Part shown: positions 1-64,000 of the stretch, piece by piece | Layout of the letters: every line of letters begins with the position of its first letter | Numbering within the stretch: position 1 is the first letter of the stretch | Origin: Persicimonas caeni | GTDB lineage: Bacteria > Myxococcota_A > Bradymonadia > Bradymonadales > Bradymonadaceae | Length of the DNA: 64,000 nucleotides | Assembly: GCF_006517175.1 (NCBI RefSeq) | Contig: NZ_CP041186.1 | Span: 744,001 to 808,000, forward strand | Direction: 5' to 3' | Notes under the pieces: generated by a model | What the model was told of the DNA's origin: nothing | Databases searched by the model: none | What the model saw: the letters and a program-made list of their open reading frames with translations, nothing else | Made by a program: the position numbers and the translations under genes

Positions 1-46
1 CGACTTGTTTAGTCCCGCAGGACACTGACGTCGATTGGTCTTCCAT
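1..46 (-). CDS. Start of probable intron-encoded reverse transcriptase/maturase (partial)
   Basis: Only the first 15 codons are in the window (MEDQSTSVSCGTKQV). The assignment rests on position: it starts about 530 bases after the proposed intron 5' end, where group II introns carry their reverse transcriptase in the domain IV loop. The residues themselves are too few to identify a family. If the intron is full length, the catalytic YADD motif and maturase domain should be found upstream of this window. Confidence 0.4.
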   Translation of the reverse strand, partial: MEDQSTSVSCGTKQV

Positions 47-575
47 CGCTCTTTTCCTTCCTGATTCCACTTTCCTGCATCCCTTCGCTCCACCTGCTTT
101 CCCAGGTTTCCTCGCTACTACGAATGCTCTGACTTCTGCCGGCGTCTTTTGACCCGTCGGCAGATCTCCTGGATTCATCTAGACAGCCACTAAGAACCAT
201 TCTGTCTCCAACCACCATGCACTCCCATCGCGTCACCGTGTGTTCCTTGGTGCGCGTGGCTTCCTTCGAGCGTACGCTCCTGTTTCGTTCCCTCGAACCG
301 AGCCGTGTCTGTTCGGGGCCGTGGGCTTTGGGGTACGGGTTTTGCCCTTCTCCCGTATCTGTTTTACCGCTCGTCGGCATCCGGGCTTCGCCGACCGCAC
401 ATAGGCTCGCCGAGTGCCTTTGGCTGAATCGAGTTCGCTTTCGCTACGGACTGGTTCTTCGTTACCTCGGTTGCTTCCCACCCCGCCTCGCGGCGACGCA
501 GTTACCTTCAACTTCGGGGCGGAACTTGCCCCGGATGGACTCTCACCATCGCGCTGTCTAAACTCTCCAGCGCAC
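1..575 (-). mobile_element. Group II intron, 5' part (runs off the window)
   Basis: Read on the minus strand, the segment begins GTGCGC at 575, the usual group II 5' terminus (GUGYG). It continues with RNA-like sequence: the stretch gcgatggtgagagtccat, a GCGAAAGC tetraloop hairpin and a purine-rich 'gggaagcaaccgaggtaacg' region, all typical of intron domain I. About 530 bases in, an ATG at 46 opens a reading frame that leaves the window and fits the position of an intron-encoded reverse transcriptase. The spurious open frames over 9-561 on both strands are explained by this RNA. The 5' exon next to the junction is a copy of a dispersed palindrome (580-597). The class is not assigned and the 3' end lies outside the window. 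Confidence 0.6.
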
Positions 576-579
576 GTGC

Positions 580-597
580 GGGGGCATCTTGCCCTCG
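580..597. repeat. Dispersed palindrome GGGCATCTTGCCC, copy next to intron
   Basis: An 18-base inverted repeat (GGGGGCA-TCT-TGCCCTC) directly beside the group II intron 5' end. Related copies are at 6119-6131 inside a larger hairpin, at 13021-13039, and as seven tandem copies at 19783-19969. The 30 bases that follow here (gagagctggaagcactcgct and on) also resemble those after the 13021 copy, so the repeat unit is longer than the palindrome. Confidence 0.6.
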
Positions 598-733
598 TCT
601 GCGAGAGCTGGAAGCACTCGCTCCGAAAACCGCCGGCGTCCCATTACAAAAACCGCGTGTTTGAATCGCATATTGGGCTCACCTATAGTCCCCCTGTCGC
701 AACTCATCCCCCATGGTCTCGGAGGGAGCCACC

Positions 734-1357
734 ATGCTCGCAGTCCCCAAGAAGTATCTATTCATCGTGGTCAGCGTTTTGTTCGCCGCGGCTCTCACCA
801 TCCCCGCCTCGGCGACGGCTTGCAGCTTCCCCCCTCCGAATGAATTCGCCGTCGAAGACGGTCCGGCTCCCAACGATGTCGCGCTGCCCAAAAAGCCCGA
901 ACTCTCCGTCGATCTGATCAAACGCGGCCGGGCTCCGGAAGGGAGCCATGCGACCTCGTGCGACGACATCGGCCAGCTCATTTTGCGGGTCGAACCAGTC
1001 GAACCGTCCGTCGGCTACGAATTGAAGGTCCTGGGCGGCGAGATGCCGCAGCCGAACTTCTGGATGCCCGACTATTTGGTCGAGTTCGACGCGGACGGCA
1101 CGTTCCTCGTGACCTGGATCGACGGCAACGACGACGCCCAGGAGGCCTTCGACTTCACCGTCGTCGCCACCCCGGTCGATCGCTGGGGCCGGCGCGGCCC
1201 GAGCTCCGACCCACTGCACATCACCCACGCCGGACGAAGCGGCGCAGCCTGCTCGGTCGCCCCGGGTAGCCTCACCGGCTCACCGCAGGCGCCGCTCTCC
1301 CTGGCGGTTGTGGTGTCGCTCGCCGCTGGATTGCTCGTCCGCCGAAAACTCGGCTGA
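734..1357 (+). CDS. Secreted protein with signal peptide and C-terminal membrane anchor
   Basis: A 207-residue protein of unknown function. The ATG at 734 is chosen over the in-frame ATG at 713 because GGAGGG lies at 719-724, about nine bases before it. Residues 1-30 form a signal peptide (positive start, hydrophobic core, ASATA ending) followed by a Cys. The last 20 residues are hydrophobic (LSLAVVVSLAAGLLV) and end RRKLG, a tripartite hydrophobic plus basic tail like sorting tags described in Myxococcota. The middle is acidic and beta-rich without a motif I can name. The stop is only 4 bases from the end of the convergent hydrolase gene. Export is well supported; function is unknown. Confidence 0.7.
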   Translation: MLAVPKKYLFIVVSVLFAAALTIPASATACSFPPPNEFAVEDGPAPNDVALPKKPELSVDLIKRGRAPEGSHATSCDDIGQLILRVEPVEPSVGYELKVLGGEMPQPNFWMPDYLVEFDADGTFLVTWIDGNDDAQEAFDFTVVATPVDRWGRRGPSSDPLHITHAGRSGAACSVAPGSLTGSPQAPLSLAVVVSLAAGLLVRRKLG

Positions 1358-1361
1358 CACC

Positions 1362-2366
1362 CTACGAAAGCCCCACACTCCCCCCGGGAAGCGGCACGTG
1401 AAACCGATCGCGCGCTCTCTCCTGCTCCCTCACAAGCCCCTGCAAACGCTCGGCGCCCTGGCGCAGCGGCTCGTCGGTCAGGTCGAAGGTGCCCCAGTGC
1501 ATCGCCGCGAAGTGCGCGGCACCCAGGTCGTCGAAGGCCTGCAGCGACTCCTCGGGGTTCATGTGCTGCGGACGCATGAACCAGCGCGGCTCGTAGGCGC
1601 CCACCGGCAGCATGGCGAGCTCGATCTCCGGGTAGACCTCGCCGATGACCTCGAAGCCGCCGAAATAGCCCGAGTCGCCCGCGTGGTACAGCGTGTGCGT
1701 CCCCTGCAGCACCCACCCGCCCCACAACGCCTTATTCGTGTCGGCCAGCCCCCGGCGATGCCAGTGCTGGGCGGGCACGAGCGTCGCGTCGACCCCGCCG
1801 AAGTCGACCGCAGTCCACCAGTCGACCTCCACCACACGCTCGAACCCGTCGGGAATCACGCTCCCGAGCCCCAGCGGAACGACCACGGTCGTATCCGACC
1901 CCTGCTCGGCCGCCAGGCGCTTGAGGCTCGCGCGGTCGAGGTGGTCGTAGTGGCCGTGGGTGATGAGCACCGCGTCGACGTGCGGTAGTTCCTCGACGTC
2001 GAACGGCGTGGGCGCCTTTCTGGGCACGAACGCGCTCGCCCCTCCGAACACGGGGTCGACGACGGCGCGAAAGCCGTCGAGCTCCACCAAGAAGCTCGCG
2101 TGGCCGATCCAGAGCACCTTCGGCGACGGCATCCCGGCGAAGTCGTCGAGCGCGGTGGGGATCGGCTGCAGCGGCTCTTCGCGCTGCTTTTCGTCCGCCC
2201 ACGGATTCGAGCTCAACTGCCACTTGAGTAGGTCGATGGGGCTGCCGGGGCTGACGTTGCGCCAGGGGTTGAAGAACTTGCCCCCTTCGCAGTGCTCGGC
2301 GAAGTAGACGAGGTCGTCGTCTTTGAGGTGGGCGGGCGGTTTGATGATGTGGGTGGTTGGGTTCAT
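1362..2366 (-). CDS. Metallo-beta-lactamase-fold hydrolase, NAPE-PLD/RomA-like
   Basis: A 334-residue protein of the metallo-beta-lactamase superfamily, in the branch with N-acyl-phosphatidylethanolamine phospholipase D and RomA. The metal site is clear: HGHYDH at 137-142, HWH at 201-203, AGDSGY at 229-234 and MHWGTF at 289-294. The strand IGHASFLVELDG (88-99) and DPVFG (104-108) are typical of this branch. No signal peptide is seen, so it is probably cytoplasmic. Likely activity is hydrolysis of a phosphodiester, possibly a lipid, but the substrate cannot be read from sequence. It ends 4 bases from the convergent gene at 734-1357 and appears to be transcribed alone. Confidence 0.85.
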   Translation of the reverse strand: MNPTTHIIKPPAHLKDDDLVYFAEHCEGGKFFNPWRNVSPGSPIDLLKWQLSSNPWADEKQREEPLQPIPTALDDFAGMPSPKVLWIGHASFLVELDGFRAVVDPVFGGASAFVPRKAPTPFDVEELPHVDAVLITHGHYDHLDRASLKRLAAEQGSDTTVVVPLGLGSVIPDGFERVVEVDWWTAVDFGGVDATLVPAQHWHRRGLADTNKALWGGWVLQGTHTLYHAGDSGYFGGFEVIGEVYPEIELAMLPVGAYEPRWFMRPQHMNPEESLQAFDDLGAAHFAAMHWGTFDLTDEPLRQGAERLQGLVREQERARDRFHVPLPGGSVGLS

Positions 2367-2410
2367 GGGAGTGAAGTTAGTGGGTGTTTATAGGTTCGGC
2401 AATTTGAGAT

Positions 2411-2613
2411 CCCTTGCTTTTTGCTGGGGCCCCTCCGCCTCGCTTCGCTTCGGCACCTCCCCTAGCGCTGGACAGCGCGCTGGGGAGGGAGATTGCAGGC
2501 AAGTGCCTCGGTTCAAACGCGCAATCCCCCTCCCAGGGCCGCCTTTCAGGCCGCGGGGAGGTGCCGGCGAAGCAAAGCTGAGCCGGCGGAGGGGACGCTG
2601 CGAGAAGCAAGGG
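2411..2613. repeat. Palindromic intergenic element, copy 1 (cloverleaf-like)
   Basis: A 203-base element bounded by CCCTTGC and GCAAGGG. Inside these ends GGCCCCTCCG pairs with CGGAGGGG to give an outer stem. Two further hairpins lie within it, one around GGGGAGG/CTCCCC at 2458-2490 and one around the GGCCGCCTTTCAGGCC loop near 2540. A second diverged copy with the same plan lies at 43777-43987. There is no open reading frame of interest. Similar GC-rich 'cctcccc' cloverleaf repeats are known between genes in several proteobacteria; a non-autonomous mobile element is one explanation. Confidence 0.65.
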
Positions 2614-2727
2614 ACTACACTCCCCGAGCAAAAAACTTGCCCCTCCCCAATCTCTAGCTAAACTCCACATCGAAGCCAGCTTTTTCGGTGCCAAGGACGG
2701 CGCCGCCACAACGACACGGAGTCACCG

Positions 2728-3156
2728 ATGCTTTCCAACGTATTTGAGCGCGCTCTCGCAGACGAAAAGACCAAGCAAAAGTCGATGTCCATCGCCAGCG
2801 GCCCCGGCGCCCCGATGTTCGAGCCGGGCCCGACCACCCGGATTCGCCGCGCGCCGGTGCGCGCCATCGCGTCGGTGACCGTCGACGGCGGCCCGCGTGA
2901 GATCTTCGGCCAGGTCCTCAACGTCAGCCCCGGCGGCTGCCTGCTCAAGACCGAGGCGACCATGGAGACGGGCACGCTGGTGGACATGAGCATCACCGTC
3001 ATCGGCGACGGCTTCCGCGCCCGCGTCGACTGCAAGGGCGTGCTGCGCCGCCGCGAGGAGTCGGGCACCCGCAAGCACTACGGCGTCGAGTTTCTGGCGG
3101 TCGACTCGCAGGACAAGCAGTCGCTGCAGTGGCTGTACGCCCAGGCGATGCGCTGA
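2728..3156 (+). CDS. PilZ domain protein
   Basis: A 142-residue protein made mostly of one PilZ domain. The c-di-GMP binding signature is present: an arginine-rich RIRRAPVR at 38-45 followed by NVSPGG at 65-70, matching RxxxR and (D/N)xSxxG. The first 35 residues are a variable tail without a signal peptide, so it acts in the cytoplasm. GGAG lies at 2717-2720, about seven bases before the ATG. Single-domain PilZ proteins usually act as c-di-GMP effectors on motility, polysaccharide secretion or gene regulation. Neighbours do not reveal the target. The next gene starts 49 bases downstream on the same strand and may be co-transcribed. Confidence 0.85.
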   Translation: MLSNVFERALADEKTKQKSMSIASGPGAPMFEPGPTTRIRRAPVRAIASVTVDGGPREIFGQVLNVSPGGCLLKTEATMETGTLVDMSITVIGDGFRARVDCKGVLRRREESGTRKHYGVEFLAVDSQDKQSLQWLYAQAMR

Positions 3157-3205
3157 GGCGCCACGCCCGTTTACTCAAGGCGCACAAGGGTTTATAACAC
3201 GCGCC

Positions 3206-4504
3206 ATGAACTGGATCGGACTCATCGACACAACGCGACACACCCGCCAGGCGCCCCCCGGGCGCGTCGTGGCGGGTTTGTCTCTTCTCGAGCGCGCCGT
3301 GCGGCTGTGCGCGGTCAAAGACTGCTCGCACGCCGTCATCGCCACCACCGCCGAGTTCGCCGAGGAGGTCGAGGCGATCGCCGCCGACATCGACTTCGGC
3401 ATCGAGCTTCTGGTCCGCCCGGTCGACGACGACGCGCCCACGGCGGTCATCGCCCAGACCGCCGACACCATCGCGCCCTTCCTCGACACGGTCGACGGGG
3501 TGATGTTCGTGCGCTCCTCGACGGTCTACGACCGCGGGCTCGTCCACGCGTTCGACGGCGATGAAATCCCCGAAGGCATCGCCGTCGCCAGCACCGAGCT
3601 CGACGAGCTCGCCGACCTGCTCGAGACCCGCGCCGATGTGTGGCCCGAGATCGCCGAGTACTGCGCCGGGCACACCCACCGAGACATCGCCGAGCTCGCC
3701 GCGGTCGCCGACAGCACCACGACCGACACCGACAAATGGCAGGTGCGCGTCGAAGACGCCCAGAGCGCCGACGGCGCCGCGCTTCGGCTGTGGAGCGGGT
3801 GCAGAAAGGACGTCGACGGGATCGTGTCGCGCCACCTGAACCGCTACATCAGCCTGAGCATCAGCCGCGCGATCGCGGCCACGGGCATCAAGCCCAACCA
3901 CATCTCCATCGTCACCTTCAGCCTGGGCGCGCTCGCGGCCATCTTCGCGGGCATCGGCGGCTACTGGTGGTTCGTGCTCGCCGGGATCACCTACCAGATC
4001 AACTCGGTGGTCGACGGCGTCGACGGCGAGCTTGCGCGGGTCAAATACGAGTTCAGCCTGCTCGGCGAGTGGCTCGACACGCTGAGCGACGACAACAAAG
4101 ACGTGCTGTTCTATGCGGGCTTGGCCATCGGCGCCTGGCGCACCTGGGACTTCCCCATCGACGGCTTCGACGCGACGACCTGGCTGTGGCTGGGCGGCAT
4201 CGCCGTGGCCGGCAAGCTCGTGTCGATGGTCGCCTACTACACCTGGCTCATCGCCAACAAACGCGGCGACCTGCTCGCCTTCGAGTGGAGCTTCGAGGAC
4301 GACGACCAACGAGAGGCGTCGGCCCTCTCCTCGGCGCTGGCCAACCTCAAATACCTGACCAAGAACGACTTCATCGTCTTCTTCGCGATGGTCCTGAGCT
4401 TTCTGGGCGTCCTGCCCTACTTCCTCTTCATCGTCGCCCCCGGCCAATTCTTCATCGCCGCCAGCGTCACCCTCCAACGCCTGCAGCGCCGCCGCGCCGG
4501 CTGA
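3206..4504 (+). CDS. CDP-alcohol phosphatidyltransferase with N-terminal nucleotidyltransferase-like domain
   Basis: A 432-residue fusion. The C-terminal half is a membrane CDP-alcohol phosphotransferase with the complete motif D-x2-DG-x2-AR-x8-G-x3-D-x3-D between residues 270 and 295 (VVDGVDGELAR then GEWLDTLSD) and hydrophobic helices on either side. The first 170 residues resemble a sugar-nucleotidyltransferase fold (LSLLERAVRL, then GVMFVRSSTVYD) but lack the Gly-rich GxGxR signature, so this half may be inactive or diverged. The order resembles the bifunctional inositol-1-phosphate cytidylyltransferase and di-myo-inositol-phosphate synthase of thermophiles. It could make an inositol-type phospholipid or compatible solute. 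The acceptor is uncertain. Confidence 0.8.
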   Translation: MNWIGLIDTTRHTRQAPPGRVVAGLSLLERAVRLCAVKDCSHAVIATTAEFAEEVEAIAADIDFGIELLVRPVDDDAPTAVIAQTADTIAPFLDTVDGVMFVRSSTVYDRGLVHAFDGDEIPEGIAVASTELDELADLLETRADVWPEIAEYCAGHTHRDIAELAAVADSTTTDTDKWQVRVEDAQSADGAALRLWSGCRKDVDGIVSRHLNRYISLSISRAIAATGIKPNHISIVTFSLGALAAIFAGIGGYWWFVLAGITYQINSVVDGVDGELARVKYEFSLLGEWLDTLSDDNKDVLFYAGLAIGAWRTWDFPIDGFDATTWLWLGGIAVAGKLVSMVAYYTWLIANKRGDLLAFEWSFEDDDQREASALSSALANLKYLTKNDFIVFFAMVLSFLGVLPYFLFIVAPGQFFIAASVTLQRLQRRRAG

Positions 4505-4652
4505 GCCTGCGCGCGCGTGTTGACACCGCGCGCGCCCATGGGGCAATCTCCTACGTACCTGTTTCACAATCTGTCGTTGGGGGGCCAGCCACCGCCGGCC
4601 CGTGATCCCAATCGAGCACGAACTTTCCATTCGAGCACGTAAGGAGACACGT

Positions 4653-5420
4653 ATGACGATCGGTAAACGAGACGCACGATTTTCGAAAGAATCCAAGGCC
4701 GCTTGCACCAACGCCCGCGGCGTCACCCTCGACGGCGGCGCGGATGTGGTGCGCAACACCGTCCTCGCCTATGTCGAGCCCATCTTCGCCGAATTCGATT
4801 CGGCCATCAGTGCCGAAGACCGCGCCGAGACCAAGCTGAACGCCTCCGTCGTCAAGATGGAGCAGGTTGAAGCCGAGGCCGGCCGTTCGTTCGCCGCGAT
4901 GCACTCGGGATTGCAGACCGGGGTCGCTTTCGCCCACGCCGCCCCAGACCGCACGGATGTCGACGTCGACAACCTCGAAAACTACCTGGACGCCATGTCG
5001 CCCAGCGATTTTCGCCGGCTCAGCCGCGCCGAGACCTTGGTCCAATTCGAGCGCACCCACGGCTATCTGGGCGACTTCCTGCCCACCGAGCTCGAGTCGC
5101 GCATCAAACCACTGGCCGACGACACCCTCGCCAAACTCAAGGCCATGGCCGACGAGCAGGAGCAGTCGAACGCCGAATGGCTCCAGGAGCAGGCCGATTT
5201 GGAGACGGCGCGCAACAAGGCGAAGGAGGCCTACGTCACATTGCGCGACGGCATGGCAACTGCCCTGCGCATGGTGGGCATGCACGAGCGCCTGAACCAA
5301 ATCGTCAAGCCGCTCCATCGCGCACTCTATGCGACGAGCGGTTCCGACGAGCCGAGCGAACCGGCGGAGCCGGCCGAGCCTGTCGCGCCGAGCGATCCTG
5401 TGCCGGTCCCCAACGAGTAA
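4653..5420 (+). CDS. Unknown helical protein with Pro/Glu-rich tail
   Basis: A 255-residue protein I do not recognise. The ATG at 4653 is preceded by AAGGAGA at 4641-4647, which decides the start over an upstream in-frame ATG at 4602. There is no signal peptide. The sequence is rich in Ala, Glu, Asp and Lys and is probably mostly alpha-helical, with coiled-coil-like stretches around residues 160-200 (MADEQEQSNAEW and following). The last 25 residues are a repetitive Pro/Glu tail (EPSEPAEPAEP). It lies between the CDP-alcohol transferase gene and the repeat region beginning at 5491. No partner is suggested by context. Confidence 0.7.
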   Translation: MTIGKRDARFSKESKAACTNARGVTLDGGADVVRNTVLAYVEPIFAEFDSAISAEDRAETKLNASVVKMEQVEAEAGRSFAAMHSGLQTGVAFAHAAPDRTDVDVDNLENYLDAMSPSDFRRLSRAETLVQFERTHGYLGDFLPTELESRIKPLADDTLAKLKAMADEQEQSNAEWLQEQADLETARNKAKEAYVTLRDGMATALRMVGMHERLNQIVKPLHRALYATSGSDEPSEPAEPAEPVAPSDPVPVPNE

Positions 5421-5490
5421 CCCCCTCCTTGCCTCGGGGCAGCCCCGCCCCGAGGCATCCACAACCTTCACCCGGCTCTCGCGCCCCCCT

Positions 5491-6036
5491 TGCAAAAGCT
5501 GCATCGACATCGCCCCGCCCTCGCAACCCTCCTGCGAAATGTGCAGCCTCCCTAAAGCTCCCTCGCCGCGCCCTCACAATTCTCGCGACGGCATTGCCCC
5601 TTCCGATCACCCCGCCTGCGAACTCTGCATCGACGTTGCTCTTCTCGATCATCCAGCCTGCGAACACTACATCGGGGTTGCACTTCTCGATCATCCAGCC
5701 TGCGAACACTGCATCGACGTTGCACTTCTCGATCATCCCACCTGCGAACTCTGCATCGGCGTTGCTCCTCTCGATCATCCCACCTGCGAACTCTGCATCG
5801 GCGTTGCTCTTTCCGATCGCCTTGGCGTCGAACTCTGCAAGGGCGTCGTTCTTCTCGATCCCCCCGGCGTCGAAGTCTGCAAAGGCGTTGATCTTCTCGA
5901 TCCCCCCGGCGTCGAAGTCTGCAAAGGCGTTGATCTTCTCGATCTGACCTGCTCCAAACCTTGCAAGAGAGTCGCCCCATCCGATCGAGCCGCATCCGAC
6001 TTCTGCGGCAGCGTTGCCTCGAAAGACCCCGGCGGG
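5491..6036. repeat. Tandem array of 13 units of 42 bp
   Basis: Thirteen consecutive 42-base units start at 5491, 5533, 5575 and then every 42 bases to 5995. A typical unit reads tgcgaactctgcatcgacg on the plus strand followed by ttgctcttctcgatcatcc. The central units (5617-5826) and the last ones (5827-5952) form two sub-families. The period is a multiple of three and stop codons are rare, so three frames stay open across the array; on the minus strand it would read as a 14-residue repeat such as IEKSNADAEFAGGM. No ribosome-binding site or credible start was found, so I treat it as a minisatellite, not a gene. Confidence 0.8.
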
Positions 6037-6173
6037 TTCACGAGGCCGTCGCACAAGGTCGCCGTCGTTTGGAGGCAGCGCTTCCAGCGCTGGTTGCAGG
6101 AGCGTGCGGCCTTACTCCCAGGGCAAGATGCCCTGCCTCCAAAGGCTTTTGCGACAGCCTCTTCACCCCGCCG

Positions 6174-6390
6174 GTGAATCAGCCTGTCCAGCTACCCAGG
6201 CGACCAAACGCCCCAAGACCCCGGCGGGTTCACCCCGCCGGTGAATCAGCCTGTCCAGCTACCCAGGCGACCAAACGCCCCAAGACCCCGGCGGGTTCAC
6301 CCCGCCGGTGAATCAGCCTGTCCAGCTACCCAGGCGACCAAACGCCCCAAGACCCCGGCGGGTTCACCCCGCCGGTGAATCAGCCTGCGC
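6174..6390. repeat. Direct repeat, three 67-bp units plus a partial fourth
   Basis: Near-identical units begin with gtgaatcagcctg at 6174, 6241, 6308 and 6375, giving a 67-base period. Each unit holds the inverted repeat GGCGGGTTCACCCCGCC, able to form a hairpin. The fourth copy diverges after about 15 bases. Immediately upstream, 6071-6140 is a larger hairpin (GGAGGCAG...CTGCCTCC) containing the GGGCAAGATGCCC motif. Confidence 0.75.
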
Positions 6391-7242
6391 AGCTAATGCG
6401 AGGCGGCCAACCTCCCACAAGAGCCACGACTCACGACCCACGGCCCACGACTCGAGACCGGCGCGCAGCGCCCCCACGACGACATAGTGATGCGTCTGCC
6501 GACAAAATTCGCCGGCATGGGTGCTGCGGATTGGCTTGTGATTGTGATCGGTTAACGGGCTAGGCCCGCCCCGTTTTGAAGCCACCTCGGATGGGTCATA
6601 CGCTGGGCGCATGCCCACCCCGACGCCACGACCTACTAGCTACGACGACGCCGCTGTGGCACTCCTCATGGCACAGGTCCATCTTCACGCCACATCTGAA
6701 CTTCGACGCAGCAACAAACCCGCACCGGGCAAATCCGACCGTTTCGCCACAAGGACGAAACTGCCGGCTCGGCCTCCGCCGAGCGCGTCGAAGAAGTACC
6801 GTCCAACTTCTCCTCGAAGATACGCTCGCTACGAAAGCTCTGTTTTGCGGATCGGGAAACCGTTCCGCCACAGTCCGAGCCCACCGGCTCAGCCACCCGG
6901 GGAGTGAGCCAAAACCAACTCCGACCCACCCGCCCGTTTCAAATTTGTGGGGAAATTCGTGCGCACGATACTTCCACCCCTCATTACGGTTTTCGGCAAA
7001 AAGCAAAAATTGTTGCGTCTTTTTTGCAGATCATGCCCTGAGAGGGCGTACGGGGCGAATTTTTCTAATCGCGCTGATGTGGTGGCGGGGAAAGTCAGCC
7101 TTGCAGCGATTCGCGATCAAGCCCGCTACACATCCCCAGAACCGCCCTGTCACACACAATTTTCTCAAGATCTACATGACGCGCCCTCGCGTTTTCTATA
7201 CGGTGTGGGCGTTGTAGTTGTTTGACGTCGATTCTATCGCGC
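6391..7242. other. Gene-free stretch
   Basis: No credible gene is seen. Open frames occur on both strands, but their translations are Arg/Pro/Ser-rich and lack conserved motifs, signal peptides and good ribosome-binding sites. The stretch holds short GC-rich inverted repeats and, at 6981-7032, a block shared with 44427-44481. The promoter of the beta-barrel gene should lie at its right end but no clear -35/-10 pair stands out. Confidence 0.5.
6981..7032. repeat. Shared ~52-bp block, copy A
   Basis: The block tcattacggttttcggcaaa, continuing to ttgttgcgtc and tttgcagatc, closely matches 44427-44481, which lies just upstream of a DUF559 endonuclease gene. No DUF559 sequence is found next to this copy. 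It is probably a dispersed repeat or the scar of a lost gene. Confidence 0.5.
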
Positions 7243-8133
7243 ATGCCCTCAAAACACCGACAATTCGCCGCGCCCCTGGCCGCCGCCGTGGCGTTCTTGG
7301 GGCTCTGTTGGGCCACGCCGGCCTTCGCCGGGGCCTGGGCGCAAGAGGATCGCGGGCTCTACGTGCAGCTGTCGGTCGCCGGCGAGGTGGCCGGCGAGCA
7401 GTACAAGGAGACCGGCGAGACCTTCCAGCTTTTGAGCGAAGACGACGAGGGCGACTTTCGGTCGCTCGGCTCGTTTTTGTACGCCGAGTTCGGCGTGCTC
7501 CCTTCTTTGACGATGGTCGCGGCGACCGCCTACCGCCACGTGGAGCTCGACAGCGTCCAGGTGCGCAGCACGGCGCGCGGCTTTGGCGATTTCCAGCTCG
7601 GCGCGCGCTACCAGTTCCTCGACGAACCGCTGGTGATGTCGGCCTACGTGGGCGCGAAATCCCCCACCGGCTACACGCCCGACCCGCCCGAGCTTCGCAG
7701 CGCGACGCTGGGCAACGGCGTGCAGGAGTACGAGGGGCGGCTGCTCGTGGGCAAGAGCTTTTATCCCGCGCCCGTCTACGTGTCCGGCGAGGTCGGGTTT
7801 CGGCTGCGCGGGGCGCGGCCGACGGCCAACGGGGACCGCCTCGATTATCCGCCCGAGATCCCTTACTTCCTCGAGATTGGCTACGGTCCCACCGATTGGA
7901 TCTGGCTGCGCGGGGTGGTCGACGGGGTGTGGGGCACCGGGGACCCGGTGGCCATCGAGGGCGTCTCGCTGACGCCGCTGACCCAGCGCTACACCAAGGT
8001 CGGCCCGAGCGTCATCTTTAGCTTCCTCGACAACTATCAGCTCCAGCTCAATTACACGTATACGGTGCTCGGAGTGAACGCCCTGAAGAGTCAGCAGGTG
8101 AGCCTCGGGTTCGCCGTCGACACCACGCTGTAG
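7243..8133 (+). CDS. Outer membrane beta-barrel protein
   Basis: A 296-residue protein with a signal peptide ending in ATPAFA before GAWAQ (about residues 1-28). The rest alternates polar and hydrophobic residues with regular aromatic pairs, and the chain ends in beta-strands with a hydrophobic last segment, as expected of an outer membrane barrel. The ATG at 7243 is chosen over the TTG at 7222 because it gives a normal signal peptide. The next gene, an exported molybdopterin oxidoreductase, starts 9 bases after the stop, so the two are co-transcribed and may work on the same substrate. No precise family is recognised. Confidence 0.75.
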   Translation: MPSKHRQFAAPLAAAVAFLGLCWATPAFAGAWAQEDRGLYVQLSVAGEVAGEQYKETGETFQLLSEDDEGDFRSLGSFLYAEFGVLPSLTMVAATAYRHVELDSVQVRSTARGFGDFQLGARYQFLDEPLVMSAYVGAKSPTGYTPDPPELRSATLGNGVQEYEGRLLVGKSFYPAPVYVSGEVGFRLRGARPTANGDRLDYPPEIPYFLEIGYGPTDWIWLRGVVDGVWGTGDPVAIEGVSLTPLTQRYTKVGPSVIFSFLDNYQLQLNYTYTVLGVNALKSQQVSLGFAVDTTL

Positions 8134-8142
8134 GCAGTGACC

Positions 8143-9315
8143 ATGACCACGCGACGTGACTTCCTCAAAAAACTCGGCTCCGGCGCGGTGGCGCTGGTGG
8201 GCGTGCAGTTTTTGTCGGGTTGCGAGGAGTTGGTCTTCGAGTCGAAGGTCGCCGGGGCGCCGCTGTCGTTTATGACCCCGGCCGAAGACGGGTCGTGGTA
8301 CTGGCAAAGCGGCAACGGCATCGCCAAGGACGACGCGCCCGACATCGCCCCCGAGGACTGGACGCTGAAAATCCGCAACAACGGAAACCGCGTCGGCGGC
8401 GTCAGCTTCGCCGACCTGCAGGCCCTGGCCGACAACGGCGAGTCGCTGTCGTATTGGAAGACGATGCGTTGCGTGTACGGGGCGTATGTGGGCCCGGCGG
8501 CGACGACCTTCGTGGCCAACGGCATCTTCACGGGCATCCCGCTGCACCGCGTGCTCGAAGAGGCGGGCGTCGACCCCGACGCCAACGCCAAGCTTCGCGT
8601 CTTCGGGGCCGATGGGTTTTCGAGCAATATCCCCATCGGACGCGCCTTCGACGCGGGCCCCTCTCCGCTCGCGCCGCTGCTCGCCTACGAGCTCAACGGC
8701 GAGCCCATCTCGCGGCTTCGCGGCGGGCCGGTGCGCCTGGTGATTCCGGAGACCTGGGGCTACAAGAACGTCAAATGGCTCGACGCGCTCGAGGCGACCC
8801 CCTCGGACGCCATCTTCGGCACCTACGAGACCGAGCGATTCAACCCGCAGACCAACCCTTCGGTGAGCGCCGAGACCCAGCGGCGCATCGACGACCCCGG
8901 CCAGATTTCGCTGGCGAGCGTGGTCTCCGACCCCAACGCGGTGTCGGCGACCCTGAAGGGCCCCGACGTAACCATCGCCGGGGCGAGCTTTGCGGGCGGC
9001 CAGAAGATCGTCGACGTGCAGGTCGCGCTCGACGACGGGCCGTTTGAATCGGCCCAGCTAAAAGGCTACGAAGAGATGCTCGACGCGCTCAGCCCGGCGC
9101 AGCGCGAGCTGGCCGCCGAGTGCGCCCAGCAGAGTGAGGACTGGCCCTTTGTGGGCGTCTGGAGAACCTGGACCAAGACCTTCTCGGGGCTGGCCCCGGG
9201 AGATTATATCGTGACCATTCGCGCACGCGACGACGCGGGACAGGCGCAGTCTGGCGACACAAGCCAGCCGCTGGTCATCGCCCCCGAAGTGCGCGTGCCT
9301 TTTCGTGTTACCTGA
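8143..9315 (+). CDS. Tat-exported molybdopterin oxidoreductase, sulfite oxidase-like
   Basis: A 390-residue protein starting with the twin-arginine signal TTRRDFLKKLG, followed by LSGC, a lipobox with Cys at residue 27. It is therefore probably exported folded and lipid-anchored. The central region matches the sulfite oxidase-type molybdopterin domain, with the cofactor-ligating Cys in MRCVYG (Cys110), then IPLHRVLEEAG and WGYKNVKWLDA. The C-terminal third resembles the Mo-cofactor oxidoreductase dimerisation domain (Ig-like). The substrate is unknown; families nearby include sulfite oxidases and MsrP. The ATG at 8143 is preferred over the GTG at 8137 because it begins the Tat signal. It pairs with the beta-barrel gene 9 bases upstream. 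Confidence 0.85.
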   Translation: MTTRRDFLKKLGSGAVALVGVQFLSGCEELVFESKVAGAPLSFMTPAEDGSWYWQSGNGIAKDDAPDIAPEDWTLKIRNNGNRVGGVSFADLQALADNGESLSYWKTMRCVYGAYVGPAATTFVANGIFTGIPLHRVLEEAGVDPDANAKLRVFGADGFSSNIPIGRAFDAGPSPLAPLLAYELNGEPISRLRGGPVRLVIPETWGYKNVKWLDALEATPSDAIFGTYETERFNPQTNPSVSAETQRRIDDPGQISLASVVSDPNAVSATLKGPDVTIAGASFAGGQKIVDVQVALDDGPFESAQLKGYEEMLDALSPAQRELAAECAQQSEDWPFVGVWRTWTKTFSGLAPGDYIVTIRARDDAGQAQSGDTSQPLVIAPEVRVPFRVT

Positions 9316-9380
9316 AGCAATCGCATGACCTGAAGCAAACGAGTTCCTAGAACACTGTGTTGTCATACAACGGACTAGCA

Positions 9381-12300
9381 ATGAAGCCTGGACTAAGAAG
9401 ATTACCGGCCCTCCTTGTGGCCCTGCTGCTCATCGGCGCAGGCTGCTCGGATGACCCTGCAAATAATAACAACGGCGACATGGACGCCGGCGACGTGCTC
9501 GTCGACGGCGACGACATGGACGCCGGTGACGGCGGCCACGACGGCGGCGATGCCGACCCGGACGCGGACAGCGACGGGGGCACGCAGACCGACAACCTGG
9601 TCGTGTGTGAGAACACGCTCGACGCCCCGCCCGCCGACGCAGCCTGCGGTACCACCAGCGGCACGAACAGCTTCGTGATGCTCCAGGGCGAGGTGCTCGC
9701 CGGCGACACGATCTACGAGAACGGCCAGGTCCTCATCGACCGCAGCTCGGGCAACGCCACCATCGCGTGTGTGGGTTGCGACTGCGGCGACGAGCCCGAC
9801 GCGGCCGACGCCACGGTGGTGTCGTGTCCGTCGAGCGTCATCTCCCCGGGCCTCATCAACGCCCACGAGCACCTGGGCTGGGGCGCCGGCGAGCCCAAGC
9901 CGCACGGCGACGAGCGCTACGACCACCGCCACGACTGGCGCGAAGGGCTTCGCGGCCACGACGAAATCCGCAGCGGCGGCAGCGACTACAGCGACCAGGC
10001 AGTCCTGTTCGGCGAGCTTCGCCACCTGATGGGCGGCGCGACGAGCATCGCCGGCTCGGGCGGCGCGGACGGCTTCTTGCGCAACATGGACCGCAACAGC
10101 GAAGGGCTGAACACCAGCGTCGACTACGAGACCTTCCCGCTGGGCGACACCAGCGGCACGCTCATCGCCGAGGGCTGCGGCTACCGCGACATCCCCGGCG
10201 ACTCGGTGCTGGCCAACGGCATCTACCTGCCGCATATCTCCGAGGGCATCGATGACGAGGCCCAGAACGAGTACACCTGCCTGTCGGCGACGACCGGCGG
10301 GGGCAACGACGTGGTCGAGGACAACACCTCGGTCATCCACGGCATCGGCCTGACCGCCGCGGATATCGCCGACTTCGGCGCCAGCGGAGCCGAGCTCGTC
10401 TGGTCGGCGCGCACCAACATCGACCTGTACGGCAACACCGCCGACGTGGTCACCTACGACAAGTACGGCGTGACGATCGCGCTGGGCACCGACTGGGTGC
10501 TGAGTGGCTCGATGAACATGCTGCGCGAGCTGGCCTGCGTCGATTACCTGAACCAGAACCACTACAACAGCTACTTCACCGACAAGCACCTGTGGCAGAT
10601 GGCCACCGCCAACGGCGCCCAGGCGCTGGGTGTGGGCGACCAGGTCGGCACCCTCGCCGAGGGCTACGTGGCTGACATCGCCATCTTCGACGCCTCCGAT
10701 CGCTCGGCCTACCGGGCGGTGCTCGGCGCCGGCGTCCAGGACGTCCAGCTCGTGATGCGTGGCGGCGACGCCATCGTCGGCCAGCCCAACCTCATCCAGG
10801 CGCTCGTGGACAGCGCGAATATCGGCGACTGCGAGTCGGTCGACGTGTGCGGCGACGACCGGCTGGTGTGCGCCCAGAACGACACCGGCTACAGCTGGTC
10901 GGACATCCTCGGCGCGGGCTCGAGCTACGACGCGTTTTACTGCGACGCACCGCCCAGCGAGCCGTCGTGTGTGCCGATGCGCCCCGACGAGTACACGGGC
11001 ATGAGCTCGGCCACCGACCAGGACGGCGACGGCGTCGACGACAGCGAGGATAGCTGCCCGACGATCTTCAACCCCAAGCGCCCCCTCGACGGCGACACTC
11101 AAGCCGACTTCGACGGCGACGGCATCGGCGATGCCTGCGACACCTGCCCGCTCAACGAAGGCGAGACCTGCGACCCGTTCGACCCGAACGACCGCGACGC
11201 TGACGGCACGCCCAACGACACCGACAACTGCCCCGCGGTCGCCAACCCCGACCAGGCCGACAGTGACTCGGACGATATCGGCGACGCATGCGACGCGTGC
11301 CCCGACTTCGCCAACGCCGGCGGCACGGGCTGCCCGGCGACCATCTACGACATCTGGGACGGCACGGTCGAGCAAGGCGCGAAGGTGCTCATCCAGGACG
11401 CCATCGTCACCGCAGCCGGCGACAGCGGCGTGTTCATTCAGTACACCTCCGACGCGGCCGACTTCGACGGCGTCCCCTACAGCGGCGTCTACATTTACAT
11501 GCCCGACTACTCGCCGATGCCCGCGCGCGGCGACCGCGTCGACGTGTCGGCGACCGTCTCCGAGTTCGGCAGTGAGCCGCAGCTCTCCGACCCCGACATG
11601 ATCACGGTCAACTCCAGCGGCAACACGCTGCCCGCCCCGGTGGTCCTCGACGCAGCCAGCGTCGCCACCGGCGGAGCCAACGCTGATCACGTCGGCGTGC
11701 TCATCCGCGTCGAGAACCTGACGGTGGCCTCCGCGCCGAACCAGTACGGCGAGTTCGAGGTCGACGGCGGCCTGTTGGTCGACGACCTGTTCTACGAGAT
11801 CACCCCCGCCCCGGCGGCCGGCGACACCTTCAACGCGCTCGTGGGCGTGTTGAACAGGGGCTTCGGCAACACCAAGCTGACCCCGCGTGACGAGAACGAC
11901 GTCATCATGGGCCCGCCGACCATCGAGGACTTCGGTCCGGCGCAGGCCTACCTTGAAGCAGGCACCACCGACGTGCCGGCGCCCGGCCTGACGGTGACGC
12001 TCAACCGCGCTCCGGCGCAGACGACGACGGTCGACCTGACCTACTCCGACTCGACCATCATCGACGGACCGGCCACGGTGGACGTGCCCGCCAACCAAGA
12101 CAGCGTCCAGGTCAGCCTCTACGCACTGGGCGCGGCCGGAAGCTCGGCCGACGTGACCGCCACCCTCACCGGCACCTCGATGACGGCGACCGTCACCATC
12201 TACGACGACGCCAGCGTGCGCGAGGTCGTCGACCTAACCCCGGCCAACCAGACGCTGCAGCTCGACGCCACCGGCACGGCGACCGTCGTGCTCAACCTGC

Positions 12301-13007
12301 CGGCTCCGACCGGCGGCCAGGTGGTCGACATCTCGACGGTGGGTGAAATCTCGGCGCCGAACACGGTGACCGTGCCCGCCGGACAGATGAGCGCCGACTT
12401 CACCGTGACCGCCGCGTCGGTCGCCGGTACGGGCATCCTCACCGCCCAGATCGGAAACTCGGCCGCCACGGCCAACGTCGACGTGACCGCCGGCCCGAGC
12501 ACCCCGTGCCTCATCATCGGCGAGTACGTCGAGGGCGGCAGCTTCAACAAGGGCATCGAGCTGTTCAACTGCGGCACGACCGACCTTGAGTTGTCCGACT
12601 TCGGCGTCTGTCAGGCCAACGGAAGCGGCAGCGAGTGCGACTCCGAGCTGATCCTGCCGAGCCAGTCGCTCGGAGCAGGCGCGGTCTACACGCTGTGCCA
12701 CCCGAGCGCGTCGTTCTCGTGCGACAACTCCACCGGCATCATCAACCACAACGGCAACGACCGCTACGTCATCTACCAGGACGACGACGGCTCGGGCGCC
12801 TTCGAGCCGGCCAACGACACGGTCACCGACGCCTTCGGCGAGACGGCCGTCGACCCGGGCGAGGCGTGGAAGGACAAGACCTACCGCCGCTGTGACTTCA
12901 CCCCGTACTACGGCCAGACGACGTTCGACGTGCTCGACTACTACACCGAGCACGCCAAGGACGACGTGAGCCACTTCGGCACGGAGCCGACGGCGGGCTG
13001 TCCGTAA
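9381..13007 (+). CDS. Giant multidomain lipoprotein with amidohydrolase-like domain, TSP3 repeats and lamin-tail-like end
   Basis: A 1208-residue exported protein. Residues 1-22 form a lipoprotein signal ending GAGC, followed by an Asp/Gly-rich linker. Residues about 95-480 look like an amidohydrolase: VISPGLINAHEH (metal HxH at 162-164), a later GTDW with a possible metal Asp, and a GTLAEGYVADIAIFD end typical of the composite domain. Residues about 545-648 hold calcium-binding thrombospondin type 3 repeats (DGDGVDD, DFDGDGIGDACD, DSDSDDIGDACD). Residues 652-840 resemble an OB-fold or DUF5689-like domain. Two Ig/Calx-beta-like segments follow, and a lamin-tail-like domain ends the chain. It probably sits on the cell surface. 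The substrate is unknown. Confidence 0.8.
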   Translation: MKPGLRRLPALLVALLLIGAGCSDDPANNNNGDMDAGDVLVDGDDMDAGDGGHDGGDADPDADSDGGTQTDNLVVCENTLDAPPADAACGTTSGTNSFVMLQGEVLAGDTIYENGQVLIDRSSGNATIACVGCDCGDEPDAADATVVSCPSSVISPGLINAHEHLGWGAGEPKPHGDERYDHRHDWREGLRGHDEIRSGGSDYSDQAVLFGELRHLMGGATSIAGSGGADGFLRNMDRNSEGLNTSVDYETFPLGDTSGTLIAEGCGYRDIPGDSVLANGIYLPHISEGIDDEAQNEYTCLSATTGGGNDVVEDNTSVIHGIGLTAADIADFGASGAELVWSARTNIDLYGNTADVVTYDKYGVTIALGTDWVLSGSMNMLRELACVDYLNQNHYNSYFTDKHLWQMATANGAQALGVGDQVGTLAEGYVADIAIFDASDRSAYRAVLGAGVQDVQLVMRGGDAIVGQPNLIQALVDSANIGDCESVDVCGDDRLVCAQNDTGYSWSDILGAGSSYDAFYCDAPPSEPSCVPMRPDEYTGMSSATDQDGDGVDDSEDSCPTIFNPKRPLDGDTQADFDGDGIGDACDTCPLNEGETCDPFDPNDRDADGTPNDTDNCPAVANPDQADSDSDDIGDACDACPDFANAGGTGCPATIYDIWDGTVEQGAKVLIQDAIVTAAGDSGVFIQYTSDAADFDGVPYSGVYIYMPDYSPMPARGDRVDVSATVSEFGSEPQLSDPDMITVNSSGNTLPAPVVLDAASVATGGANADHVGVLIRVENLTVASAPNQYGEFEVDGGLLVDDLFYEITPAPAAGDTFNALVGVLNRGFGNTKLTPRDENDVIMGPPTIEDFGPAQAYLEAGTTDVPAPGLTVTLNRAPAQTTTVDLTYSDSTIIDGPATVDVPANQDSVQVSLYALGAAGSSADVTATLTGTSMTATVTIYDDASVREVVDLTPANQTLQLDATGTATVVLNLPAPTGGQVVDISTVGEISAPNTVTVPAGQMSADFTVTAASVAGTGILTAQIGNSAATANVDVTAGPSTPCLIIGEYVEGGSFNKGIELFNCGTTDLELSDFGVCQANGSGSECDSELILPSQSLGAGAVYTLCHPSASFSCDNSTGIINHNGNDRYVIYQDDDGSGAFEPANDTVTDAFGETAVDPGEAWKDKTYRRCDFTPYYGQTTFDVLDYYTEHAKDDVSHFGTEPTAGCP

Positions 13008-13020
13008 AGCCAATTCGGAG

Positions 13021-13039
13021 CGAGGGCATCTTGCCCTCG
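13021..13039. repeat. Dispersed palindrome GGGCATCTTGCCC, copy
   Basis: CGAGGGCA-TCT-TGCCCTCG is a perfect 8-base inverted repeat with a 3-base loop, 13 bases after the stop of the large lipoprotein gene. The following tcggcacgagatgcactccc resembles the sequence after the 580-597 copy. Confidence 0.65.
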
Positions 13040-13072
13040 TCGGCACGAGATGCACTCCCTCCGATAGAACAT

Positions 13073-13132
13073 CAGCCGGCAAGTCCGGTTGCCACGTGGT
13101 CTCCACACACTGGCAACCGGACTTGCCGGCTG
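13073..13132 (+). terminator. Large perfect hairpin after the lipoprotein gene
   Basis: A 22-base perfect inverted repeat (arms 13073-13094 and 13111-13132, 16-base loop) followed by actcttttctt. Position after a stop codon and a partial T-run suit a transcription terminator. The arm is unusually long and perfect, so it may instead be part of a dispersed repeat. Confidence 0.55.
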
Positions 13133-13222
13133 ACTCTTTTCTTGCCCACCACTTGCCTCGCCAGACCCGCCTTCCCCCGTCATCCCGCGCACTTAGCCAC
13201 CTCCAGCCCAACGACACCTTTG

Positions 13223-13240
13223 TTGGCATGATTCTCGCTT
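13223..13240 (+). promoter_or_regulatory. Possible sigma-54 promoter
   Basis: TTGGCATGATTCTCGCTT matches the -24/-12 pattern (TTGGCAC-N-TTGC) with the required GG-N10-GC spacing and two mismatches. It lies about 65 bases before the ATG of the HEAT-like gene. An imperfect inverted repeat (13240-13250 with 13266-13276, tgtgtatgtgc / gcacatataca) sits just downstream. Confidence 0.4.
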
Positions 13241-13304
13241 GTGTATGTGCACCTCGCACGACATCGCACATATACAAGCGTTCGAATTACGCTGGAGATA
13301 CAAA

Positions 13305-13868
13305 ATGAAATTTCTGAAAACCGTCATTATCGCCCTCGCCCTGGTCTTCGGCGCCGCGAGCACCGCCACGGCCGAGTACCTCCCCAACGCCAAGAGCCAA
13401 GCCGAGCAGGTCGACAGCCTCGACCTGATGGTCAAGTACCTGGGCGAAGAGTCTTATATCCCGAGCCGCCTCGAGCTGCGCCAGATCTCGCCGGACCCGG
13501 TCGCCGACCTCGTCGAGATCGCCTCCGGGCGCTACAAGACGCAGCTTCGCAACCGCGCCGTGCAGTCCCTGGCGCTGTACCGCAGCGACGAGCGCGCCGT
13601 GCAGACGGTCGAGGCGATGCTCGAGAAGTTCAAGCCGGGCGACGCCCTGCTGCCCGGCGTCATCGTGGCCTACGCGCAGATGACCGGCGAAGAAGGTGTC
13701 GAAAAGATCGAGAAGTTCGCCGACCACAAGCGTCAGGACGTGCGCATGGCGACGGTCGTCGCGCTGGGTCGCTTCGGCGGCATGAGCGGCTATGAGTTGC
13801 TCGGTCAGCTCGCGGAGACCGAAGAGCATCCGGTGATCAAGCAGCGCATCGAGAATTATGTGCGGTAG
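13305..13868 (+). CDS. Exported HEAT-repeat-like protein
   Basis: A 187-residue protein with a signal peptide (MKFLKTVIIALALVFGAA, cleavage after ATA). The mature part is alpha-helical with repeated patterns typical of HEAT or PBS-lyase repeats: NRAVQSLALYRSDE, then LLPGVIVAYAQMTGEEG, then RQDVRMATVVALGRFGG. Such proteins usually act as scaffolds. The ATG at 13305 has GGAGA about seven bases upstream; an upstream in-frame ATG at 13239 would destroy the signal peptide. Its last 13 bases overlap the end of the convergent rhamnosidase gene. A sigma-54-like site lies upstream. No partner can be named. Confidence 0.75.
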   Translation: MKFLKTVIIALALVFGAASTATAEYLPNAKSQAEQVDSLDLMVKYLGEESYIPSRLELRQISPDPVADLVEIASGRYKTQLRNRAVQSLALYRSDERAVQTVEAMLEKFKPGDALLPGVIVAYAQMTGEEGVEKIEKFADHKRQDVRMATVVALGRFGGMSGYELLGQLAETEEHPVIKQRIENYVR

Positions 13869-16714
13869 AGGCTGGGGTTTGGGGGTTTAGGAGTTTGGGG
13901 GTTTAGGGATTTGGGGGTTCGATGGCACGCTAAGTCATAAGTGCCAGAAGAGAGTTTGATGCGAGCCGGTCCGTCTTGGGCCGGCTCGTTGTTTATGGTG
14001 ACCTTTCCGCGGAACGCTTCGGGAATGACGAGGGTCGCTTCGGCGGTGGGCGGGATTTCGACGGTCAGTCGCAGCACATCGCCGTCCACCGTCCAGCTCG
14101 ACGCGATACGACCACGCACTGAATCGTACGACGCCTCGGCGTGGGTGAGGCCTTCGCATGGCTTGGGGGCGAGGGTGAACCGACGGAAGCCGGGGGCGCG
14201 CCAGTCGGGCTGGATGCCGGCGACCCATCCGTACAGCCAAGCGCCGACGGCGCCGGGGGCGAAGTGATTGAAGGAGAGCATGCGCTCGGAGCGAAACGAG
14301 CCGTCGGGCTGGATATTGTCCCAGTGCTCCCAGATGGTGGTGGCGCCGTGTGAGACTTGCAGAAGCCATTGGTGGTCGGGGTTGAGCAGCAGCCGATAGG
14401 CGTGCTCGGAGTTGCCGTGCGCGCTGAGCACGTCGCACAGGTGCGGCGTCCCCAAGAAGCCGGTGCGCACCTCGTAGTCGGAGGCCTCGACGAGTTCGGC
14501 GAGTGTTGCTGCCGCGGCGTCGCGCTCCTCGTCGGGGAGGAGCTCGAAGGCGAGCGCGAGCACGTAGGTGGTCTGTCGGTGGGGCGTGAGCCGTCCGTTT
14601 CCCTCGTAGAAGAAGTAGCAGAACGCCTCGGCCGCGCGCCGGTGGTGCTCCCGGTACTCGGCGGCCTCCTCGGTGCGGCCGAGCGCCTCGGCCATACGCG
14701 ACAAGAGCAGCGCGCTGTAGGCCAGGTAGGCGGTCGGGATATACCGGCGCGATCGCAGAATCGAGCCGTTCATGCCGTCACCCGGGGCGAGCCAGTCGCC
14801 GAAGCCGAATTGGTCGCTGGTGAAGTAGCGAAGGTGGCGCCACGTCTCCTTTCGGTGCGCGCGATCCAAGAACCAGATAATGTCGGTGGGCCGGCCAGTC
14901 CTGGAGAGGCGCAACTCGAACAGCGCGCGCATGCTGTCGAACGACTCCTCGAGGATGCGCGTATCGCCGTAGAACTGGTACAGCGTCCAGGGGACGACGA
15001 TCGCAGCCTCGCCCCACCCTACCGATCCGTTCAAATGAAAGAGCGCGAAGTACTCGTCGAACAGACCTTTCTCGTCGCCCGGGCGGCGGTCGAGGGCGTT
15101 GCGTACCACGCGGCGTAGCATGTCGCGGCGGTCGGCGAACGCGTCGGGGACGACCATCGGTACGAGACCGTCGGCGTGCTGATCGACGCGCAGATCACGC
15201 AGCCAACGCGTCAGGAAGGCCGACACGTCCATATTGAAGCAGGCCGTGGGGGCAAAGACCTGGATATCCCCCGTCCAGCCCATGCGCTCGTCGCGTTGCG
15301 GGCAGTCGGTGGGCACGTCGAGGAAGTTGTCGCGCTGGGACCAGACGATGTTGTCGAAGAGCTGATTGACCCGCTCGTCGGAGCACCGAAAATGACCGGT
15401 AAACTCGAGGTCGGAGTGGACGACGATACCGGTCAGGTGGCCGAGTGAGGGAGGCTCGACGAGCCCCTCGACTTTGACGTAGCGAAACCCGTGGAAGGTG
15501 AAGTGAGGCTCGAACTCCTCGACGTCTCCCGTCCCGGCCAACACGAAGGTATCGGTGGCCTCGGCGGTGCGAAGGTTGCGGTTGTAGAAGTTGCCGTCGG
15601 GGTCGAGCACCTCGCCGAATTGGAGCTTCACCGCGGTGCCTGCAGGCCCCTTCGCCCGAAGACGGGCCCACCCGACCATATTCTGCCCAAAGTCGAAGAC
15701 GGTCTCGCCGGCCGGTGTGTGCAAGATCTCGACCGGCTCGAGTTCCTCAATCGCCCGGACCGGCGCGCTGCGGGGCGCGGTGAGCACCGTCGGATCGATA
15801 GAGCCGGTGCGGACCTCTTGCCAATCGCGGTCATCGAAGCCGGCACAGTCCCAGCCAACCTGCCGGGCGCGGGCGTCGTAATGTTCGCCGTCGAAGATAT
15901 CGCTCGCGCGGATCGCGCCGGTCGACCAGCGCCACTGTCGATCCGTGGCGATCGTCTCGGTACGGCCGTCGTCGTAGGTGACCTCGAGCTGGGCCAGAAG
16001 CCCGAGTCGGTCGCCGTAGACGTGGCGCGCGTTGATGTAGGAGATGGAGCCCCGGTACCAGCCATCGCCCAGGATCGCTCCGAGGACGTTGTCGCCCTTC
16101 TGGAGGAGGTCGGTGACGTCGTAGCACTGGTACTGCAGGCAGTCGTCGTAGGAGGTCCAGCCTGGTGTGAAGAGCTCGTCGCCTACACGGTTTCCGTTGA
16201 GCCGGGCCTCGTAGAGTCCGTGAGCTGTGACGTAGAGGCGAGCACGGCGGACATCGCCGGTCAGAACGAAGGACCTGCGCAGCATGGGCGCCTCGGCTCG
16301 CTGCTCGGGAGAGACGTCTCGGTCGGGCTCGATGAGCGAGGCCGTCCACTCCTCCGGGTGGAGCAGCCCCATCTCGAACCAAGCAGGCGCAGCCCGCTCG
16401 CTGGCCTGGCCGTTCTGGTCCCACACGCGCACGGACCAGTGGTAGCGCCGGCGCGACTGCAAACGTGGTCCTGCGTAGGTGGCCTCGATTTCGTCGAGCG
16501 ACTCGACACGCCCCGAGTCCCACAGGACGTCGCCCCCGTCGAGGTCGGCGGCGCGGTGAGCGACTCGAACTTGGTAGGCGCTCCCATGGACGCCCTGCCC
16601 CGTCGACTGCAACTGCCAGCGCAAGCGCGGGCGAGCGACATCCAGCCCCAGAGGATTTTCGAGGTGCTCACAGCGAAGGTGGGTCACATGAACTGGCGGG
16701 GTGTGCTCGGGCAT
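13856..16714 (-). CDS. Alpha-L-rhamnosidase, glycoside hydrolase family 78
   Basis: A 952-residue protein matching GH78 enzymes in length and order: an N-terminal Ig-like domain (YQVRVAHRAADL), beta-sandwich domains, the (alpha/alpha)6 catalytic barrel and a C-terminal beta domain. The family signature DCPQRDERMGWTGD with acidic catalytic residues lies near residues 462-475. It would release terminal L-rhamnose from glycans or glycosides. No signal peptide is seen, so it is probably cytoplasmic. GGAGGAGTC directly precedes the ATG at 16714. The last 20 or so residues are coded by a G-rich repeat tract and are Pro/Asn/Lys-rich, so the ancestral stop was probably earlier. No sugar transporter lies next to it. 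Confidence 0.9.
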   Translation of the reverse strand: MPEHTPPVHVTHLRCEHLENPLGLDVARPRLRWQLQSTGQGVHGSAYQVRVAHRAADLDGGDVLWDSGRVESLDEIEATYAGPRLQSRRRYHWSVRVWDQNGQASERAAPAWFEMGLLHPEEWTASLIEPDRDVSPEQRAEAPMLRRSFVLTGDVRRARLYVTAHGLYEARLNGNRVGDELFTPGWTSYDDCLQYQCYDVTDLLQKGDNVLGAILGDGWYRGSISYINARHVYGDRLGLLAQLEVTYDDGRTETIATDRQWRWSTGAIRASDIFDGEHYDARARQVGWDCAGFDDRDWQEVRTGSIDPTVLTAPRSAPVRAIEELEPVEILHTPAGETVFDFGQNMVGWARLRAKGPAGTAVKLQFGEVLDPDGNFYNRNLRTAEATDTFVLAGTGDVEEFEPHFTFHGFRYVKVEGLVEPPSLGHLTGIVVHSDLEFTGHFRCSDERVNQLFDNIVWSQRDNFLDVPTDCPQRDERMGWTGDIQVFAPTACFNMDVSAFLTRWLRDLRVDQHADGLVPMVVPDAFADRRDMLRRVVRNALDRRPGDEKGLFDEYFALFHLNGSVGWGEAAIVVPWTLYQFYGDTRILEESFDSMRALFELRLSRTGRPTDIIWFLDRAHRKETWRHLRYFTSDQFGFGDWLAPGDGMNGSILRSRRYIPTAYLAYSALLLSRMAEALGRTEEAAEYREHHRRAAEAFCYFFYEGNGRLTPHRQTTYVLALAFELLPDEERDAAAATLAELVEASDYEVRTGFLGTPHLCDVLSAHGNSEHAYRLLLNPDHQWLLQVSHGATTIWEHWDNIQPDGSFRSERMLSFNHFAPGAVGAWLYGWVAGIQPDWRAPGFRRFTLAPKPCEGLTHAEASYDSVRGRIASSWTVDGDVLRLTVEIPPTAEATLVIPEAFRGKVTINNEPAQDGPARIKLSSGTYDLACHRTPKSLNPQTPKPPNPSLYRT
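13874..13918. repeat. G-rich tract (GGGTTT/GGGTTTA-like)
   Basis: Repeated runs of three to five G separated by TTT or TTTA or ATTT on the plus strand. It encodes the C-terminal extension of the rhamnosidase on the minus strand and could form a G-quadruplex. Confidence 0.6.
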
Positions 16715-16834
16715 GACTCCTCCAAAGTTACGATTCCCGCGAGGTCAAACACCACACCGCTGATTGCCATCGTTCACAGGCATTGCTAACCTCCACAGGC
16801 GAACTCCCTTGCCTTTTGAAGTTGTGCCTCGACG

Positions 16835-17704
16835 ATGACTGCGCCTACCTCTTTGGACCAATACAACCAGCCCTGTGAGCAGTGCCACGAGAAGCGCTAC
16901 ATCATTACGCGCCGTGGTGATCGCGCGGTCGCCAAGACCTGTGAAGCGTGCTTCGACACCTGTCCGGCGTGCGACGACGAAGAGTTCATGCACGTGACCG
17001 ACGAGCGCGGCTACAGCTACGTGAAGCGCTGCGCGCTGTGCGGCACGCTGAACAAACGCATCGAGGCGTTCAACGAGGCGCGCATCCCGGCGCGCTACTA
17101 CCACCTGACGGCGGCGATCGAGCACTTCAAGACCAACGGTTCAGACGGCAAGCCTATCGGCAACCTGCAGCAGGTCAAGCTGCGCCTGCACCGCTGGGTC
17201 ACCGGCTTCAGTCCGGGCGAGAAGGGATTTTTGCTCTACGGCGCGGTGGGGACGGGAAAGACGCACCTGCTGGCGGCGATCGTGCGTCACCTGACGCTCG
17301 AGAAGGGGATCGCGAGCCGGTTCATCGAGTTCACCCACCTGTTGAGTGAAATCCGCGAGCAGTTCGACCAGGGCCGCGGCGAAGCCGACATCCTCGGGCC
17401 GCTGTCGGAGGTGCCCGTGCTGGCCATCGACGAGCTCGGCAAGGGCCGCAACAACGCCTGGCAGCTGTCGATCATCGACGAGATCATCTCCAAACGCTAC
17501 AACCGCGAGCTGACTACGCTGTTCACGACCAACTACCCGGTCGACGAAAACGCCACTGGCAAGCTCGACCCCAACTCCGACGACTTCCGCAAGCTGGCCA
17601 CCCAGGAGACGCTGCGCGAGCGCATCGGCGAGCGTATCTTCAGCCGGTTGTATGAGATGTCGACGTTTATCGAGCTGGACGCGCCGGACTACCGCAAACG
17701 CTAA
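16835..17704 (+). CDS. DnaC/IstB-like AAA+ ATPase with N-terminal zinc-binding cysteines
   Basis: A 289-residue ATPase of the DnaC/IstB type. Walker A is GAVGTGKT at 136-143 and Walker B is VLAIDE at 195-200. The first 70 residues hold four Cys pairs (14/17, 36/39, 43/46, 66/69), likely two zinc ribbons. DnaC proteins load the replicative helicase; IstB proteins assist transposases. No IS21-type transposase lies beside it, so a chromosomal ATPase is more likely. No signal peptide is present. It diverges from the rhamnosidase gene and converges with mnmG. The ATG at 16835 has no strong ribosome-binding site. Confidence 0.75.
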   Translation: MTAPTSLDQYNQPCEQCHEKRYIITRRGDRAVAKTCEACFDTCPACDDEEFMHVTDERGYSYVKRCALCGTLNKRIEAFNEARIPARYYHLTAAIEHFKTNGSDGKPIGNLQQVKLRLHRWVTGFSPGEKGFLLYGAVGTGKTHLLAAIVRHLTLEKGIASRFIEFTHLLSEIREQFDQGRGEADILGPLSEVPVLAIDELGKGRNNAWQLSIIDEIISKRYNRELTTLFTTNYPVDENATGKLDPNSDDFRKLATQETLRERIGERIFSRLYEMSTFIELDAPDYRKR

Positions 17705-17713
17705 CAGCGGGGA

Positions 17714-17792
17714 TTCACCACGGGGAACACAGGGGGCACGGAGAGAGGCCAAAAGATGCCTTTCCCCGTGTCACCGTGCTCACCGTGGTGAA
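17714..17792. repeat. Inverted repeat between convergent genes
   Basis: TTCACCACGG at 17714-17723 pairs with CCGTGGTGAA at 17783-17792. The inside has further cacgg/ccgtg pairs, giving a long imperfect hairpin between the ATPase and mnmG ends. It could terminate transcription from both sides. The 'caccacgg...cacgg' wording resembles a short intergenic repeat common in several phyla. Confidence 0.5.
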
Positions 17793-17793
17793 A

Positions 17794-19692
17794 CTATGCT
17801 GTTTTCTTGAGGTGGATCAGGATGGCCGAGATGGCCGCCGGGGTGATGCCCTGCACGCGGGAGGCCTGCGCGACGGTGGTCGGGCGGACCTTGCTGAGCT
17901 TCTCGACGACCTCATTCGACAGGCTGTGGATGTCGCTGTACTCGAGCTCGCGCGGGATCTTGGCCTCTTCCATCTCGCGGCGCTTGTCGACCTGCTTGAG
18001 TTGGCGGTCGATGTAGCCTTGGTATTGGACCTGGATCTCGATCGCCTCGATGACTTCATCGCTCAGGGCGTCGAGGTCGAGCCCCGGCGCGAAGCGCGCG
18101 GCGACGGGCTTCAGATCTTCCATCGAGTTGTCGGGGCGCTTGAGCAGGTCTTCGAGGGTGACGCCGTTGCTGGCGGTGCCCACGCCCTGCTCTTTCAAGT
18201 AGGCGTCGTTTTCGGCCGAGCCGCCGATCATGGTGTCGGCCAGGGCCTTGCGGGTCTCCTCGATGGTCTGCTTTTTGTGCTGGAACTTCGCCCAGTGCTC
18301 GTCGCCGAGCAGACCGAATTGGCGGGCGTACTTCGACAGGCGCCAGTCGGCGTTGTCTTCGCGAAGCAGCAGGCGGTACTCGGCGCGGCTGGTGAACATG
18401 CGGTACGGCTCGTCGACACCTTTGGTGACGAGGTCGTCGACCAGCACGCCGATATAGCCTTCGTCGCGGCCCAGGATGAACGGCTCCTCGCCGCGGATAT
18501 GCAGCGCGGCGTTGATGCCGGCCATCAGGCCCTGGGCGGCGGCTTCTTCGTAGCCGGAGGTGCCGTTGATCTGGCCGGCCAGGTAGAGCCCGCGCACGCC
18601 GCGAAGCTCCAGGGTCGGGTCGAGCTGGATCGGGTTGACGCAGTCGTACTCGACCGCGTAGCCCGGCCGCATGATCTCGGCGTTCTCCAAGCCCGGGATG
18701 GTCTTCAGAATCTTCATCTGAACGTCGAGCGGCAGGCTCGTCGAGATGCCGTTGGGGTAGATCTCGACGGTGTCGAGCCCCTGCGGCTCCAAGAAGATCT
18801 GGTGCTGCTCTTTGTCGGCAAAGCGCACCACCTTGTCCTCGATGCTCGGGCAGTAGCGCGCGCCGATGCCCTCGATCTGGCCGGTGAACATCGGCGAGCG
18901 ATCGGTGTTCTCGAGGATGACCTTGTGGGTCTCTGGGTTGGTGTAGGTGATGTAGCAGGAGACCTGCTCGAGCATCTCGGGCTCGTGGTAGAACGAGAAG
19001 CGCCTGGGCGGCGTGTCGCCGGGCTGCTCTTCGAGTCCTTCCCAGTCGATGGTGCGCGCGTCGAGGCGCGGCGTGGTGCCGGTCTTGAGGCGGCCCATCT
19101 CCAGGTTCATCTTCGAGAGCGTCTCGGCGAGGCCATAGCTCGCCTCGTCGCCGGCGCGGCCGGCCTCGAAGTTGTCCATGCCCACGTGGCACAGCCCGCG
19201 CAGGAAGGTGCCGGTGGTCATGACCACAGCACTGCACTCGTAGAAGACGTTCAGGTGCGAGATCACCCCTTTGACGCGAAGCTCTCCGCCCTCCTCGACG
19301 ATCTTCATGTCCTCGACACGACCCATCTTGATGTCGAGGTTGGGCGTGTTCATCAACTCTTCCTGCATCGCCTTGCGATACATACGCATATCGCACTGCG
19401 CGCGGCTCGAGCGCACCGCCGGGCCCTTGGAGGTATTGAGCCGCTTGTACTGAATGGCAGCGGCATCGGCGACCTTACCCATCACGCCGCCAAGCGCGTC
19501 GACCTCTTTGGCCAGGTGACCTTTGGCGACGCCGCCGATGGCCGGGTTGCAGCTCATGTGGCCGATGGTGTCGATGTTCATCGTCAGAAGCAGCGTCTGC
19601 AGGCCCATGCGGGCCATGGAGCTAGCAGCTTCGGAGCCGGCGTGGCCGCCGCCGATGACGATCGCGTCGTATTTTTTGGGATGGGTAAGCAT
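17794..19692 (-). CDS. mnmG: tRNA uridine-5-carboxymethylaminomethyl modification enzyme MnmG
   Basis: A 632-residue protein matching MnmG (GidA) along its length. The FAD-binding GGGHAGSEA lies at 14-22, the family motif [15 protein letters not shown] at about 47-61, and the C-terminal domain ends in the conserved [14 protein letters not shown] segment. With MnmE it forms the cmnm5 group on U34 of certain tRNAs. mnmE is not in the window. The start at 19692 fits the N-terminus of the family. The gene is solitary, between the DnaC-like gene and the 28-bp palindrome array. Confidence 0.95.
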
Positions 19693-19782
19693 GGGTCGTT
19701 TCTCAATCCGGTTAAACGCAGAATCCGGTCAAAATGCAGGAATGCCTCGATCTGCAACGACCGAGGCATTCCGAACCTTCCA

Positions 19783-19969
19783 CGAGGGCAAGATGCCCCC
19801 GCACCGATTACGAGGGCAAGATGCCCCCGCACCGATTACGAGGGCAAGATGCCCCCGCACCGATAACGAGGGCAAGATGCCCCCACGAGGGCAAGATGCC
19901 CCCGCACCGATTACGAGGGCAAGATGCCCCCGCACCGATTACGAGGGCAAGATGCCCTCACGTCGAAGC
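19783..19969. repeat. Seven tandem GGGCAAGATGCCC palindromes (28-bp period)
   Basis: Copies of cgagggcaagatgccc start at 19783, 19811, 19839, 19867, 19886, 19914 and 19942. Spacing is 28 bases except one 19-base step. Linkers are nearly identical (ccgcaccgatta), so this is not a CRISPR array. Each unit forms a small hairpin. The array sits between the mnmG start and the lipoprotein stop at 19971. Confidence 0.85.
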
Positions 19970-19970
19970 C

Positions 19971-21953
19971 TCACTGAATCGGGGCACAGCTCACGTTGGC
20001 CACGCCGGGGCTACCAAAGTCGCCCGAAGTATATGCCGAGTCGGCCGACGTCGCGTCGCAGAAATTCGCGTCGGAGTCGTTGCTCTGGGCCACGTTTGTA
20101 GCACCACCGGTGTAGGCGTCAATGCTCAGCTGCTGCGAGGCGCCCGCGGTCGGCTCACCGTAATAAGCCTCGTCGATGACGGTGCCGTCTTGCAGCTCGA
20201 GGCTGATGACGAGCCCGGCGCTTCCCGGGCTGTTCTTGAGCGGGCTGTCGTCGAGCAAGTAGGCGTTCTGGATGCCGCCGTTCAGCGAGCTGTCGGTGTC
20301 CGCAGCGAAGACCACGTAGCCGTTGGCCGGGATGGTGGCCGTCGGGTTCTCGACGACGAAGCTGTCCTGGCTGTTGCCCGTCTCGTTGTCTTTGATCACG
20401 AGGGTGAACAGCGTCAGCTCCTGGTCGGTGGTGTTGTAGAGCTCGAGATACTCGCCGTCCGAGTCGCTGATGGCGCTCGGGTTGCCCATGAACTCGGTGA
20501 AGATGATGTCGCCGGGGCTCGGCAGCGTGCCAGTGACCGCTTCACAGACGCCGGTCAGGCAGTACTCGGCGTCCGTGCAGTCGACTTCTTGAGGCATGAA
20601 GTCGCAGTACGGGTTATTGAAGCGCGAGACCTGGCAATCGGCGGTGTCGAGCGTGTACTGGACGGCGTTGCCGTCGGCGTTGCAGAAGTCGTCGGGCTTC
20701 TGGCAGGTCACGTCGGCGCAGGCGTCGGCCGCGCACGGCGGGTTGGCGGCTCCGGGGGTGCCGAATTCGCCGTCGTCGCCGTAGGTCGAGTCGAGTTCGG
20801 GGCACCAGTCGGCGAAGTCGTCATTGTCGGTGGCGTTCGGGTCGAGCTTTCTCGACTTGCCGTCGAGCGTGGTGCCCGCCTCCCAGAAGACGCGGTCGAC
20901 GATCGCGCCGTTGGAGTCGAGCAACTCGATGTAGTCGGAGTTGTTGTTCAGCGTGATGCCTGCGTAGACGTAATCCGGGGTCACGGTGCCGTCGTCGGCC
21001 GGGTCCGCGCTGCTGGCGAAAACGAGGCGTGCGTCGGCGGCGAACGCCGGCGCCGAGGTCAGCGCGTGCTCTTCGACAGTGCCCGTGGACGTGCCGCTTC
21101 GGATGGTCCAACCGCTCAGGTCGATGGCCGAGCCGCTGTCGTTGACGACTTCGAACCACTCGTCCCCGCTCTCGTAGCTGCCCGCGGCGTTCGCCATGAT
21201 CTCGACGATCATCGCGCCACCCGTCTCGGTGACCGTGTCGGTGCAGGTGCCGGTGCTCTCGTCGCAGGTGCCGCCGACGTAGTCACAGTTGTTGTAGGTG
21301 ATGTCGTACGAGCAAGTCGCGCTGCCGTCTTCCTCGTTGCAGGTGCCGGTGTCGGCGTAGACGATGCCGGTGTTGCCGTCACACTCGGGCGCCGGGGGCG
21401 TATCGCACGCTTCGGCGTCGCACGGGCCGGTCAAGCAGGCGCCGTCCTGGCAGCCGTGCACGCACTGCTGGGCGGGCGAGACGCGGTCGTAGGAGCACTC
21501 GCCGGCGCCGCAGGTGCCGGTGGCCTCGTACTCGACGAGCTCACCGTTGCCCGAGCACTGGGCCGCGGGCGGCTCGTCGCAGGTGACGTTCTCACACGGG
21601 TCGGGGTTGCAGGCGCCGTCGGTGCAGCCTGCTTCGCAGGTCTCGGTGTTGACCTCGGGGTATGTGCAGGTCTGGGCGTCGTCGCCGTCGCACACGCCGC
21701 CGTAGGTGACCAAGTCGTCGCCATTGCACTGGGGCTCGGGGATGTCGGTGCAGTCGCTGTCGGCCGAGCACGCCTCGTCGCTGACCACCACGCAGTTGCC
21801 GTCCGATCCGCAGATCTCGTCATCGGCGCAGTCGGAGTTGACCACGCAGGAGTCATCTTTGCCGGTGGAGGGGTCGTCCGCGGAGCATGCCGAAAGCCCG
21901 AGCGCGAAGACGCTCGCGGCGATTAAGAGAAGACTACGTGTACTGCACTTCAT
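19971..21953 (-). CDS. Cys-rich lipoprotein with two lamin-tail domains
   Basis: A 660-residue exported lipoprotein. The ATG at 21953 is chosen because AGGAG lies about eight bases upstream. The signal peptide ends LGLSAC. Residues about 20-240 are Cys-rich short repeats (CVVNSDCADDEICGSDGNC style), like those common in myxobacterial surface proteins. Two lamin-tail-type domains follow, one starting VEIMANAAGSYESGDEWFEV and one near the end with FTEFMGNPSAISDSDGEYLE. These domains often tether exported enzymes or adhesins. No catalytic domain is seen. The role is probably structural or adhesive on the cell surface. It diverges from the helicase gene. Confidence 0.8.
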   Translation of the reverse strand: MKCSTRSLLLIAASVFALGLSACSADDPSTGKDDSCVVNSDCADDEICGSDGNCVVVSDEACSADSDCTDIPEPQCNGDDLVTYGGVCDGDDAQTCTYPEVNTETCEAGCTDGACNPDPCENVTCDEPPAAQCSGNGELVEYEATGTCGAGECSYDRVSPAQQCVHGCQDGACLTGPCDAEACDTPPAPECDGNTGIVYADTGTCNEEDGSATCSYDITYNNCDYVGGTCDESTGTCTDTVTETGGAMIVEIMANAAGSYESGDEWFEVVNDSGSAIDLSGWTIRSGTSTGTVEEHALTSAPAFAADARLVFASSADPADDGTVTPDYVYAGITLNNNSDYIELLDSNGAIVDRVFWEAGTTLDGKSRKLDPNATDNDDFADWCPELDSTYGDDGEFGTPGAANPPCAADACADVTCQKPDDFCNADGNAVQYTLDTADCQVSRFNNPYCDFMPQEVDCTDAEYCLTGVCEAVTGTLPSPGDIIFTEFMGNPSAISDSDGEYLELYNTTDQELTLFTLVIKDNETGNSQDSFVVENPTATIPANGYVVFAADTDSSLNGGIQNAYLLDDSPLKNSPGSAGLVISLELQDGTVIDEAYYGEPTAGASQQLSIDAYTGGATNVAQSNDSDANFCDATSADSAYTSGDFGSPGVANVSCAPIQ

Positions 21954-22088
21954 CACCTTTCTCCTACAAATAGAGAGTCATTGGCCAATACGGCTTCAAT
22001 CCCGCGGCCAAACAATTTAAGGTTTGCCAAGACATTGGCAGTCATACTGAAATGCCCGGTCGATCTCAACTGGATATATAGACTTATG

Positions 22089-24140
22089 ATGAACCTGAAC
22101 CTCGGCATGCTCAACCCGCAGCAGCGGGAGGCGACCACCCATATCGACGGCCCGCTGCTGATTCTGGCCGGCGCAGGTAGTGGCAAGACGCGCGTGATCA
22201 CCACGCGCATCGCCTACCTGATCACCCGGGGCATCGAGCCCAAGTCGATCTTGGCGGTGAGCTTCACCAACAAGGCGGCCACCGAGATGCAGGAGCGCGT
22301 CGCCCAACTGACGGGCGACAAGCTCGCCCAGCAGACGTACCTGTCGACCTTCCACAGCCTCGGCGCCGATATTTTGCGCCAGGATATCGACGCGTTGGGC
22401 TTCAAGAAGCCGTTTACGATCCTCGACCAGGGCGACCAGCAATCGGTGATCAAAGACGCGTTCAAGGAACTCAAGCTCGACCCGAAGGTCGTCGACCCGC
22501 GCCGGATCCTGAGCCTGATCAGCAAGGCAAAGATGGGCTTTTGCGAGCCCAAGGAGCTCCCCGAGCTCAAGCACGACCCGCTGATGCCCTACGCCCAGAA
22601 GATCTACGGGTTCTATACCGGCGCCCTCAAAGGGTTGAACGCCGTCGACTTCGACGACCTGATCTGCTTGCCGGTCGTCCTCTTCAAGGAGCACGAAAAG
22701 GTACGCCAGAAATACGCGCGCCGCTTCCAGTACGTCATGGTCGACGAGTACCAGGACACCAACATGACCCAGCTGCTCTTCTTGCGCGAGCTGGTCAAAG
22801 ACCACATGAACCTGTGCGTGGTGGGTGACGACGACCAGAGCATCTATGGCTTCCGAGGCGCGGTCGCCGAGAATATCCTGGAGTTCGAGAAGCAATTCGA
22901 AGGGGTCAAGGTCGTCAAGCTCGAGCAGAACTATCGCTCGACGAACAATATTTTGCGCGCGGCCAACGAGGTCATCGCGAACAATTCGGTGCGCAAGGAG
23001 AAGGCGCTGTGGAGCTCGAAGGGCGACGGCACGAAGCTGCGCTATGTCGAGTGTGAGGACGAGCGTGAGGAGGCCGAGTTCGTCGCCGCCGAGATCGAGC
23101 GCTACAAGCTCAAATACGACCTGCGCTACCGCGACTGCGCGATTCTGTACCGCGTCAACCCGCAGAGCCGGCTCTTCGAAGAGGCGCTTCGCACCTACCG
23201 CATCCCGTACACGGTGGTCGGCTCGACCGAATTCTTCGACCGAAAAGAGGTCAAAGACTTCGTCGCCTACCTGAAGGCGTGCGTGAACCACAACGACGAG
23301 GTGAGCATCCGCCGAGTCGTCAACGTGCCGCCGCGCGGCATTGGCCCAACCCTGCTCGAGCGCATCAGCGACTTCGCCCACGAAGAAGACATCAGCTTCC
23401 ACCTGGCCCTGTGCAAGATCGCCGACGATCCGTCGCACGTGCACGGCATCGGATATGCGGTCTCGGAGAACATCGCCGATTTCATCGACATCCTCGACAC
23501 GTTCAACGAGAAGTTCGAAGAGGCCGAGGACGACCCATCGATTCGCATGGCCGAGATCAGCCGCGAGGTCCTGAAGCGCACCAACCTCATCGACCACATC
23601 CGAAGCGTCGAGAAGAACCCCAAGATCGCCCGCCGGCGCATCGACAACGTCGACGAGATCTTGTCGTCGCTCTCCCAGTACCAAGACGCCGGAGGCGACT
23701 CGCTCAAGAGCTACCTCACCCGCATCACCCTCGACCGCAGCGACCCTGGCGAGGACGAAGCCGAAAAAGAGGGCGTGCGCATGATGACGCTGCACTCGTC
23801 AAAGGGTCTCGAGTTCCCGGTTTGCTTTTTGGTGGGCATGGAGGAGGGTTACCTGCCCCACGGCCGCAGCCTCGACGACCGTCAGGGCTTGGCCGAGGAG
23901 CGCCGGCTCTGCTACGTCGGCATCACCCGCGCCAAGGAGCACCTGACGCTCACGTCGGCGGCCATGCGCAAGCGATACGGCCAAGAGGAAGACCGCGAGC
24001 CGAGTCGTTTCTTGGAGGAAATCCCCGAGGAGACCATCGAGTGGCAGCGCGCCGAGTCGTCGGTGAGCCTGGCCGAGAAGCGTGAGGAGCAGAACCAGAA
24101 GTATCTGTCGGCGCTGAAGTCGGCGATCTTCGACGACTAG
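22089..24140 (+). CDS. UvrD/Rep-family superfamily 1 DNA helicase
   Basis: A 683-residue ATP-dependent 3'-5' helicase. Motifs are intact: Walker A AGAGSGKTR near the start, SFTNKAATEM, TFHSLG, VDEYQDTN, GDDDQSIYGFRGA, QNYRST, and MTLHSSKGLEF with VGITRAKEHL near the end. The length and the EGYLPH segment suit Rep or PcrA/UvrD types. These unwind DNA in repair and at stalled forks. The start is placed at 22089 (or the adjoining ATG at 22086), so that the conserved LNPQQREAT follows directly; an in-frame ATG at 21981 would add an unrelated tail. A 10-base hairpin lies just after the stop. Confidence 0.9.
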   Translation: MNLNLGMLNPQQREATTHIDGPLLILAGAGSGKTRVITTRIAYLITRGIEPKSILAVSFTNKAATEMQERVAQLTGDKLAQQTYLSTFHSLGADILRQDIDALGFKKPFTILDQGDQQSVIKDAFKELKLDPKVVDPRRILSLISKAKMGFCEPKELPELKHDPLMPYAQKIYGFYTGALKGLNAVDFDDLICLPVVLFKEHEKVRQKYARRFQYVMVDEYQDTNMTQLLFLRELVKDHMNLCVVGDDDQSIYGFRGAVAENILEFEKQFEGVKVVKLEQNYRSTNNILRAANEVIANNSVRKEKALWSSKGDGTKLRYVECEDEREEAEFVAAEIERYKLKYDLRYRDCAILYRVNPQSRLFEEALRTYRIPYTVVGSTEFFDRKEVKDFVAYLKACVNHNDEVSIRRVVNVPPRGIGPTLLERISDFAHEEDISFHLALCKIADDPSHVHGIGYAVSENIADFIDILDTFNEKFEEAEDDPSIRMAEISREVLKRTNLIDHIRSVEKNPKIARRRIDNVDEILSSLSQYQDAGGDSLKSYLTRITLDRSDPGEDEAEKEGVRMMTLHSSKGLEFPVCFLVGMEEGYLPHGRSLDDRQGLAEERRLCYVGITRAKEHLTLTSAAMRKRYGQEEDREPSRFLEEIPEETIEWQRAESSVSLAEKREEQNQKYLSALKSAIFDD

Positions 24141-24152
24141 TGTCGCCGTTCG

Positions 24153-24188
24153 CGAGAGCAGTGATGCGCTCGCACCGAACTGCTCTCG
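24153..24188 (+). terminator. Hairpin after helicase gene
   Basis: CGAGAGCAGT at 24153-24162 pairs perfectly with ACTGCTCTCG at 24179-24188. It lies 12 bases after the helicase stop. There is no T-run, so termination is likely but not certain. Confidence 0.45.
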
Positions 24189-24279
24189 GCCACAAACCAC
24201 AAACTCCTTGGAATGCTGCACCATCGAGTCCATGTTGAAGGTGTTGACTTGTCCGGTCTTGCCTTTACAACACGGCATC

Positions 24280-25044
24280 ATGAACAGACGTGACTTCTTA
24301 AAAGCGGCGGCCCTCGCCGGGCTCGGGGCTCTTGTCCCCGGGCGCGCTTTCGCGATGGGCGAGGACGCCCACTTTACGATCGCCAAGCTGCAATACGCCG
24401 AGAGCGGGTGGGACCCGCGGCCGTCGGCGCTTCGTCGGCTTCTGTTGGAGGTCGAGAAGCGTACGAGCATCAAGGTCGATACCGACGTTCCGGCGGTAAA
24501 TGGTCTGTCGGCGGATATGTTCGAGCATCCGTTCCTGGCGCTGGCGGGCGACTCGAAGTTCGACCCGCTGCCCGACAAGATGGTCACGAACCTTCGCACC
24601 TACATGAAATCGGGCGGCTTTCTGATGGTCGACTCGGCCGAGGGCGTGCCCGACGGGCCGTTCATGAAGTCGGTCGAGCGTGAACTCGGACGTATCCTGC
24701 CCGACAAGAAGCTCGCGCCCATTCCTAAAGACCATGTCCTCTACAAGTCGTTCTACCTGATCGACCAGCCTCTGGGCCGGGTCAAGGTCGCCTCGCGCAT
24801 GCGGGCGATCTTCGATGAGGACCGCCTGTTGGCGGTGGTGTGTCCCAACGACCTGATGGGGGCGTGGGCGCGCGACAACTTCGGCAACTGGCGCTACTCG
24901 GTCAGCCCGGGCGGTGAGCAGCAGCGTGAGATGGCCTTCCGGTTGGGCATCAACTTCGTGATGTACGCGCTTTGCATCAACTACAAGGCCGACCAGGTGC
25001 ACGTGCCGTTCATCCTCAAGCGTCGCCAGTGGAAGGTGGACTGA
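24280..25044 (+). CDS. DUF4159 protein with Tat-type signal
   Basis: A 254-residue protein. It starts MNRRDFLKAAALAGLGAL, a twin-arginine-type export signal, then FTIAKLQYAESGWDPRPSAL, the typical entry to DUF4159. The domain has a glutamine-amidotransferase-like fold in its family, with segments such as GGFLMVDSAEG. DUF4159 genes usually sit with VWA, BatA-like and MoxR genes in envelope-stress or secretion clusters. Here the next gene, 3 bases downstream, is the VWA/amidotransferase-like partner. The ATG at 24280 is chosen because it begins the export signal. The function is unknown. Confidence 0.8.
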   Translation: MNRRDFLKAAALAGLGALVPGRAFAMGEDAHFTIAKLQYAESGWDPRPSALRRLLLEVEKRTSIKVDTDVPAVNGLSADMFEHPFLALAGDSKFDPLPDKMVTNLRTYMKSGGFLMVDSAEGVPDGPFMKSVERELGRILPDKKLAPIPKDHVLYKSFYLIDQPLGRVKVASRMRAIFDEDRLLAVVCPNDLMGAWARDNFGNWRYSVSPGGEQQREMAFRLGINFVMYALCINYKADQVHVPFILKRRQWKVD

Positions 25045-25047
25045 CCC

Positions 25048-27387
25048 ATGTTCGATTTCGGGGATTATAACGCAGGGGATCTGCTCTGGCTGGGCGATTG
25101 GAGCCCGACCTGGGTGGCGATCTTGGCGATCTTGGGCGTCGTGGTCATCGGCATCAGCGCCTACGACCTCAGAAACCTCGCCGCCCACCGGCGTTGGACG
25201 CTGGTGGGGCTGCGCGGCATCGTCTACGCCGTGGCGGTCATGCTCCTGTTGGAGCCGGCGATCGACCTCAAGCATATCTCGAAGGTCAAAAACGACGTCG
25301 CCGTGCTCGTCGACACGAGCCGTTCGATGGGGCTGAAGGCCGGCGAAGATGCCGACGAGACGCGTTTCGACCGCGCGAGTGCGGCACTCGACGAGATGAA
25401 GCCGCTCTTCGAGCGCACCAAAGAGGACCACAACTTCCACTTCTACGCGTTCGGTGATGACGTCCGTCCCTCGTCTCGAAACGCGCTCGCCGGCGCCAGG
25501 CCCAACGAGGATGCCTCGGATCTGACTGGCGCCATCGAAAAGATGCGCGAAGAACTCGACGTCGAGAACTTGGGCGGCGTGGTCGTCGTCTCCGATGGCA
25601 TCGACACCGGCGCCATCGGCCGGCGCATCAAGCGCGGCGAGGATGTCGACGAGGCGACGCTCGACCTGCTCGAGGAGCTCGACAGCCCAGTCAACACGCT
25701 CGCCGCCGCCTCTGAAGAGGGGCTGCGCGACGTGGCCGTGGCCCGCGTGCTCCACGACGACTTTGCCTTTGTGCACAACAAAGTCAGCATCGACGTCGAT
25801 CTGCAGGTGGTGGGCATGGAGGCGACGACGTTTCCGGTCCAGCTGCGCCGCGAGGGCGAGCTTTTGCAGACCCGCCAGGTGAGCATCACGCCGGACAAGA
25901 CCGACTACAAAGTTTCGTTCGAGCTGGTGCCCGAGCGCATCGGCAAAGAGATCTACACCGTCTCGGTGCCCGAATTCTCGGGCGAAGTGCTCACCGAGAA
26001 CAATATCAGCCACTTCCTGCTCAACGTGATTCGCGACAAGATTCGCGTGTTGCAGGTCGTCGGCCGACCGAGTTGGGACGAGCGATTCTTGCGTCGCCAC
26101 CTCAAGAAGAACCCGAATTACGACCTGATCAGCTTCTTTATCTTGCGCACCGACCAAAACGTGCAGTTGGTGCCCAACGACGAGCTGAGCCTGATCCCCT
26201 TCCCCACCCGGGAACTGTTCGAAGAGGAGCTGGGAAGCTTCGACCTGGTCATCTTCCAGAACTTCAACTTCGGGCCCTACAACATGCGCCACTACCTGTC
26301 GCGCATCGCAGGGTTCGTCAAAGATGGCGGCGGCTTTATCATGACCGGCGGCGAACTCAGCTTCGCCAGCGGCGGCTACGCCCGCACGCCTATCGAAGAT
26401 ATCTTGCCCGTCTACCTGCCGCCGGTGGGCCAGTCCGACAGTGTCATCGATCTGGAGCATTTCCGCCCGAACCTGACCAAGGCGGGCCTGCACCACCCGA
26501 TCACCCAACTCGCCTTCGATCCGCAGTCGAACGTCAAAATCTGGAGCGAGCTTCCCAAAATGCGCGGCACCAACATCGTCACCGGCGCCAAGCCGGACGC
26601 TACGGTGCTGGCGACCCATCCGAACCTGACCTTCAACGGCAAACCGATGCCCGTGGTGGCGGTCTCGGAGAAGGGTGACGGGCGGGTGATGTCGCTGACC
26701 TCCGACTCGACCTGGCGCTGGGCGTTCGAGAACGTCGGCAGCGGCGGCACCAACCGCGAGTATCAGGTCTTTTGGAACAGCGCGATTCGCTGGCTCATCA
26801 AAGACCCCGAGCTCAAGCTCATCGACGTCGAGGTTCCCGAAGATGTCCACGCTCCGGGTGAGCCGCTGGACGTGACGGTGCGTATCTCCAACCCGGACTA
26901 TACCCCGGCCAAGAACACCAAAGGGGTGCTCAAGGTGCTGCGGCGCCCGCTCTCCGAGCCTCGCGCCGAAGAGCTTCCGGCCCAAGAGCTTGTCGAGACG
27001 ATCGAGTTCCATACCGACCACAGCGGCGAGGCCGCCGTGTCGGTTCCGGTCTCCCAGACCGGCGTCTACGAGCTTGTCGCCCAGGCCTCGACGAAAGCCG
27101 GCGAGCTGAACGACCGCGACATCTTTTTGTCGGTGCCGGACGTCAATGAGTTTCGCCAAATCATCCCCCGCGACAAGTTGCTCGCCTCGTTGGCCGAAGC
27201 CTCCGGCGGCCACCACGCGGTCCTGCCCGACTTCGAAGCCTCCTCGCTTCGCTTCGAGCCCCCCAGTTATGTGAAGGTCAATCGGCGAAAAGTCATTCAG
27301 CTGTGGGACAGCTTTGTGCTCTTTTTCGTCATTCTGGGACTTCTGGGAACCGAGTGGACGCTCAGGCGCCACTGGGGCCGGATGTAA
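25048..27387 (+). CDS. Membrane protein with VWA domain and amidotransferase-like domain
   Basis: A 779-residue membrane protein. Two N-terminal transmembrane segments (about 15-37 and 52-70) precede a von Willebrand A domain with the metal site DTSRSM at 89-94 and VVVSDG further on. Residues about 330-500 resemble the glutamine-amidotransferase-like fold found in this family (IRVLQVVGRPSWDE, GGGFIMTGGELSFASGG). A C-terminal helix near 755-772 anchors the end. The stop of the DUF4159 gene is 3 bases before its ATG, so the pair forms an operon. Such pairs usually come with MoxR ATPase and DUF58 genes, which are not seen here. The role is unknown. Confidence 0.8.
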   Translation: MFDFGDYNAGDLLWLGDWSPTWVAILAILGVVVIGISAYDLRNLAAHRRWTLVGLRGIVYAVAVMLLLEPAIDLKHISKVKNDVAVLVDTSRSMGLKAGEDADETRFDRASAALDEMKPLFERTKEDHNFHFYAFGDDVRPSSRNALAGARPNEDASDLTGAIEKMREELDVENLGGVVVVSDGIDTGAIGRRIKRGEDVDEATLDLLEELDSPVNTLAAASEEGLRDVAVARVLHDDFAFVHNKVSIDVDLQVVGMEATTFPVQLRREGELLQTRQVSITPDKTDYKVSFELVPERIGKEIYTVSVPEFSGEVLTENNISHFLLNVIRDKIRVLQVVGRPSWDERFLRRHLKKNPNYDLISFFILRTDQNVQLVPNDELSLIPFPTRELFEEELGSFDLVIFQNFNFGPYNMRHYLSRIAGFVKDGGGFIMTGGELSFASGGYARTPIEDILPVYLPPVGQSDSVIDLEHFRPNLTKAGLHHPITQLAFDPQSNVKIWSELPKMRGTNIVTGAKPDATVLATHPNLTFNGKPMPVVAVSEKGDGRVMSLTSDSTWRWAFENVGSGGTNREYQVFWNSAIRWLIKDPELKLIDVEVPEDVHAPGEPLDVTVRISNPDYTPAKNTKGVLKVLRRPLSEPRAEELPAQELVETIEFHTDHSGEAAVSVPVSQTGVYELVAQASTKAGELNDRDIFLSVPDVNEFRQIIPRDKLLASLAEASGGHHAVLPDFEASSLRFEPPSYVKVNRRKVIQLWDSFVLFFVILGLLGTEWTLRRHWGRM

Positions 27388-27568
27388 ACGCGTGCGGCGA
27401 TTTTCGCTGCGAAAGTTGAGACAATTGATTCTCTGCGATACATTGGGCACAGCAAATTTGCCCTGTTCAACGCGTCTGATCGGCAGAGACTGAGCGGTGC
27501 CCTCTAAGGCACCCGCCGGTGGTAGTTCCACCGTCAGAGGCAGTGAACCCAGTGCTCGAGTAGTCCGC

Positions 27569-30500
27569 ATGGGAGAGACTCCCGAAGTCGTAAAAATCGC
27601 TTGCCCGGGTTGTGAAACTCAGTTCCGACTCAAGCCCAAGAAAGGGCGGCTGCCGGAAGGCCCTGTTCCCTGCCCCAAGTGCGCCGAGAGCATTCCGGTC
27701 GTCGAGGAGAATATTCGGCGCAGCGACGTGCAAAAGCGGGAGAGCGATGCCCCGCAGGCGCATGTCTTCGACACGCCCGGCGCCTCCGGCTCGCAGCGAC
27801 AGCGAACTGGGACGATGGCGGGCTCACCGGTCAAGACGCCTCATCGCCTGGACGCCGTCGACCCCGACGACGAGTTCGATGACTTGGTCGTCAGCCCCGG
27901 CCTTTCGGATAGCAACCCGAAGTCGACCTTCCTGGGGATGGGGTCGGCCCTCCCCGCGATCAACGGCTCGAGTGGTCGCCGCGACAAAACCGCGGTCGTC
28001 GATGACGAACTCCTCGAGAAAATTCGCAGTGAGTCGAGCGTCGTCGAGGACGATGACGACAAAGAGAAGAAAGAGCGCCGAGCCCCGTCTTCGAGCGACA
28101 AAGAGCACGACCCGCTGCGCGACACGGCCGAGCGCGAAGATGTCTTCAAGCGCAAGACCTCCGAGAACAAGGCCATCAAGCCCGAGGACCTCATCCAAGC
28201 CGAGGAGTTGAAGGAGGAAGGCGAGGAAGACGACGCCGACGCAGATAAGAAGAGCAAGAAGGAGAACAAGCAGGCGCCGGGGCAGATGGTCTTGGGCAAG
28301 ATCAAGATCAAGAAGAAGCTCAAGCGTCGCTCCAAAAAGCCGATTGGCGCCCGCGCGGCCAAGCCTGGCGAGACGAAGGACGACTCGAAAAAGCCTTCGC
28401 TCTCGGCGCTGCTCAAGAAGGCGCGAGATCGAAAAGGCAAGCTCAATATTCCGGCGCCGAAATCAGACGACTCGACGGGCAGTGGAACGCCCGCAGAGGC
28501 CAGTGATGATCTCGAACGCGCTCTCGATGACTTGGCCAGTGAGACCGCGCGCGCTATCCGTGCGGAGGCCGGCGCCGACTCGACCAAGACCGCAGAGCCG
28601 GACGAGAAGGATCAGACGCCGCCGCCCTTCGACACCGGCGACTCGACGATGATCGAGTTGCTGCGACGCCGGGTCGCTGAGGATCAGCAACCGGGCGCGG
28701 CCAGCGAGCGCCGTGGCAGCGGCTATATCCGTCTGCCGACCGCCGAGATTCAAGACGTCCTCGGCCAGGGGACCTACCGGCTCCGCGTCGAAGACATCGT
28801 CTACGAACCCATCGACAAAAAAGGCCTGACGCAACTGGTCAAGCGGGGCGTGCTGCTCGGTGCCGAAGAGATCGCCGATTTCGACGGCGATTGGATGCCA
28901 ATTGCGGACCACCCGGTCTTCAAAGAGCTTCGTCGCAAGATGGCGCGCGAAGCCCACGACTTGTTGAAGCAGTACGGCGGCGGCGATTCCGGGTCCACCG
29001 AGGCAGACGACGCCGAGCTGCCGGCGCCGCAGGCCGACCTTCCGGCGCCGCAGGCCGACCTTCCGGCACCGCAGGCAAGCCTGCCCAAGCCAACCGAGCC
29101 GAACGCCGACGGTTCCTCGGCCGAGCTCGACTTCAGCGGCATACCCACCCTCGAGGCCGAACTCGAAGAGGAAGCAGAGCAAGCTGCTCGTGAACTCTTC
29201 GCCGACGATGAGGAGGACGCCGAGGATATGGCCGCGCCTCCGCCGATGCCGGGACCGCAGCCGCAAGACGACGCCCCGAACCTCCAAGACGAGGCCGACG
29301 ATGGCTCGGTCCAGCTCGACTACGATGCGCTGGGGGTCGACGAAGAAGACGTCGAATTCGAGGAATCCGTACCGGCAGCCGAAACCGGCTCGCACCGCGC
29401 AGCTGGCGGCGGGTCGATGCGTACCTGGCTACCACTGCTCACCGCAGCCGTGGTCTTGGGAGGGATCGCCGCCTTCGCTTTCTCGCCGATGGGCCGTCCC
29501 TACGTGGACAATCTCTTGGGTGAGGAGGCGTCGACCGACGACACTCCAAAGCCTGCTTCGACCAAGGCTGTGAGCGTTGAAAAAGAGGAGAAAAAAGAGA
29601 GCGCGAAAGTCGACGAAGCGATCGACGAGGCGACCTCGAGCCTGCACGCTGCGCTGGCCGTCGATCCTAACGATGCCACCTTGCAGGAACAGGTAGCCGG
29701 CCAACTCGCCGATGAGGGTGAGCATGTCCGCGCGGCCAAAATCCTCGGGGTGCTGTGGCAAGAGCGGCAGGATGACGCAGACTTCGCCGCGCGCTACGCG
29801 AACGCCTTGTTGGCAGCCGGAGACCACGCTCGAGCCCGCGCCATCGCGATCGACGGCGTGCAACTGGGCGAGAACAAGAACGCATTTGCCAAGCTCTTCG
29901 CCAAAGCGATCCAAGAAAATCCGGAGCTGCGAGCTTACGAGGTCGTCGACGTCGCTCTCGGTGAGCATGCAGACGGCGCCAATGCGGAGTCCGAGGGCAA
30001 GCGTGTGGTGCTCGAATTGACCAAAGGCGACGCACACTCCTTCACCTTCAAGCCGTCTCAAGCCGGCTGGGAAGAGGGTTGGCGTTCGAGCATTGCCTCC
30101 TGGCGTTTGTGCCAGATCATGGCCTGCAACTTCGAGGTGCCGCACAGCCAGCCGGCACGTCTCGACAAAGCCAGCTTCGACAAGCTCGGCATCGAGGGAC
30201 CGGCGTCCTCGCGCCTGTCGCGGCTCAACTGGGTTACCGAAGATGGCAAGCAGTACGTCTACGGCGTGCTGCAAGCGGCCGTCGCCGAGCCGGCTCGCTT
30301 CCCCATCGAAGACACCGACGTCTGGCGTGGATGGCTCCTCCCGGGCAGTTCCGCGGCGATGGACGCCCCGGCAACAGAAGCAATCTCGGGTGTCGAGAAT
30401 CGCTTCCAGGCGCCCCTCGAGGCTCAACTGGGCGACACGCCCCTGGCCGAACTGGCCGGAGACCTGTCGACGGTGCTCGTGTTCGACTTTTTGACCAACA

Positions 30501-30838
30501 ACTGGGACCGCTTCCGTGGCAATCCCGACCAGTGGGGCACGAACCTGCACCTGGTCGACGGCTCGCTGGTCTCGAAAGACAACGGCACCGCGTTCCAGCC
30601 TCGCGCCTCGACGCGTGTAAAGGGGCGGTTCCGCTGGACGAGCCGTTTCAGCCAAGACACGATCACCTCGCTGCGGTTGATGGATCCGAAGCTTGTCTCC
30701 GACAAGCTCTTCCCGAAAGCCTCGGCGGCCGAGAAGGCCAAGCTCGAGGTGTTTTGGAGCCAGCGTGACGAAGTGCTCGAGCGAGCCGATTCGCTCACCG
30801 ACGTCCACGGCGCCAAAGAAGTGCTTGCCTTCGAGTAG
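27569..30838 (+). CDS. Membrane protein: zinc ribbon, disordered region, TPR-like and FAM20/HipA-like kinase region
   Basis: A 1089-residue protein. An MJ0042-type zinc ribbon (CPGC at 12-15, CPKC at 35-38) opens it, then a long charged, disordered stretch, a GYF-like or related small domain at about 360-465, a Pro/Ala/Gln repeat (LPAPQAD three times) and one transmembrane segment at about 617-637. Beyond it lie TPR-like helices and a C-terminal region with kinase-like features: FKPSQ, then SIASWRLCQIMACNFEVP, then VFDFLTNNWDRFRGNP near 970 and KDNGTAF near 1003. These resemble the active-site motifs of FAM20C and HipA-like atypical kinases. If real, the kinase lies on the far side of the inner membrane. 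The ATG at 27569 sits directly before the zinc ribbon. Confidence 0.65.
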   Translation: MGETPEVVKIACPGCETQFRLKPKKGRLPEGPVPCPKCAESIPVVEENIRRSDVQKRESDAPQAHVFDTPGASGSQRQRTGTMAGSPVKTPHRLDAVDPDDEFDDLVVSPGLSDSNPKSTFLGMGSALPAINGSSGRRDKTAVVDDELLEKIRSESSVVEDDDDKEKKERRAPSSSDKEHDPLRDTAEREDVFKRKTSENKAIKPEDLIQAEELKEEGEEDDADADKKSKKENKQAPGQMVLGKIKIKKKLKRRSKKPIGARAAKPGETKDDSKKPSLSALLKKARDRKGKLNIPAPKSDDSTGSGTPAEASDDLERALDDLASETARAIRAEAGADSTKTAEPDEKDQTPPPFDTGDSTMIELLRRRVAEDQQPGAASERRGSGYIRLPTAEIQDVLGQGTYRLRVEDIVYEPIDKKGLTQLVKRGVLLGAEEIADFDGDWMPIADHPVFKELRRKMAREAHDLLKQYGGGDSGSTEADDAELPAPQADLPAPQADLPAPQASLPKPTEPNADGSSAELDFSGIPTLEAELEEEAEQAARELFADDEEDAEDMAAPPPMPGPQPQDDAPNLQDEADDGSVQLDYDALGVDEEDVEFEESVPAAETGSHRAAGGGSMRTWLPLLTAAVVLGGIAAFAFSPMGRPYVDNLLGEEASTDDTPKPASTKAVSVEKEEKKESAKVDEAIDEATSSLHAALAVDPNDATLQEQVAGQLADEGEHVRAAKILGVLWQERQDDADFAARYANALLAAGDHARARAIAIDGVQLGENKNAFAKLFAKAIQENPELRAYEVVDVALGEHADGANAESEGKRVVLELTKGDAHSFTFKPSQAGWEEGWRSSIASWRLCQIMACNFEVPHSQPARLDKASFDKLGIEGPASSRLSRLNWVTEDGKQYVYGVLQAAVAEPARFPIEDTDVWRGWLLPGSSAAMDAPATEAISGVENRFQAPLEAQLGDTPLAELAGDLSTVLVFDFLTNNWDRFRGNPDQWGTNLHLVDGSLVSKDNGTAFQPRASTRVKGRFRWTSRFSQDTITSLRLMDPKLVSDKLFPKASAAEKAKLEVFWSQRDEVLERADSLTDVHGAKEVLAFE

Positions 30839-30871
30839 TTTGGCGCGTATGTGCTTAAACGAATAAGCGAC

Positions 30872-30910
30872 GCGAAGCGGCCCGCCCACGACGGCGTCGG
30901 GCCGTTTCGC
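30872..30910 (+). terminator. Hairpin after the kinase-like gene
   Basis: GCGAAGCGGCCCG pairs with CGGGCCGTTTCGC (one mismatch). A short T-run (atttttg) follows after ten bases. It lies 34 bases after the stop. Confidence 0.5.
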
Positions 30911-30963
30911 ACTCTGAGAAATTTTTGTACTTCGGAAGTTCCGAAAAGAAAGAGAACGAAGCC

Positions 30964-31662
30964 ATGGGCAAGATTTATTACGGCTGTGACGAACTGGCAC
31001 GCGGCTGGGAGCACTACTTCAAGCAGTGCAACGCACTCGAAGTCGACGTCGAATCGTTCGACGCGCCTCCCAAGCTCGCGACGCTGAACCGCTGGCGAGT
31101 CGACTCACCGCGTGGCTTTTGTTTTGTGCTCGACGTCGATCGTGAGTTCACCGACGCGCTCGTCGCGCTCGGAGACCGCGGCGCTGACAAGCTCAATGAC
31201 CGCGTGCGCCGAGGATGGGAGACGACGATGGAGCGTGCGCACGCTCTGGCTGCGAAGGCCGTCATGATCAAGACGCCGCCGGAGTTCACCCCGGGAAGCG
31301 TGTCGCGTACGCTGCTCGAGAAGGTCTCGCAAGAGCTGGTCAAAGACGCCAAACCGGCGGTTCTCTGGGAGAGCCAGGGCCCCTGGCAGATCCAAGACAC
31401 CCGCGACTTCGCCCAAGATATCGGGCTTGTGTACGCCCACGACCCGTTTATTGCCTATCGTGAAGAGATTCCCTTCACCCACGGCGACGCCTGCTGGGTG
31501 TTGACCGAACGCGCCGGACTGCGACGCAAGTTCGACCAGTTCGACATGGAGACCCTGATTGATTGGTCCGACAACTACGACCGTGCTTTCGTTCTTCTGC
31601 GTGGCCGCTTCAAGTGGGAACACGCCAAGGAGCTCAACGTCGCGCTCGAGTATGCCGAATAA
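30964..31662 (+). CDS. DUF72 (YecE-like) protein
   Basis: A 232-residue protein of the DUF72 family, a TIM-barrel-like fold of unknown function. The family start YYGCDELARGWEHYF and the segment FCFVLDVDREFTDAL are recognisable, as is VLWESQGPW in the middle. No signal peptide is present. The ATG at 30964 is chosen over the upstream ATG at 30925 because it matches the family start. A bidirectional terminator follows the stop. It is probably a single-gene unit. Confidence 0.75.
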   Translation: MGKIYYGCDELARGWEHYFKQCNALEVDVESFDAPPKLATLNRWRVDSPRGFCFVLDVDREFTDALVALGDRGADKLNDRVRRGWETTMERAHALAAKAVMIKTPPEFTPGSVSRTLLEKVSQELVKDAKPAVLWESQGPWQIQDTRDFAQDIGLVYAHDPFIAYREEIPFTHGDACWVLTERAGLRRKFDQFDMETLIDWSDNYDRAFVLLRGRFKWEHAKELNVALEYAE

Positions 31663-31696
31663 GCCGGCCTGAATTAGGCAGCCAGACGCCAGAGAA

Positions 31697-31735
31697 AAAG
31701 CCCCGCCGGCATCGAGCCGGACGGGGCTTTTTTGA
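31697..31735. terminator. Bidirectional terminator
   Basis: AAAAAGCCCCGCCGGC ... GCCGGACGGGGCTTTTTT: a GC-rich stem with an A-run on one side and a T-run on the other. It lies between the convergent DUF72 gene and the first Q-rich gene and can stop transcription from both. Confidence 0.9.
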
Positions 31736-31758
31736 TATTCGACTACTCGCTCACTCGA

Positions 31759-34113
31759 TCACTCCTCCAGCATCCCCTCCTCTCCTTGCTGTTCGGGCTG
31801 GATCTGCTGGTCCTGCTGGAGCTGTTGGTCTTGCTGCTGTTGACCTTGCTTTTGGTCTTCAGCGGGACCACCACCAACCGCGGGCTGCTCGACCTTTTGC
31901 GACATCTCGTTGATCACGCTCGAGGTGTCGGTGAAGAACTGCTGCACTGAGTCCTTCTGCGCGGCGAGCGGCTTGTTGGTGTCGATCTTCTGAGCCATCT
32001 GATCGAGCTGCTGGACCTGGCTTTGGAACTCAGCAAATTGCGGTTGCTGCTGCATCGACTGAAGAATGTTCACCGTCGACTGCACACCCTTCTGGAGATG
32101 CTGAGGGTGCTCGTAGACGCTCTTGCTGTCTTGGAGCTTCTGAGCAATCTGCTGCAACTCTTGGCTTTGCTGCTGGACCTGTTGGGGATCCAACTGCTGT
32201 TGAGCCTGTTGGCCTTGCTCCTGCTGGCCTTGTTGTTGCTGGCCTTGTTGTGGCTGGCCTTGTTGTTGCTGGCCCATCTGCTGCTGTTGGCTCTGCGCCT
32301 TTTGGACCTGCTGGGAGAGGGTCTCGAAGGAGTTACTCAGCAGCACGAAGCCGTTGCTGGTGTAGCCGTTATGAACTTCACCGGCTTTCGTGTCTTTGGC
32401 CCATTGCGTGAAGTACTGCAGCTTTTGTTGGGGCTGCATTTCTTGCTGGGCTTGCTGCTGTTGGCCCTGTTCCTGCTGGCCTTGCTGCTGTTGGCCCATT
32501 TGCTGCTGGTCTTGTTGTTGACCCTGCTGCTGTTGACCCTGTTCCTGTTGGCCTTGCTGTTGTTGCCCCTCGGTCGGACCACCGCCGACGGCGACCTTCT
32601 GTGACATCTTGTCGATCACATCCCCCGTCTGAGTGAAGAACTGATTGAGCGAGTTCTTCTGAGCAGCGAGCGGCTTGGTCGCATCGATCTTTTGCGCCAT
32701 CTGGTCAATCTTGTTGACCTGGCTCTCGAGACCGGAGAACTGCGGCTGCTGCTGCATCGACTTCAGGAGGTTGACCGTGGTCGTGACGCCTTGTTGGAAC
32801 TGCTGCGGGTGTTGGTAGACATTTTTGTTGTCTCCGAGCTGCTGGGCCACCTGCTGCAACTGCTGGGTGTGCTGCTGGATCTGCTGCTCGTCCATCTGAG
32901 CTTGCTGTTGGCCTTGCTGCTGTTGCCCTTGCTCTTGCTGGCCCTGCTGCTGTTGGCCTTGCTCCTGTTGGCCCTGCTTCTGGACCTGCTGGGCGAGGGT
33001 GTCGAACGAGTTGCTCAACAGCACGAACCCATTGCTCGAGTACCCGTGGAACGACTGACCGGGCTGCTCATTCTGAGCCCATTCGTTGAAATACTTCAGC
33101 TTGTCCTGGGGCTGCATTTCTTGCTGGGCCTGCTGCTGTTGGCCTTGCTCCTGCTGGCCCTGCTCCTGCTGGCCCTGCTGCTGTTGGCCTTGCTCCTGCT
33201 GGCCCTGCTGTTGCGGGCCGCCGCCGACCGCGAGCTTCTGGGAGATCGTATCGATCGCCTTGCCGCTTTCGGAGAAGAAGCTCTGCAGTGAGTTCTTCTG
33301 CGCAGCGAGCGGCTTGTTGGCGTCCATCTTGGCGGCCAGATCGTCGAGCTTCTGCGACGGTTGTCGCAGGTCGCTGAACTGCGGCTTGTCCTGCATGGTC
33401 GACAGGATGGTCGACACCGTTTGAGCGCCGACTTGGACCAGTTGCGGGTGCTGATAGATATTCTTGTTGTCGCGAAGTTGTTGGGCCACCTGTTGGAGCT
33501 TCTGGCTGTGTTGTTGGACCTTTTGTAGGTCCTGCTGGCTCATCTGCTGCTGACCTTCTTGTCCCTGCTGCTCACCTTGCTGCCCTTGTTGCTGCAGGAT
33601 TTGGCCCTGCTGCTGGAGCTGCTGGGAGATGGTGTCGAACGAGTTACTCAGCAGGACAAAGCCGGTGCTGGCATACTCCGGATACACCTCGCCGGGCTTT
33701 TCGTTCTTGGCCCAGTCCGAGAAGTACTGCAGCTTTTGTTGGGGCTGCATGGCCGTCTGGCCCTGTTGTTGCTGGGCCATCTGCTGCTGGTCCTGCTGGG
33801 CCATTTGCTCCTGGTCCATCTGCTGCTGGCCCATCTGCTCTTGGTCCTGCTGGGCCATCTCCTCTTGGTCCATCTCCCCTATGGGAGGTTGTCGGACCTC
33901 GTCCTGTTGAGCAGCTTGCTCTTGCTCCTGGTCGTCGAAGATGCCCTCTTCGGTTTCTTCTTCACCGAGTTGGGCCTCTTCTTCGGCTTCGACTTCGACG
34001 CCGGGCTCTTGTTCGAGCTCGGCTCCTTCCTGCTCGGGTTCGCAGGCAAGGCCGAAACCGGCCAACGCCAATGAACCTAGCAATGCTGCGATCTTACGTT
34101 GGAGACTGCTCAT
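31759..34113 (-). CDS. Glutamine-rich exported protein with three copies of the Q-module (array member 1)
   Basis: A 784-residue protein of unknown family. A signal peptide (1-23) ends FGLAC, a possible but weak lipobox, followed by an acidic Glu/Gln linker (24-80). Three modules follow at about 122-300, 333-513 and 558-750. Each has the same plan: a Y-F-x-x-W start, ASTGFVLLSNSFDT or similar, a low-complexity linker of GQQEQGQQQQ units, then QQL...YQHP, then NKPLAAQKNS and FF, ending VGGGP. Trp, His-Pro and the GGGP end are kept while linker length differs. The tail is acidic. CGGAGGTC precedes the ATG. It is transcribed last in the five-gene array. Leu-rich frames on the other strand are shadows of CAG codons. 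Confidence 0.85.
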   Translation of the reverse strand: MSSLQRKIAALLGSLALAGFGLACEPEQEGAELEQEPGVEVEAEEEAQLGEEETEEGIFDDQEQEQAAQQDEVRQPPIGEMDQEEMAQQDQEQMGQQQMDQEQMAQQDQQQMAQQQQGQTAMQPQQKLQYFSDWAKNEKPGEVYPEYASTGFVLLSNSFDTISQQLQQQGQILQQQGQQGEQQGQEGQQQMSQQDLQKVQQHSQKLQQVAQQLRDNKNIYQHPQLVQVGAQTVSTILSTMQDKPQFSDLRQPSQKLDDLAAKMDANKPLAAQKNSLQSFFSESGKAIDTISQKLAVGGGPQQQGQQEQGQQQQGQQEQGQQEQGQQQQAQQEMQPQDKLKYFNEWAQNEQPGQSFHGYSSNGFVLLSNSFDTLAQQVQKQGQQEQGQQQQGQQEQGQQQQGQQQAQMDEQQIQQHTQQLQQVAQQLGDNKNVYQHPQQFQQGVTTTVNLLKSMQQQPQFSGLESQVNKIDQMAQKIDATKPLAAQKNSLNQFFTQTGDVIDKMSQKVAVGGGPTEGQQQQGQQEQGQQQQGQQQDQQQMGQQQQGQQEQGQQQQAQQEMQPQQKLQYFTQWAKDTKAGEVHNGYTSNGFVLLSNSFETLSQQVQKAQSQQQQMGQQQQGQPQQGQQQQGQQEQGQQAQQQLDPQQVQQQSQELQQIAQKLQDSKSVYEHPQHLQKGVQSTVNILQSMQQQPQFAEFQSQVQQLDQMAQKIDTNKPLAAQKDSVQQFFTDTSSVINEMSQKVEQPAVGGGPAEDQKQGQQQQDQQLQQDQQIQPEQQGEEGMLEE

Positions 34114-34242
34114 GAGACCTCCGTTCGTTAGTATCTAACCTCCGAGTGAGCGCCACCTCCGCCCTTGTGCACGGCGTCGATGACCTCGTCTCCGGTCCAA
34201 ATGTACGGACGCGGCAGAACTCGGGAATGAAAAGTACGACTT

Positions 34243-35010
34243 CTATTGGCCCTGCTGGCCAGGACTTTGCTGGGACTGCCAGGTCTTTTCGGCCATCGCG
34301 CGGACCACGTCCGAGGATTGCTTCAAGAACTGGCGCACCTGCTTGTCCTGGGCGGCCACGGGCTGGTTGACGTCAATTTGCTGGGCCGAGTTGTTCAATT
34401 GCTGCACTTGGCTCTGCAACTCGGGAAAGCGCGCCTGTTGAATCGAGCCGATGGTGCTGGCCGCAGCCAGCGACGCTTGCTTGAGAATCTGTGGGTGTTG
34501 TGGAATCTGGGAGTTCTCCTCCAGCCTGAGCGCGAGGCTACGCAACGCCTGCTGCGACTGCTGGAAATTCGAGCTCTGGCTGACCGTCGTCTGCGTCGGA
34601 CCTCCGCCGGCCTGCGCGCCCGGCCCCATCACCGGTTGATTGGCAATGGTGTTCAGCGAGCTCCACAACAGGTTGAGCCCCTTGCTGGCATGCTCGTGGC
34701 TGATCTGGACGTCCTGTTGTTGAGAGACCTCCGAGAACTGGAGGAAATGGCGAACGTCGTGGGCGCCAATACCCGCGATGGGACCGCCGCCGATTTGGCG
34801 AATTTGCTGCTGATTTTGCAGGATCCCCTGCTGCTGGACACCTTGTTGCTGGAGTCCCCGCTGTTGGGCTTGTTGCGGCTGCTGGATCTGTTGCTGTTGC
34901 TGGCGTTGTTGCTGTTGCGCCTGCTGTTGTGAGACATCCTGGGCTGCTGCCGTTCCGGCGAGGCCCATCGCAGCGATCACAACTGCTGCCTCTTTGAACC
35001 AACTCTTCAT
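34243..35010 (-). CDS. Glutamine-rich secreted protein with one Q-module (array member 2)
   Basis: A 255-residue protein. It has a plain signal peptide with an AAAQ cleavage region (1-23), then about 45 residues almost entirely Gln with some Arg and Ile (QQQQIQQPQQAQQ). The module follows from IGGGP at about 75: VRHFLQFSE, ISHEHASKGLNLLWSSLNTI, a shorter second Gln segment, LRLEENSQIPQHPQILKQAS, then IDVNQPVAAQDKQVRQFL and an end near MAEKTW. The His in HEHAS and the HP pair are shared with the other members. No lipobox is present, so it is probably free in the periplasm or outside. GAGGTC lies before the ATG. The function is unknown. Confidence 0.85.
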   Translation of the reverse strand: MKSWFKEAAVVIAAMGLAGTAAAQDVSQQQAQQQQRQQQQQIQQPQQAQQRGLQQQGVQQQGILQNQQQIRQIGGGPIAGIGAHDVRHFLQFSEVSQQQDVQISHEHASKGLNLLWSSLNTIANQPVMGPGAQAGGGPTQTTVSQSSNFQQSQQALRSLALRLEENSQIPQHPQILKQASLAAASTIGSIQQARFPELQSQVQQLNNSAQQIDVNQPVAAQDKQVRQFLKQSSDVVRAMAEKTWQSQQSPGQQGQ

Positions 35011-35091
35011 AACGACCTCGTGCGTCGAAACTGAAAACTCTCGGTGGGCGACGGGCTCGCTGGCGCGGCGGCCGGCGAGCCCGGCGCTGCG

Positions 35092-36120
35092 CTATTCTTG
35101 CTTCTGCTGCTGGCCTTGGTTTTGCTGCTGGCCTTGCTGCTGTTGACCTTGGTCTTGCTGCTGGCCTGGCTGCTGCTGACCCTGCTGAGGCCCGCCTCCC
35201 ACGGCACCGACCTGAAGATTCTGCGACATCTGATCGACGACTTGAGCGCTGGCCTTGAGGAAATCGCGCACCTGAGTAGCCTGGGCGACAATGGGCGTAT
35301 TGATGTCGAGTTGCTGGCTCAGCTCACGCACCCGATCGATCTGATCGGAAGCATCGGGCAGGCCGACTTGCGACATTGCGTCGAAGAGACTGACCGTCGA
35401 CATCGCCGCGTTTCGCATCAGGAACGGATGCTGGATCACGTTGTCGGTCTCCTCGAGTTCGAGGGCGATGTTGCGAAGTTGACGCTGCTGCTTTCGGATG
35501 GTCGCCAACGCATTGTAGCCCTGTGGGCTCACCTGAGTGGGAGCTCGCTGCCAGCCGTATTGCGGCGCGGGCCCGCCTCCCTGCGGGGAGCCGTACTGGG
35601 CTGGACGCTGGAGATTTGCCTGATCGATGATCGCGTCCGTGGCCGCCCACAACATGTACAGACCCGTGCTCGCCGTCTTGTGGTTGACCAATTCGATGTT
35701 GTCGACGGTGTCGGCCCACTGGGTGAATTGGCGAATCGAGGCGACGCTCGTCGGGCCGCCACCGATGGCCTGGTACTGTTGTTGCGGTACGAACTGCTGG
35801 CGCTGTTGGAGCTGTTGCGGCTGCTGGTACTGCTGGCCGAATTGCTGCTGCGGTTGTTGGAACTGCTGTCGGGGTTGCTGCTGGCCGAATTGCCGCGGCT
35901 GTTGAAACTGCTGCTGCGGTTGTTGGAGTCGGCGTTGTTGTTGCTGTGTCGGCTGCTGGTTCTGCTGAGCTTGGCCTTGTGCTTGTTGTGCTTGCGGTTG
36001 CTGGGCTTGCTGAGTGCCCGGCTGACCTTGTTGAGCCGCCGCTTCTCTCTCGCAGCCCACCGCCCCGGCGAGGGCCAGTGCTGCGAGGACGCCGACGGCG
36101 CGTTGGGTCCAGAGCTTCAT
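35092..36120 (-). CDS. Glutamine-rich probable lipoprotein with one Q-module (array member 3)
   Basis: A 342-residue protein. The signal peptide ends LAGAVGC (possible lipobox), followed by about 95 residues of Gln with Pro, Phe and Arg (QQQFQQPRQFGQQQP). The module runs from AIGGGP at about 118: RQFTQWADT, HKTASTGLYMLWAATDAI, an inserted Gly/Pro/Tyr/Gln loop, LELEETDNVIQHPFLMRNAA, LDINTPIVAQATQVRDFL, and VGGGP at about 313. A second Gln tail ends the chain. Of the five this keeps the least pure Gln in its loop. AAGGAGGATTT precedes the ATG. It lies 83 bases downstream of member 4 and 81 bases before member 2. Confidence 0.85.
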   Translation of the reverse strand: MKLWTQRAVGVLAALALAGAVGCEREAAAQQGQPGTQQAQQPQAQQAQGQAQQNQQPTQQQQRRLQQPQQQFQQPRQFGQQQPRQQFQQPQQQFGQQYQQPQQLQQRQQFVPQQQYQAIGGGPTSVASIRQFTQWADTVDNIELVNHKTASTGLYMLWAATDAIIDQANLQRPAQYGSPQGGGPAPQYGWQRAPTQVSPQGYNALATIRKQQRQLRNIALELEETDNVIQHPFLMRNAAMSTVSLFDAMSQVGLPDASDQIDRVRELSQQLDINTPIVAQATQVRDFLKASAQVVDQMSQNLQVGAVGGGPQQGQQQPGQQQDQGQQQQGQQQNQGQQQKQE

Positions 36121-36203
36121 AAATCCTCCTTACTTCGATGGTTCAGATGGCTTGGCTGGCCGAGATGCGCTCCTTGTGGCTCGATCACTGAGTTGTGGCT
36201 CGA

Positions 36204-37301
36204 TCACTGAGCGCTCTCATCCTGCTGCTGTTGCTGCTGGCCCTCCTGTTTTCGACCCTTTTGCTGCTCCTGCTCTTGCTGCTGTGATTTCTGCTGGGGT
36301 TGCTGGAGCTGGTCTTGCTGGAGGGGGCCGCCGCCAATGGCGCCCTGGACCTGCTGGGGCGAATAGGCTTCAACGACATCGGCTGCTTGGTTGAAGAATT
36401 GCTTGACCTGTTTGTTTTGGGCGATGACCGGCTTGTTGATGTCGATTTGCTGGGCCGCTTGGCGCACCTGCTGGATCTTTTGGGTCGCCTGCGGGTTATA
36501 GCCCGGCTGGAGGACCGCCATGATATTGGCCGCCGACAGCGCCGCGTTTCGCAAGATGCGCGGGTGCTGGTCGGCCACCGCGTTCTCCTCGAGCACGCTC
36601 GCCAGCTGGCCGAGTGCTTGTTGCTGCTGTTGGATCTGCTGGACGCCCATCGGCCCATACTGCTGCATCAGCCCACCGTAGACGTTGCGCTGCTGCACCA
36701 ACGTGTCGAGGGTCGAGCTCAACAGACTCAGCCCTTCACTGGCATGTTCGTGGTCGACACGCCCCTTGGACTGCGAGGTCGCCGAACTCCACTTGCCGAA
36801 TTGTTGCAGTTGCTGGGCTGCACTCACCGGCTGCATGGCGGGCTGCCCCATGAAGCCCTGTTGACCAAATTGGCCAAACTGCGACTGCCCATAAGGTGGT
36901 TGGGCGAAGGGGCGCTGGGCGAATGGTTGCTGTTGAAATTGCGGCTGCCAGCCATACTGGGGCTGCCAACTCGGTTGGCCGTACTGTTGGGAGTAGTAGG
37001 GTTGCTGTTGGAATTGCGGCTGCTGCTGGAATTGCTGTTGAAAGTACGGTTGGGGCTGGAACTGTTGGCCGTAGTAGGGCTGCTGTTGGAATTGCGGTTG
37101 CTGGAACTGCTGCCAGCTCGGTTGTTGAAACTGGGGTTGATTGGTCTGAGCCCACTGTGGGCTTTGCTGGAACTGCTGGGTGCGCTGAGTCTGAGGTTGT
37201 GCCTGCGGGTTTTGCGCGTCACTGCTGCCCTGGGCAAACGCCGTCGCGGTCACCGCGACGCCGACCACGAGGGCAGCCAATATTTTGAACCACCGTTTCA
37301 T
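36204..37301 (-). CDS. Glutamine/aromatic-rich secreted protein with one Q-module (array member 4)
   Basis: A 365-residue protein. The signal peptide ends TATAFAQ (about 1-24). Residues 30-155 are a low-complexity region of Gln, Phe, Tyr, Pro and Trp (QFQQQPYYGQQFQPQP), which resembles aromatic-Gln prion-like or phase-separating sequences more than the other members do. The module then reads LQQFGKWSSA, HEHASEGLSLLSSTLDTL, a Gln segment, LEENAVADQHPRILRNAALS, IDINKPVIAQNKQVKQFF and AIGGGP near 323. The tail is Gln/Lys-rich. ACGGAGGCAAG lies before the ATG. It is 163 bases downstream of member 5, with two hairpins between. Confidence 0.85.
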   Translation of the reverse strand: MKRWFKILAALVVGVAVTATAFAQGSSDAQNPQAQPQTQRTQQFQQSPQWAQTNQPQFQQPSWQQFQQPQFQQQPYYGQQFQPQPYFQQQFQQQPQFQQQPYYSQQYGQPSWQPQYGWQPQFQQQPFAQRPFAQPPYGQSQFGQFGQQGFMGQPAMQPVSAAQQLQQFGKWSSATSQSKGRVDHEHASEGLSLLSSTLDTLVQQRNVYGGLMQQYGPMGVQQIQQQQQALGQLASVLEENAVADQHPRILRNAALSAANIMAVLQPGYNPQATQKIQQVRQAAQQIDINKPVIAQNKQVKQFFNQAADVVEAYSPQQVQGAIGGGPLQQDQLQQPQQKSQQQEQEQQKGRKQEGQQQQQQDESAQ

Positions 37302-37368
37302 CTTGCCTCCGTTGGTTACGCCTTATCGGGGGCCTACGAACAACCCCCCATGATCCCGTCCGAGGACA

Positions 37369-37450
37369 GAGCAGGTCGGGAACACCCACTGAGCGTGGTC
37401 CCGACCTGCTCCCCCTCCAAACAGTCACGCCGGCAACGGATGCCGGCGTG
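37369..37450 (-). terminator. Two hairpins between array members 5 and 4
   Basis: First, GAGCAGGTCGGGA at 37369-37381 pairs with 37399-37411, 13 bases perfect. Second, CACGCCGGC at 37426-37434 pairs with 37442-37450, 9 bases perfect. They follow the member 5 stop. No T-run follows either, so they may be attenuators or processing signals rather than full terminators. Confidence 0.45.
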
Positions 37451-37464
37451 GTGTGTGGTGACGG

Positions 37465-38430
37465 TTACTGGCTGATGCCTTCGTCTTGCTGTTGTTGCCC
37501 CTCGGTGGGTCCGCCACCGGTGGCCTGTTGCAGGTTTTGCGACATCTGGCTGAGCACCTGCTCGGCCTGATTGAAGAAGTCGCGCACCTGCTGTTCCTGT
37601 TGGGCCAGTGGTTGGTCGACTTGGAGCTGCTCGGCGCTCTGCTGCAGGTTTTGAAGCGGTTGATTCAACTGTTGGTCGAGGTTGACCTGTTGGGCCATCG
37701 ACGACAACAGGTTCACCACGTTGTTGGCCGCTTCGTTAAACGCCTGGGGCTGGTTTTGCTCTTCGGCTTGCTGCAGTTGGCTGAGCGACTGCTCGAATTG
37801 TTGCTGTTGCGTTTGCATTTGTTGCTGCGCGGCCTCGTCCTGCTCGGGACTCGGCCCGCCGCCGACCTGCTCGCCCTGTTGGGGCTGTTGCCCGTCGAAT
37901 AGCAAGATCACGCCTTCGACCGCGCCACCCAGACGCTCCGAGCCTTCGCGCACATAGTCTTGGTCGACCTGCGCTTGCTGCTCCTGCTGGTTCCACTGGC
38001 TGAACTCTTCGACCCCTTGCGCATCTTGGGTCTCTTGGGTGGCTTCGAACTCACCGGTGCCCGGGGCCTCGCCCAGGACCTGCCCGGCGCGGTCAGCCTG
38101 CTCGCCCTCTTCTTCAAAGACGCCGTTTTGGTCTTCGAAGATTTGATCGCCTTCGCCGCCCTCACCGAGCTCGCCCAGCTCCTGCTCGGCTTCATCGCCA
38201 AGCTGGCCGAACTCTTGGCCGGCCTCCTCCAGGCCCTGCTCGGCCTCTTGGCCAAGCTGCTCGGTTTCTTCGATGGCGCTGATTTCGCCGGTCTCGTCGT
38301 AGGCGCCCTCGTCGTCATCGACCGCCGCCGCGACCCACCAGACGACGAGCGCCACGGCGACAATGCCGACGATGACCCACACCCAACCGGCTCGATTGCG
38401 TGAACTACGTCTTCTTTGTGTATCTGCCAT
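37465..38430 (-). CDS. Membrane-anchored glutamine-rich protein, most diverged Q-module (array member 5)
   Basis: A 321-residue protein, first in the array. A basic start (MADTQRRRSSRNRAGW) and one transmembrane segment at about 17-36 (VWVIVGIVAVALVVWWV) give an N-in anchor with no cleavage site. An acidic Glu/Gln linker follows (40-125). The module is recognisable but diverged: EFSQWNQQ, then YVREGSERLGGAVEGVILL in place of the HxxAS segment, VGGGP, a Gln loop, NNVVNLLSSMAQQ, VDQPLAQQEQQVRDFFNQ and ATGGGP near the end. The HP pair is missing. GGAGGAGGAGAC directly before the ATG at 38430 decides the start. It is probably the inner-membrane member of the set. Confidence 0.85.
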   Translation of the reverse strand: MADTQRRRSSRNRAGWVWVIVGIVAVALVVWWVAAAVDDDEGAYDETGEISAIEETEQLGQEAEQGLEEAGQEFGQLGDEAEQELGELGEGGEGDQIFEDQNGVFEEEGEQADRAGQVLGEAPGTGEFEATQETQDAQGVEEFSQWNQQEQQAQVDQDYVREGSERLGGAVEGVILLFDGQQPQQGEQVGGGPSPEQDEAAQQQMQTQQQQFEQSLSQLQQAEEQNQPQAFNEAANNVVNLLSSMAQQVNLDQQLNQPLQNLQQSAEQLQVDQPLAQQEQQVRDFFNQAEQVLSQMSQNLQQATGGGPTEGQQQQDEGISQ

Positions 38431-38616
38431 GTCTCCTCCTCCAAACTGCAAAGGCACGCCCTGTGCTGAAACTTCTCAAGCTAGGTATCGCAAGAGCCGA
38501 CCTACGCTGGCCTGCCCCACGGCATACTCGACGCGCCACATTGCCAACATAGACACATGGCGGTGCCGCCAAGGGATGCTGTTGACGCTAAATCTCAAAA
38601 GCGGGGACATAACTCG

Positions 38617-38646
38617 TTGAATATTTCTCCGGGCCGTGTTTATATA
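38617..38646 (+). promoter_or_regulatory. Probable sigma-70-type promoter
   Basis: TTGAAT at 38617-38622 and TATATA at 38641-38646, 18-base spacer, about 125 bases before the ATG at 38771. It points to the coiled-coil genes and may extend to galT and glgA. Confidence 0.55.
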
Positions 38647-38770
38647 CTCTCTTGTTGAAAACGCGGCCCCCGTCAGGCGCCGCGTGGAAGCACGTGATTA
38701 TCTTTTCCGGACGGTTTTGATTGTTTCTTGTGAGACAACAACCAATGTCCATAGCAAGAGCTGTGTAGAT

Positions 38771-39232
38771 ATGTCTGACAGAGTCACCTTCGAAGACGAG
38801 ATATCGGCACTCGAGGCTAAGTTAGCGCGCGCTCGCGACGAGCTCGACGACCTCGAGCAACGCTGGAGAGCCTACGACCTGAAGACCCAAGAGACTCGCC
38901 AGGCGTTGGCCAACCTGCGGCGCACCTTGCGTGGCGAGCTTCCCGACGGCGAAGAACAAGGTGTGGCCAGCCAGATCGACAAAGTGGACATCAACCCCGA
39001 CAGCGGCCGTCCGGCCCGCGGGGCGCGTCGCGATCAGATCGAGCAGATCTGCAAGCGCATCGGGCGAACTCAGGAGAGTTTTCGCACCGTCGATGTGCTC
39101 AATGTGCTCGAAGATATTGAAGGCGAGCTGACTGATGGCATGAAAAGCTACACCTACGCCGTGATGACCACGCTTCAAGAGGAAGGCGTGGTCGACAAAG
39201 TAGGCCGCGGTCGTTGGAAACTAGCAAGTTAA
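38771..39232 (+). CDS. Small protein: coiled coil plus probable winged-helix region
   Basis: A 153-residue protein I cannot assign. Residues 8-60 form a strong coiled coil (FEDEISALEAKLARARDELD and on). Residues 85-150 look like a winged helix: RTQESFRTVDVLNVLEDI, then YAVMTTLQEEGVVDKVGRGRW, with a wing-like VGRGRW as in DNA-binding domains. It could be a regulator or nucleoid-type protein. The ATG at 38771 is chosen because the conserved-looking helix starts right after it. The next gene starts 16 bases downstream and also encodes a coiled coil, so the two are co-transcribed and may pair. Confidence 0.65.
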   Translation: MSDRVTFEDEISALEAKLARARDELDDLEQRWRAYDLKTQETRQALANLRRTLRGELPDGEEQGVASQIDKVDINPDSGRPARGARRDQIEQICKRIGRTQESFRTVDVLNVLEDIEGELTDGMKSYTYAVMTTLQEEGVVDKVGRGRWKLAS

Positions 39233-39248
39233 CGAAGGGAGATTTCTT

Positions 39249-39434
39249 ATGGCGTCCAAAAAAGACCGCGATCTCGACAAAGTGGTTGAAAGCATTGAAG
39301 CCAAACTCGAGACTTTAGAAGAAAAGCGTGAAGAGCTTCGTCATCAGATTGAAGTCAAACGCGCCCAGATCCGTGAGTTGAACCACACGCTGTCGATGGT
39401 TCGCGAACTCGAGGAGCAGCTCGCCGAGGGCTGA
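39249..39434 (+). CDS. 61-residue coiled-coil protein
   Basis: A very short, charged protein that is one continuous predicted coiled coil (LDKVVESIEAKLETLEEKRE and on to VRELEEQLAEG). GAAGGGAG lies eight bases before the ATG, a good ribosome-binding site. It has no membrane segment. Its position 16 bases after the coiled-coil/winged-helix gene suggests the two proteins form a heteromeric helix bundle, for instance an antagonist or partner of the putative regulator. This is inference. Confidence 0.65.
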   Translation: MASKKDRDLDKVVESIEAKLETLEEKREELRHQIEVKRAQIRELNHTLSMVRELEEQLAEG

Positions 39435-39539
39435 CACCTGCGGTTGCACTCTGGGGAGCGCTCCTTTATAGAAGACGGCGTTAGCGCCGACATACGCGCC
39501 GGTGCGCCGCGACGATCGTCGACCTGGAGACGCTCCTAC

Positions 39540-40532
39540 ATGCCGATGCTTCGAAAAGACCCCATCGCCGGGCGGTGGGTTATCATTGCCACCGAGCGGG
39601 CGAAGCGTCCTCGTGAATATCAAGTCGATACGGAAAGCTTGCCCAGCGGATTCTGTCCGTTTTGCGCCGGCAACGAGGACTCGACTCCGGACCCGGTCGC
39701 GATCTACCCCAAGGGCGCAGACCAAGACTGGTCGGTGCGCGTGATCCCCAATAAATTTCCGGCCCTGCAGACCACCGGCGAGCTGACCCCGCACACTGAA
39801 GGCGTCTACGAAGGCCTCGCGGGCGTCGGCGCGCATGAAGTGATCATCGAGGCGGCCGAGCACGTCTCCGATCTGGCCGCGCTTCCCGTCGACCAGATCG
39901 CCACGGTGCTGCGCGCCTGGAAGGACCGCATCAACGACCTGCGCAACGACGAGCGCCTCGAGTGCGCCGTCGTCTTCAAGAATCACGGCGCGGCTGCCGG
40001 CGCCAGCCTCGAGCACACTCACAGCCAACTCATCGCCCTGCCGATCATCCCCAAACGCCTCTCCGAGGAACTGGTCGGCTCCAAGCGCTACTACCTGGCC
40101 CACGACCGCTGCGTCTACTGCGACATCGTCGCCCAAGAACTCGACGAGGGCACCCGCGTGGTCTGCTCCGACGACAAGGTCGTGGCACTGACTCCGTTTG
40201 CCTCACGCTTCCCATTTGAGTTATGGATTCTCCCGCGTGAGCACGACCCATGGTACGAAAACTCCGACGACGAACTCTTTGCGAGTGTCGCCGCGGTACT
40301 CAAGCGGGTGCTCCAGAAGCTCAATCGGGCCCTGGATAGTCCCCCGTTCAACCTAATGCTTCACTCGGCGCCGTTTCCCGACGGGGACGACGTCTCCCAC
40401 TATCACTGGCACCTCGAGCTGATCCCCAAGCTCACCAAAGTCGCCGGTTTCGAGTGGGGGACTGGGTTTTATATCAACCCCACCTCGCCGGAGAGCGCCG
40501 CCGAACATCTACGCGAAATCGAAATAGACTGA
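39540..40532 (+). CDS. galT: Galactose-1-phosphate uridylyltransferase
   Basis: A 330-residue enzyme that swaps UMP between UDP-glucose and galactose-1-phosphate in the Leloir pathway. The start PMLRKDPIAGRWVIIATER and FCPFCAGNE (zinc Cys pair) fit the family. The active site is HTHSQ, with the catalytic His in the second H; most relatives have HPHSQ. The C-terminal YHWHLE zinc/His motif is present. The ATG at 39540 starts directly at the conserved N-terminus; upstream in-frame ATG at 39444 adds nothing conserved. glgA follows 18 bases after the stop, so they form one transcript for sugar nucleotide and glucan metabolism. Confidence 0.9.
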   Translation: MPMLRKDPIAGRWVIIATERAKRPREYQVDTESLPSGFCPFCAGNEDSTPDPVAIYPKGADQDWSVRVIPNKFPALQTTGELTPHTEGVYEGLAGVGAHEVIIEAAEHVSDLAALPVDQIATVLRAWKDRINDLRNDERLECAVVFKNHGAAAGASLEHTHSQLIALPIIPKRLSEELVGSKRYYLAHDRCVYCDIVAQELDEGTRVVCSDDKVVALTPFASRFPFELWILPREHDPWYENSDDELFASVAAVLKRVLQKLNRALDSPPFNLMLHSAPFPDGDDVSHYHWHLELIPKLTKVAGFEWGTGFYINPTSPESAAEHLREIEID

Positions 40533-40550
40533 CTGCCGAGACGAAGACAT

Positions 40551-42095
40551 ATGGAACTTGCTCAACTGATTCGAACCGCCAGCGCCTCGAAGCCGAGCGC
40601 CGCCGACACCCGCGACATCCTCTTCGCCTCCAGCGAAGTGGCGCCCTTCTCCAAGACCGGCGGACTGGCTGACGTCGCCGCCAGCTTGCCCAAAGCGCTG
40701 ACCGGGCTGGGACATCGCGTCTCCATCATCACGCCGCTGTACAGCCACCTCGACCCCGACGAGTTGCACCTGAGCCGACGCATCAAGCCGCTGTCGGTGC
40801 CCCGGCTGGGCAAATACCGCAACAAAGTCGAGGCCACCGTCTGGGAAGGCCGCACCGAAGGCGGCGTGCGCATCTTCTTTGTCGAGCAGGACGACTTCTT
40901 CGGCCAAGAGGGCAACCTGTACGGCTACGAAGACAACGACTACGAGGACAACCCGGCCCGGTTCTCCTTTTTCAGCCGTGCGATCATCGAGTTCGCCCTG
41001 CAGTTCAGCGTGCCGGTTGACGTCATCCACTGTAACGACTGGCACACCGCGCTCGCCCCGATCTATCGCGACCACTACTACTCCGAAGAGTTGGCCGACG
41101 TGGGCGTGGTGCTCACGATCCACAACCTGGCCTTCCAGGGCAGCTTCGACGCCGAGGCGCTCTCGCAGACCGGGCTGCCCAAGAAGTTCTACAAGGCCGG
41201 CGAGCTTCGCCAGGACGACGGCATCAACTTCTTGCAGGGCGGTATCGTCCACGCCGACCAGGTGACCACGGTCAGCCCGACGTACGCCGAAGAGATCCAG
41301 AGCGCCGAGGGCGGCTTCGGCCTCGAAGAAATCCTGTCGGGCAACGCCGACAAGCTCAGCGGCGTGCTCAACGGCGCCGACTACACGGTCTGGTCGCCCG
41401 ACATCGACCACTATATCGAGGTGCAGTACGACCTCGAGCGCCTCAACGGAAAGCGTCGCAACAAAGCCGAGCTGCAGCACCGCTTCGAGCTGCCCATCCG
41501 CCCCACCCTGCCGATGCTGGCGTTCGTGGGCCGATTGACCGAGCAGAAAGGACTCGACCTGCTGGTGCCCGCCGTCGAGAAGCTCGTCGACAGCTTCGAA
41601 GACGACCGCGACGGCTTCCAGATGCTCTTTTTGGGCGAAGGCCACAACAGCTACGCCGACAAGGTCAAGGCGCTGGCCGAGAAGTTCCCCAAGCGCATCG
41701 CCGCCCATATCGGCTACAGCGAGGAGCTGGCCCACAAGATCCAGGCCGGCGCCGATTTGCTCGTGATTCCAAGTCGCTACGAACCCTGCGGATTGACGCA
41801 GCTGTATGCGATGAAATATGGAACACTTCCGATCGTCCACGCCACCGGTGGCCTGGCCGACACGGTCGTCGACCCCAAGGGCGACGAGGAAGAACTGAGT
41901 ACTGGCTTTATCTTCGAGGACTACGACGAAGACGCTCTCAGCGAGACGATCACGCGGGCGACCAAGCGCTACCGCAACTACCGCAAGTGGCGCCCGCTGG
42001 TCGAAAACGCCATGAAGCAAGACTTCTCGTGGGGAAGCTCGGCACGCCAGTACATCGATATCTATAACAACGCCCTGAACCGCGGGCAGGAGTAA
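40551..42095 (+). CDS. glgA: Glycogen/starch synthase
   Basis: A 514-residue GT5 glycosyltransferase that extends alpha-1,4-glucan from ADP- or UDP-glucose. The N-terminal ASSEVAPFSKTGGLADV binds the nucleotide sugar; HCNDWHTALAP, the C-terminal GRLTEQKGLDL and PSRYEPCGLTQLYAMKYG with catalytic Glu complete the GT-B fold. About 20 extra N-terminal residues precede the usual start. galT lies 18 bases upstream, suggesting shared expression. The neighbouring glgC or branching enzyme genes are not in the window. Confidence 0.93.
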   Translation: MELAQLIRTASASKPSAADTRDILFASSEVAPFSKTGGLADVAASLPKALTGLGHRVSIITPLYSHLDPDELHLSRRIKPLSVPRLGKYRNKVEATVWEGRTEGGVRIFFVEQDDFFGQEGNLYGYEDNDYEDNPARFSFFSRAIIEFALQFSVPVDVIHCNDWHTALAPIYRDHYYSEELADVGVVLTIHNLAFQGSFDAEALSQTGLPKKFYKAGELRQDDGINFLQGGIVHADQVTTVSPTYAEEIQSAEGGFGLEEILSGNADKLSGVLNGADYTVWSPDIDHYIEVQYDLERLNGKRRNKAELQHRFELPIRPTLPMLAFVGRLTEQKGLDLLVPAVEKLVDSFEDDRDGFQMLFLGEGHNSYADKVKALAEKFPKRIAAHIGYSEELAHKIQAGADLLVIPSRYEPCGLTQLYAMKYGTLPIVHATGGLADTVVDPKGDEEELSTGFIFEDYDEDALSETITRATKRYRNYRKWRPLVENAMKQDFSWGSSARQYIDIYNNALNRGQE

Positions 42096-42216
42096 AAGAG
42101 TAGGTGAGTAAGAGGGCGAAAAAGTAAAACGCAACGAGCCGATCGCGCTCGACATGTTGCCGCTTTTGCTCTTTTGCCTTTTGCTCTTTTGCTTCTTCGC
42201 TTCCGAAGGAACAGAC

Positions 42217-43761
<1,545 letters not shown>

Positions 43762-43776
43762 TGGGCGATTTGTAAT

Positions 43777-43987
43777 CCCTTGCTTGCTGGCAGGGCCCCT
43801 CCGTCGGCTCAGCTATGCTTCGCCGACACCTCCCCGCAGGCTGAACAACGCCTCGGGGAGGGGATTGCATCTCTGAACCGCTTTCCTTTCCTGCAATCCC
43901 CCTCCCCAGCGCGTTTTCCAGCGCGAGGGGAGGTGGGGGCTATAGCGTAGCGAAAGCCCCCGGAGGGGACCTCTCAACCGGCAAGGG
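43777..43987. repeat. Palindromic intergenic element, copy 2
   Basis: A 211-base element bounded by CCCTTGC and GCAAGGG, with GGGCCCCTCCG pairing with CGGAGGGG near the right end and two inner hairpins rich in cctcccc/ggggagg. Same plan as 2411-2613 but much diverged in the middle. It fills the space between the carboxylase stop and the DUF559 stop. Confidence 0.65.
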
Positions 43988-44005
43988 ATTCCAACTCGAA
44001 CTCCC

Positions 44006-44395
44006 CTACTCCCCCCCTTCTCCTTCCGCCTCCCCCTCCAACACCTCCAAAACCTCCTCCAGTACCTTCTCGATCGACCCAAACACATCCGCTGCCTCCA
44101 CACGCACGATCTCGACATCGTGCACGTCGCGCAGATACGCATCACGCTTCTGATCCCACGCCTGGTTCGACGGCCGTCGATGACACTGTCCATCAACCTC
44201 CACGACGAGCTTCTCCGAAGTGCAGTAAAAGTCGACGATGTATGGCTGCAAGATGTGCTGCCGGCGAAACTTGTAGCCGCCGAGTTGCTTGCGCCGCAGC
44301 TTCGCCCAGAGCTTTGCTTCGGCGTCGGTGGGATTCGAGCGCATCTGGCGCGCTCGGCGCAGTAGTTCCGGGTATCTCGGCTTCGGAATGGTCAT
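44006..44395 (-). CDS. DUF559 (Vsr-like) endonuclease-fold protein
   Basis: A 129-residue protein of the DUF559 family, a PD-(D/E)XK nuclease fold related to very-short-patch repair enzymes. The family start RARQMRSNPTDAEAKLWAKL, then YKFRRQHILQPYIVDFYC and the nuclease core VVEVDGQCH (Glu and Asp) with WDQKRDAYL are present. A Glu/Gly-rich tail ends it. GGAGG lies eight bases before the ATG at 44395. Such genes are often solitary and mobile. It lies between a palindromic element and a repeat block (44427-44481) shared with 6981-7032. A true substrate is unknown. Confidence 0.8.
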   Translation of the reverse strand: MTIPKPRYPELLRRARQMRSNPTDAEAKLWAKLRRKQLGGYKFRRQHILQPYIVDFYCTSEKLVVEVDGQCHRRPSNQAWDQKRDAYLRDVHDVEIVRVEAADVFGSIEKVLEEVLEVLEGEAEGEGGE

Positions 44396-44426
44396 TTCTG
44401 CCTCCGAGTGATGGTCTTTGTTTGCC

Positions 44427-44481
44427 TCACTACGGTTTTCGGCAGAGATGAGGAAAATGTTGCGTGGCTTTTCCGCAGATC
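44427..44481. repeat. Shared ~55-bp block, copy B
   Basis: ctcactacggttttcggca, then aaaatgttgcgtggc and cgcagatcgg, closely matching 6981-7032. It sits 32 bases upstream of the DUF559 start. Confidence 0.5.
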
Positions 44482-44649
44482 GGGGTTTGGCGGGCGTGAA
44501 AGGCGGATCTTTCTTGTCGTTTTGTGATCTCAACTCGGAGCGTATCGCAAAAGATCCGCCGCAGCCGCAGTATCGCGCTTGGCACTTCAACGCCCGGCGT
44601 TTTGATTCAAGAGAGTCGATCGGCAGTCGCCCCTCTCCGGAGAACCGCC

Positions 44650-45075
44650 ATGACCATCCCTGTCTGGGTCCTACTCGCCTTCGCCGGCTGGACGCTGCTC
44701 ATCCTGATCACCAACGTCGGCGTGTACCGTTGGGGACGGATCCTGACGCGTCGCTCCGAAATCGGCGACTTGCAGGCCTACAATCTGGAGGGACACTCCG
44801 ACTGGTACAAGCGCTCGATGCGCGCGCACGCCAACTGTGTGGAGAATCTGCCCGTGTACGGCGCCATCGTGCTGGTGATCGTCGTCGCCGGCCTCGACGC
44901 GCCCACGCTCGACGTCCTCGCGCTCGTGTTCATGGGCGCGCGGGTGATCCACTCGCTCATTCACTTGAGCTTCAAGCAGACCAATATCGTCACGAGTTTC
45001 CGGTTCACATTCTTCCTCGTCCAGTTCGTCTGCATGGTGTGGATGAGCATCTATGTCGCCCTCTACGCGACCTGA
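44650..45075 (+). CDS. MAPEG family membrane protein
   Basis: A 141-residue protein with four hydrophobic helices (about 4-22, 62-82, 86-104, 116-139). Segments RAHANCVENLPVYGAIVLV and GARVIHSLIHL match the MAPEG family (membrane-associated proteins in eicosanoid and glutathione metabolism). Bacterial members are mostly uncharacterised and may conjugate glutathione to lipophilic compounds. The ATG at 44650 starts the first helix. It stands between the divergent DUF559 gene and the HMA-like gene 85 bases downstream. Confidence 0.85.
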   Translation: MTIPVWVLLAFAGWTLLILITNVGVYRWGRILTRRSEIGDLQAYNLEGHSDWYKRSMRAHANCVENLPVYGAIVLVIVVAGLDAPTLDVLALVFMGARVIHSLIHLSFKQTNIVTSFRFTFFLVQFVCMVWMSIYVALYAT

Positions 45076-45160
45076 CAGCGGCCGGAGGGTCTTGTCCTGC
45101 GTCCTTGCGCGCCCAAGCTCTACAGTGCGCCCACTTGTCCCGACCCGATGGAGGCTAACC

Positions 45161-45418
45161 GTGCAAGAAACTCGCGAGATTGAAGTCGTCGAGCTGGATA
45201 ATCGAGACACCGCGGCTCACCTGGAGAATGTCCTGGCGCAGATGCCCGGGGTCAACGAAGTCAACGCCAACCCGGAGACGCGGCTGGTGTGGGTGACCTT
45301 CAATCCGACGCTGCAGACCGCCAGTCGCATCTACGAGAAGATCCAGCGCGAAGGCTGCTCGGTGTCGTTTCGTCCGCGCGCGTCCGGCGCCCAACAACGT
45401 CCGGGGCGCCTGCAATAG
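45161..45418 (+). CDS. Small HMA-fold-like protein lacking CxxC
   Basis: An 85-residue protein starting at GTG 45161, with GGAGG at 45150-45154. Its beta-alpha-beta pattern (IEVVELDNRDTAAHLENVLA, MPGVNEVNANPETRLVWVTF, YEKIQREGCSVSF) follows heavy-metal-associated domains such as copper chaperones. The metal site CxxC, which should lie where NRDT appears, is missing, so it probably does not bind metal in the usual way. A bidirectional terminator follows 18 bases after the stop. Confidence 0.65.
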   Translation: MQETREIEVVELDNRDTAAHLENVLAQMPGVNEVNANPETRLVWVTFNPTLQTASRIYEKIQREGCSVSFRPRASGAQQRPGRLQ

Positions 45419-45436
45419 GCGATGCCCGCCCCAACG

Positions 45437-45474
45437 AAAAAAGCCCCCGCGCCAATGAGCGCGGGGGCTTTTTT
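45437..45474. terminator. Bidirectional terminator
   Basis: AAAAAAGCCCCCGCGC ... GCGCGGGGGCTTTTTT: perfect stem with A-run and T-run. It serves the HMA-like gene on plus and the remnant on minus. Confidence 0.9.
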
Positions 45475-45492
45475 GATCATCCGATCACACGA

Positions 45493-45831
45493 TCAGCGCT
45501 CGCTGATGGGCGTGACCTCACGCTTGTTCTCGCCGATGTAGATCTGGCGCGGACGGTGGATGCGCTGCTCTTCGTCGTCGCGCATCTCTTTCCACTGGGC
45601 GATCCAGCCCGGAAGGCGACCGAGCACGAACATCACCGTGAACATGTTGGTGGGGATGCCCAGCGCGCGGTAGATCGTGCCGCTGTAGAAGTCGACGTTC
45701 GGGTACAGGCGACGCTTGACGAAGTACTCGTCTTCGAGGGCGACCTGCTCGAGCTCTTTGGCCAGGTCGATATGCGCCTTGAGGCTGCGGCCGCTCGTGC
45801 AAAGCTCCTCGAGCATCTCGATGACCTTCTG
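45493..45831 (-). pseudogene. Chimeric remnant of a citrate synthase gene
   Basis: It encodes the last ~88 residues of citrate synthase (from [17 protein letters not shown] to [11 protein letters not shown]), nearly identical in DNA to the end of the intact gltA at 48511-49776. Before that come about 20 residues ([20 protein letters not shown]) that match the intact protein 53 residues further upstream but differ at many bases. The join is at a ccaggtcga word found at both sites. The left end breaks off at 45831, next to IS3 sequence. The catalytic core is absent. It looks like a recombination product of gltA and a diverged paralogue, then cut by the IS. Confidence 0.8.
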
Positions 45832-45839
45832 GTGCACAG

Positions 45840-46746
45840 ACTCGTCGGACCGCAGACAGCTCTAAGAGTGCCAATCACGCTGTTCGTACCCTTTGCTTGG
45901 TGATGCTGGTCAGCCGCAGTGGCTACTACGCCTGGCGCAACCGAAAGCCGTCGAAGCGATCCCGTGCAAACGCAGCCTTGCTCGAGCATATCCGGCGTAT
46001 CTTCGAGGCATCGAAGGGACGCTACGGTGCCCGGCGAGTGCTGCGTGCGCTCAAGCTCGAGGGCCACCAGGGCGGCAAGCACCGCGTGGCTCGGCTGATG
46101 CGTGAGAACGGCCTGTTTGCCCGTCGTCGTAGAGCGTTTCGTGCGACCACTGATTCAAAGCATGCCTATCCGGTGGCCGACAACGTGCTCGACCGGGACT
46201 TTGAGGTCGATTCTCCCGATCAAGCATGGGTCGGCGACATCAGCTACATCCCAACTGCCCAAGGTTGGCTGTACTTCGCGGTGCTCATCGACCTGTACTC
46301 GAGGCGTGTCGTTGGTTGGGCGATGAGCAGCCGCATCGACCAGAAACTGACACTGAGCGCGCTTCGTATGGCACTGGCGCAGAGACAGCCGGACAGGGGC
46401 TTTATCCACCACACAGACCGAGGCTCACAGTATGCGGCACACGCCCATCAGGACGAGCTTCGACGGGCTGGTGCCATCGTCAGCATGAGCCGCAAGGGCA
46501 GTTGCTGAGACAACGCGCCCAGCGAGAGCTTCTTTTCGACCATCAAGACCGAGCTGATTCACGAGAGGCGATTTGAGACCCGAGACGAGGCCAAAGGAGC
46601 CATCCTGCGCCACCTGATGTGGTACAACGCGCACCGACTTCACTCCTCGCTCGATTACCTGTCACCCATGCACTTCGAGAGTTTGCAATTGACCGACCGA
46701 AAGGCGGCGTAGACCATGTAGCCCACGTGTCCGAAAACCGGGGTCA
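45840..46746 (+). mobile_element. Decayed IS3-family insertion sequence
   Basis: Most of the orfB part of an IS3-family element. The right end is tgtccgaaaaccggggtca at 46728-46746, a typical terminal inverted repeat of this family. The matching left end and orfA are missing; the left border merges with the citrate synthase remnant near 45832-45850. It is therefore a 5'-truncated, non-mobile copy. Confidence 0.75.
45897..46712 (+). pseudogene. IS3-family transposase orfB, truncated and with an internal stop
   Basis: The integrase core is recognisable: VSRSGYYAWRNRKPS, GRYGARRVLRAL (HTH_21-like), then the DDE domain with WVGDISYIP (first Asp), LIDLYSRRVVGWAM, HHTDRGSQYAAH (second Asp) and the end PSESFFSTIKTEL (Glu). 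A TGA at 46506 falls where IS3 relatives have Trp in the CWDNAP motif, so the frame is broken. Downstream coding continues in the same frame to a TAG at 46712. Together with the missing orfA this makes the copy inactive. Confidence 0.85.
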
Positions 46747-46767
46747 TGCCAAGCTACGGCGGACCCA

Positions 46768-48357
46768 ATGGAGAAGGTTGTGATCTCTAAGAAACCTTGG
46801 CTTCTCGTAAATGGACTTGTGCTCGCTGTGAGCCTGGCAAACTGCGACCAAGACCGGGCAAACGATTCTGATGTCGCCGTTATCGGCGACGCGGGCGAAG
46901 ACTCGGGGGCGGGTGGCGATGCTGCTCCCTTTCAGGATGGAGGTGGTGACACCGCGAGCGACACTGATAACGACGTCGTTGAGTTAGATGTAGATCCAGA
47001 TGCGACGGACGTCAGTCACGCACCGCCACCGTGGCTGGAAGGAGCGGAGAACCGCTGCGCGCCGACAAGTGTCCGAGTGCCCATTGAGAAGCTGCGGGCT
47101 GTGTCGTTGCCGGAACCGCTCGGCGATACTCCGCGACAAGTTTGGAGCACCCAGGCGACCTGTGTGCGGGATGGGAAGTTCGATGAAAAGTCATCCGCAC
47201 TCGCGTACTTTACGGTCAATGGCGAGAAGCGTCCCGTGGTGGTGACGTCCGTGAGCACGCACAGCGGTGTTACCCCCTCGGACAGACTGGCTGCGATTGC
47301 CTTCGTCGACGCTCAGACCGGCAACCTCCTGAGTTGCCACGAGTTCGAAGAGCCGCTGCAAACTCCCGAGCCCAAGCTCGCCGTCTCGTCGAATCCGGAG
47401 CGGTACTGGCTTTACACCGAGACCATTCGCGATGCCCACGACCAGGTGCCCACGCCCATGTTCATGCTGCGAAGTGGCACCTACGATGGAGAGACCTTCA
47501 CGAAGCAGATTGTCGACCCGGGCTCCCCTAATATTCGCCCGAATCTCATCACGCCCAACGGGCAGTGGTTGATGGGGTTCGACAACGAATATCTGGTGAG
47601 CTTCGATGCGCTAAACGGCGAGGTGTTTTGGGCCAAGCACGTCAGAGAACTCTGGCCGGATGCCGGACCTCGCGCGACTCTATTCAACGCCTACATCAAA
47701 TCCGACAATGAAGTCTTCATTTCGATCGACTCGGGCGACTCTTATGGAGTGTTGTCGGTCGATGAGTGCGGGAACGCGAAGCTTGTCAAGCAAGGCACCG
47801 GTCGAGGCGCCAACGTGCAAAGGCTGTCGGAGTTCGATCTCCTGGTGGTGTCACGTGGAGGAGATCGCTACTTCGAGAGTTATCGTGACGATGTCAGAGT
47901 GCACGTCGAAGAGTGTCCCAGCGCAATGACCTACACCCCAGGAGGGCAGAGCTGTCTGCACTGGGGCATCGCCACAGCGAGACTCACTACCTTCGGGTTC
48001 GACGGGCGCGACCACCGCGAAGTCGAGCTGCCCTCGCTGGTCGACTACCGCTACGGCCGCTACCAACTCGGCAGACTCTCAGCCAATAACGGCACCACTC
48101 TGGTGCATCGAACAATCAGTGAGACTGGAGACCCAAGCGGCACACAGTCGAGTCTCCTCATGGTGGACCCGGAGTCCGGCGAACCCAAAACAGTTATCCC
48201 CTACCCCAAGCCCGGAGAGACCGTTTCCAAGCCGCTGCTCACTTCGGGCGGGATGATGATCTTTGTGTCGGATGGTGAACTATACGGCTTCCAGACGAGT
48301 CTTCCCGGCCTGGCAGCAATACCCAACCCGCGAGGGATTGGGGGGGGGCGGAAATGA
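46768..48357 (+). CDS. Exported probable lipoprotein with beta-propeller-like repeats
   Basis: A 529-residue protein. A signal peptide ends SLANC (residues about 12-26; a Asn before Cys makes the lipobox weak), followed by an Asp/Gly-rich linker to about residue 85. The remainder has repeating beta patterns such as LAAIAFVDAQTGNLLSCHEF and LVSFDALNGEVFWAKHVREL, resembling PQQ-like propeller blades. No catalytic motif is seen. Base composition looks more AT-rich than the neighbours. It sits between the IS remnant and the intact citrate synthase gene, so it may have arrived by transfer. The start at 46768 lies 21 bases after the IS end. Confidence 0.7.
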   Translation: MEKVVISKKPWLLVNGLVLAVSLANCDQDRANDSDVAVIGDAGEDSGAGGDAAPFQDGGGDTASDTDNDVVELDVDPDATDVSHAPPPWLEGAENRCAPTSVRVPIEKLRAVSLPEPLGDTPRQVWSTQATCVRDGKFDEKSSALAYFTVNGEKRPVVVTSVSTHSGVTPSDRLAAIAFVDAQTGNLLSCHEFEEPLQTPEPKLAVSSNPERYWLYTETIRDAHDQVPTPMFMLRSGTYDGETFTKQIVDPGSPNIRPNLITPNGQWLMGFDNEYLVSFDALNGEVFWAKHVRELWPDAGPRATLFNAYIKSDNEVFISIDSGDSYGVLSVDECGNAKLVKQGTGRGANVQRLSEFDLLVVSRGGDRYFESYRDDVRVHVEECPSAMTYTPGGQSCLHWGIATARLTTFGFDGRDHREVELPSLVDYRYGRYQLGRLSANNGTTLVHRTISETGDPSGTQSSLLMVDPESGEPKTVIPYPKPGETVSKPLLTSGGMMIFVSDGELYGFQTSLPGLAAIPNPRGIGGGRK

Positions 48358-48450
48358 GAACCGAGGTTGGCTCGACGCCGTATCCGATTAGGCACCATCG
48401 AGAGGACTTGGAGGCCGAAGTGCTTAAAGACTCAGGGGTTGCTAGATCGG

Positions 48451-48485
48451 AAAAAGGCCGCCCGGATTGCCCGGGCGGCCTTTTC
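48451..48485. terminator. Bidirectional terminator
   Basis: AAAAAGGCCGCCCGG ... CCGGGCGGCCTTTTC, a strong stem between the convergent lipoprotein and citrate synthase genes. Confidence 0.9.
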
Positions 48486-48510
48486 TCGTCTACTCAATCA
48501 CTCGATCACG

Positions 48511-49776
<1,266 letters not shown>

Positions 49777-49843
49777 ATGCGATCTCCGTCTCAGCAGTAA
49801 GATTTTTCCAACGTACGTGCGCCTGGGTGGCGCTCAGTATATG

Positions 49844-49868
49844 AATCGCCGCCTGAGCGGCGATTTTT
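49844..49868 (+). terminator. Plus-strand terminator in the gltA upstream region
   Basis: AATCGCCGC-CTGA-GCGGCGATT followed by TTT on the plus strand. It stands opposite to gltA transcription, and no plus-strand gene ends just before it. It could block antisense transcription into the region or act as a leader hairpin in the gltA mRNA. Confidence 0.5.
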
Positions 49869-49950
49869 CCCAGATTTCAGGGCGACAGGAACGTAGCAAT
49901 AATGAGCTAAAAATGGAAGGGCCGCCCTGTGATCTGGATCATGCCGTAGT

Positions 49951-52230
49951 TCAAGGCTCGACCCGCTGTGGATCGTCCTCGGCGCACGGCACTTTGACGA
50001 GAACGAACTTCAGGTTCTCGTTGTGTGTAACACAGGCTTTATTCTTGAAGCGTTCGGGCAACTCGCGCTGGAATCCTCCGCGGAAACGCGCGCCTTCCAT
50101 AATGCCGTAGAACGTCCCGTTGCCCACTTCCTCGAGGAAGTGCTCGAAGTCATCGTCGTCTCGAATGGGGATGACCTCGTTTTGGGTGTAAAACGTCTCA
50201 CCTCGCCAGTTGAGCTTGTAAGCAATCGCCGGCTCTTCACAGTAGCGTTTGAACCGATGTGAGCCGGGAGGGCCGTCGGTACGCGTGCACTGGGAGTAGT
50301 AGGCATCCCACACGCCCTTCTGGCTCCACGTAGAACTAATCCCGGGCATGTAGACGTCCAGACAAAAGACCGCGAAGCCCAAGCCGGACGCCAAAATGGC
50401 CGCCAAGCTTAGACGCCGAACCAAGCGGTTTCGTGTCAAAAAGAGTGTGATGCCGAGCATCGCCGGTACGCTGACCCCGAAGATCGCCCAGCGGAAGCCC
50501 GAGTCCCAGGCGGCGTCCCATTTGCGGTCGTACTTGTAGGTGAACAGGTTTTTGAGCACCTGCGGGTCGTGCAAAATGTCCCACAGCACGATGCCGAAGA
50601 TGCCGATGCCCACGAAGTACAGCGGCCAGGGGTGCGGAAGCTCGCGATCGAGCGCGTCGTCCAGGGTGATGGCGATAAGCATCGCCAGCGCCGGGACCAC
50701 CGGGAAGATGTAGTGGTGGAATTTGGTGCTCGACAGGGTGAATAGGGTGAAGGCGATCGTCGCCCATAGGATCAGCATCAAGGTCGCGCGACCCCGATCG
50801 TCCTCCATGTCCAGGCCCTTGCCCGAAAAGAAGTGGCCCAACGCCGCGGGCAAAAAGGCGATCCACGGAAAGAGGCCGTAGCCTAGCCAATGCAAAAAAT
50901 GCTCGAAGCTGCCGGTGTCGATCTGGTGCACACCGCTGGCCAGGCGCTTGAAGTGGTCGTGGACGAAGAAGCGGTTCCAGAAGCCCTGCGTGTGCCGGAT
51001 GAGCATCGCGGCGTACCACGGAAAGGCGACCGCCACGAAGATGGGCAGGCCGATATGCAGGTCGACCTTCTTGAGCATCCGCCACTCGCGGGTGATCAGG
51101 ATGTAGAAAAAGAGGATGGCGCCGGGCAGCATGAAGCCCAAGAGGCCCTTGGCGAGTGAGGCCAGGCCGATAAAGACGTAGAAGGCGAGCAGGTAGACCC
51201 GCCGGCGCTCGACGACCGGGCGTGCAAACGCCAGGTAGAGCGCGGTGCCGAAGCAGGTCGTGTAGATCGCCGCCTGCGTGGGGCCCCAGATAAACCAGCC
51301 GTTGAGGTCTTTTGCGAGGGTCGAGCCGCTGACCAAGATGACCACCAGGAGCACCAACAGCGGCACCCACAGCACGCCCAAGCCCCCGAGCGCGAACCGA
51401 CGCCGAAGCGTCTGGGCCCGATCGCTCTCCTCACGCCCCTTCCATAAGCCCCATAGCAGCAGGCCGAAGCCCACGCCCAGAAGCGCTCCGCCAACGGCGA
51501 TGCCCTGCCAGGCCGGCGACGTAAACGACTGCATGAATGGGTTGGGGCCACCTCGCCAGCGCGACAGGCCCACGAGCACCAGCGCGATCTGCGGCACGCA
51601 CACCAGCGCCATCCACCCGAAGGCGAGTACGTAGGAGAACTTGTCGGCCGGACGATCTTTGTCCTTGCCGAACATCGCCATCATGAAGAAACACATCGCG
51701 ACGGTCATCAGCCCCACAAAGGGCATGTCGGTCTGTGCCTGCCGGCTCAAAAAGAACCAGAACGGCGAGGTGCCCAACACCGCGGCCATCAAAAAGCCGG
51801 TGCGGCGCTTGAAGACGCTCGAGCCGAACGAGTAGGCGAGCAAAAGCCCCAGAATCCCCACCAACGCCACGCCGATGCGGATGCCCCACTCCGAAAACCC
51901 GAAGACTTGCATCCCCATCGCCATCATCCACATCAAGAGGATGGGCTTGGAGTAGAAGTAATTGCCTTCGCGGTTGCCGGCGCCGTCCTCCCAGTGGCTC
52001 CCCCACCAGGTGCTGATCCAGTCGTTGCGCTCCAGAATATTGCGCGCGACTTCGCCGTAATGGACCTCCCAGGGGTCCCACAGCCCGAAGCTTCCAAGCA
52101 TCGGGATGAACACGATGACGGCCGCGGCCAACACCACCCAGCGGTCTCGCCACCAGGGCTTGGTATCCGGCTCGAACCACTCGAGCTCGGTGATAGGCGT
52201 ACGTTTGGAGTTCTCGTTTTTCGAACTCAT
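49951..52230 (-). CDS. Membrane glycosyltransferase, GT39/ArnT-like
   Basis: A 759-residue protein with about a dozen transmembrane segments. The first periplasmic loop GLWDPWEVHYGEVARNILER has the Asp-x-Glu pattern of the PMT/ArnT (GT-C) superfamily, and YFYSKPILLMWMMAMGMQVF is typical of ArnT-like enzymes. It would move a sugar from a polyprenyl-phosphate donor to a lipid or protein on the outer face of the inner membrane. The ATG at 52230 precedes a short hydrophilic tail; the upstream start at 52284 lacks support. The C-terminal 150 residues are soluble and unassigned. It diverges from the RCC1 gene. No lipid A gene is adjacent. Confidence 0.8.
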   Translation of the reverse strand: MSSKNENSKRTPITELEWFEPDTKPWWRDRWVVLAAAVIVFIPMLGSFGLWDPWEVHYGEVARNILERNDWISTWWGSHWEDGAGNREGNYFYSKPILLMWMMAMGMQVFGFSEWGIRIGVALVGILGLLLAYSFGSSVFKRRTGFLMAAVLGTSPFWFFLSRQAQTDMPFVGLMTVAMCFFMMAMFGKDKDRPADKFSYVLAFGWMALVCVPQIALVLVGLSRWRGGPNPFMQSFTSPAWQGIAVGGALLGVGFGLLLWGLWKGREESDRAQTLRRRFALGGLGVLWVPLLVLLVVILVSGSTLAKDLNGWFIWGPTQAAIYTTCFGTALYLAFARPVVERRRVYLLAFYVFIGLASLAKGLLGFMLPGAILFFYILITREWRMLKKVDLHIGLPIFVAVAFPWYAAMLIRHTQGFWNRFFVHDHFKRLASGVHQIDTGSFEHFLHWLGYGLFPWIAFLPAALGHFFSGKGLDMEDDRGRATLMLILWATIAFTLFTLSSTKFHHYIFPVVPALAMLIAITLDDALDRELPHPWPLYFVGIGIFGIVLWDILHDPQVLKNLFTYKYDRKWDAAWDSGFRWAIFGVSVPAMLGITLFLTRNRLVRRLSLAAILASGLGFAVFCLDVYMPGISSTWSQKGVWDAYYSQCTRTDGPPGSHRFKRYCEEPAIAYKLNWRGETFYTQNEVIPIRDDDDFEHFLEEVGNGTFYGIMEGARFRGGFQRELPERFKNKACVTHNENLKFVLVKVPCAEDDPQRVEP

Positions 52231-52481
52231 AGGTCGGTCACTGCGATATATGCGTGGCGGAAATCGAATCGTCCATTCCCGCATCGTTTTCGGGTGTTTG
52301 GGCGCGACAGAATGGGTCGGCCCCTATCTTGGCCAAAGTGTTACCATTAGTGGGGGGCACAATTCCACTGCCCTCGTGTCCGGAGCGGCCACTGCTTGCT
52401 GGATGTCGCGAGTGTCGGTAAGATGCGCCCGCTGTCTGCCACCTCGAAAATTTCAAACGCTATAGCAAGGGGGCCGGTCTG

Positions 52482-54794
52482 ATGTATTTCGATACGCGTC
52501 GTCTTTTTCTCGTTTCACTCGTATCTATCTCTGTTGCGATGTCGACCGCCTGCGCGGATCCGGCGGAATCGGAGGACGACCAATCCTCGCAGCCGGATGT
52601 GGGCGTGGACGCGGACACCGGTACAGACGCCGGCAGCACCGACACGGCGCCGGACGTCGAACGACCGGCCCGTGAAGACTTCGCCTTCGTCGAACTTACC
52701 GCCGGTTACCAGCTCACCTGTGCGCTCGATGCATCCAACCAAGCCTACTGCTGGGGCAACAGCGGTTGGGGAGCGTTGGGTGACTCGAGTGTCGATCAGA
52801 GCCGCCCGTCCCCGGCCGCGCCGGGCTACGCCTTCACCGACTTGGCCACCGGCGTGAGCCACACCTGCGGCATCACCACCGACGGCCAGATGCTTTGCTG
52901 GGGCAACAATCACTACGGCCAGATGGGCCAGAGTCCCACAGCCGGCGGTTGGGGCCCCACCGAAGTGTTGCGCTCGCAGCGCTTCGTCGACATCGCTTCC
53001 GGCGAGACCCACTCGTGCGCGATCGCCGAGGATGACAGCCTTCACTGCTGGGGCGGAAACGAAAAAGGCCAGCTCGGCGGGTCGACCGGCTCGAATGGGT
53101 GGGGGTTCGTCGAGGTCGACAGCGGGCACGCATTCCAACAACTCGCCCTCGGCGGGCTGTTCAGCTGCGGTCTCGACAGCCAAGGCAACGCGTATTGTTG
53201 GGGCGATAACTCGGCAGGCTCACTGGGCGACGGGTCGACCCGAAATAGCAGCTCCCCGGTCGCCGTCACCGGCGGGCATCAATTCACCACGCTCGTCGCC
53301 GGATACTACCACGTTTGCGGTATCACCGCCGACTCGAAGACCTACTGTTGGGGGTGGAACGGCGACGGCCAGGTCGGCCACGCCGACTCGGTGGCAGGCG
53401 CCATGCCCACCCCCACCGAGGTCGCAGGTGGCCACCAGTTCGTGACCCTCGCCGCCGGCGCCCAGCACACCTGCGGGGCAACCGCCGACGGAACAACGTA
53501 TTGCTGGGGCGGCAATACTCGAGGGTCGCTGGCCCACCCGGACGTCTCGTTCGAGACCAGCACCCCCAGAAAGGTGTCCGAAGACAAGCGCTTTGCTTGG
53601 CTCGAAGCGGGCATGTTCCACACATGCGGCGGCGGCTTTGACGGCAAGATCTATTGCTGGGGTGCCAACTTCTACGGCGAGCTCGGCGACGGCCGCGCCA
53701 TCGACGTGCTCGAGCCCGCTCGCGTCGACACCGAGCACGCCTTCGAGGCGGTCTATGCCGGCTTCGAGAGCACATGCGCGAAGACGAGCGCCGGCGAGTT
53801 GTACTGTTGGGGACGAAACGACCGCGGCCAACTCGCCGACGGCAGCTGGAAGTCTCGAAGCAGCGTCGGCCGCGCCGCCGAATCGCACACCTTCGACTCC
53901 GTCGCCCTCGCCTCCCAGCATTCCTGCGGACTCGCGCAAAGCGGCGACGTGTACTGCTGGGGCCAGAACTACTACGGCGAATTCGGCGTGCAGACCGCCG
54001 AAGACTGGTACGACGCGCCTGTGCTCGTCCATGACAGCGGCGACTGGACCACGGTCGTGGCCGGCGAGTACCACCACTGCCTCCTCGACAGCTCCGGCGA
54101 CGTATGGTGCGCGGGGCGAAATGACGAGGGACAGGCGGGCATCGGCCAGGCGGCCAACCAAACCTCACTCGCCAAGGTCGACCTCGACGCGACGTTTGGC
54201 CACCTGAGCGCCGGCCCCGAGTACAGCTGCGCAGTCGACGACAGCGGCCAGCCCTACTGCTGGGGACTCAACGAATTCGGCGTGCTCGGAGACGGCACCG
54301 AGACCAGTCGCGCCTCTCCCACCGCTGTCGACACCTCGGTCGCGTTCGAGCACATCGTCACCGGGGACTGGCACAGTTGCGGCCTCGACTCCGATGGCCA
54401 GGCGTATTGCTGGGGCAACAACTGGTTTGGCCAACTTGGACTGGGCACGCCCGACGGATATCAACGCCGCCCCGTTGCGGTCGTCGGTGAGCACACGTTT
54501 GCTTCGCTCGTCGCTGGCAAACGTTTTACCTGCGGGCTGACACCGGCCGGCAAGGCGTATTGCTGGGGCGGCAACTTCGCCGGCCAACTCGGGCTGGGCA
54601 CTCAAGACGGCAGCGTGCGCCCGGCAGCGGTCACTGGTGGCCACACCTTCCAACAACTCGCCGCCGGGAGCGCCCACATTTGCGGCTTGACCACCGACGA
54701 CACATTGTACTGCTGGGGCAAGGGCTCGTACGGCCAACTCGGCGATGGCGAACGCATCATCGCCTTCGAGCCGGTTGCGCTTCAAACCGATTGA
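52482..54794 (+). CDS. RCC1-repeat lipoprotein, 14 repeats
   Basis: A 770-residue exported protein. The signal ends AMSTAC, a lipobox-like site, followed by an acidic, Asp/Thr-rich linker (25-65). The rest is 14 RCC1-type repeats of about 50 residues, each with a Cys, then YCWGxNxxGxLG or a close variant; one repeat reads WCAGRNDEGQAG. Fourteen repeats suit two seven-bladed beta-propellers. Two Cys per repeat suggest a disulfide in each blade, in keeping with export. AAGGGGG lies about ten bases before the ATG. It probably acts in surface binding; the ligand is unknown. Confidence 0.88.
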   Translation: MYFDTRRLFLVSLVSISVAMSTACADPAESEDDQSSQPDVGVDADTGTDAGSTDTAPDVERPAREDFAFVELTAGYQLTCALDASNQAYCWGNSGWGALGDSSVDQSRPSPAAPGYAFTDLATGVSHTCGITTDGQMLCWGNNHYGQMGQSPTAGGWGPTEVLRSQRFVDIASGETHSCAIAEDDSLHCWGGNEKGQLGGSTGSNGWGFVEVDSGHAFQQLALGGLFSCGLDSQGNAYCWGDNSAGSLGDGSTRNSSSPVAVTGGHQFTTLVAGYYHVCGITADSKTYCWGWNGDGQVGHADSVAGAMPTPTEVAGGHQFVTLAAGAQHTCGATADGTTYCWGGNTRGSLAHPDVSFETSTPRKVSEDKRFAWLEAGMFHTCGGGFDGKIYCWGANFYGELGDGRAIDVLEPARVDTEHAFEAVYAGFESTCAKTSAGELYCWGRNDRGQLADGSWKSRSSVGRAAESHTFDSVALASQHSCGLAQSGDVYCWGQNYYGEFGVQTAEDWYDAPVLVHDSGDWTTVVAGEYHHCLLDSSGDVWCAGRNDEGQAGIGQAANQTSLAKVDLDATFGHLSAGPEYSCAVDDSGQPYCWGLNEFGVLGDGTETSRASPTAVDTSVAFEHIVTGDWHSCGLDSDGQAYCWGNNWFGQLGLGTPDGYQRRPVAVVGEHTFASLVAGKRFTCGLTPAGKAYCWGGNFAGQLGLGTQDGSVRPAAVTGGHTFQQLAAGSAHICGLTTDDTLYCWGKGSYGQLGDGERIIAFEPVALQTD

Positions 54795-54851
54795 TCTCGC
54801 ACGTCGCGGCGACGCTCGCGTCAATTGCCGACAAAAGTCTCGGCAATCTCG

Positions 54852-54880
54852 TTGAACCGCTCTGCCAAAACCGCTATGAT
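54852..54880 (+). promoter_or_regulatory. Probable sigma-70-type promoter
   Basis: TTGAAC at 54852-54857 and TATGAT at 54875-54880 with a 17-base spacer, about 70 bases before the ATG at 54950. A small hairpin (54824-54847) after the RCC1 gene lies just upstream. Confidence 0.65.
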
Positions 54881-54949
54881 AGGGTTAACTCTTTTCGAGA
54901 GACAATTTGGCGAGCGGTAGGGATGCCGCGTAGTGATTGGAGGTCGGCG

Positions 54950-55816
54950 ATGATTCGTTCTTGGCAGCTCTTTGTGTGTGTGTTTGTCGGGTGCATGGTG
55001 ACGTTTGTTGGCACAGCTCTGGCCGGTCCGCCTAAGAACTTGACCGAGTTTGGCCCGTCGCTGTCGATGGGCGACGGCAACATTCGCGCCTTCTCGACGG
55101 TCAACCCGTCGGGCAAGCCCATCCGCATCGGCGTGGAGTTCGACGGCGCGGCCTTCCAGAACCTTCCGACCGCCGCCAGCGACGGCAAATGGGAGTACGA
55201 CGGCCACACCTGCTGCGGCCACGAGCACGTGCTCCAATTCCCCAGCAACGCGGTGGCGACCCCGTTCAAATGGGCGATGGTCAACTGGAACCCGGGCGGC
55301 CACATCCCTCCGGGCGTGTGGGACCTGCCCCACTTCGACTTCCACTTTTACTTCATGGAAGAAGCCGAGCGCTACAATATCACCGCCGGCATCTGCGATG
55401 CCGCCGCGCCGGGCACGCTCATTTCGTGTGAGGCGTTCCAGAAGGGCATGAAGCCCCTGCCGGCCGACGAGCAAGTCCCCGGCTACATCAACCCCGGCGC
55501 CGTCGAGGCGGGCATGGGCGCCCACCTCATCGACCCGACCTCCCCCGAGTTCAACGGCGAGACGTTCACGCGCACCTTCTTGTACGGCGCCTGGGACGGC
55601 TCGCTGAACTTCATGGAGCCGATGATTACCGTGGCCGAGTTGCAAAAGAAGGAAGCCGAGCACTGCACGCCCTACCCCACGCCCGAGGCGATGCCCGAGG
55701 CCGGCTTCTACCCGACCGAGTACTGCACGCGCTACGACGACAAGAACGATCTGTACTACGTGTCGCTGCAGGCGTTTAAGTGGTTCCCCAAGTCGGACGG
55801 AATTCTGGGCAACTGA
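54950..55816 (+). CDS. Exported protein, TTHB210-like/DUF5602-type
   Basis: A 288-residue protein with a signal peptide (MIRSWQLFVCVFVGCMVTFV, ending TALAG). The segment HEHVLQFPS, then NWNPGGHIPPGVWDLPHFDF and HFYFM, is His-rich and matches what I recall of the TTHB210-like (DUF5602) family. The His/Asp pattern suggests metal binding. The ATG at 54950 is chosen because GGAGG lies six bases upstream and the signal peptide begins there. A TTGAAC/TATGAT promoter lies upstream and a nested hairpin downstream, so it is a single-gene unit. Function is unknown. Confidence 0.75.
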   Translation: MIRSWQLFVCVFVGCMVTFVGTALAGPPKNLTEFGPSLSMGDGNIRAFSTVNPSGKPIRIGVEFDGAAFQNLPTAASDGKWEYDGHTCCGHEHVLQFPSNAVATPFKWAMVNWNPGGHIPPGVWDLPHFDFHFYFMEEAERYNITAGICDAAAPGTLISCEAFQKGMKPLPADEQVPGYINPGAVEAGMGAHLIDPTSPEFNGETFTRTFLYGAWDGSLNFMEPMITVAELQKKEAEHCTPYPTPEAMPEAGFYPTEYCTRYDDKNDLYYVSLQAFKWFPKSDGILGN

Positions 55817-55837
55817 GCGGCTGTTTCTCTCCTGTCC

Positions 55838-55883
55838 GGCGCCGCCGAGTGTTCCGAAGTGCACTTCGAGGCTCGGCGGCGCC
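55838..55883 (+). terminator. Nested hairpin after the TTHB210-like gene
   Basis: GGCGCCGCCGAG pairs perfectly with CTCGGCGGCGCC (12 bases). Inside is a second palindrome, CGAAGTGCACTTCG. No T-run follows. It could stop transcription or be a protein-binding site. Confidence 0.5.
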
Positions 55884-55941
55884 ACCTTCGGTCCCGTTCC
55901 CCCGGGAAATAATTGAAATCTAGCGTCAAAACCAAGCGCGC

Positions 55942-55971
55942 TTGACGCAGGATCGCACGCAGAACTATAAA
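55942..55971 (+). promoter_or_regulatory. Probable sigma-70-type promoter
   Basis: TTGACG at 55942-55947 and TATAAA at 55966-55971 with an 18-base spacer, about 40 bases before the GTG start at 56010. Confidence 0.65.
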
Positions 55972-56009
55972 CGTGTGTAGTAGGTAGGACTTCAAGCGGA
56001 GATTTGTCT

Positions 56010-56486
56010 GTGTCAGACCCTAAAGAGATCCTGGAAAGACGGCTCGACGACGTAGCCGAGAAGCAGGATACTCGCGGCCTCCATTTCTTTTTGCAGATCG
56101 GCGGACACGACGACCCCAACGGGTTGACCACCCTGCAGATTGCGGGGTCGGGTTGGACGCTGCTGAGTTGGAAGCGCCCCGACGATACCGAGCTGTACAG
56201 CGTGGAGCTTGGCCAGGCCGACCTGGTGAAGTTCTACATGCTGCTGCGCCAACACCCGTTCTGGGACGCTTCGCCCGTGCGCCGCAAGCGCGAAGAGGGC
56301 GAGACGAATATCCACATGCGCTTTGCCGACCAGGCCAAGGGCACCTACAGCGCGCTGCAGTTTTGGGACGGCGACATCGACGAGTTCCCCGTGCTCGGGT
56401 ATCTCCTCGAGCCCCTCGTCAAGCTCGTGCGCCTCATCTCGAACGATGAGATTCCGCTCCTGACCGTCCAGAAGAAGGCATCGTGA
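56010..56486 (+). CDS. Unknown cytoplasmic protein
   Basis: A 158-residue protein I do not recognise. The GTG at 56010 is preferred over a TTG at 56004 because AGCGGAG lies eight bases upstream. No signal peptide or membrane segment is seen. The sequence has alternating beta and helix patterns (LHFFLQIGGHDDPNGLTTLQ, LLRQHPFWDA). The small lipoprotein gene starts 4 bases after its stop, so they form an operon under the promoter at 55942. Confidence 0.65.
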   Translation: MSDPKEILERRLDDVAEKQDTRGLHFFLQIGGHDDPNGLTTLQIAGSGWTLLSWKRPDDTELYSVELGQADLVKFYMLLRQHPFWDASPVRRKREEGETNIHMRFADQAKGTYSALQFWDGDIDEFPVLGYLLEPLVKLVRLISNDEIPLLTVQKKAS

Positions 56487-56490
56487 GCCG

Positions 56491-56751
56491 ATGACTTCTC
56501 GGGCGACAAGCATAGTCCCCTCCCTCTCTTTTCTGGCGACGCTACTCGCGCTGGCCCTCTTGGCCGGCGCTTGTGACGATCCCCCCAAAGCCCCCGAACC
56601 GTCGATCAACGTCAACGAGAAGCAAAAAGAGCTTCGCGACGAGGTCGGCGAGGTCCAAACCGAGGCCAAAGAGCGCGCCGACAAGGTCGAAGCGCAACTC
56701 CCCGAACAAGACAGCGGCGCCGCCAAAGACGACGCCGCTCCGTCCCAGTAA
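56491..56751 (+). CDS. Small lipoprotein
   Basis: An 86-residue protein with a lipoprotein signal (LATLLALALLAGAC, Cys at about 28). The mature part is short, Pro-rich at first, then one charged helix (NEKQKELRDEVGEVQTEAKE) and an acidic, Ala-rich tail. A coiled-coil contact in the periplasm is likely. It follows the unknown gene by 4 bases. Function is unknown. Confidence 0.7.
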   Translation: MTSRATSIVPSLSFLATLLALALLAGACDDPPKAPEPSINVNEKQKELRDEVGEVQTEAKERADKVEAQLPEQDSGAAKDDAAPSQ

Positions 56752-56785
56752 TCCAGACAAGTAACCCTGACAAGTAGCCCTGACG

Positions 56786-58090
56786 TCAGCGCAGTACCGC
56801 CACCGTCTCGATATGCGAGGTGCGCGGGAACATATCGAACATCGTCAGTGACTCGACTTCCCAGCCGCCGTTGGTGAGCGTCTTGAGGTCGCGGCCCAGG
56901 CACGCCGGGTCGCACGAGACGTACACGATTGCTTCGAGATGCTGGTACTGGGCGAGCTCGTCGCAGACCTCCGAGGCGCCCGCGCGCGGCGGGTCGAGCA
57001 GGACGAGGTCGAAGTCGTCGACCATCTCGTCGAGCGGCTCGACAAAGCCTTCCGACAAGTCGGCGACGCGGAAGCTGTAGCCGTCGAGGCGGGCGAGCTT
57101 GGCCAAGCCCTTGGCGCTCTCGATGGCGGCCGGGTTGGCCTCCAGGCCGACGAAGCGCTCGACGCGATCCGGCAGCGCGAACGAGAAGTTGCCGTTTCCA
57201 CAGAACAACTCGATGACCGAGGTCGCGCCGAGACGGTCGATAATCCCGCTCACCTCGTCGACGAGTTGCCCGTTCATGTCGCGGTAGCTCTGGCGGAAAT
57301 TTGCCGAGGGCACATGCGCGGCGTCGACCGGCGGGCGAGCGAGCACCTCTTCACCGTCGACGGTGATGTCGCCGAAGACGACGTCTTCGTCCTCGCCGAC
57401 CACACGCAAGCCGCGCACCGTCGGGTTTTGGTCGAGCGTCTGCAAAAAGGTCTTGAGCGACGGGGGCATCTTGGTGCGCAGGTTGCGCTCGGGCATCAGG
57501 GTGACCACCACGCTCTCTTCGTCGGCGGTCTCCAAGATGAAGTCGCAGTCGCCCACGTCGCGAAGCGCCGGCTCGAGCGCGCGACGCACCTCGTTGAGCA
57601 GCCCGTCGGTGATCAGACAGTCGTTGATGTCCAGAAGCTCACTGCTGTTGGCCCGGTAGAAGCCGATCTTCCAGCCCTGCCCTTCGCCGGCGGGCGCGCG
57701 GTGGAAGGTCACTCGGCTGCGGTAGCGGCGGTCTTCGGGAGCGGCGACCACGCGCGCCTCGGGAAGGTCGAGCTTGCTGATACGCGAGATAGTCTGCCAT
57801 GCAGCCTCGGTCTTCAGTTCGACCTCGTGCTCGTAGGTGGTGTGCCAGAACTGGCAGCCACCGCATTTGGGAAAGTACGGGCACTCCGAGTCGACGCGCT
57901 CCGGAGAGGCCTCCACGATCTCGACCACCCTGCCCTTGGCGTACGACTTTTTGAGCTCGACGAGCTCGATGTCGACCACTTCCCCCGGAAGCGTCGTCGG
58001 CACGAAGACGATGCGGCCATCTTCGAGATAGCCGATGCCGTCTCCGCCGTGAGCCATTCTTACGATTTCGATTTGTTGTTGATCTTTCAT
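56786..58090 (-). CDS. TrmA/RlmD-family RNA (uracil-5-)-methyltransferase
   Basis: A 434-residue enzyme with an N-terminal TRAM domain (EIVRMAHGGDGIGYLEDGRI), an iron-sulfur cluster motif CPYFPKCGGCQ, an S-adenosylmethionine site IELFCGNGNFSFAL and the catalytic VYVSCDPACLGRDL near the end. It methylates C5 of a uracil, most likely U1939 of 23S rRNA (RlmD) or U54 of tRNA (TrmA-like); the two cannot be told apart safely here. The ATG at 58090 is chosen because the TRAM domain begins directly after it; 58105 is an alternative. It converges with the small lipoprotein gene. Confidence 0.9.
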   Translation of the reverse strand: MKDQQQIEIVRMAHGGDGIGYLEDGRIVFVPTTLPGEVVDIELVELKKSYAKGRVVEIVEASPERVDSECPYFPKCGGCQFWHTTYEHEVELKTEAAWQTISRISKLDLPEARVVAAPEDRRYRSRVTFHRAPAGEGQGWKIGFYRANSSELLDINDCLITDGLLNEVRRALEPALRDVGDCDFILETADEESVVVTLMPERNLRTKMPPSLKTFLQTLDQNPTVRGLRVVGEDEDVVFGDITVDGEEVLARPPVDAAHVPSANFRQSYRDMNGQLVDEVSGIIDRLGATSVIELFCGNGNFSFALPDRVERFVGLEANPAAIESAKGLAKLARLDGYSFRVADLSEGFVEPLDEMVDDFDLVLLDPPRAGASEVCDELAQYQHLEAIVYVSCDPACLGRDLKTLTNGGWEVESLTMFDMFPRTSHIETVAVLR

Positions 58091-58314
58091 AGTGTTCGGG
58101 CTCATTGCCAACTGAACGATTACTCGGTCGTCGTGTATTAGGTGAGGCCCGTACGCGAAGCAACACCAAAACTTGCGAGGAGTTGGCTGGCAGTGTATCT
58201 TCCGCTCGGGACAACTGTCCTCGCCGAATGCTAACCGCATGCAATTAGGGGCCAAATTCCGGCTGTGCCCTCGCACACCGGCAGTGGCAACATCGAAGTA
58301 CCGGATAAACCAGT

Positions 58315-58941
58315 ATGAAGTCCATGTCGCGCCTGCTTTTCGTCGCCTTTCTCATCGCGAGCGTCTCCACTGCCGCCTGCAGCTCCTGTGAGTCGTGCTC
58401 TGCGGAGAAAGACCAAGAGAAGACTACTGCCGAGCCCGACGCTGCAGAGGCCGAGGAAGCCGACGTGGTCGAGGATACTCGCGCGGAGATGCTCGAAGAG
58501 GCCACCGAGAAAGCCGAAGAAGCCGGCGACACGGCCGCGTTCAACATCTCGCAGAAGGCGCGCTTCATGGCCGCCGAGCTCGAGGGGATGCAGAAAAAGA
58601 CGGTGGAGGCGCCCAAGGTCAAGCGCGCGCCCCAACCCAAAGATACCGGCAAGATCGACGCAGCCGGGGTCAAGCGCGTGCTTCGCAACAATCAGGGCGT
58701 GTTGCAGAAGTGCTACGAGCGTGCGCTCAAAGCCGACCCGGCGCTCATGGGCCAGGTGGTGTTGACCATTCGCATCGGCTCCGGCGGCGAAGTCGCCATG
58801 GCGAAGGCTCGAAGCCAAGAAATCGGCGACCGCAGCGCGCTCAAGTGCATGGAGCGTGAGGCCAACAAGTGGCTCTTCCCCGCTCCGCAAGGCGGCACGG
58901 TGCTGGTGAACAAAAAGTACCGCTTCACCCCGCAGAACTAA
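58315..58941 (+). CDS. Lipoprotein with AgmX/PglI-type C-terminal domain
   Basis: A 208-residue protein. A lipoprotein-like signal ends SVSTAACSSC (several Cys), then an acidic coiled-coil-like segment (about 45-95), a Lys/Pro linker, and a C-terminal domain with NQGVLQKCYERALKADPALM and GQVVLTIRIGSGGEV. This TonB-C-like fold is found in AgmX and PglI of Myxococcus, linked to gliding. The start at 58315 is followed by another ATG at 58324. Its stop lies 8 bases from the end of the convergent hyuB gene. A role in envelope contact or motility is inferred. Confidence 0.8.
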   Translation: MKSMSRLLFVAFLIASVSTAACSSCESCSAEKDQEKTTAEPDAAEAEEADVVEDTRAEMLEEATEKAEEAGDTAAFNISQKARFMAAELEGMQKKTVEAPKVKRAPQPKDTGKIDAAGVKRVLRNNQGVLQKCYERALKADPALMGQVVLTIRIGSGGEVAMAKARSQEIGDRSALKCMEREANKWLFPAPQGGTVLVNKKYRFTPQN

Positions 58942-58948
58942 GAGAATC

Positions 58949-60502
58949 CTATTCTGGCGACTCGGCGCTTCCCCAGGCGCCACCGCCGGGCGTCTCGATG
59001 ACGATTTCATCGCCCGGCTCGACCTCGACGGTGCACTTGTTGGCCAGTCGAGTCTCTTCGCCGCCGCGACGAAGCAGGTTTCGCCCGGCGCGGCCGCCCT
59101 CGCCTCCCGCAAGGCCCCAGGGCGCGCGATCGCGCCGCTCCGTCATCAGCGTCACCGTCGCCTTCGAGTCGAACGCGTAAGCGCGCACCACGCCATCGCC
59201 ACCTCGGTAGCGCCCCTCTCCACCCGATCCACGGCGCACCGCGTAGGTCACCACCCGAAACGGATACGCATGCTCGAGCGCCTCGACCGGCGTGTTCAGT
59301 GTGTTGGTCATGTGGGTGTGCACGGCGTTCGCGCCCTGGTAGCCCTCTCCGGCTCCACTGCCGCCGGCGATGGTCTCGTAGTAGGCAAATGACTCCGAGC
59401 GCCCATTGCGTGTGTCGGTGCCGCCGATCATCACGTTGTTCATCGATCCGCACGAGGCCGCCGGCATGCGCTCGGGCAGCGCCTGGGCGAACGCGCCGAT
59501 GACCGTATCGGTGATGCGCTGACTCGTCTCGACGTTCCCGACCGCCACCGCCGCAGGGTACTCGGCGTCGACCAGCGAGCCCGGCTCCGTCACCACCTCG
59601 ACACATCGCATGTAGCCGCCGTTCGACGGCAACTCCGCCGGCGCCAGGCACCGAAAGACGTAGAGAACGGCCGAAAGCGTGACGGCACGTGGCACGTTGA
59701 CCGGGCCCTCGGTCTGGCCGTCGGTGCCCGTAAAGTCGACGGTGGCCTGCTCGCCGTCGATGGCGAGCCGACATCGGATCGTGAGGGGTCCGTGGCCATG
59801 GCCGTCGTCGTCGAGGCAGTCTTCGAAGCGCCACTCGCCATCGGGAAACTCGCCGATGATGCGGCGCATGAAACGCTCGCTGTAATCCTGGAGCGACGCG
59901 GCCGCCAAAAGGAGTTCGTCGCCACGAAGCGCGAGTTGGTCCCGGAGACGCTTAATACCACGTAAGTTGGCGGCGATCTGCGCGCGCAGGTCGCCCTTGC
60001 GCTCTTCGGGTGTGCGGCTCTCCGACGCGATCTGGGCGGCGAGTTCTTCGCTCCAGCGCGTCGGCGCGATGCGAATCCCCTCCTCTTCGATGCTGTGCGA
60101 GAGCGGCAGGCTGCCGGGTGTGATGCCGCCGACATCGGCGTGGTGGGCGCGGTTGGTCACGTAGAAGCGAATCTCGCCGGCGTCGTCGAAGACCGGTGAG
60201 ACGACCGTGATATCGGGCAGGTGCGTGCCACCTGCATACGGGTCATTGAGCACGACGTGATCGCCCGGGCCCATCTCGACCGCCTCGATGGCGGCGCGCA
60301 CCGACAGCGGCGTCGCGCCCAGATGCACCGGGATATGAGCGGCCTGGGCGACCATCTCGCCACTCGCGTCGAAAATCGCGCACGAAAAGTCGCGGCGCTC
60401 TTTGATGTTGGGCGAGAAGGCCGAGCGCATCAGCGCAACACCCATCTCCTCGGCGATGGAGGCGAAGAGGTGGCGAAAAATCTCGAGTTCGATCGCGTTC
60501 AT
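58949..60502 (-). CDS. hyuB: Hydantoinase B/oxoprolinase family subunit
   Basis: A 517-residue HyuB-type subunit. The start AIELEIFRHLFASIAEEMGV, then VLNDPYAGGTHLPDITVV, and later GGSGAGEGYQGANAVHTHMT are family hallmarks. With HyuA it hydrolyses a cyclic amide at the cost of ATP: hydantoin, N-methylhydantoin, 5-oxoproline or, in carboxylase relatives, acetone. Substrate cannot be fixed from sequence. Its ATG overlaps the hyuA stop by 4 bases, so translation is coupled. It is the last gene of the gdh-hyuA-hyuB operon. Confidence 0.9.
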   Translation of the reverse strand: MNAIELEIFRHLFASIAEEMGVALMRSAFSPNIKERRDFSCAIFDASGEMVAQAAHIPVHLGATPLSVRAAIEAVEMGPGDHVVLNDPYAGGTHLPDITVVSPVFDDAGEIRFYVTNRAHHADVGGITPGSLPLSHSIEEEGIRIAPTRWSEELAAQIASESRTPEERKGDLRAQIAANLRGIKRLRDQLALRGDELLLAAASLQDYSERFMRRIIGEFPDGEWRFEDCLDDDGHGHGPLTIRCRLAIDGEQATVDFTGTDGQTEGPVNVPRAVTLSAVLYVFRCLAPAELPSNGGYMRCVEVVTEPGSLVDAEYPAAVAVGNVETSQRITDTVIGAFAQALPERMPAASCGSMNNVMIGGTDTRNGRSESFAYYETIAGGSGAGEGYQGANAVHTHMTNTLNTPVEALEHAYPFRVVTYAVRRGSGGEGRYRGGDGVVRAYAFDSKATVTLMTERRDRAPWGLAGGEGGRAGRNLLRRGGEETRLANKCTVEVEPGDEIVIETPGGGAWGSAESPE

Positions 60503-62550
60503 GAGACCTCCTCCTCCGGACGATGATGGGTCAACAGAAGGTGGCCTTTGATGACTTCGACACGCCAGTCGGGCGGCACGAGCGTTGTGCTGCTAAACTC
60601 GGAGATTACCGCCGGCCCCTCGAACACCTCGCCGTCGTCGAGCGTGTCGCGCTCGATGATGCGGGCTTCGAAGGTACCCGACTTGAAGCCGACCTGCGCG
60701 GTTTCGTGCTCACCCACGCTCGAAGCGCTGTCTGCACCGGAGTCGGCATCACCGTCGGTGAAGCTGAATGTCTCGGCGGGCACGAACGCTTTGAGACGCA
60801 GCGTCACAAGCTCCACCTGGCGCCCCTCGGCACGGTAACCGTACAAGCGCTCGTGGCGCTCCTCGAAGGCCTCGGACGGGTCTGAGAAGCGCCCGTCGTC
60901 GGCCGACCAATCGACCGGCACACTGATTTCGAAGCTTTGCCCCTCGTAGCGCAGGTCGAGCGACCACTCGAGTTCGACGTGTTCGTCTTGTTCTTGTGGG
61001 TCTTGCAGGTCTGAGTGTGCACGCTCCTCGAGCGCACGAAGCTCGTCGCGCATCTGCCGGCGAGCCTTCTGGTCGTCCAGAAACGCGCTCAGCGGCCGCA
61101 AAAAGGTCTTGCTGTAGAGCCTCTGGGAGTCGGCGTTGAGCATGCCGAAGGCAGATAGCAGCCCGGGGTGCCGCGGCACGAGCACCCGCCCGATGTCGAG
61201 CGTGGAGGCAAGTCGACAGGCATGCATCGCGCCGGCGCCGCCGAAGGCGACCAGGCAGAAGTCGCGCGGGTCGTAGCCCTTCTCGAGCGAGATCGCCTTG
61301 ATGGCGCGCACCATGTTGGCGTCGGCGATGTCCAAGATGCCCTGAGCTGTCTGGTCAGCGTCGAGGCCGAGCTCTTCGGCGAGCCGCGCAATCGCCTCTT
61401 CCGAAGCGTCGCGCTCGAGCGTCATGCGACCGCCCAAGAATCGATCGGGTCGAATGCGGCCCAGGTGGACATGGGCGTCGGTCACCGCCGGCTCGTGCCC
61501 TCCGCGACCGTAGCACGCCGGCCCCGGGTCCGCCCCGGCGCTTCGAGGACCCACACGAAGCGCTCCGCCCGGATCTGCGTAGGCGATGGAGCCGCCGCCT
61601 GCGCCCACCGTGTGGATATCGATGACAGGCACGTGAATCGGCAGTCCGCCGATTTCTGCCTCGCTGGTGAGCAGCACCTCACCGTCGCACAGGCTCACGT
61701 CGGTCGACGTGCCTCCCATATCGAAGGTGATGATGCGCTCGATGCCGATCTCACGTGCGGCCGACAGCGCACCGACCACCCCGCCGGCAGGGCCCGAGAG
61801 GACCGTGTGCACCGGATACTCGGCCGCAAAGTCGATCTCGGAGCGCCCACCGCTCGACTGCAGAATCTCGATGCGGCTCGCCTCGACGCGGCCCCTGAGC
61901 GCTTGCAGGTAATGCGCCATGACCGGACCGACGAACGCATTGACCGAGGTCGTCGAGGCGCGCTCGAATTCTCGAAACTCGCGAATGATGTCGTGGCTCA
62001 ACGATACGTGCGCATCGGGGAGAGCCTGGCGAATCGCGCGGCCGAGTTCCTCTTCGTGCTTCGGGTTGGCGTAGGCGTGCAGCAGGCAGACGCTTATCGC
62101 CTCGTAGTTCTCCTCGGCGAGCTCGGAGATGATTCGCTCCAACTCGTCGCCGTCGAGCGCCTCGAGCACTCGACCGTCATAGCCAACACGTTCACTGACA
62201 CCGTAGCAATCCTGCCCGTCCACCAGGGGCGGCGGCAGCTCGATGTGGAAGCGATACAGATCGGGGCGGTTTTGGCGCCGGAGGAGGAGCAGGTCCTCGA
62301 AGCCGTCGGTCGTCACGAACGCCACCCGGGCGCCCTTGCGCTCCAAGAGCGCGTTGGTCGCCACCGTGGTGCCGTGAACGATGTGGGGGGTTTGGGCTGA
62401 CTCCGAATCGGCGACGACGTGCGCGACGCCGTCGCCGATCGCCTCGGAGGGGTCCGAGGGAGTCGAAAGGAGCTTGTGTAGGCGCACTCGACCCGAAGGC
62501 TCCCGCAGAATGAGATCTGTGAAAGTACCTCCGGTGTCGACTCCAATCAT
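60499..62550 (-). CDS. hyuA: Hydantoinase A/oxoprolinase family subunit
   Basis: A 683-residue HyuA-type subunit with an actin-like ATPase fold. The start MIGVDTGGTFTDLILRE is the phosphate-binding motif of the family. TTVATNALLERKGARVAFVT, FDMGGTSTDVSLCDGEV, and GGAGAMHACRLASTLDIGRV follow in the usual order. It supplies ATP-dependent activation of the cyclic substrate while HyuB completes the active site. It overlaps gdhA by 4 bases upstream and hyuB by 4 bases downstream. Linkage to glutamate dehydrogenase favours 5-oxoproline as substrate, but this is inference. Confidence 0.9.
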   Translation of the reverse strand: MIGVDTGGTFTDLILREPSGRVRLHKLLSTPSDPSEAIGDGVAHVVADSESAQTPHIVHGTTVATNALLERKGARVAFVTTDGFEDLLLLRRQNRPDLYRFHIELPPPLVDGQDCYGVSERVGYDGRVLEALDGDELERIISELAEENYEAISVCLLHAYANPKHEEELGRAIRQALPDAHVSLSHDIIREFREFERASTTSVNAFVGPVMAHYLQALRGRVEASRIEILQSSGGRSEIDFAAEYPVHTVLSGPAGGVVGALSAAREIGIERIITFDMGGTSTDVSLCDGEVLLTSEAEIGGLPIHVPVIDIHTVGAGGGSIAYADPGGALRVGPRSAGADPGPACYGRGGHEPAVTDAHVHLGRIRPDRFLGGRMTLERDASEEAIARLAEELGLDADQTAQGILDIADANMVRAIKAISLEKGYDPRDFCLVAFGGAGAMHACRLASTLDIGRVLVPRHPGLLSAFGMLNADSQRLYSKTFLRPLSAFLDDQKARRQMRDELRALEERAHSDLQDPQEQDEHVELEWSLDLRYEGQSFEISVPVDWSADDGRFSDPSEAFEERHERLYGYRAEGRQVELVTLRLKAFVPAETFSFTDGDADSGADSASSVGEHETAQVGFKSGTFEARIIERDTLDDGEVFEGPAVISEFSSTTLVPPDWRVEVIKGHLLLTHHRPEEEVS

Positions 62551-63902
62551 GGGAAGACGCCTCGCTCGGTGTAGACGGCGTTGAGACGGTTGAGCGCCAC
62601 GGCGAACGCGGCGGTGCGGTTGTCGACGCCATGCTCACGGGCAAACGCGCGCATCTCGTGATACGAGCGCTTCATCATGAACAGAAGGCGACTGTCGACC
62701 TCTTCGAGCTGCCACGACTCCGAGCGCTTGTTCTGAATCCACTCGAAGTACGACACGACCACGCCGCCGGCGTTGGCCATGACGTCGGGGATGACCTCGA
62801 TGCCGCGCTTCTTGAGGACCTCTTCGCCCTTGAGCGTCGTCGGGCCGTTGGCGGCCTCGACGACCAGCTTGGCGGTGAGCTTTTTGGCGACCTCTTCAGT
62901 GATCTGCAATTCGAGCGCGGCCGGGATGCAGATATCCGACTCGATGCTCCAGAAGTCGTCGTTGTTGATCTCTTCGGCGCCCGCGTAGCCGCGAATCCCG
63001 CCCTCTTTGTTGACGTGATCGATGAGCTTGCGCGGGTAGATGCCCTGCGGGTTGTAGATCGACCCGGTGTGGTCTTGCACACCCACGAGCACCGCGCCCA
63101 ACCGGCTCATGATCTGAGCGGCGTGGCTGCCCACGTTGCCGAAGCCCTGCAGGATGTAGTTGCAACCGTCGAGGCGCACGCCGCGCTCGTCGGCCCACTC
63201 CTGGATGCAGTAGACGACGCCCTGGCCGGTGGCCTTCTCACGCCCGCGGCTGCCGCCCGAGGCGAGCGACTTACCGGTGACGATGCGCTTCTGGGCGTTC
63301 TTGTCGATCTGGTTGTGGGTGTTCATGTAGGTGTCCATCATCCAGACCATGATCTGGCTGTTGGTCCCCACGTCGGGCGCCGGAATGTCGTATTCCGGAC
63401 CGATATTGTTGCCCAAGTCGTGCACGAAGCGGCGGGTGATGCTCTCCAACTCGCGTTTGGAGTGCTGCGCCGGGCTCAGGCGAATGCCGCCCTTGGCGCC
63501 GCCAAACGGCACCTCGAGCAGCGCGCACTTGTAGCTCATGACCGAGGCGAGCGCCTTGACCTCTTCGAGGGTGACGTCGTGGTGGTAGCGAATGCCGCCC
63601 TTGTACGGTCCCAGAATATTGTTGTGCTGGATGCGGTAGCCAGTGAACAGCTTGAACCGCCCATCGTCCATGCGCACCGGGAAGTTGACGATGACCTCGT
63701 TCTTCGGCTCACTCAAAATGAGTCGCACGTGGTCGGCGATGGGCACATGCGGCACCGCACGGGCAACCTGCGCCTGGTGGGTCCGGTAGAACTGCGCTCC
63801 ACCCGGATCTTCGGTGTCGGCCAAGACGACCTCACTACCTTCGGTTAAATCACTGACGGATTTGGCGGCGCTTGCTTCGGTGACTGCTTCTTCGCTGGAC
63901 AT
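62547..63902 (-). CDS. Glu/Leu/Phe/Val dehydrogenase family, probable glutamate dehydrogenase
   Basis: A 451-residue enzyme that interconverts glutamate and 2-oxoglutarate with NAD(P)H. The catalytic region GPYKGGIRYHHDVTLEEVKA, the Lys in LLEVPFGGAKGGIR, and PAPDVGTNSQIMVWMMDTY fit glutamate dehydrogenases; GFGNVGSHAA is the nucleotide-binding motif. A leucine or phenylalanine enzyme is less likely because of length. The ATG at 63902 follows GAGGAA by about eight bases; a GTG-type start at 63923 is less supported. It is the first gene of an operon with hyuA and hyuB (4-base overlaps). The region 63903-64000 should hold the promoter. Confidence 0.9.
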   Translation of the reverse strand: MSSEEAVTEASAAKSVSDLTEGSEVVLADTEDPGGAQFYRTHQAQVARAVPHVPIADHVRLILSEPKNEVIVNFPVRMDDGRFKLFTGYRIQHNNILGPYKGGIRYHHDVTLEEVKALASVMSYKCALLEVPFGGAKGGIRLSPAQHSKRELESITRRFVHDLGNNIGPEYDIPAPDVGTNSQIMVWMMDTYMNTHNQIDKNAQKRIVTGKSLASGGSRGREKATGQGVVYCIQEWADERGVRLDGCNYILQGFGNVGSHAAQIMSRLGAVLVGVQDHTGSIYNPQGIYPRKLIDHVNKEGGIRGYAGAEEINNDDFWSIESDICIPAALELQITEEVAKKLTAKLVVEAANGPTTLKGEEVLKKRGIEVIPDVMANAGGVVVSYFEWIQNKRSESWQLEEVDSRLLFMMKRSYHEMRAFAREHGVDNRTAAFAVALNRLNAVYTERGVFP

Positions 63903-64000
63903 GCTACAAGTTCCTCGCCACAAAGGGCTTCGCTACAGATGGGGGTTAAGATTTTCAAGTTTTCCTTAACAACGCCCTTCGGGCCCGTCAAGAACTCGAA

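Follow-up and report, generated by a model that had tools for sequence, protein, structure and literature searches.

Several described systems come close to the glutamine-rich exported proteins analysed here, which we refer to as P1-P5. The functional amyloids curli and Fap are exported with Gln-rich low-complexity stretches resembling those of P1-P5; however, the conserved part of P1-P5 is a folded helical module, the Gln content varying among relatives, and conserved fibre-forming repeats of the curli/Fap kind were not found, with homologues exchanging the Gln linkers for acidic or mixed ones. Hydrophilins are largely unfolded proteins with a Gly content above 6% and a hydrophilicity index above 1; in P1-P5 this Gly content is exceeded in all five proteins and the mean hydropathy is beyond -1 in three of the five. 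Cytochrome c'/b562-like and metal-resistance periplasmic proteins are exported helical bundles like the module, and relatives of the module gave sub-threshold matches to such families (Metal_resist 0.0021, Cytochrom_C_2 0.39); the cytochromes differ from the module family in that neither Cys-x-x-Cys-His nor a conserved His/Met ligand set is present among its 45 aligned modules. Finally, XVIPCD effectors of the X-T4SS are similar to P1-P5 in that a conserved domain is accompanied by Gln-rich sequence (PMC6536674). XVIPCD effectors are marked by the absence of an N-terminal export signal, whereas all five of our proteins have a signal or transmembrane helix, and P1-P5 furthermore contain several modules and Gln-rich sequence on both sides of the module. 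The host genus is a contact-dependent predator with a type strain from a solar saltern (PMC7188933); on surfaces, P. caeni kills via cell contact, and it has been proposed that biofilms form during predation (PMC7188933).

The gene array and its seven modules

The window, by which we mean the whole stretch of 64,000 nucleotides analysed, comprises bases 744001-808000 of the single-contig 8,047,206-base genome of Persicimonas caeni. The array occupies 38430-31759 of the window on the minus strand and is arranged in the transcription order P5 to P1, with intergenic gaps of 81-163 bases (ORF coordinates include stop codons):

37465..38430, minus strand: P5, 321 aa, membrane-anchored member, one six-helix module after a linker
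36204..37301, minus strand: P4, 365 aa, secreted member with AxA-type signal, residues 24-158 rich in Q/P/F/Y/G, then one module
35092..36120, minus strand: P3, 342 aa, lipobox-bearing (Cys23), Gln-rich linker and one module
34243..35010, minus strand: P2, 255 aa, secreted member with AxA-type signal, one module
31759..34113, minus strand: P1, 784 aa, lipobox-bearing (Cys24), three modules with Gln-Gly-Glu linkers between them

A Shine-Dalgarno-like sequence is found shortly upstream of the ATG in each of the five genes, which for P5 supports the ATG at 38430, the start used in the earlier note, over the upstream GTG at 38457. Co-transcription does not follow from the gene order and the 81-163 bp spacing, and a promoter/terminator scan of the locus returned nothing exceeding chance. 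We rejected a plasmid or phage origin of the array, as tblastn gave no match in either collection (72,556 plasmids; 50,697 phages). The description of the locus in the earlier note, five same-strand genes for exported or membrane-anchored proteins, agrees with our reading of five minus-strand ORFs with export-type N-termini: P1 (Cys24) and P3 (Cys23) have lipobox-like signals, P2 and P4 cleavable signals of the signal-peptidase-I type (AxA) and P5 an N-terminal membrane helix behind a positive N-terminus, all of these being readings of the sequence as opposed to the output of a signal-peptide program. These N-termini also support the envelope or extracellular location that had been proposed.

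Seven copies of one module, three in P1 and one in each of P2-P5, can be aligned over their full length:

37507..38025, minus strand: module in P5, from alignment, profile match 3.3e-54
36324..36827, minus strand: module in P4, from alignment, profile match 2.4e-59
35188..35751, minus strand: module in P3, from alignment, profile match 2.5e-76
34246..34770, minus strand: module in P2, from alignment, the copy chosen for AlphaFold2 folding
33214..33750, minus strand: module P1a, from shuffle test, alignment and profile match
32575..33117, minus strand: module P1b, from shuffle test, alignment and profile match
31864..32439, minus strand: module P1c, from shuffle test, alignment and profile match
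34348..34350, minus strand: codon for Gln141 in P2 module numbering, the one residue that is invariant throughout the family (45/45 modules)

With the Gln-rich loops removed, local alignment of all 21 module pairs gave z values of 10.9-58.9 against 300 shuffles each, and in every pair the best shuffle score remained below the real score; the proposal of one common module in seven copies is thus upheld. A low-complexity artefact is ruled out by these shuffles together with the recurrence in relatives and the structure model described below. The motifs by which the module had been described fared less uniformly: F/Y-x-x-W becomes F-x-x-F in P2, QHP reads EHP in P1c and is lost in P5, N-x-P-x-x-AQ is replaced by DQPLAQQ in P5, and P2 lacks the GGGP at the end of the module, having GGGP ahead of the module and in the loop instead. 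QHP does not serve as the signature of the family, which lies in the helix pattern and a single Gln: among 45 aligned modules, the sole invariant position is the Gln at the start of helix 6, with the other conserved positions being mostly hydrophobic/core or small (Gly, Ala). Since conservation is confined to this one Gln and mostly to the core, the module appears to be a maintained fold without a catalytic set, and the aligned residues make an enzyme unlikely. A metal site formed from HEHAS/QHP was rejected, the His residues being lost in relatives, and Cys is absent from all seven window modules.

Comparison of P1b and P1c gave dN 0.19 and dS 1.67, and the P1 modules overall show dS of 1.3-1.7 and dN of 0.19-0.33, with dN well below dS, although dS near saturation makes dN/dS a rough guide only. 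To judge from these values, amino-acid replacement among the P1 modules is constrained, and, as synonymous divergence is already high, the expansion in Persicimonas is not recent.

Predicted fold and family libraries

AlphaFold2 modelling of the P2 module, for which 19 aligned modules solely from the window and five MAG loci served as input, gave a confident six-helix bundle (mean pLDDT 88.6, pTM 0.85) with helices at 2-18, 25-44, 64-84, 92-114, 116-130 and 138-168 in module numbering; confidence is low in the helix 2-3 loop and at the C-terminal tail. The full-length model of P5 (mean pLDDT 78.3, module blocks mostly 93-98) consists of a TM helix at 11-38, a second long helix at 52-88, a low-confidence linker and then the six-helix pattern. 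P5 is the most diverged member in the window, yet the six-helix pattern of P2 reappears in its model. The prediction of one module yielded a confident bundle, and the selection on a folded core that the earlier note had argued for finds support in the shuffles, in this model and in the core conservation across the 45 modules.

Foldseek with the module model returned no PDB match at E<=0.001, and no match at E<=0.001 was obtained in a viral structure library. VIA-align reached Z 12-14 over 139-163 residues with the designed DpHF18/DpHF19 filaments and gp41 five-helix constructs, Z values that for helical bundles may mean a shared helical arrangement only. These designed and gp41 proteins have a bundle geometry like that of the module, but show 9-11% identity to it, have Foldseek E values not below 0.12 and are of designed or viral origin. 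Sequence searches of the PDB agree with this: one module profile (A1) gave a best E of 0.61, another (A4) reached E 0.0006 only on designed helical repeats, and natural PDB proteins afforded no convincing sequence match to the module. Weak profile and fold echoes were seen with four-/five-helix domains of the talin/vinculin/FAT type (I/LWEQ, VBS, talin R4, FAT); however, none of these attained a curated cut-off and the proteins concerned are eukaryotic and cytoplasmic. The model has no closely related solved structure from which a function could be borrowed, a point against the structural-role reading.

The family libraries gave a similar result. The best Pfam-A matches of the five proteins and seven modules were far under the curated cut-offs, NCBIfam contained no match above a curated cut-off (18.7 bits for the P2 module, with 125 required), and PHROGs returned one stray match among 19 modules; the absence of a recognised family, as previously stated, is therefore maintained. 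In publications on exported bacterial proteins rich in Gln and on the proteomes of Bradymonadales, we likewise found nothing on the module family. Very probably, then, P1-P5 belong to a family of exported proteins that has not been described before and whose fold is predicted with confidence.

Relatives, linkers and the history of the array

Of 21 genomes from the same bacterial family, 13 (7 of its 13 genera) matched a profile of the seven copies, as did none of five genomes from the other family of the order, so that the recurrence in related genomes for which the earlier note had suggested looking is indeed observed. The number of modules per protein in the same bacterial family ranges from one to four. 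The module is absent from the remaining 8 of 21 genomes, including the closed genome G001, and because of this absence the module family cannot be essential to the lifestyle of the group. A widened profile, to which relatives had been added, was searched against 379 genomes and matched the 13 family genomes plus three others (G156, G219 and G297), together with one doubtful match in G065. The three genomes belong to one genus from another family of the phylum and encode single-module lipoproteins, several as side-by-side pairs. Profile-profile comparison of the family with this remote group gave 97.3% probability and E 1.8e-11 over 141 columns with a score of 72.7, compared to scores of at most 29.5 for 120 column- or block-shuffled profiles and 12.9 for the reversed profile.

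In Bradymonas sediminis, two module genes with matching relative orientation lie in the same chromosomal slot, at 1,864,298-1,866,047 of its chromosome and between homologues of the window genes 38636 and 30925, one encoding a membrane-anchored and one a secreted protein. In the module tree, P5 groups with the Bradymonas membrane-anchored protein (99/94), and the six modules of P1-P4 cluster together (97/72), with the Bradymonas secreted protein as their neighbour (91/70). The shared slot and the tree thus indicate that an ancestral pair has been kept, the secreted partner having given rise in Persicimonas to four genes with six modules; the exact branching in this tree is only moderately supported.

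The linkers behave differently from the module. P1-P5 contain 20.9-32.3% Gln, compared to at most 8%, and nearly always less than 6%, in the other listed long ORFs of the window. The Gln content is 52% in residues 24-123 of P3 and in the linker of P2, whilst residues 24-158 of P4 contain 42% Q, 15% P, 10% F and 6% Y with a net charge of +1; the first linker of P1 and the linker of P5 each have ~30 net negative charges. CAG and CAA are both used as Gln codons, linker DNA shows only short degenerate repeats and runs of seven Gln codons do not occur anywhere in the genome; the mixed codons and short degenerate repeats led us to reject pure trinucleotide or codon-repeat slippage. Third-position GC is 0.72-0.75 in the array versus 0.76-0.91 in four conserved neighbours, a lowering that is expected from the many CAA codons. 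In relatives of the same family, linkers are acidic in most genera and charged and serine-rich in Bradymonas, with Gln-rich linkers found in Persicimonas and partly in the genome G009. As the module stays while the linkers of relatives are acidic or of mixed charge, Gln richness is to be regarded as a local feature and not as the essence of the family; it is the least conserved part of the module proteins, and a Gln-rich, amyloid-like character cannot form their core property. In family proteins, which here come from five genera, we counted GGGP 24 times, chiefly at the borders of modules and within the helix 2-3 loop, as opposed to 5 times in 136,578 residues of other ORFs at the same loci. 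In the P. caeni genome, 6 of 31 DNA matches of the [V/I]GGGP type lie at the array, the others being scattered singly, and a second multi-copy cluster was not found; the motif might cap linkers, mediate binding or be a site of cleavage.

Proposed role and rival readings

We favour a reading in which P1-P5 are an undescribed family of six-helix bundles, each of ~150-190 residues and joined by disordered linkers, that act as non-enzymatic structural parts of the envelope, and for this statement as a whole we would give a probability of roughly 0.45. P5, anchored in the inner membrane, would place its bundle in the periplasm, P1 and P3 would be tethered by a Cys carrying a lipid, and release would be the fate of P2 and P4. 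Helix packing would let the bundles bind one another or a shared envelope partner, and the linkers would act as spacers setting reach and hydration. We infer this location, mutual binding and structural role, the last of these partly because catalytic conservation is lacking in the modules. The assembly, matrix or adhesive function put forward in the earlier note is likewise putative. A broader version, in which a modular envelope assembly of the Bradymonadales is formed by one bundle anchored in the inner membrane and several multi-bundle chains, secreted or lipid-anchored, that polymerise or dock via the six-helix module, with linkers tuned to salinity between Gln and acidic forms, is tentative and rather doubtful.

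An alternative starts from the linkers: Gln-rich regions might assemble outside the cell in a prion-like manner, giving an amyloid-like or sticky matrix for which the helical module is only carrier or brake. The Gln-rich, near-neutral stretch of P4 and the Gln-rich P3 and P2 linkers described above would suit such assembly, as would surface contact killing and the proposed predation biofilm (PMC7188933), but the ~30 net negative charges on each of the P1 and P5 linkers disfavour fibres, and acidic or mixed linkers in relatives with the same site or the same module indicate that Gln assembly is not the conserved function; we consider this reading unlikely. An equally unlikely one is that P1-P5 are hydrophilin-like stress protectants of salt-adapted bacteria, shielding envelope proteins from salt and drying: the mature proteins contain 6.8-11.1% Gly with GRAVY values of -0.84 to -1.38 and the type strain was isolated from a solar saltern (PMC7188933), whereas the module is conserved and predicted to be folded (pLDDT mostly >90), and the composition of the unfolded part differs between relatives.

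Gene neighbourhoods in relatives point to a further candidate role, as partners or clients of a MoxR-DUF58-BatA (VWA) envelope machine, for which the membrane-anchored member would serve as docking protein. In five genera (g8, g10, g11, g12 and g13), an anchored single-module gene adjoins the BatA-VWA gene or is one gene away from it, with DUF58 and MoxR genes beyond wherever the contig extends, and in both P. caeni and B. sediminis a DUF4159 gene paired with a VWA-GATase1 gene is located several kb away from the array. We refrain from extending this association to the window, as the matching MoxR-DUF58-BatA cluster of P. caeni has no adjoining module gene and the Bat-linked anchored proteins included in the tree form a clade (97/93) separate from P5; for P1-P5 themselves, such a partnership seems distinctly unlikely. 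Very improbable, in our view, is a role of the secreted members as predation factors affecting prey cells or enabling attachment to them: the contact-dependent predatory habit (PMC7188933), the export-type N-termini and the expansion in a broad-prey species speak for it, but searches of the proteins and modules against Pfam and NCBIfam gave no toxin or enzyme signature, and the family is absent from G001, probably a genome of the predator Microvenator marinus, which speaks against predation as its core role.

What matters is that a family whose fold is confidently predicted and which has a signature residue and a clear history of tandem expansion, hosted by a little-studied group of predatory bacteria, has been missing from the curated family libraries. 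It offers a clean case in which low-complexity chemistry changes between relatives while the GGGP tag and the folded module persist.

The linker tag and the intergenic hairpins

Module-bearing proteins from five genera repeatedly carry a [V/I]GGGP tetrapeptide in their variable linkers and loops, at approximately 37-fold the level in other ORFs: it occurs in loci L053, L054, L056, L066 and L052 (the latter from Bradymonas sediminis) as well as in the array itself (window 31759-38430). Within this array, whose five genes are transcribed in the order P5 to P1, two intergenic regions contain hairpins that could act by attenuating transcription:

37302-37464, between P5 and P4, GC-rich hairpin without a T-run
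35011-35091, between P3 and P2, GC-rich hairpin without a T-run

Other genes of the window

27497-30838, 1113-aa protein
24208-27387, gene pair for a DUF4159 protein and a VWA/GATase1-like protein
45897-46508, ORF that, as read from its sequence, resembles a portion of an IS3-type transposase

The 1113-aa protein exhibits a zinc-ribbon-like CxxC at its N-terminus together with TM-like and TPR-like stretches, and the Bradymonas protein at the same place shares 43% identity with it. The DUF4159 and VWA/GATase1-like pair is also conserved in Bradymonas; no MoxR gene was recognised beside this pair.

Module genes in relatives

In L061, L063, L068, L069 and L106-L109, a BatA-VWA gene adjoins or lies near a gene for a single-module protein that is anchored in the membrane and has a long acidic linker. 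In the loci extending far enough (L061, L063, L068, L069), these are followed by a metallophosphoesterase gene and a transglycosylase gene.

Separately, one genus from another family of the phylum encodes undescribed lipoproteins in adjoining pairs. These lipoproteins contain a distantly related form of the module, and many of them exhibit a short C-terminal P-x-GT-[QR]-like tail:

L100, 7795-9211, lipoprotein pair
L101, 7205-8738, lipoprotein pair
L104, 6526-8054, lipoprotein pair
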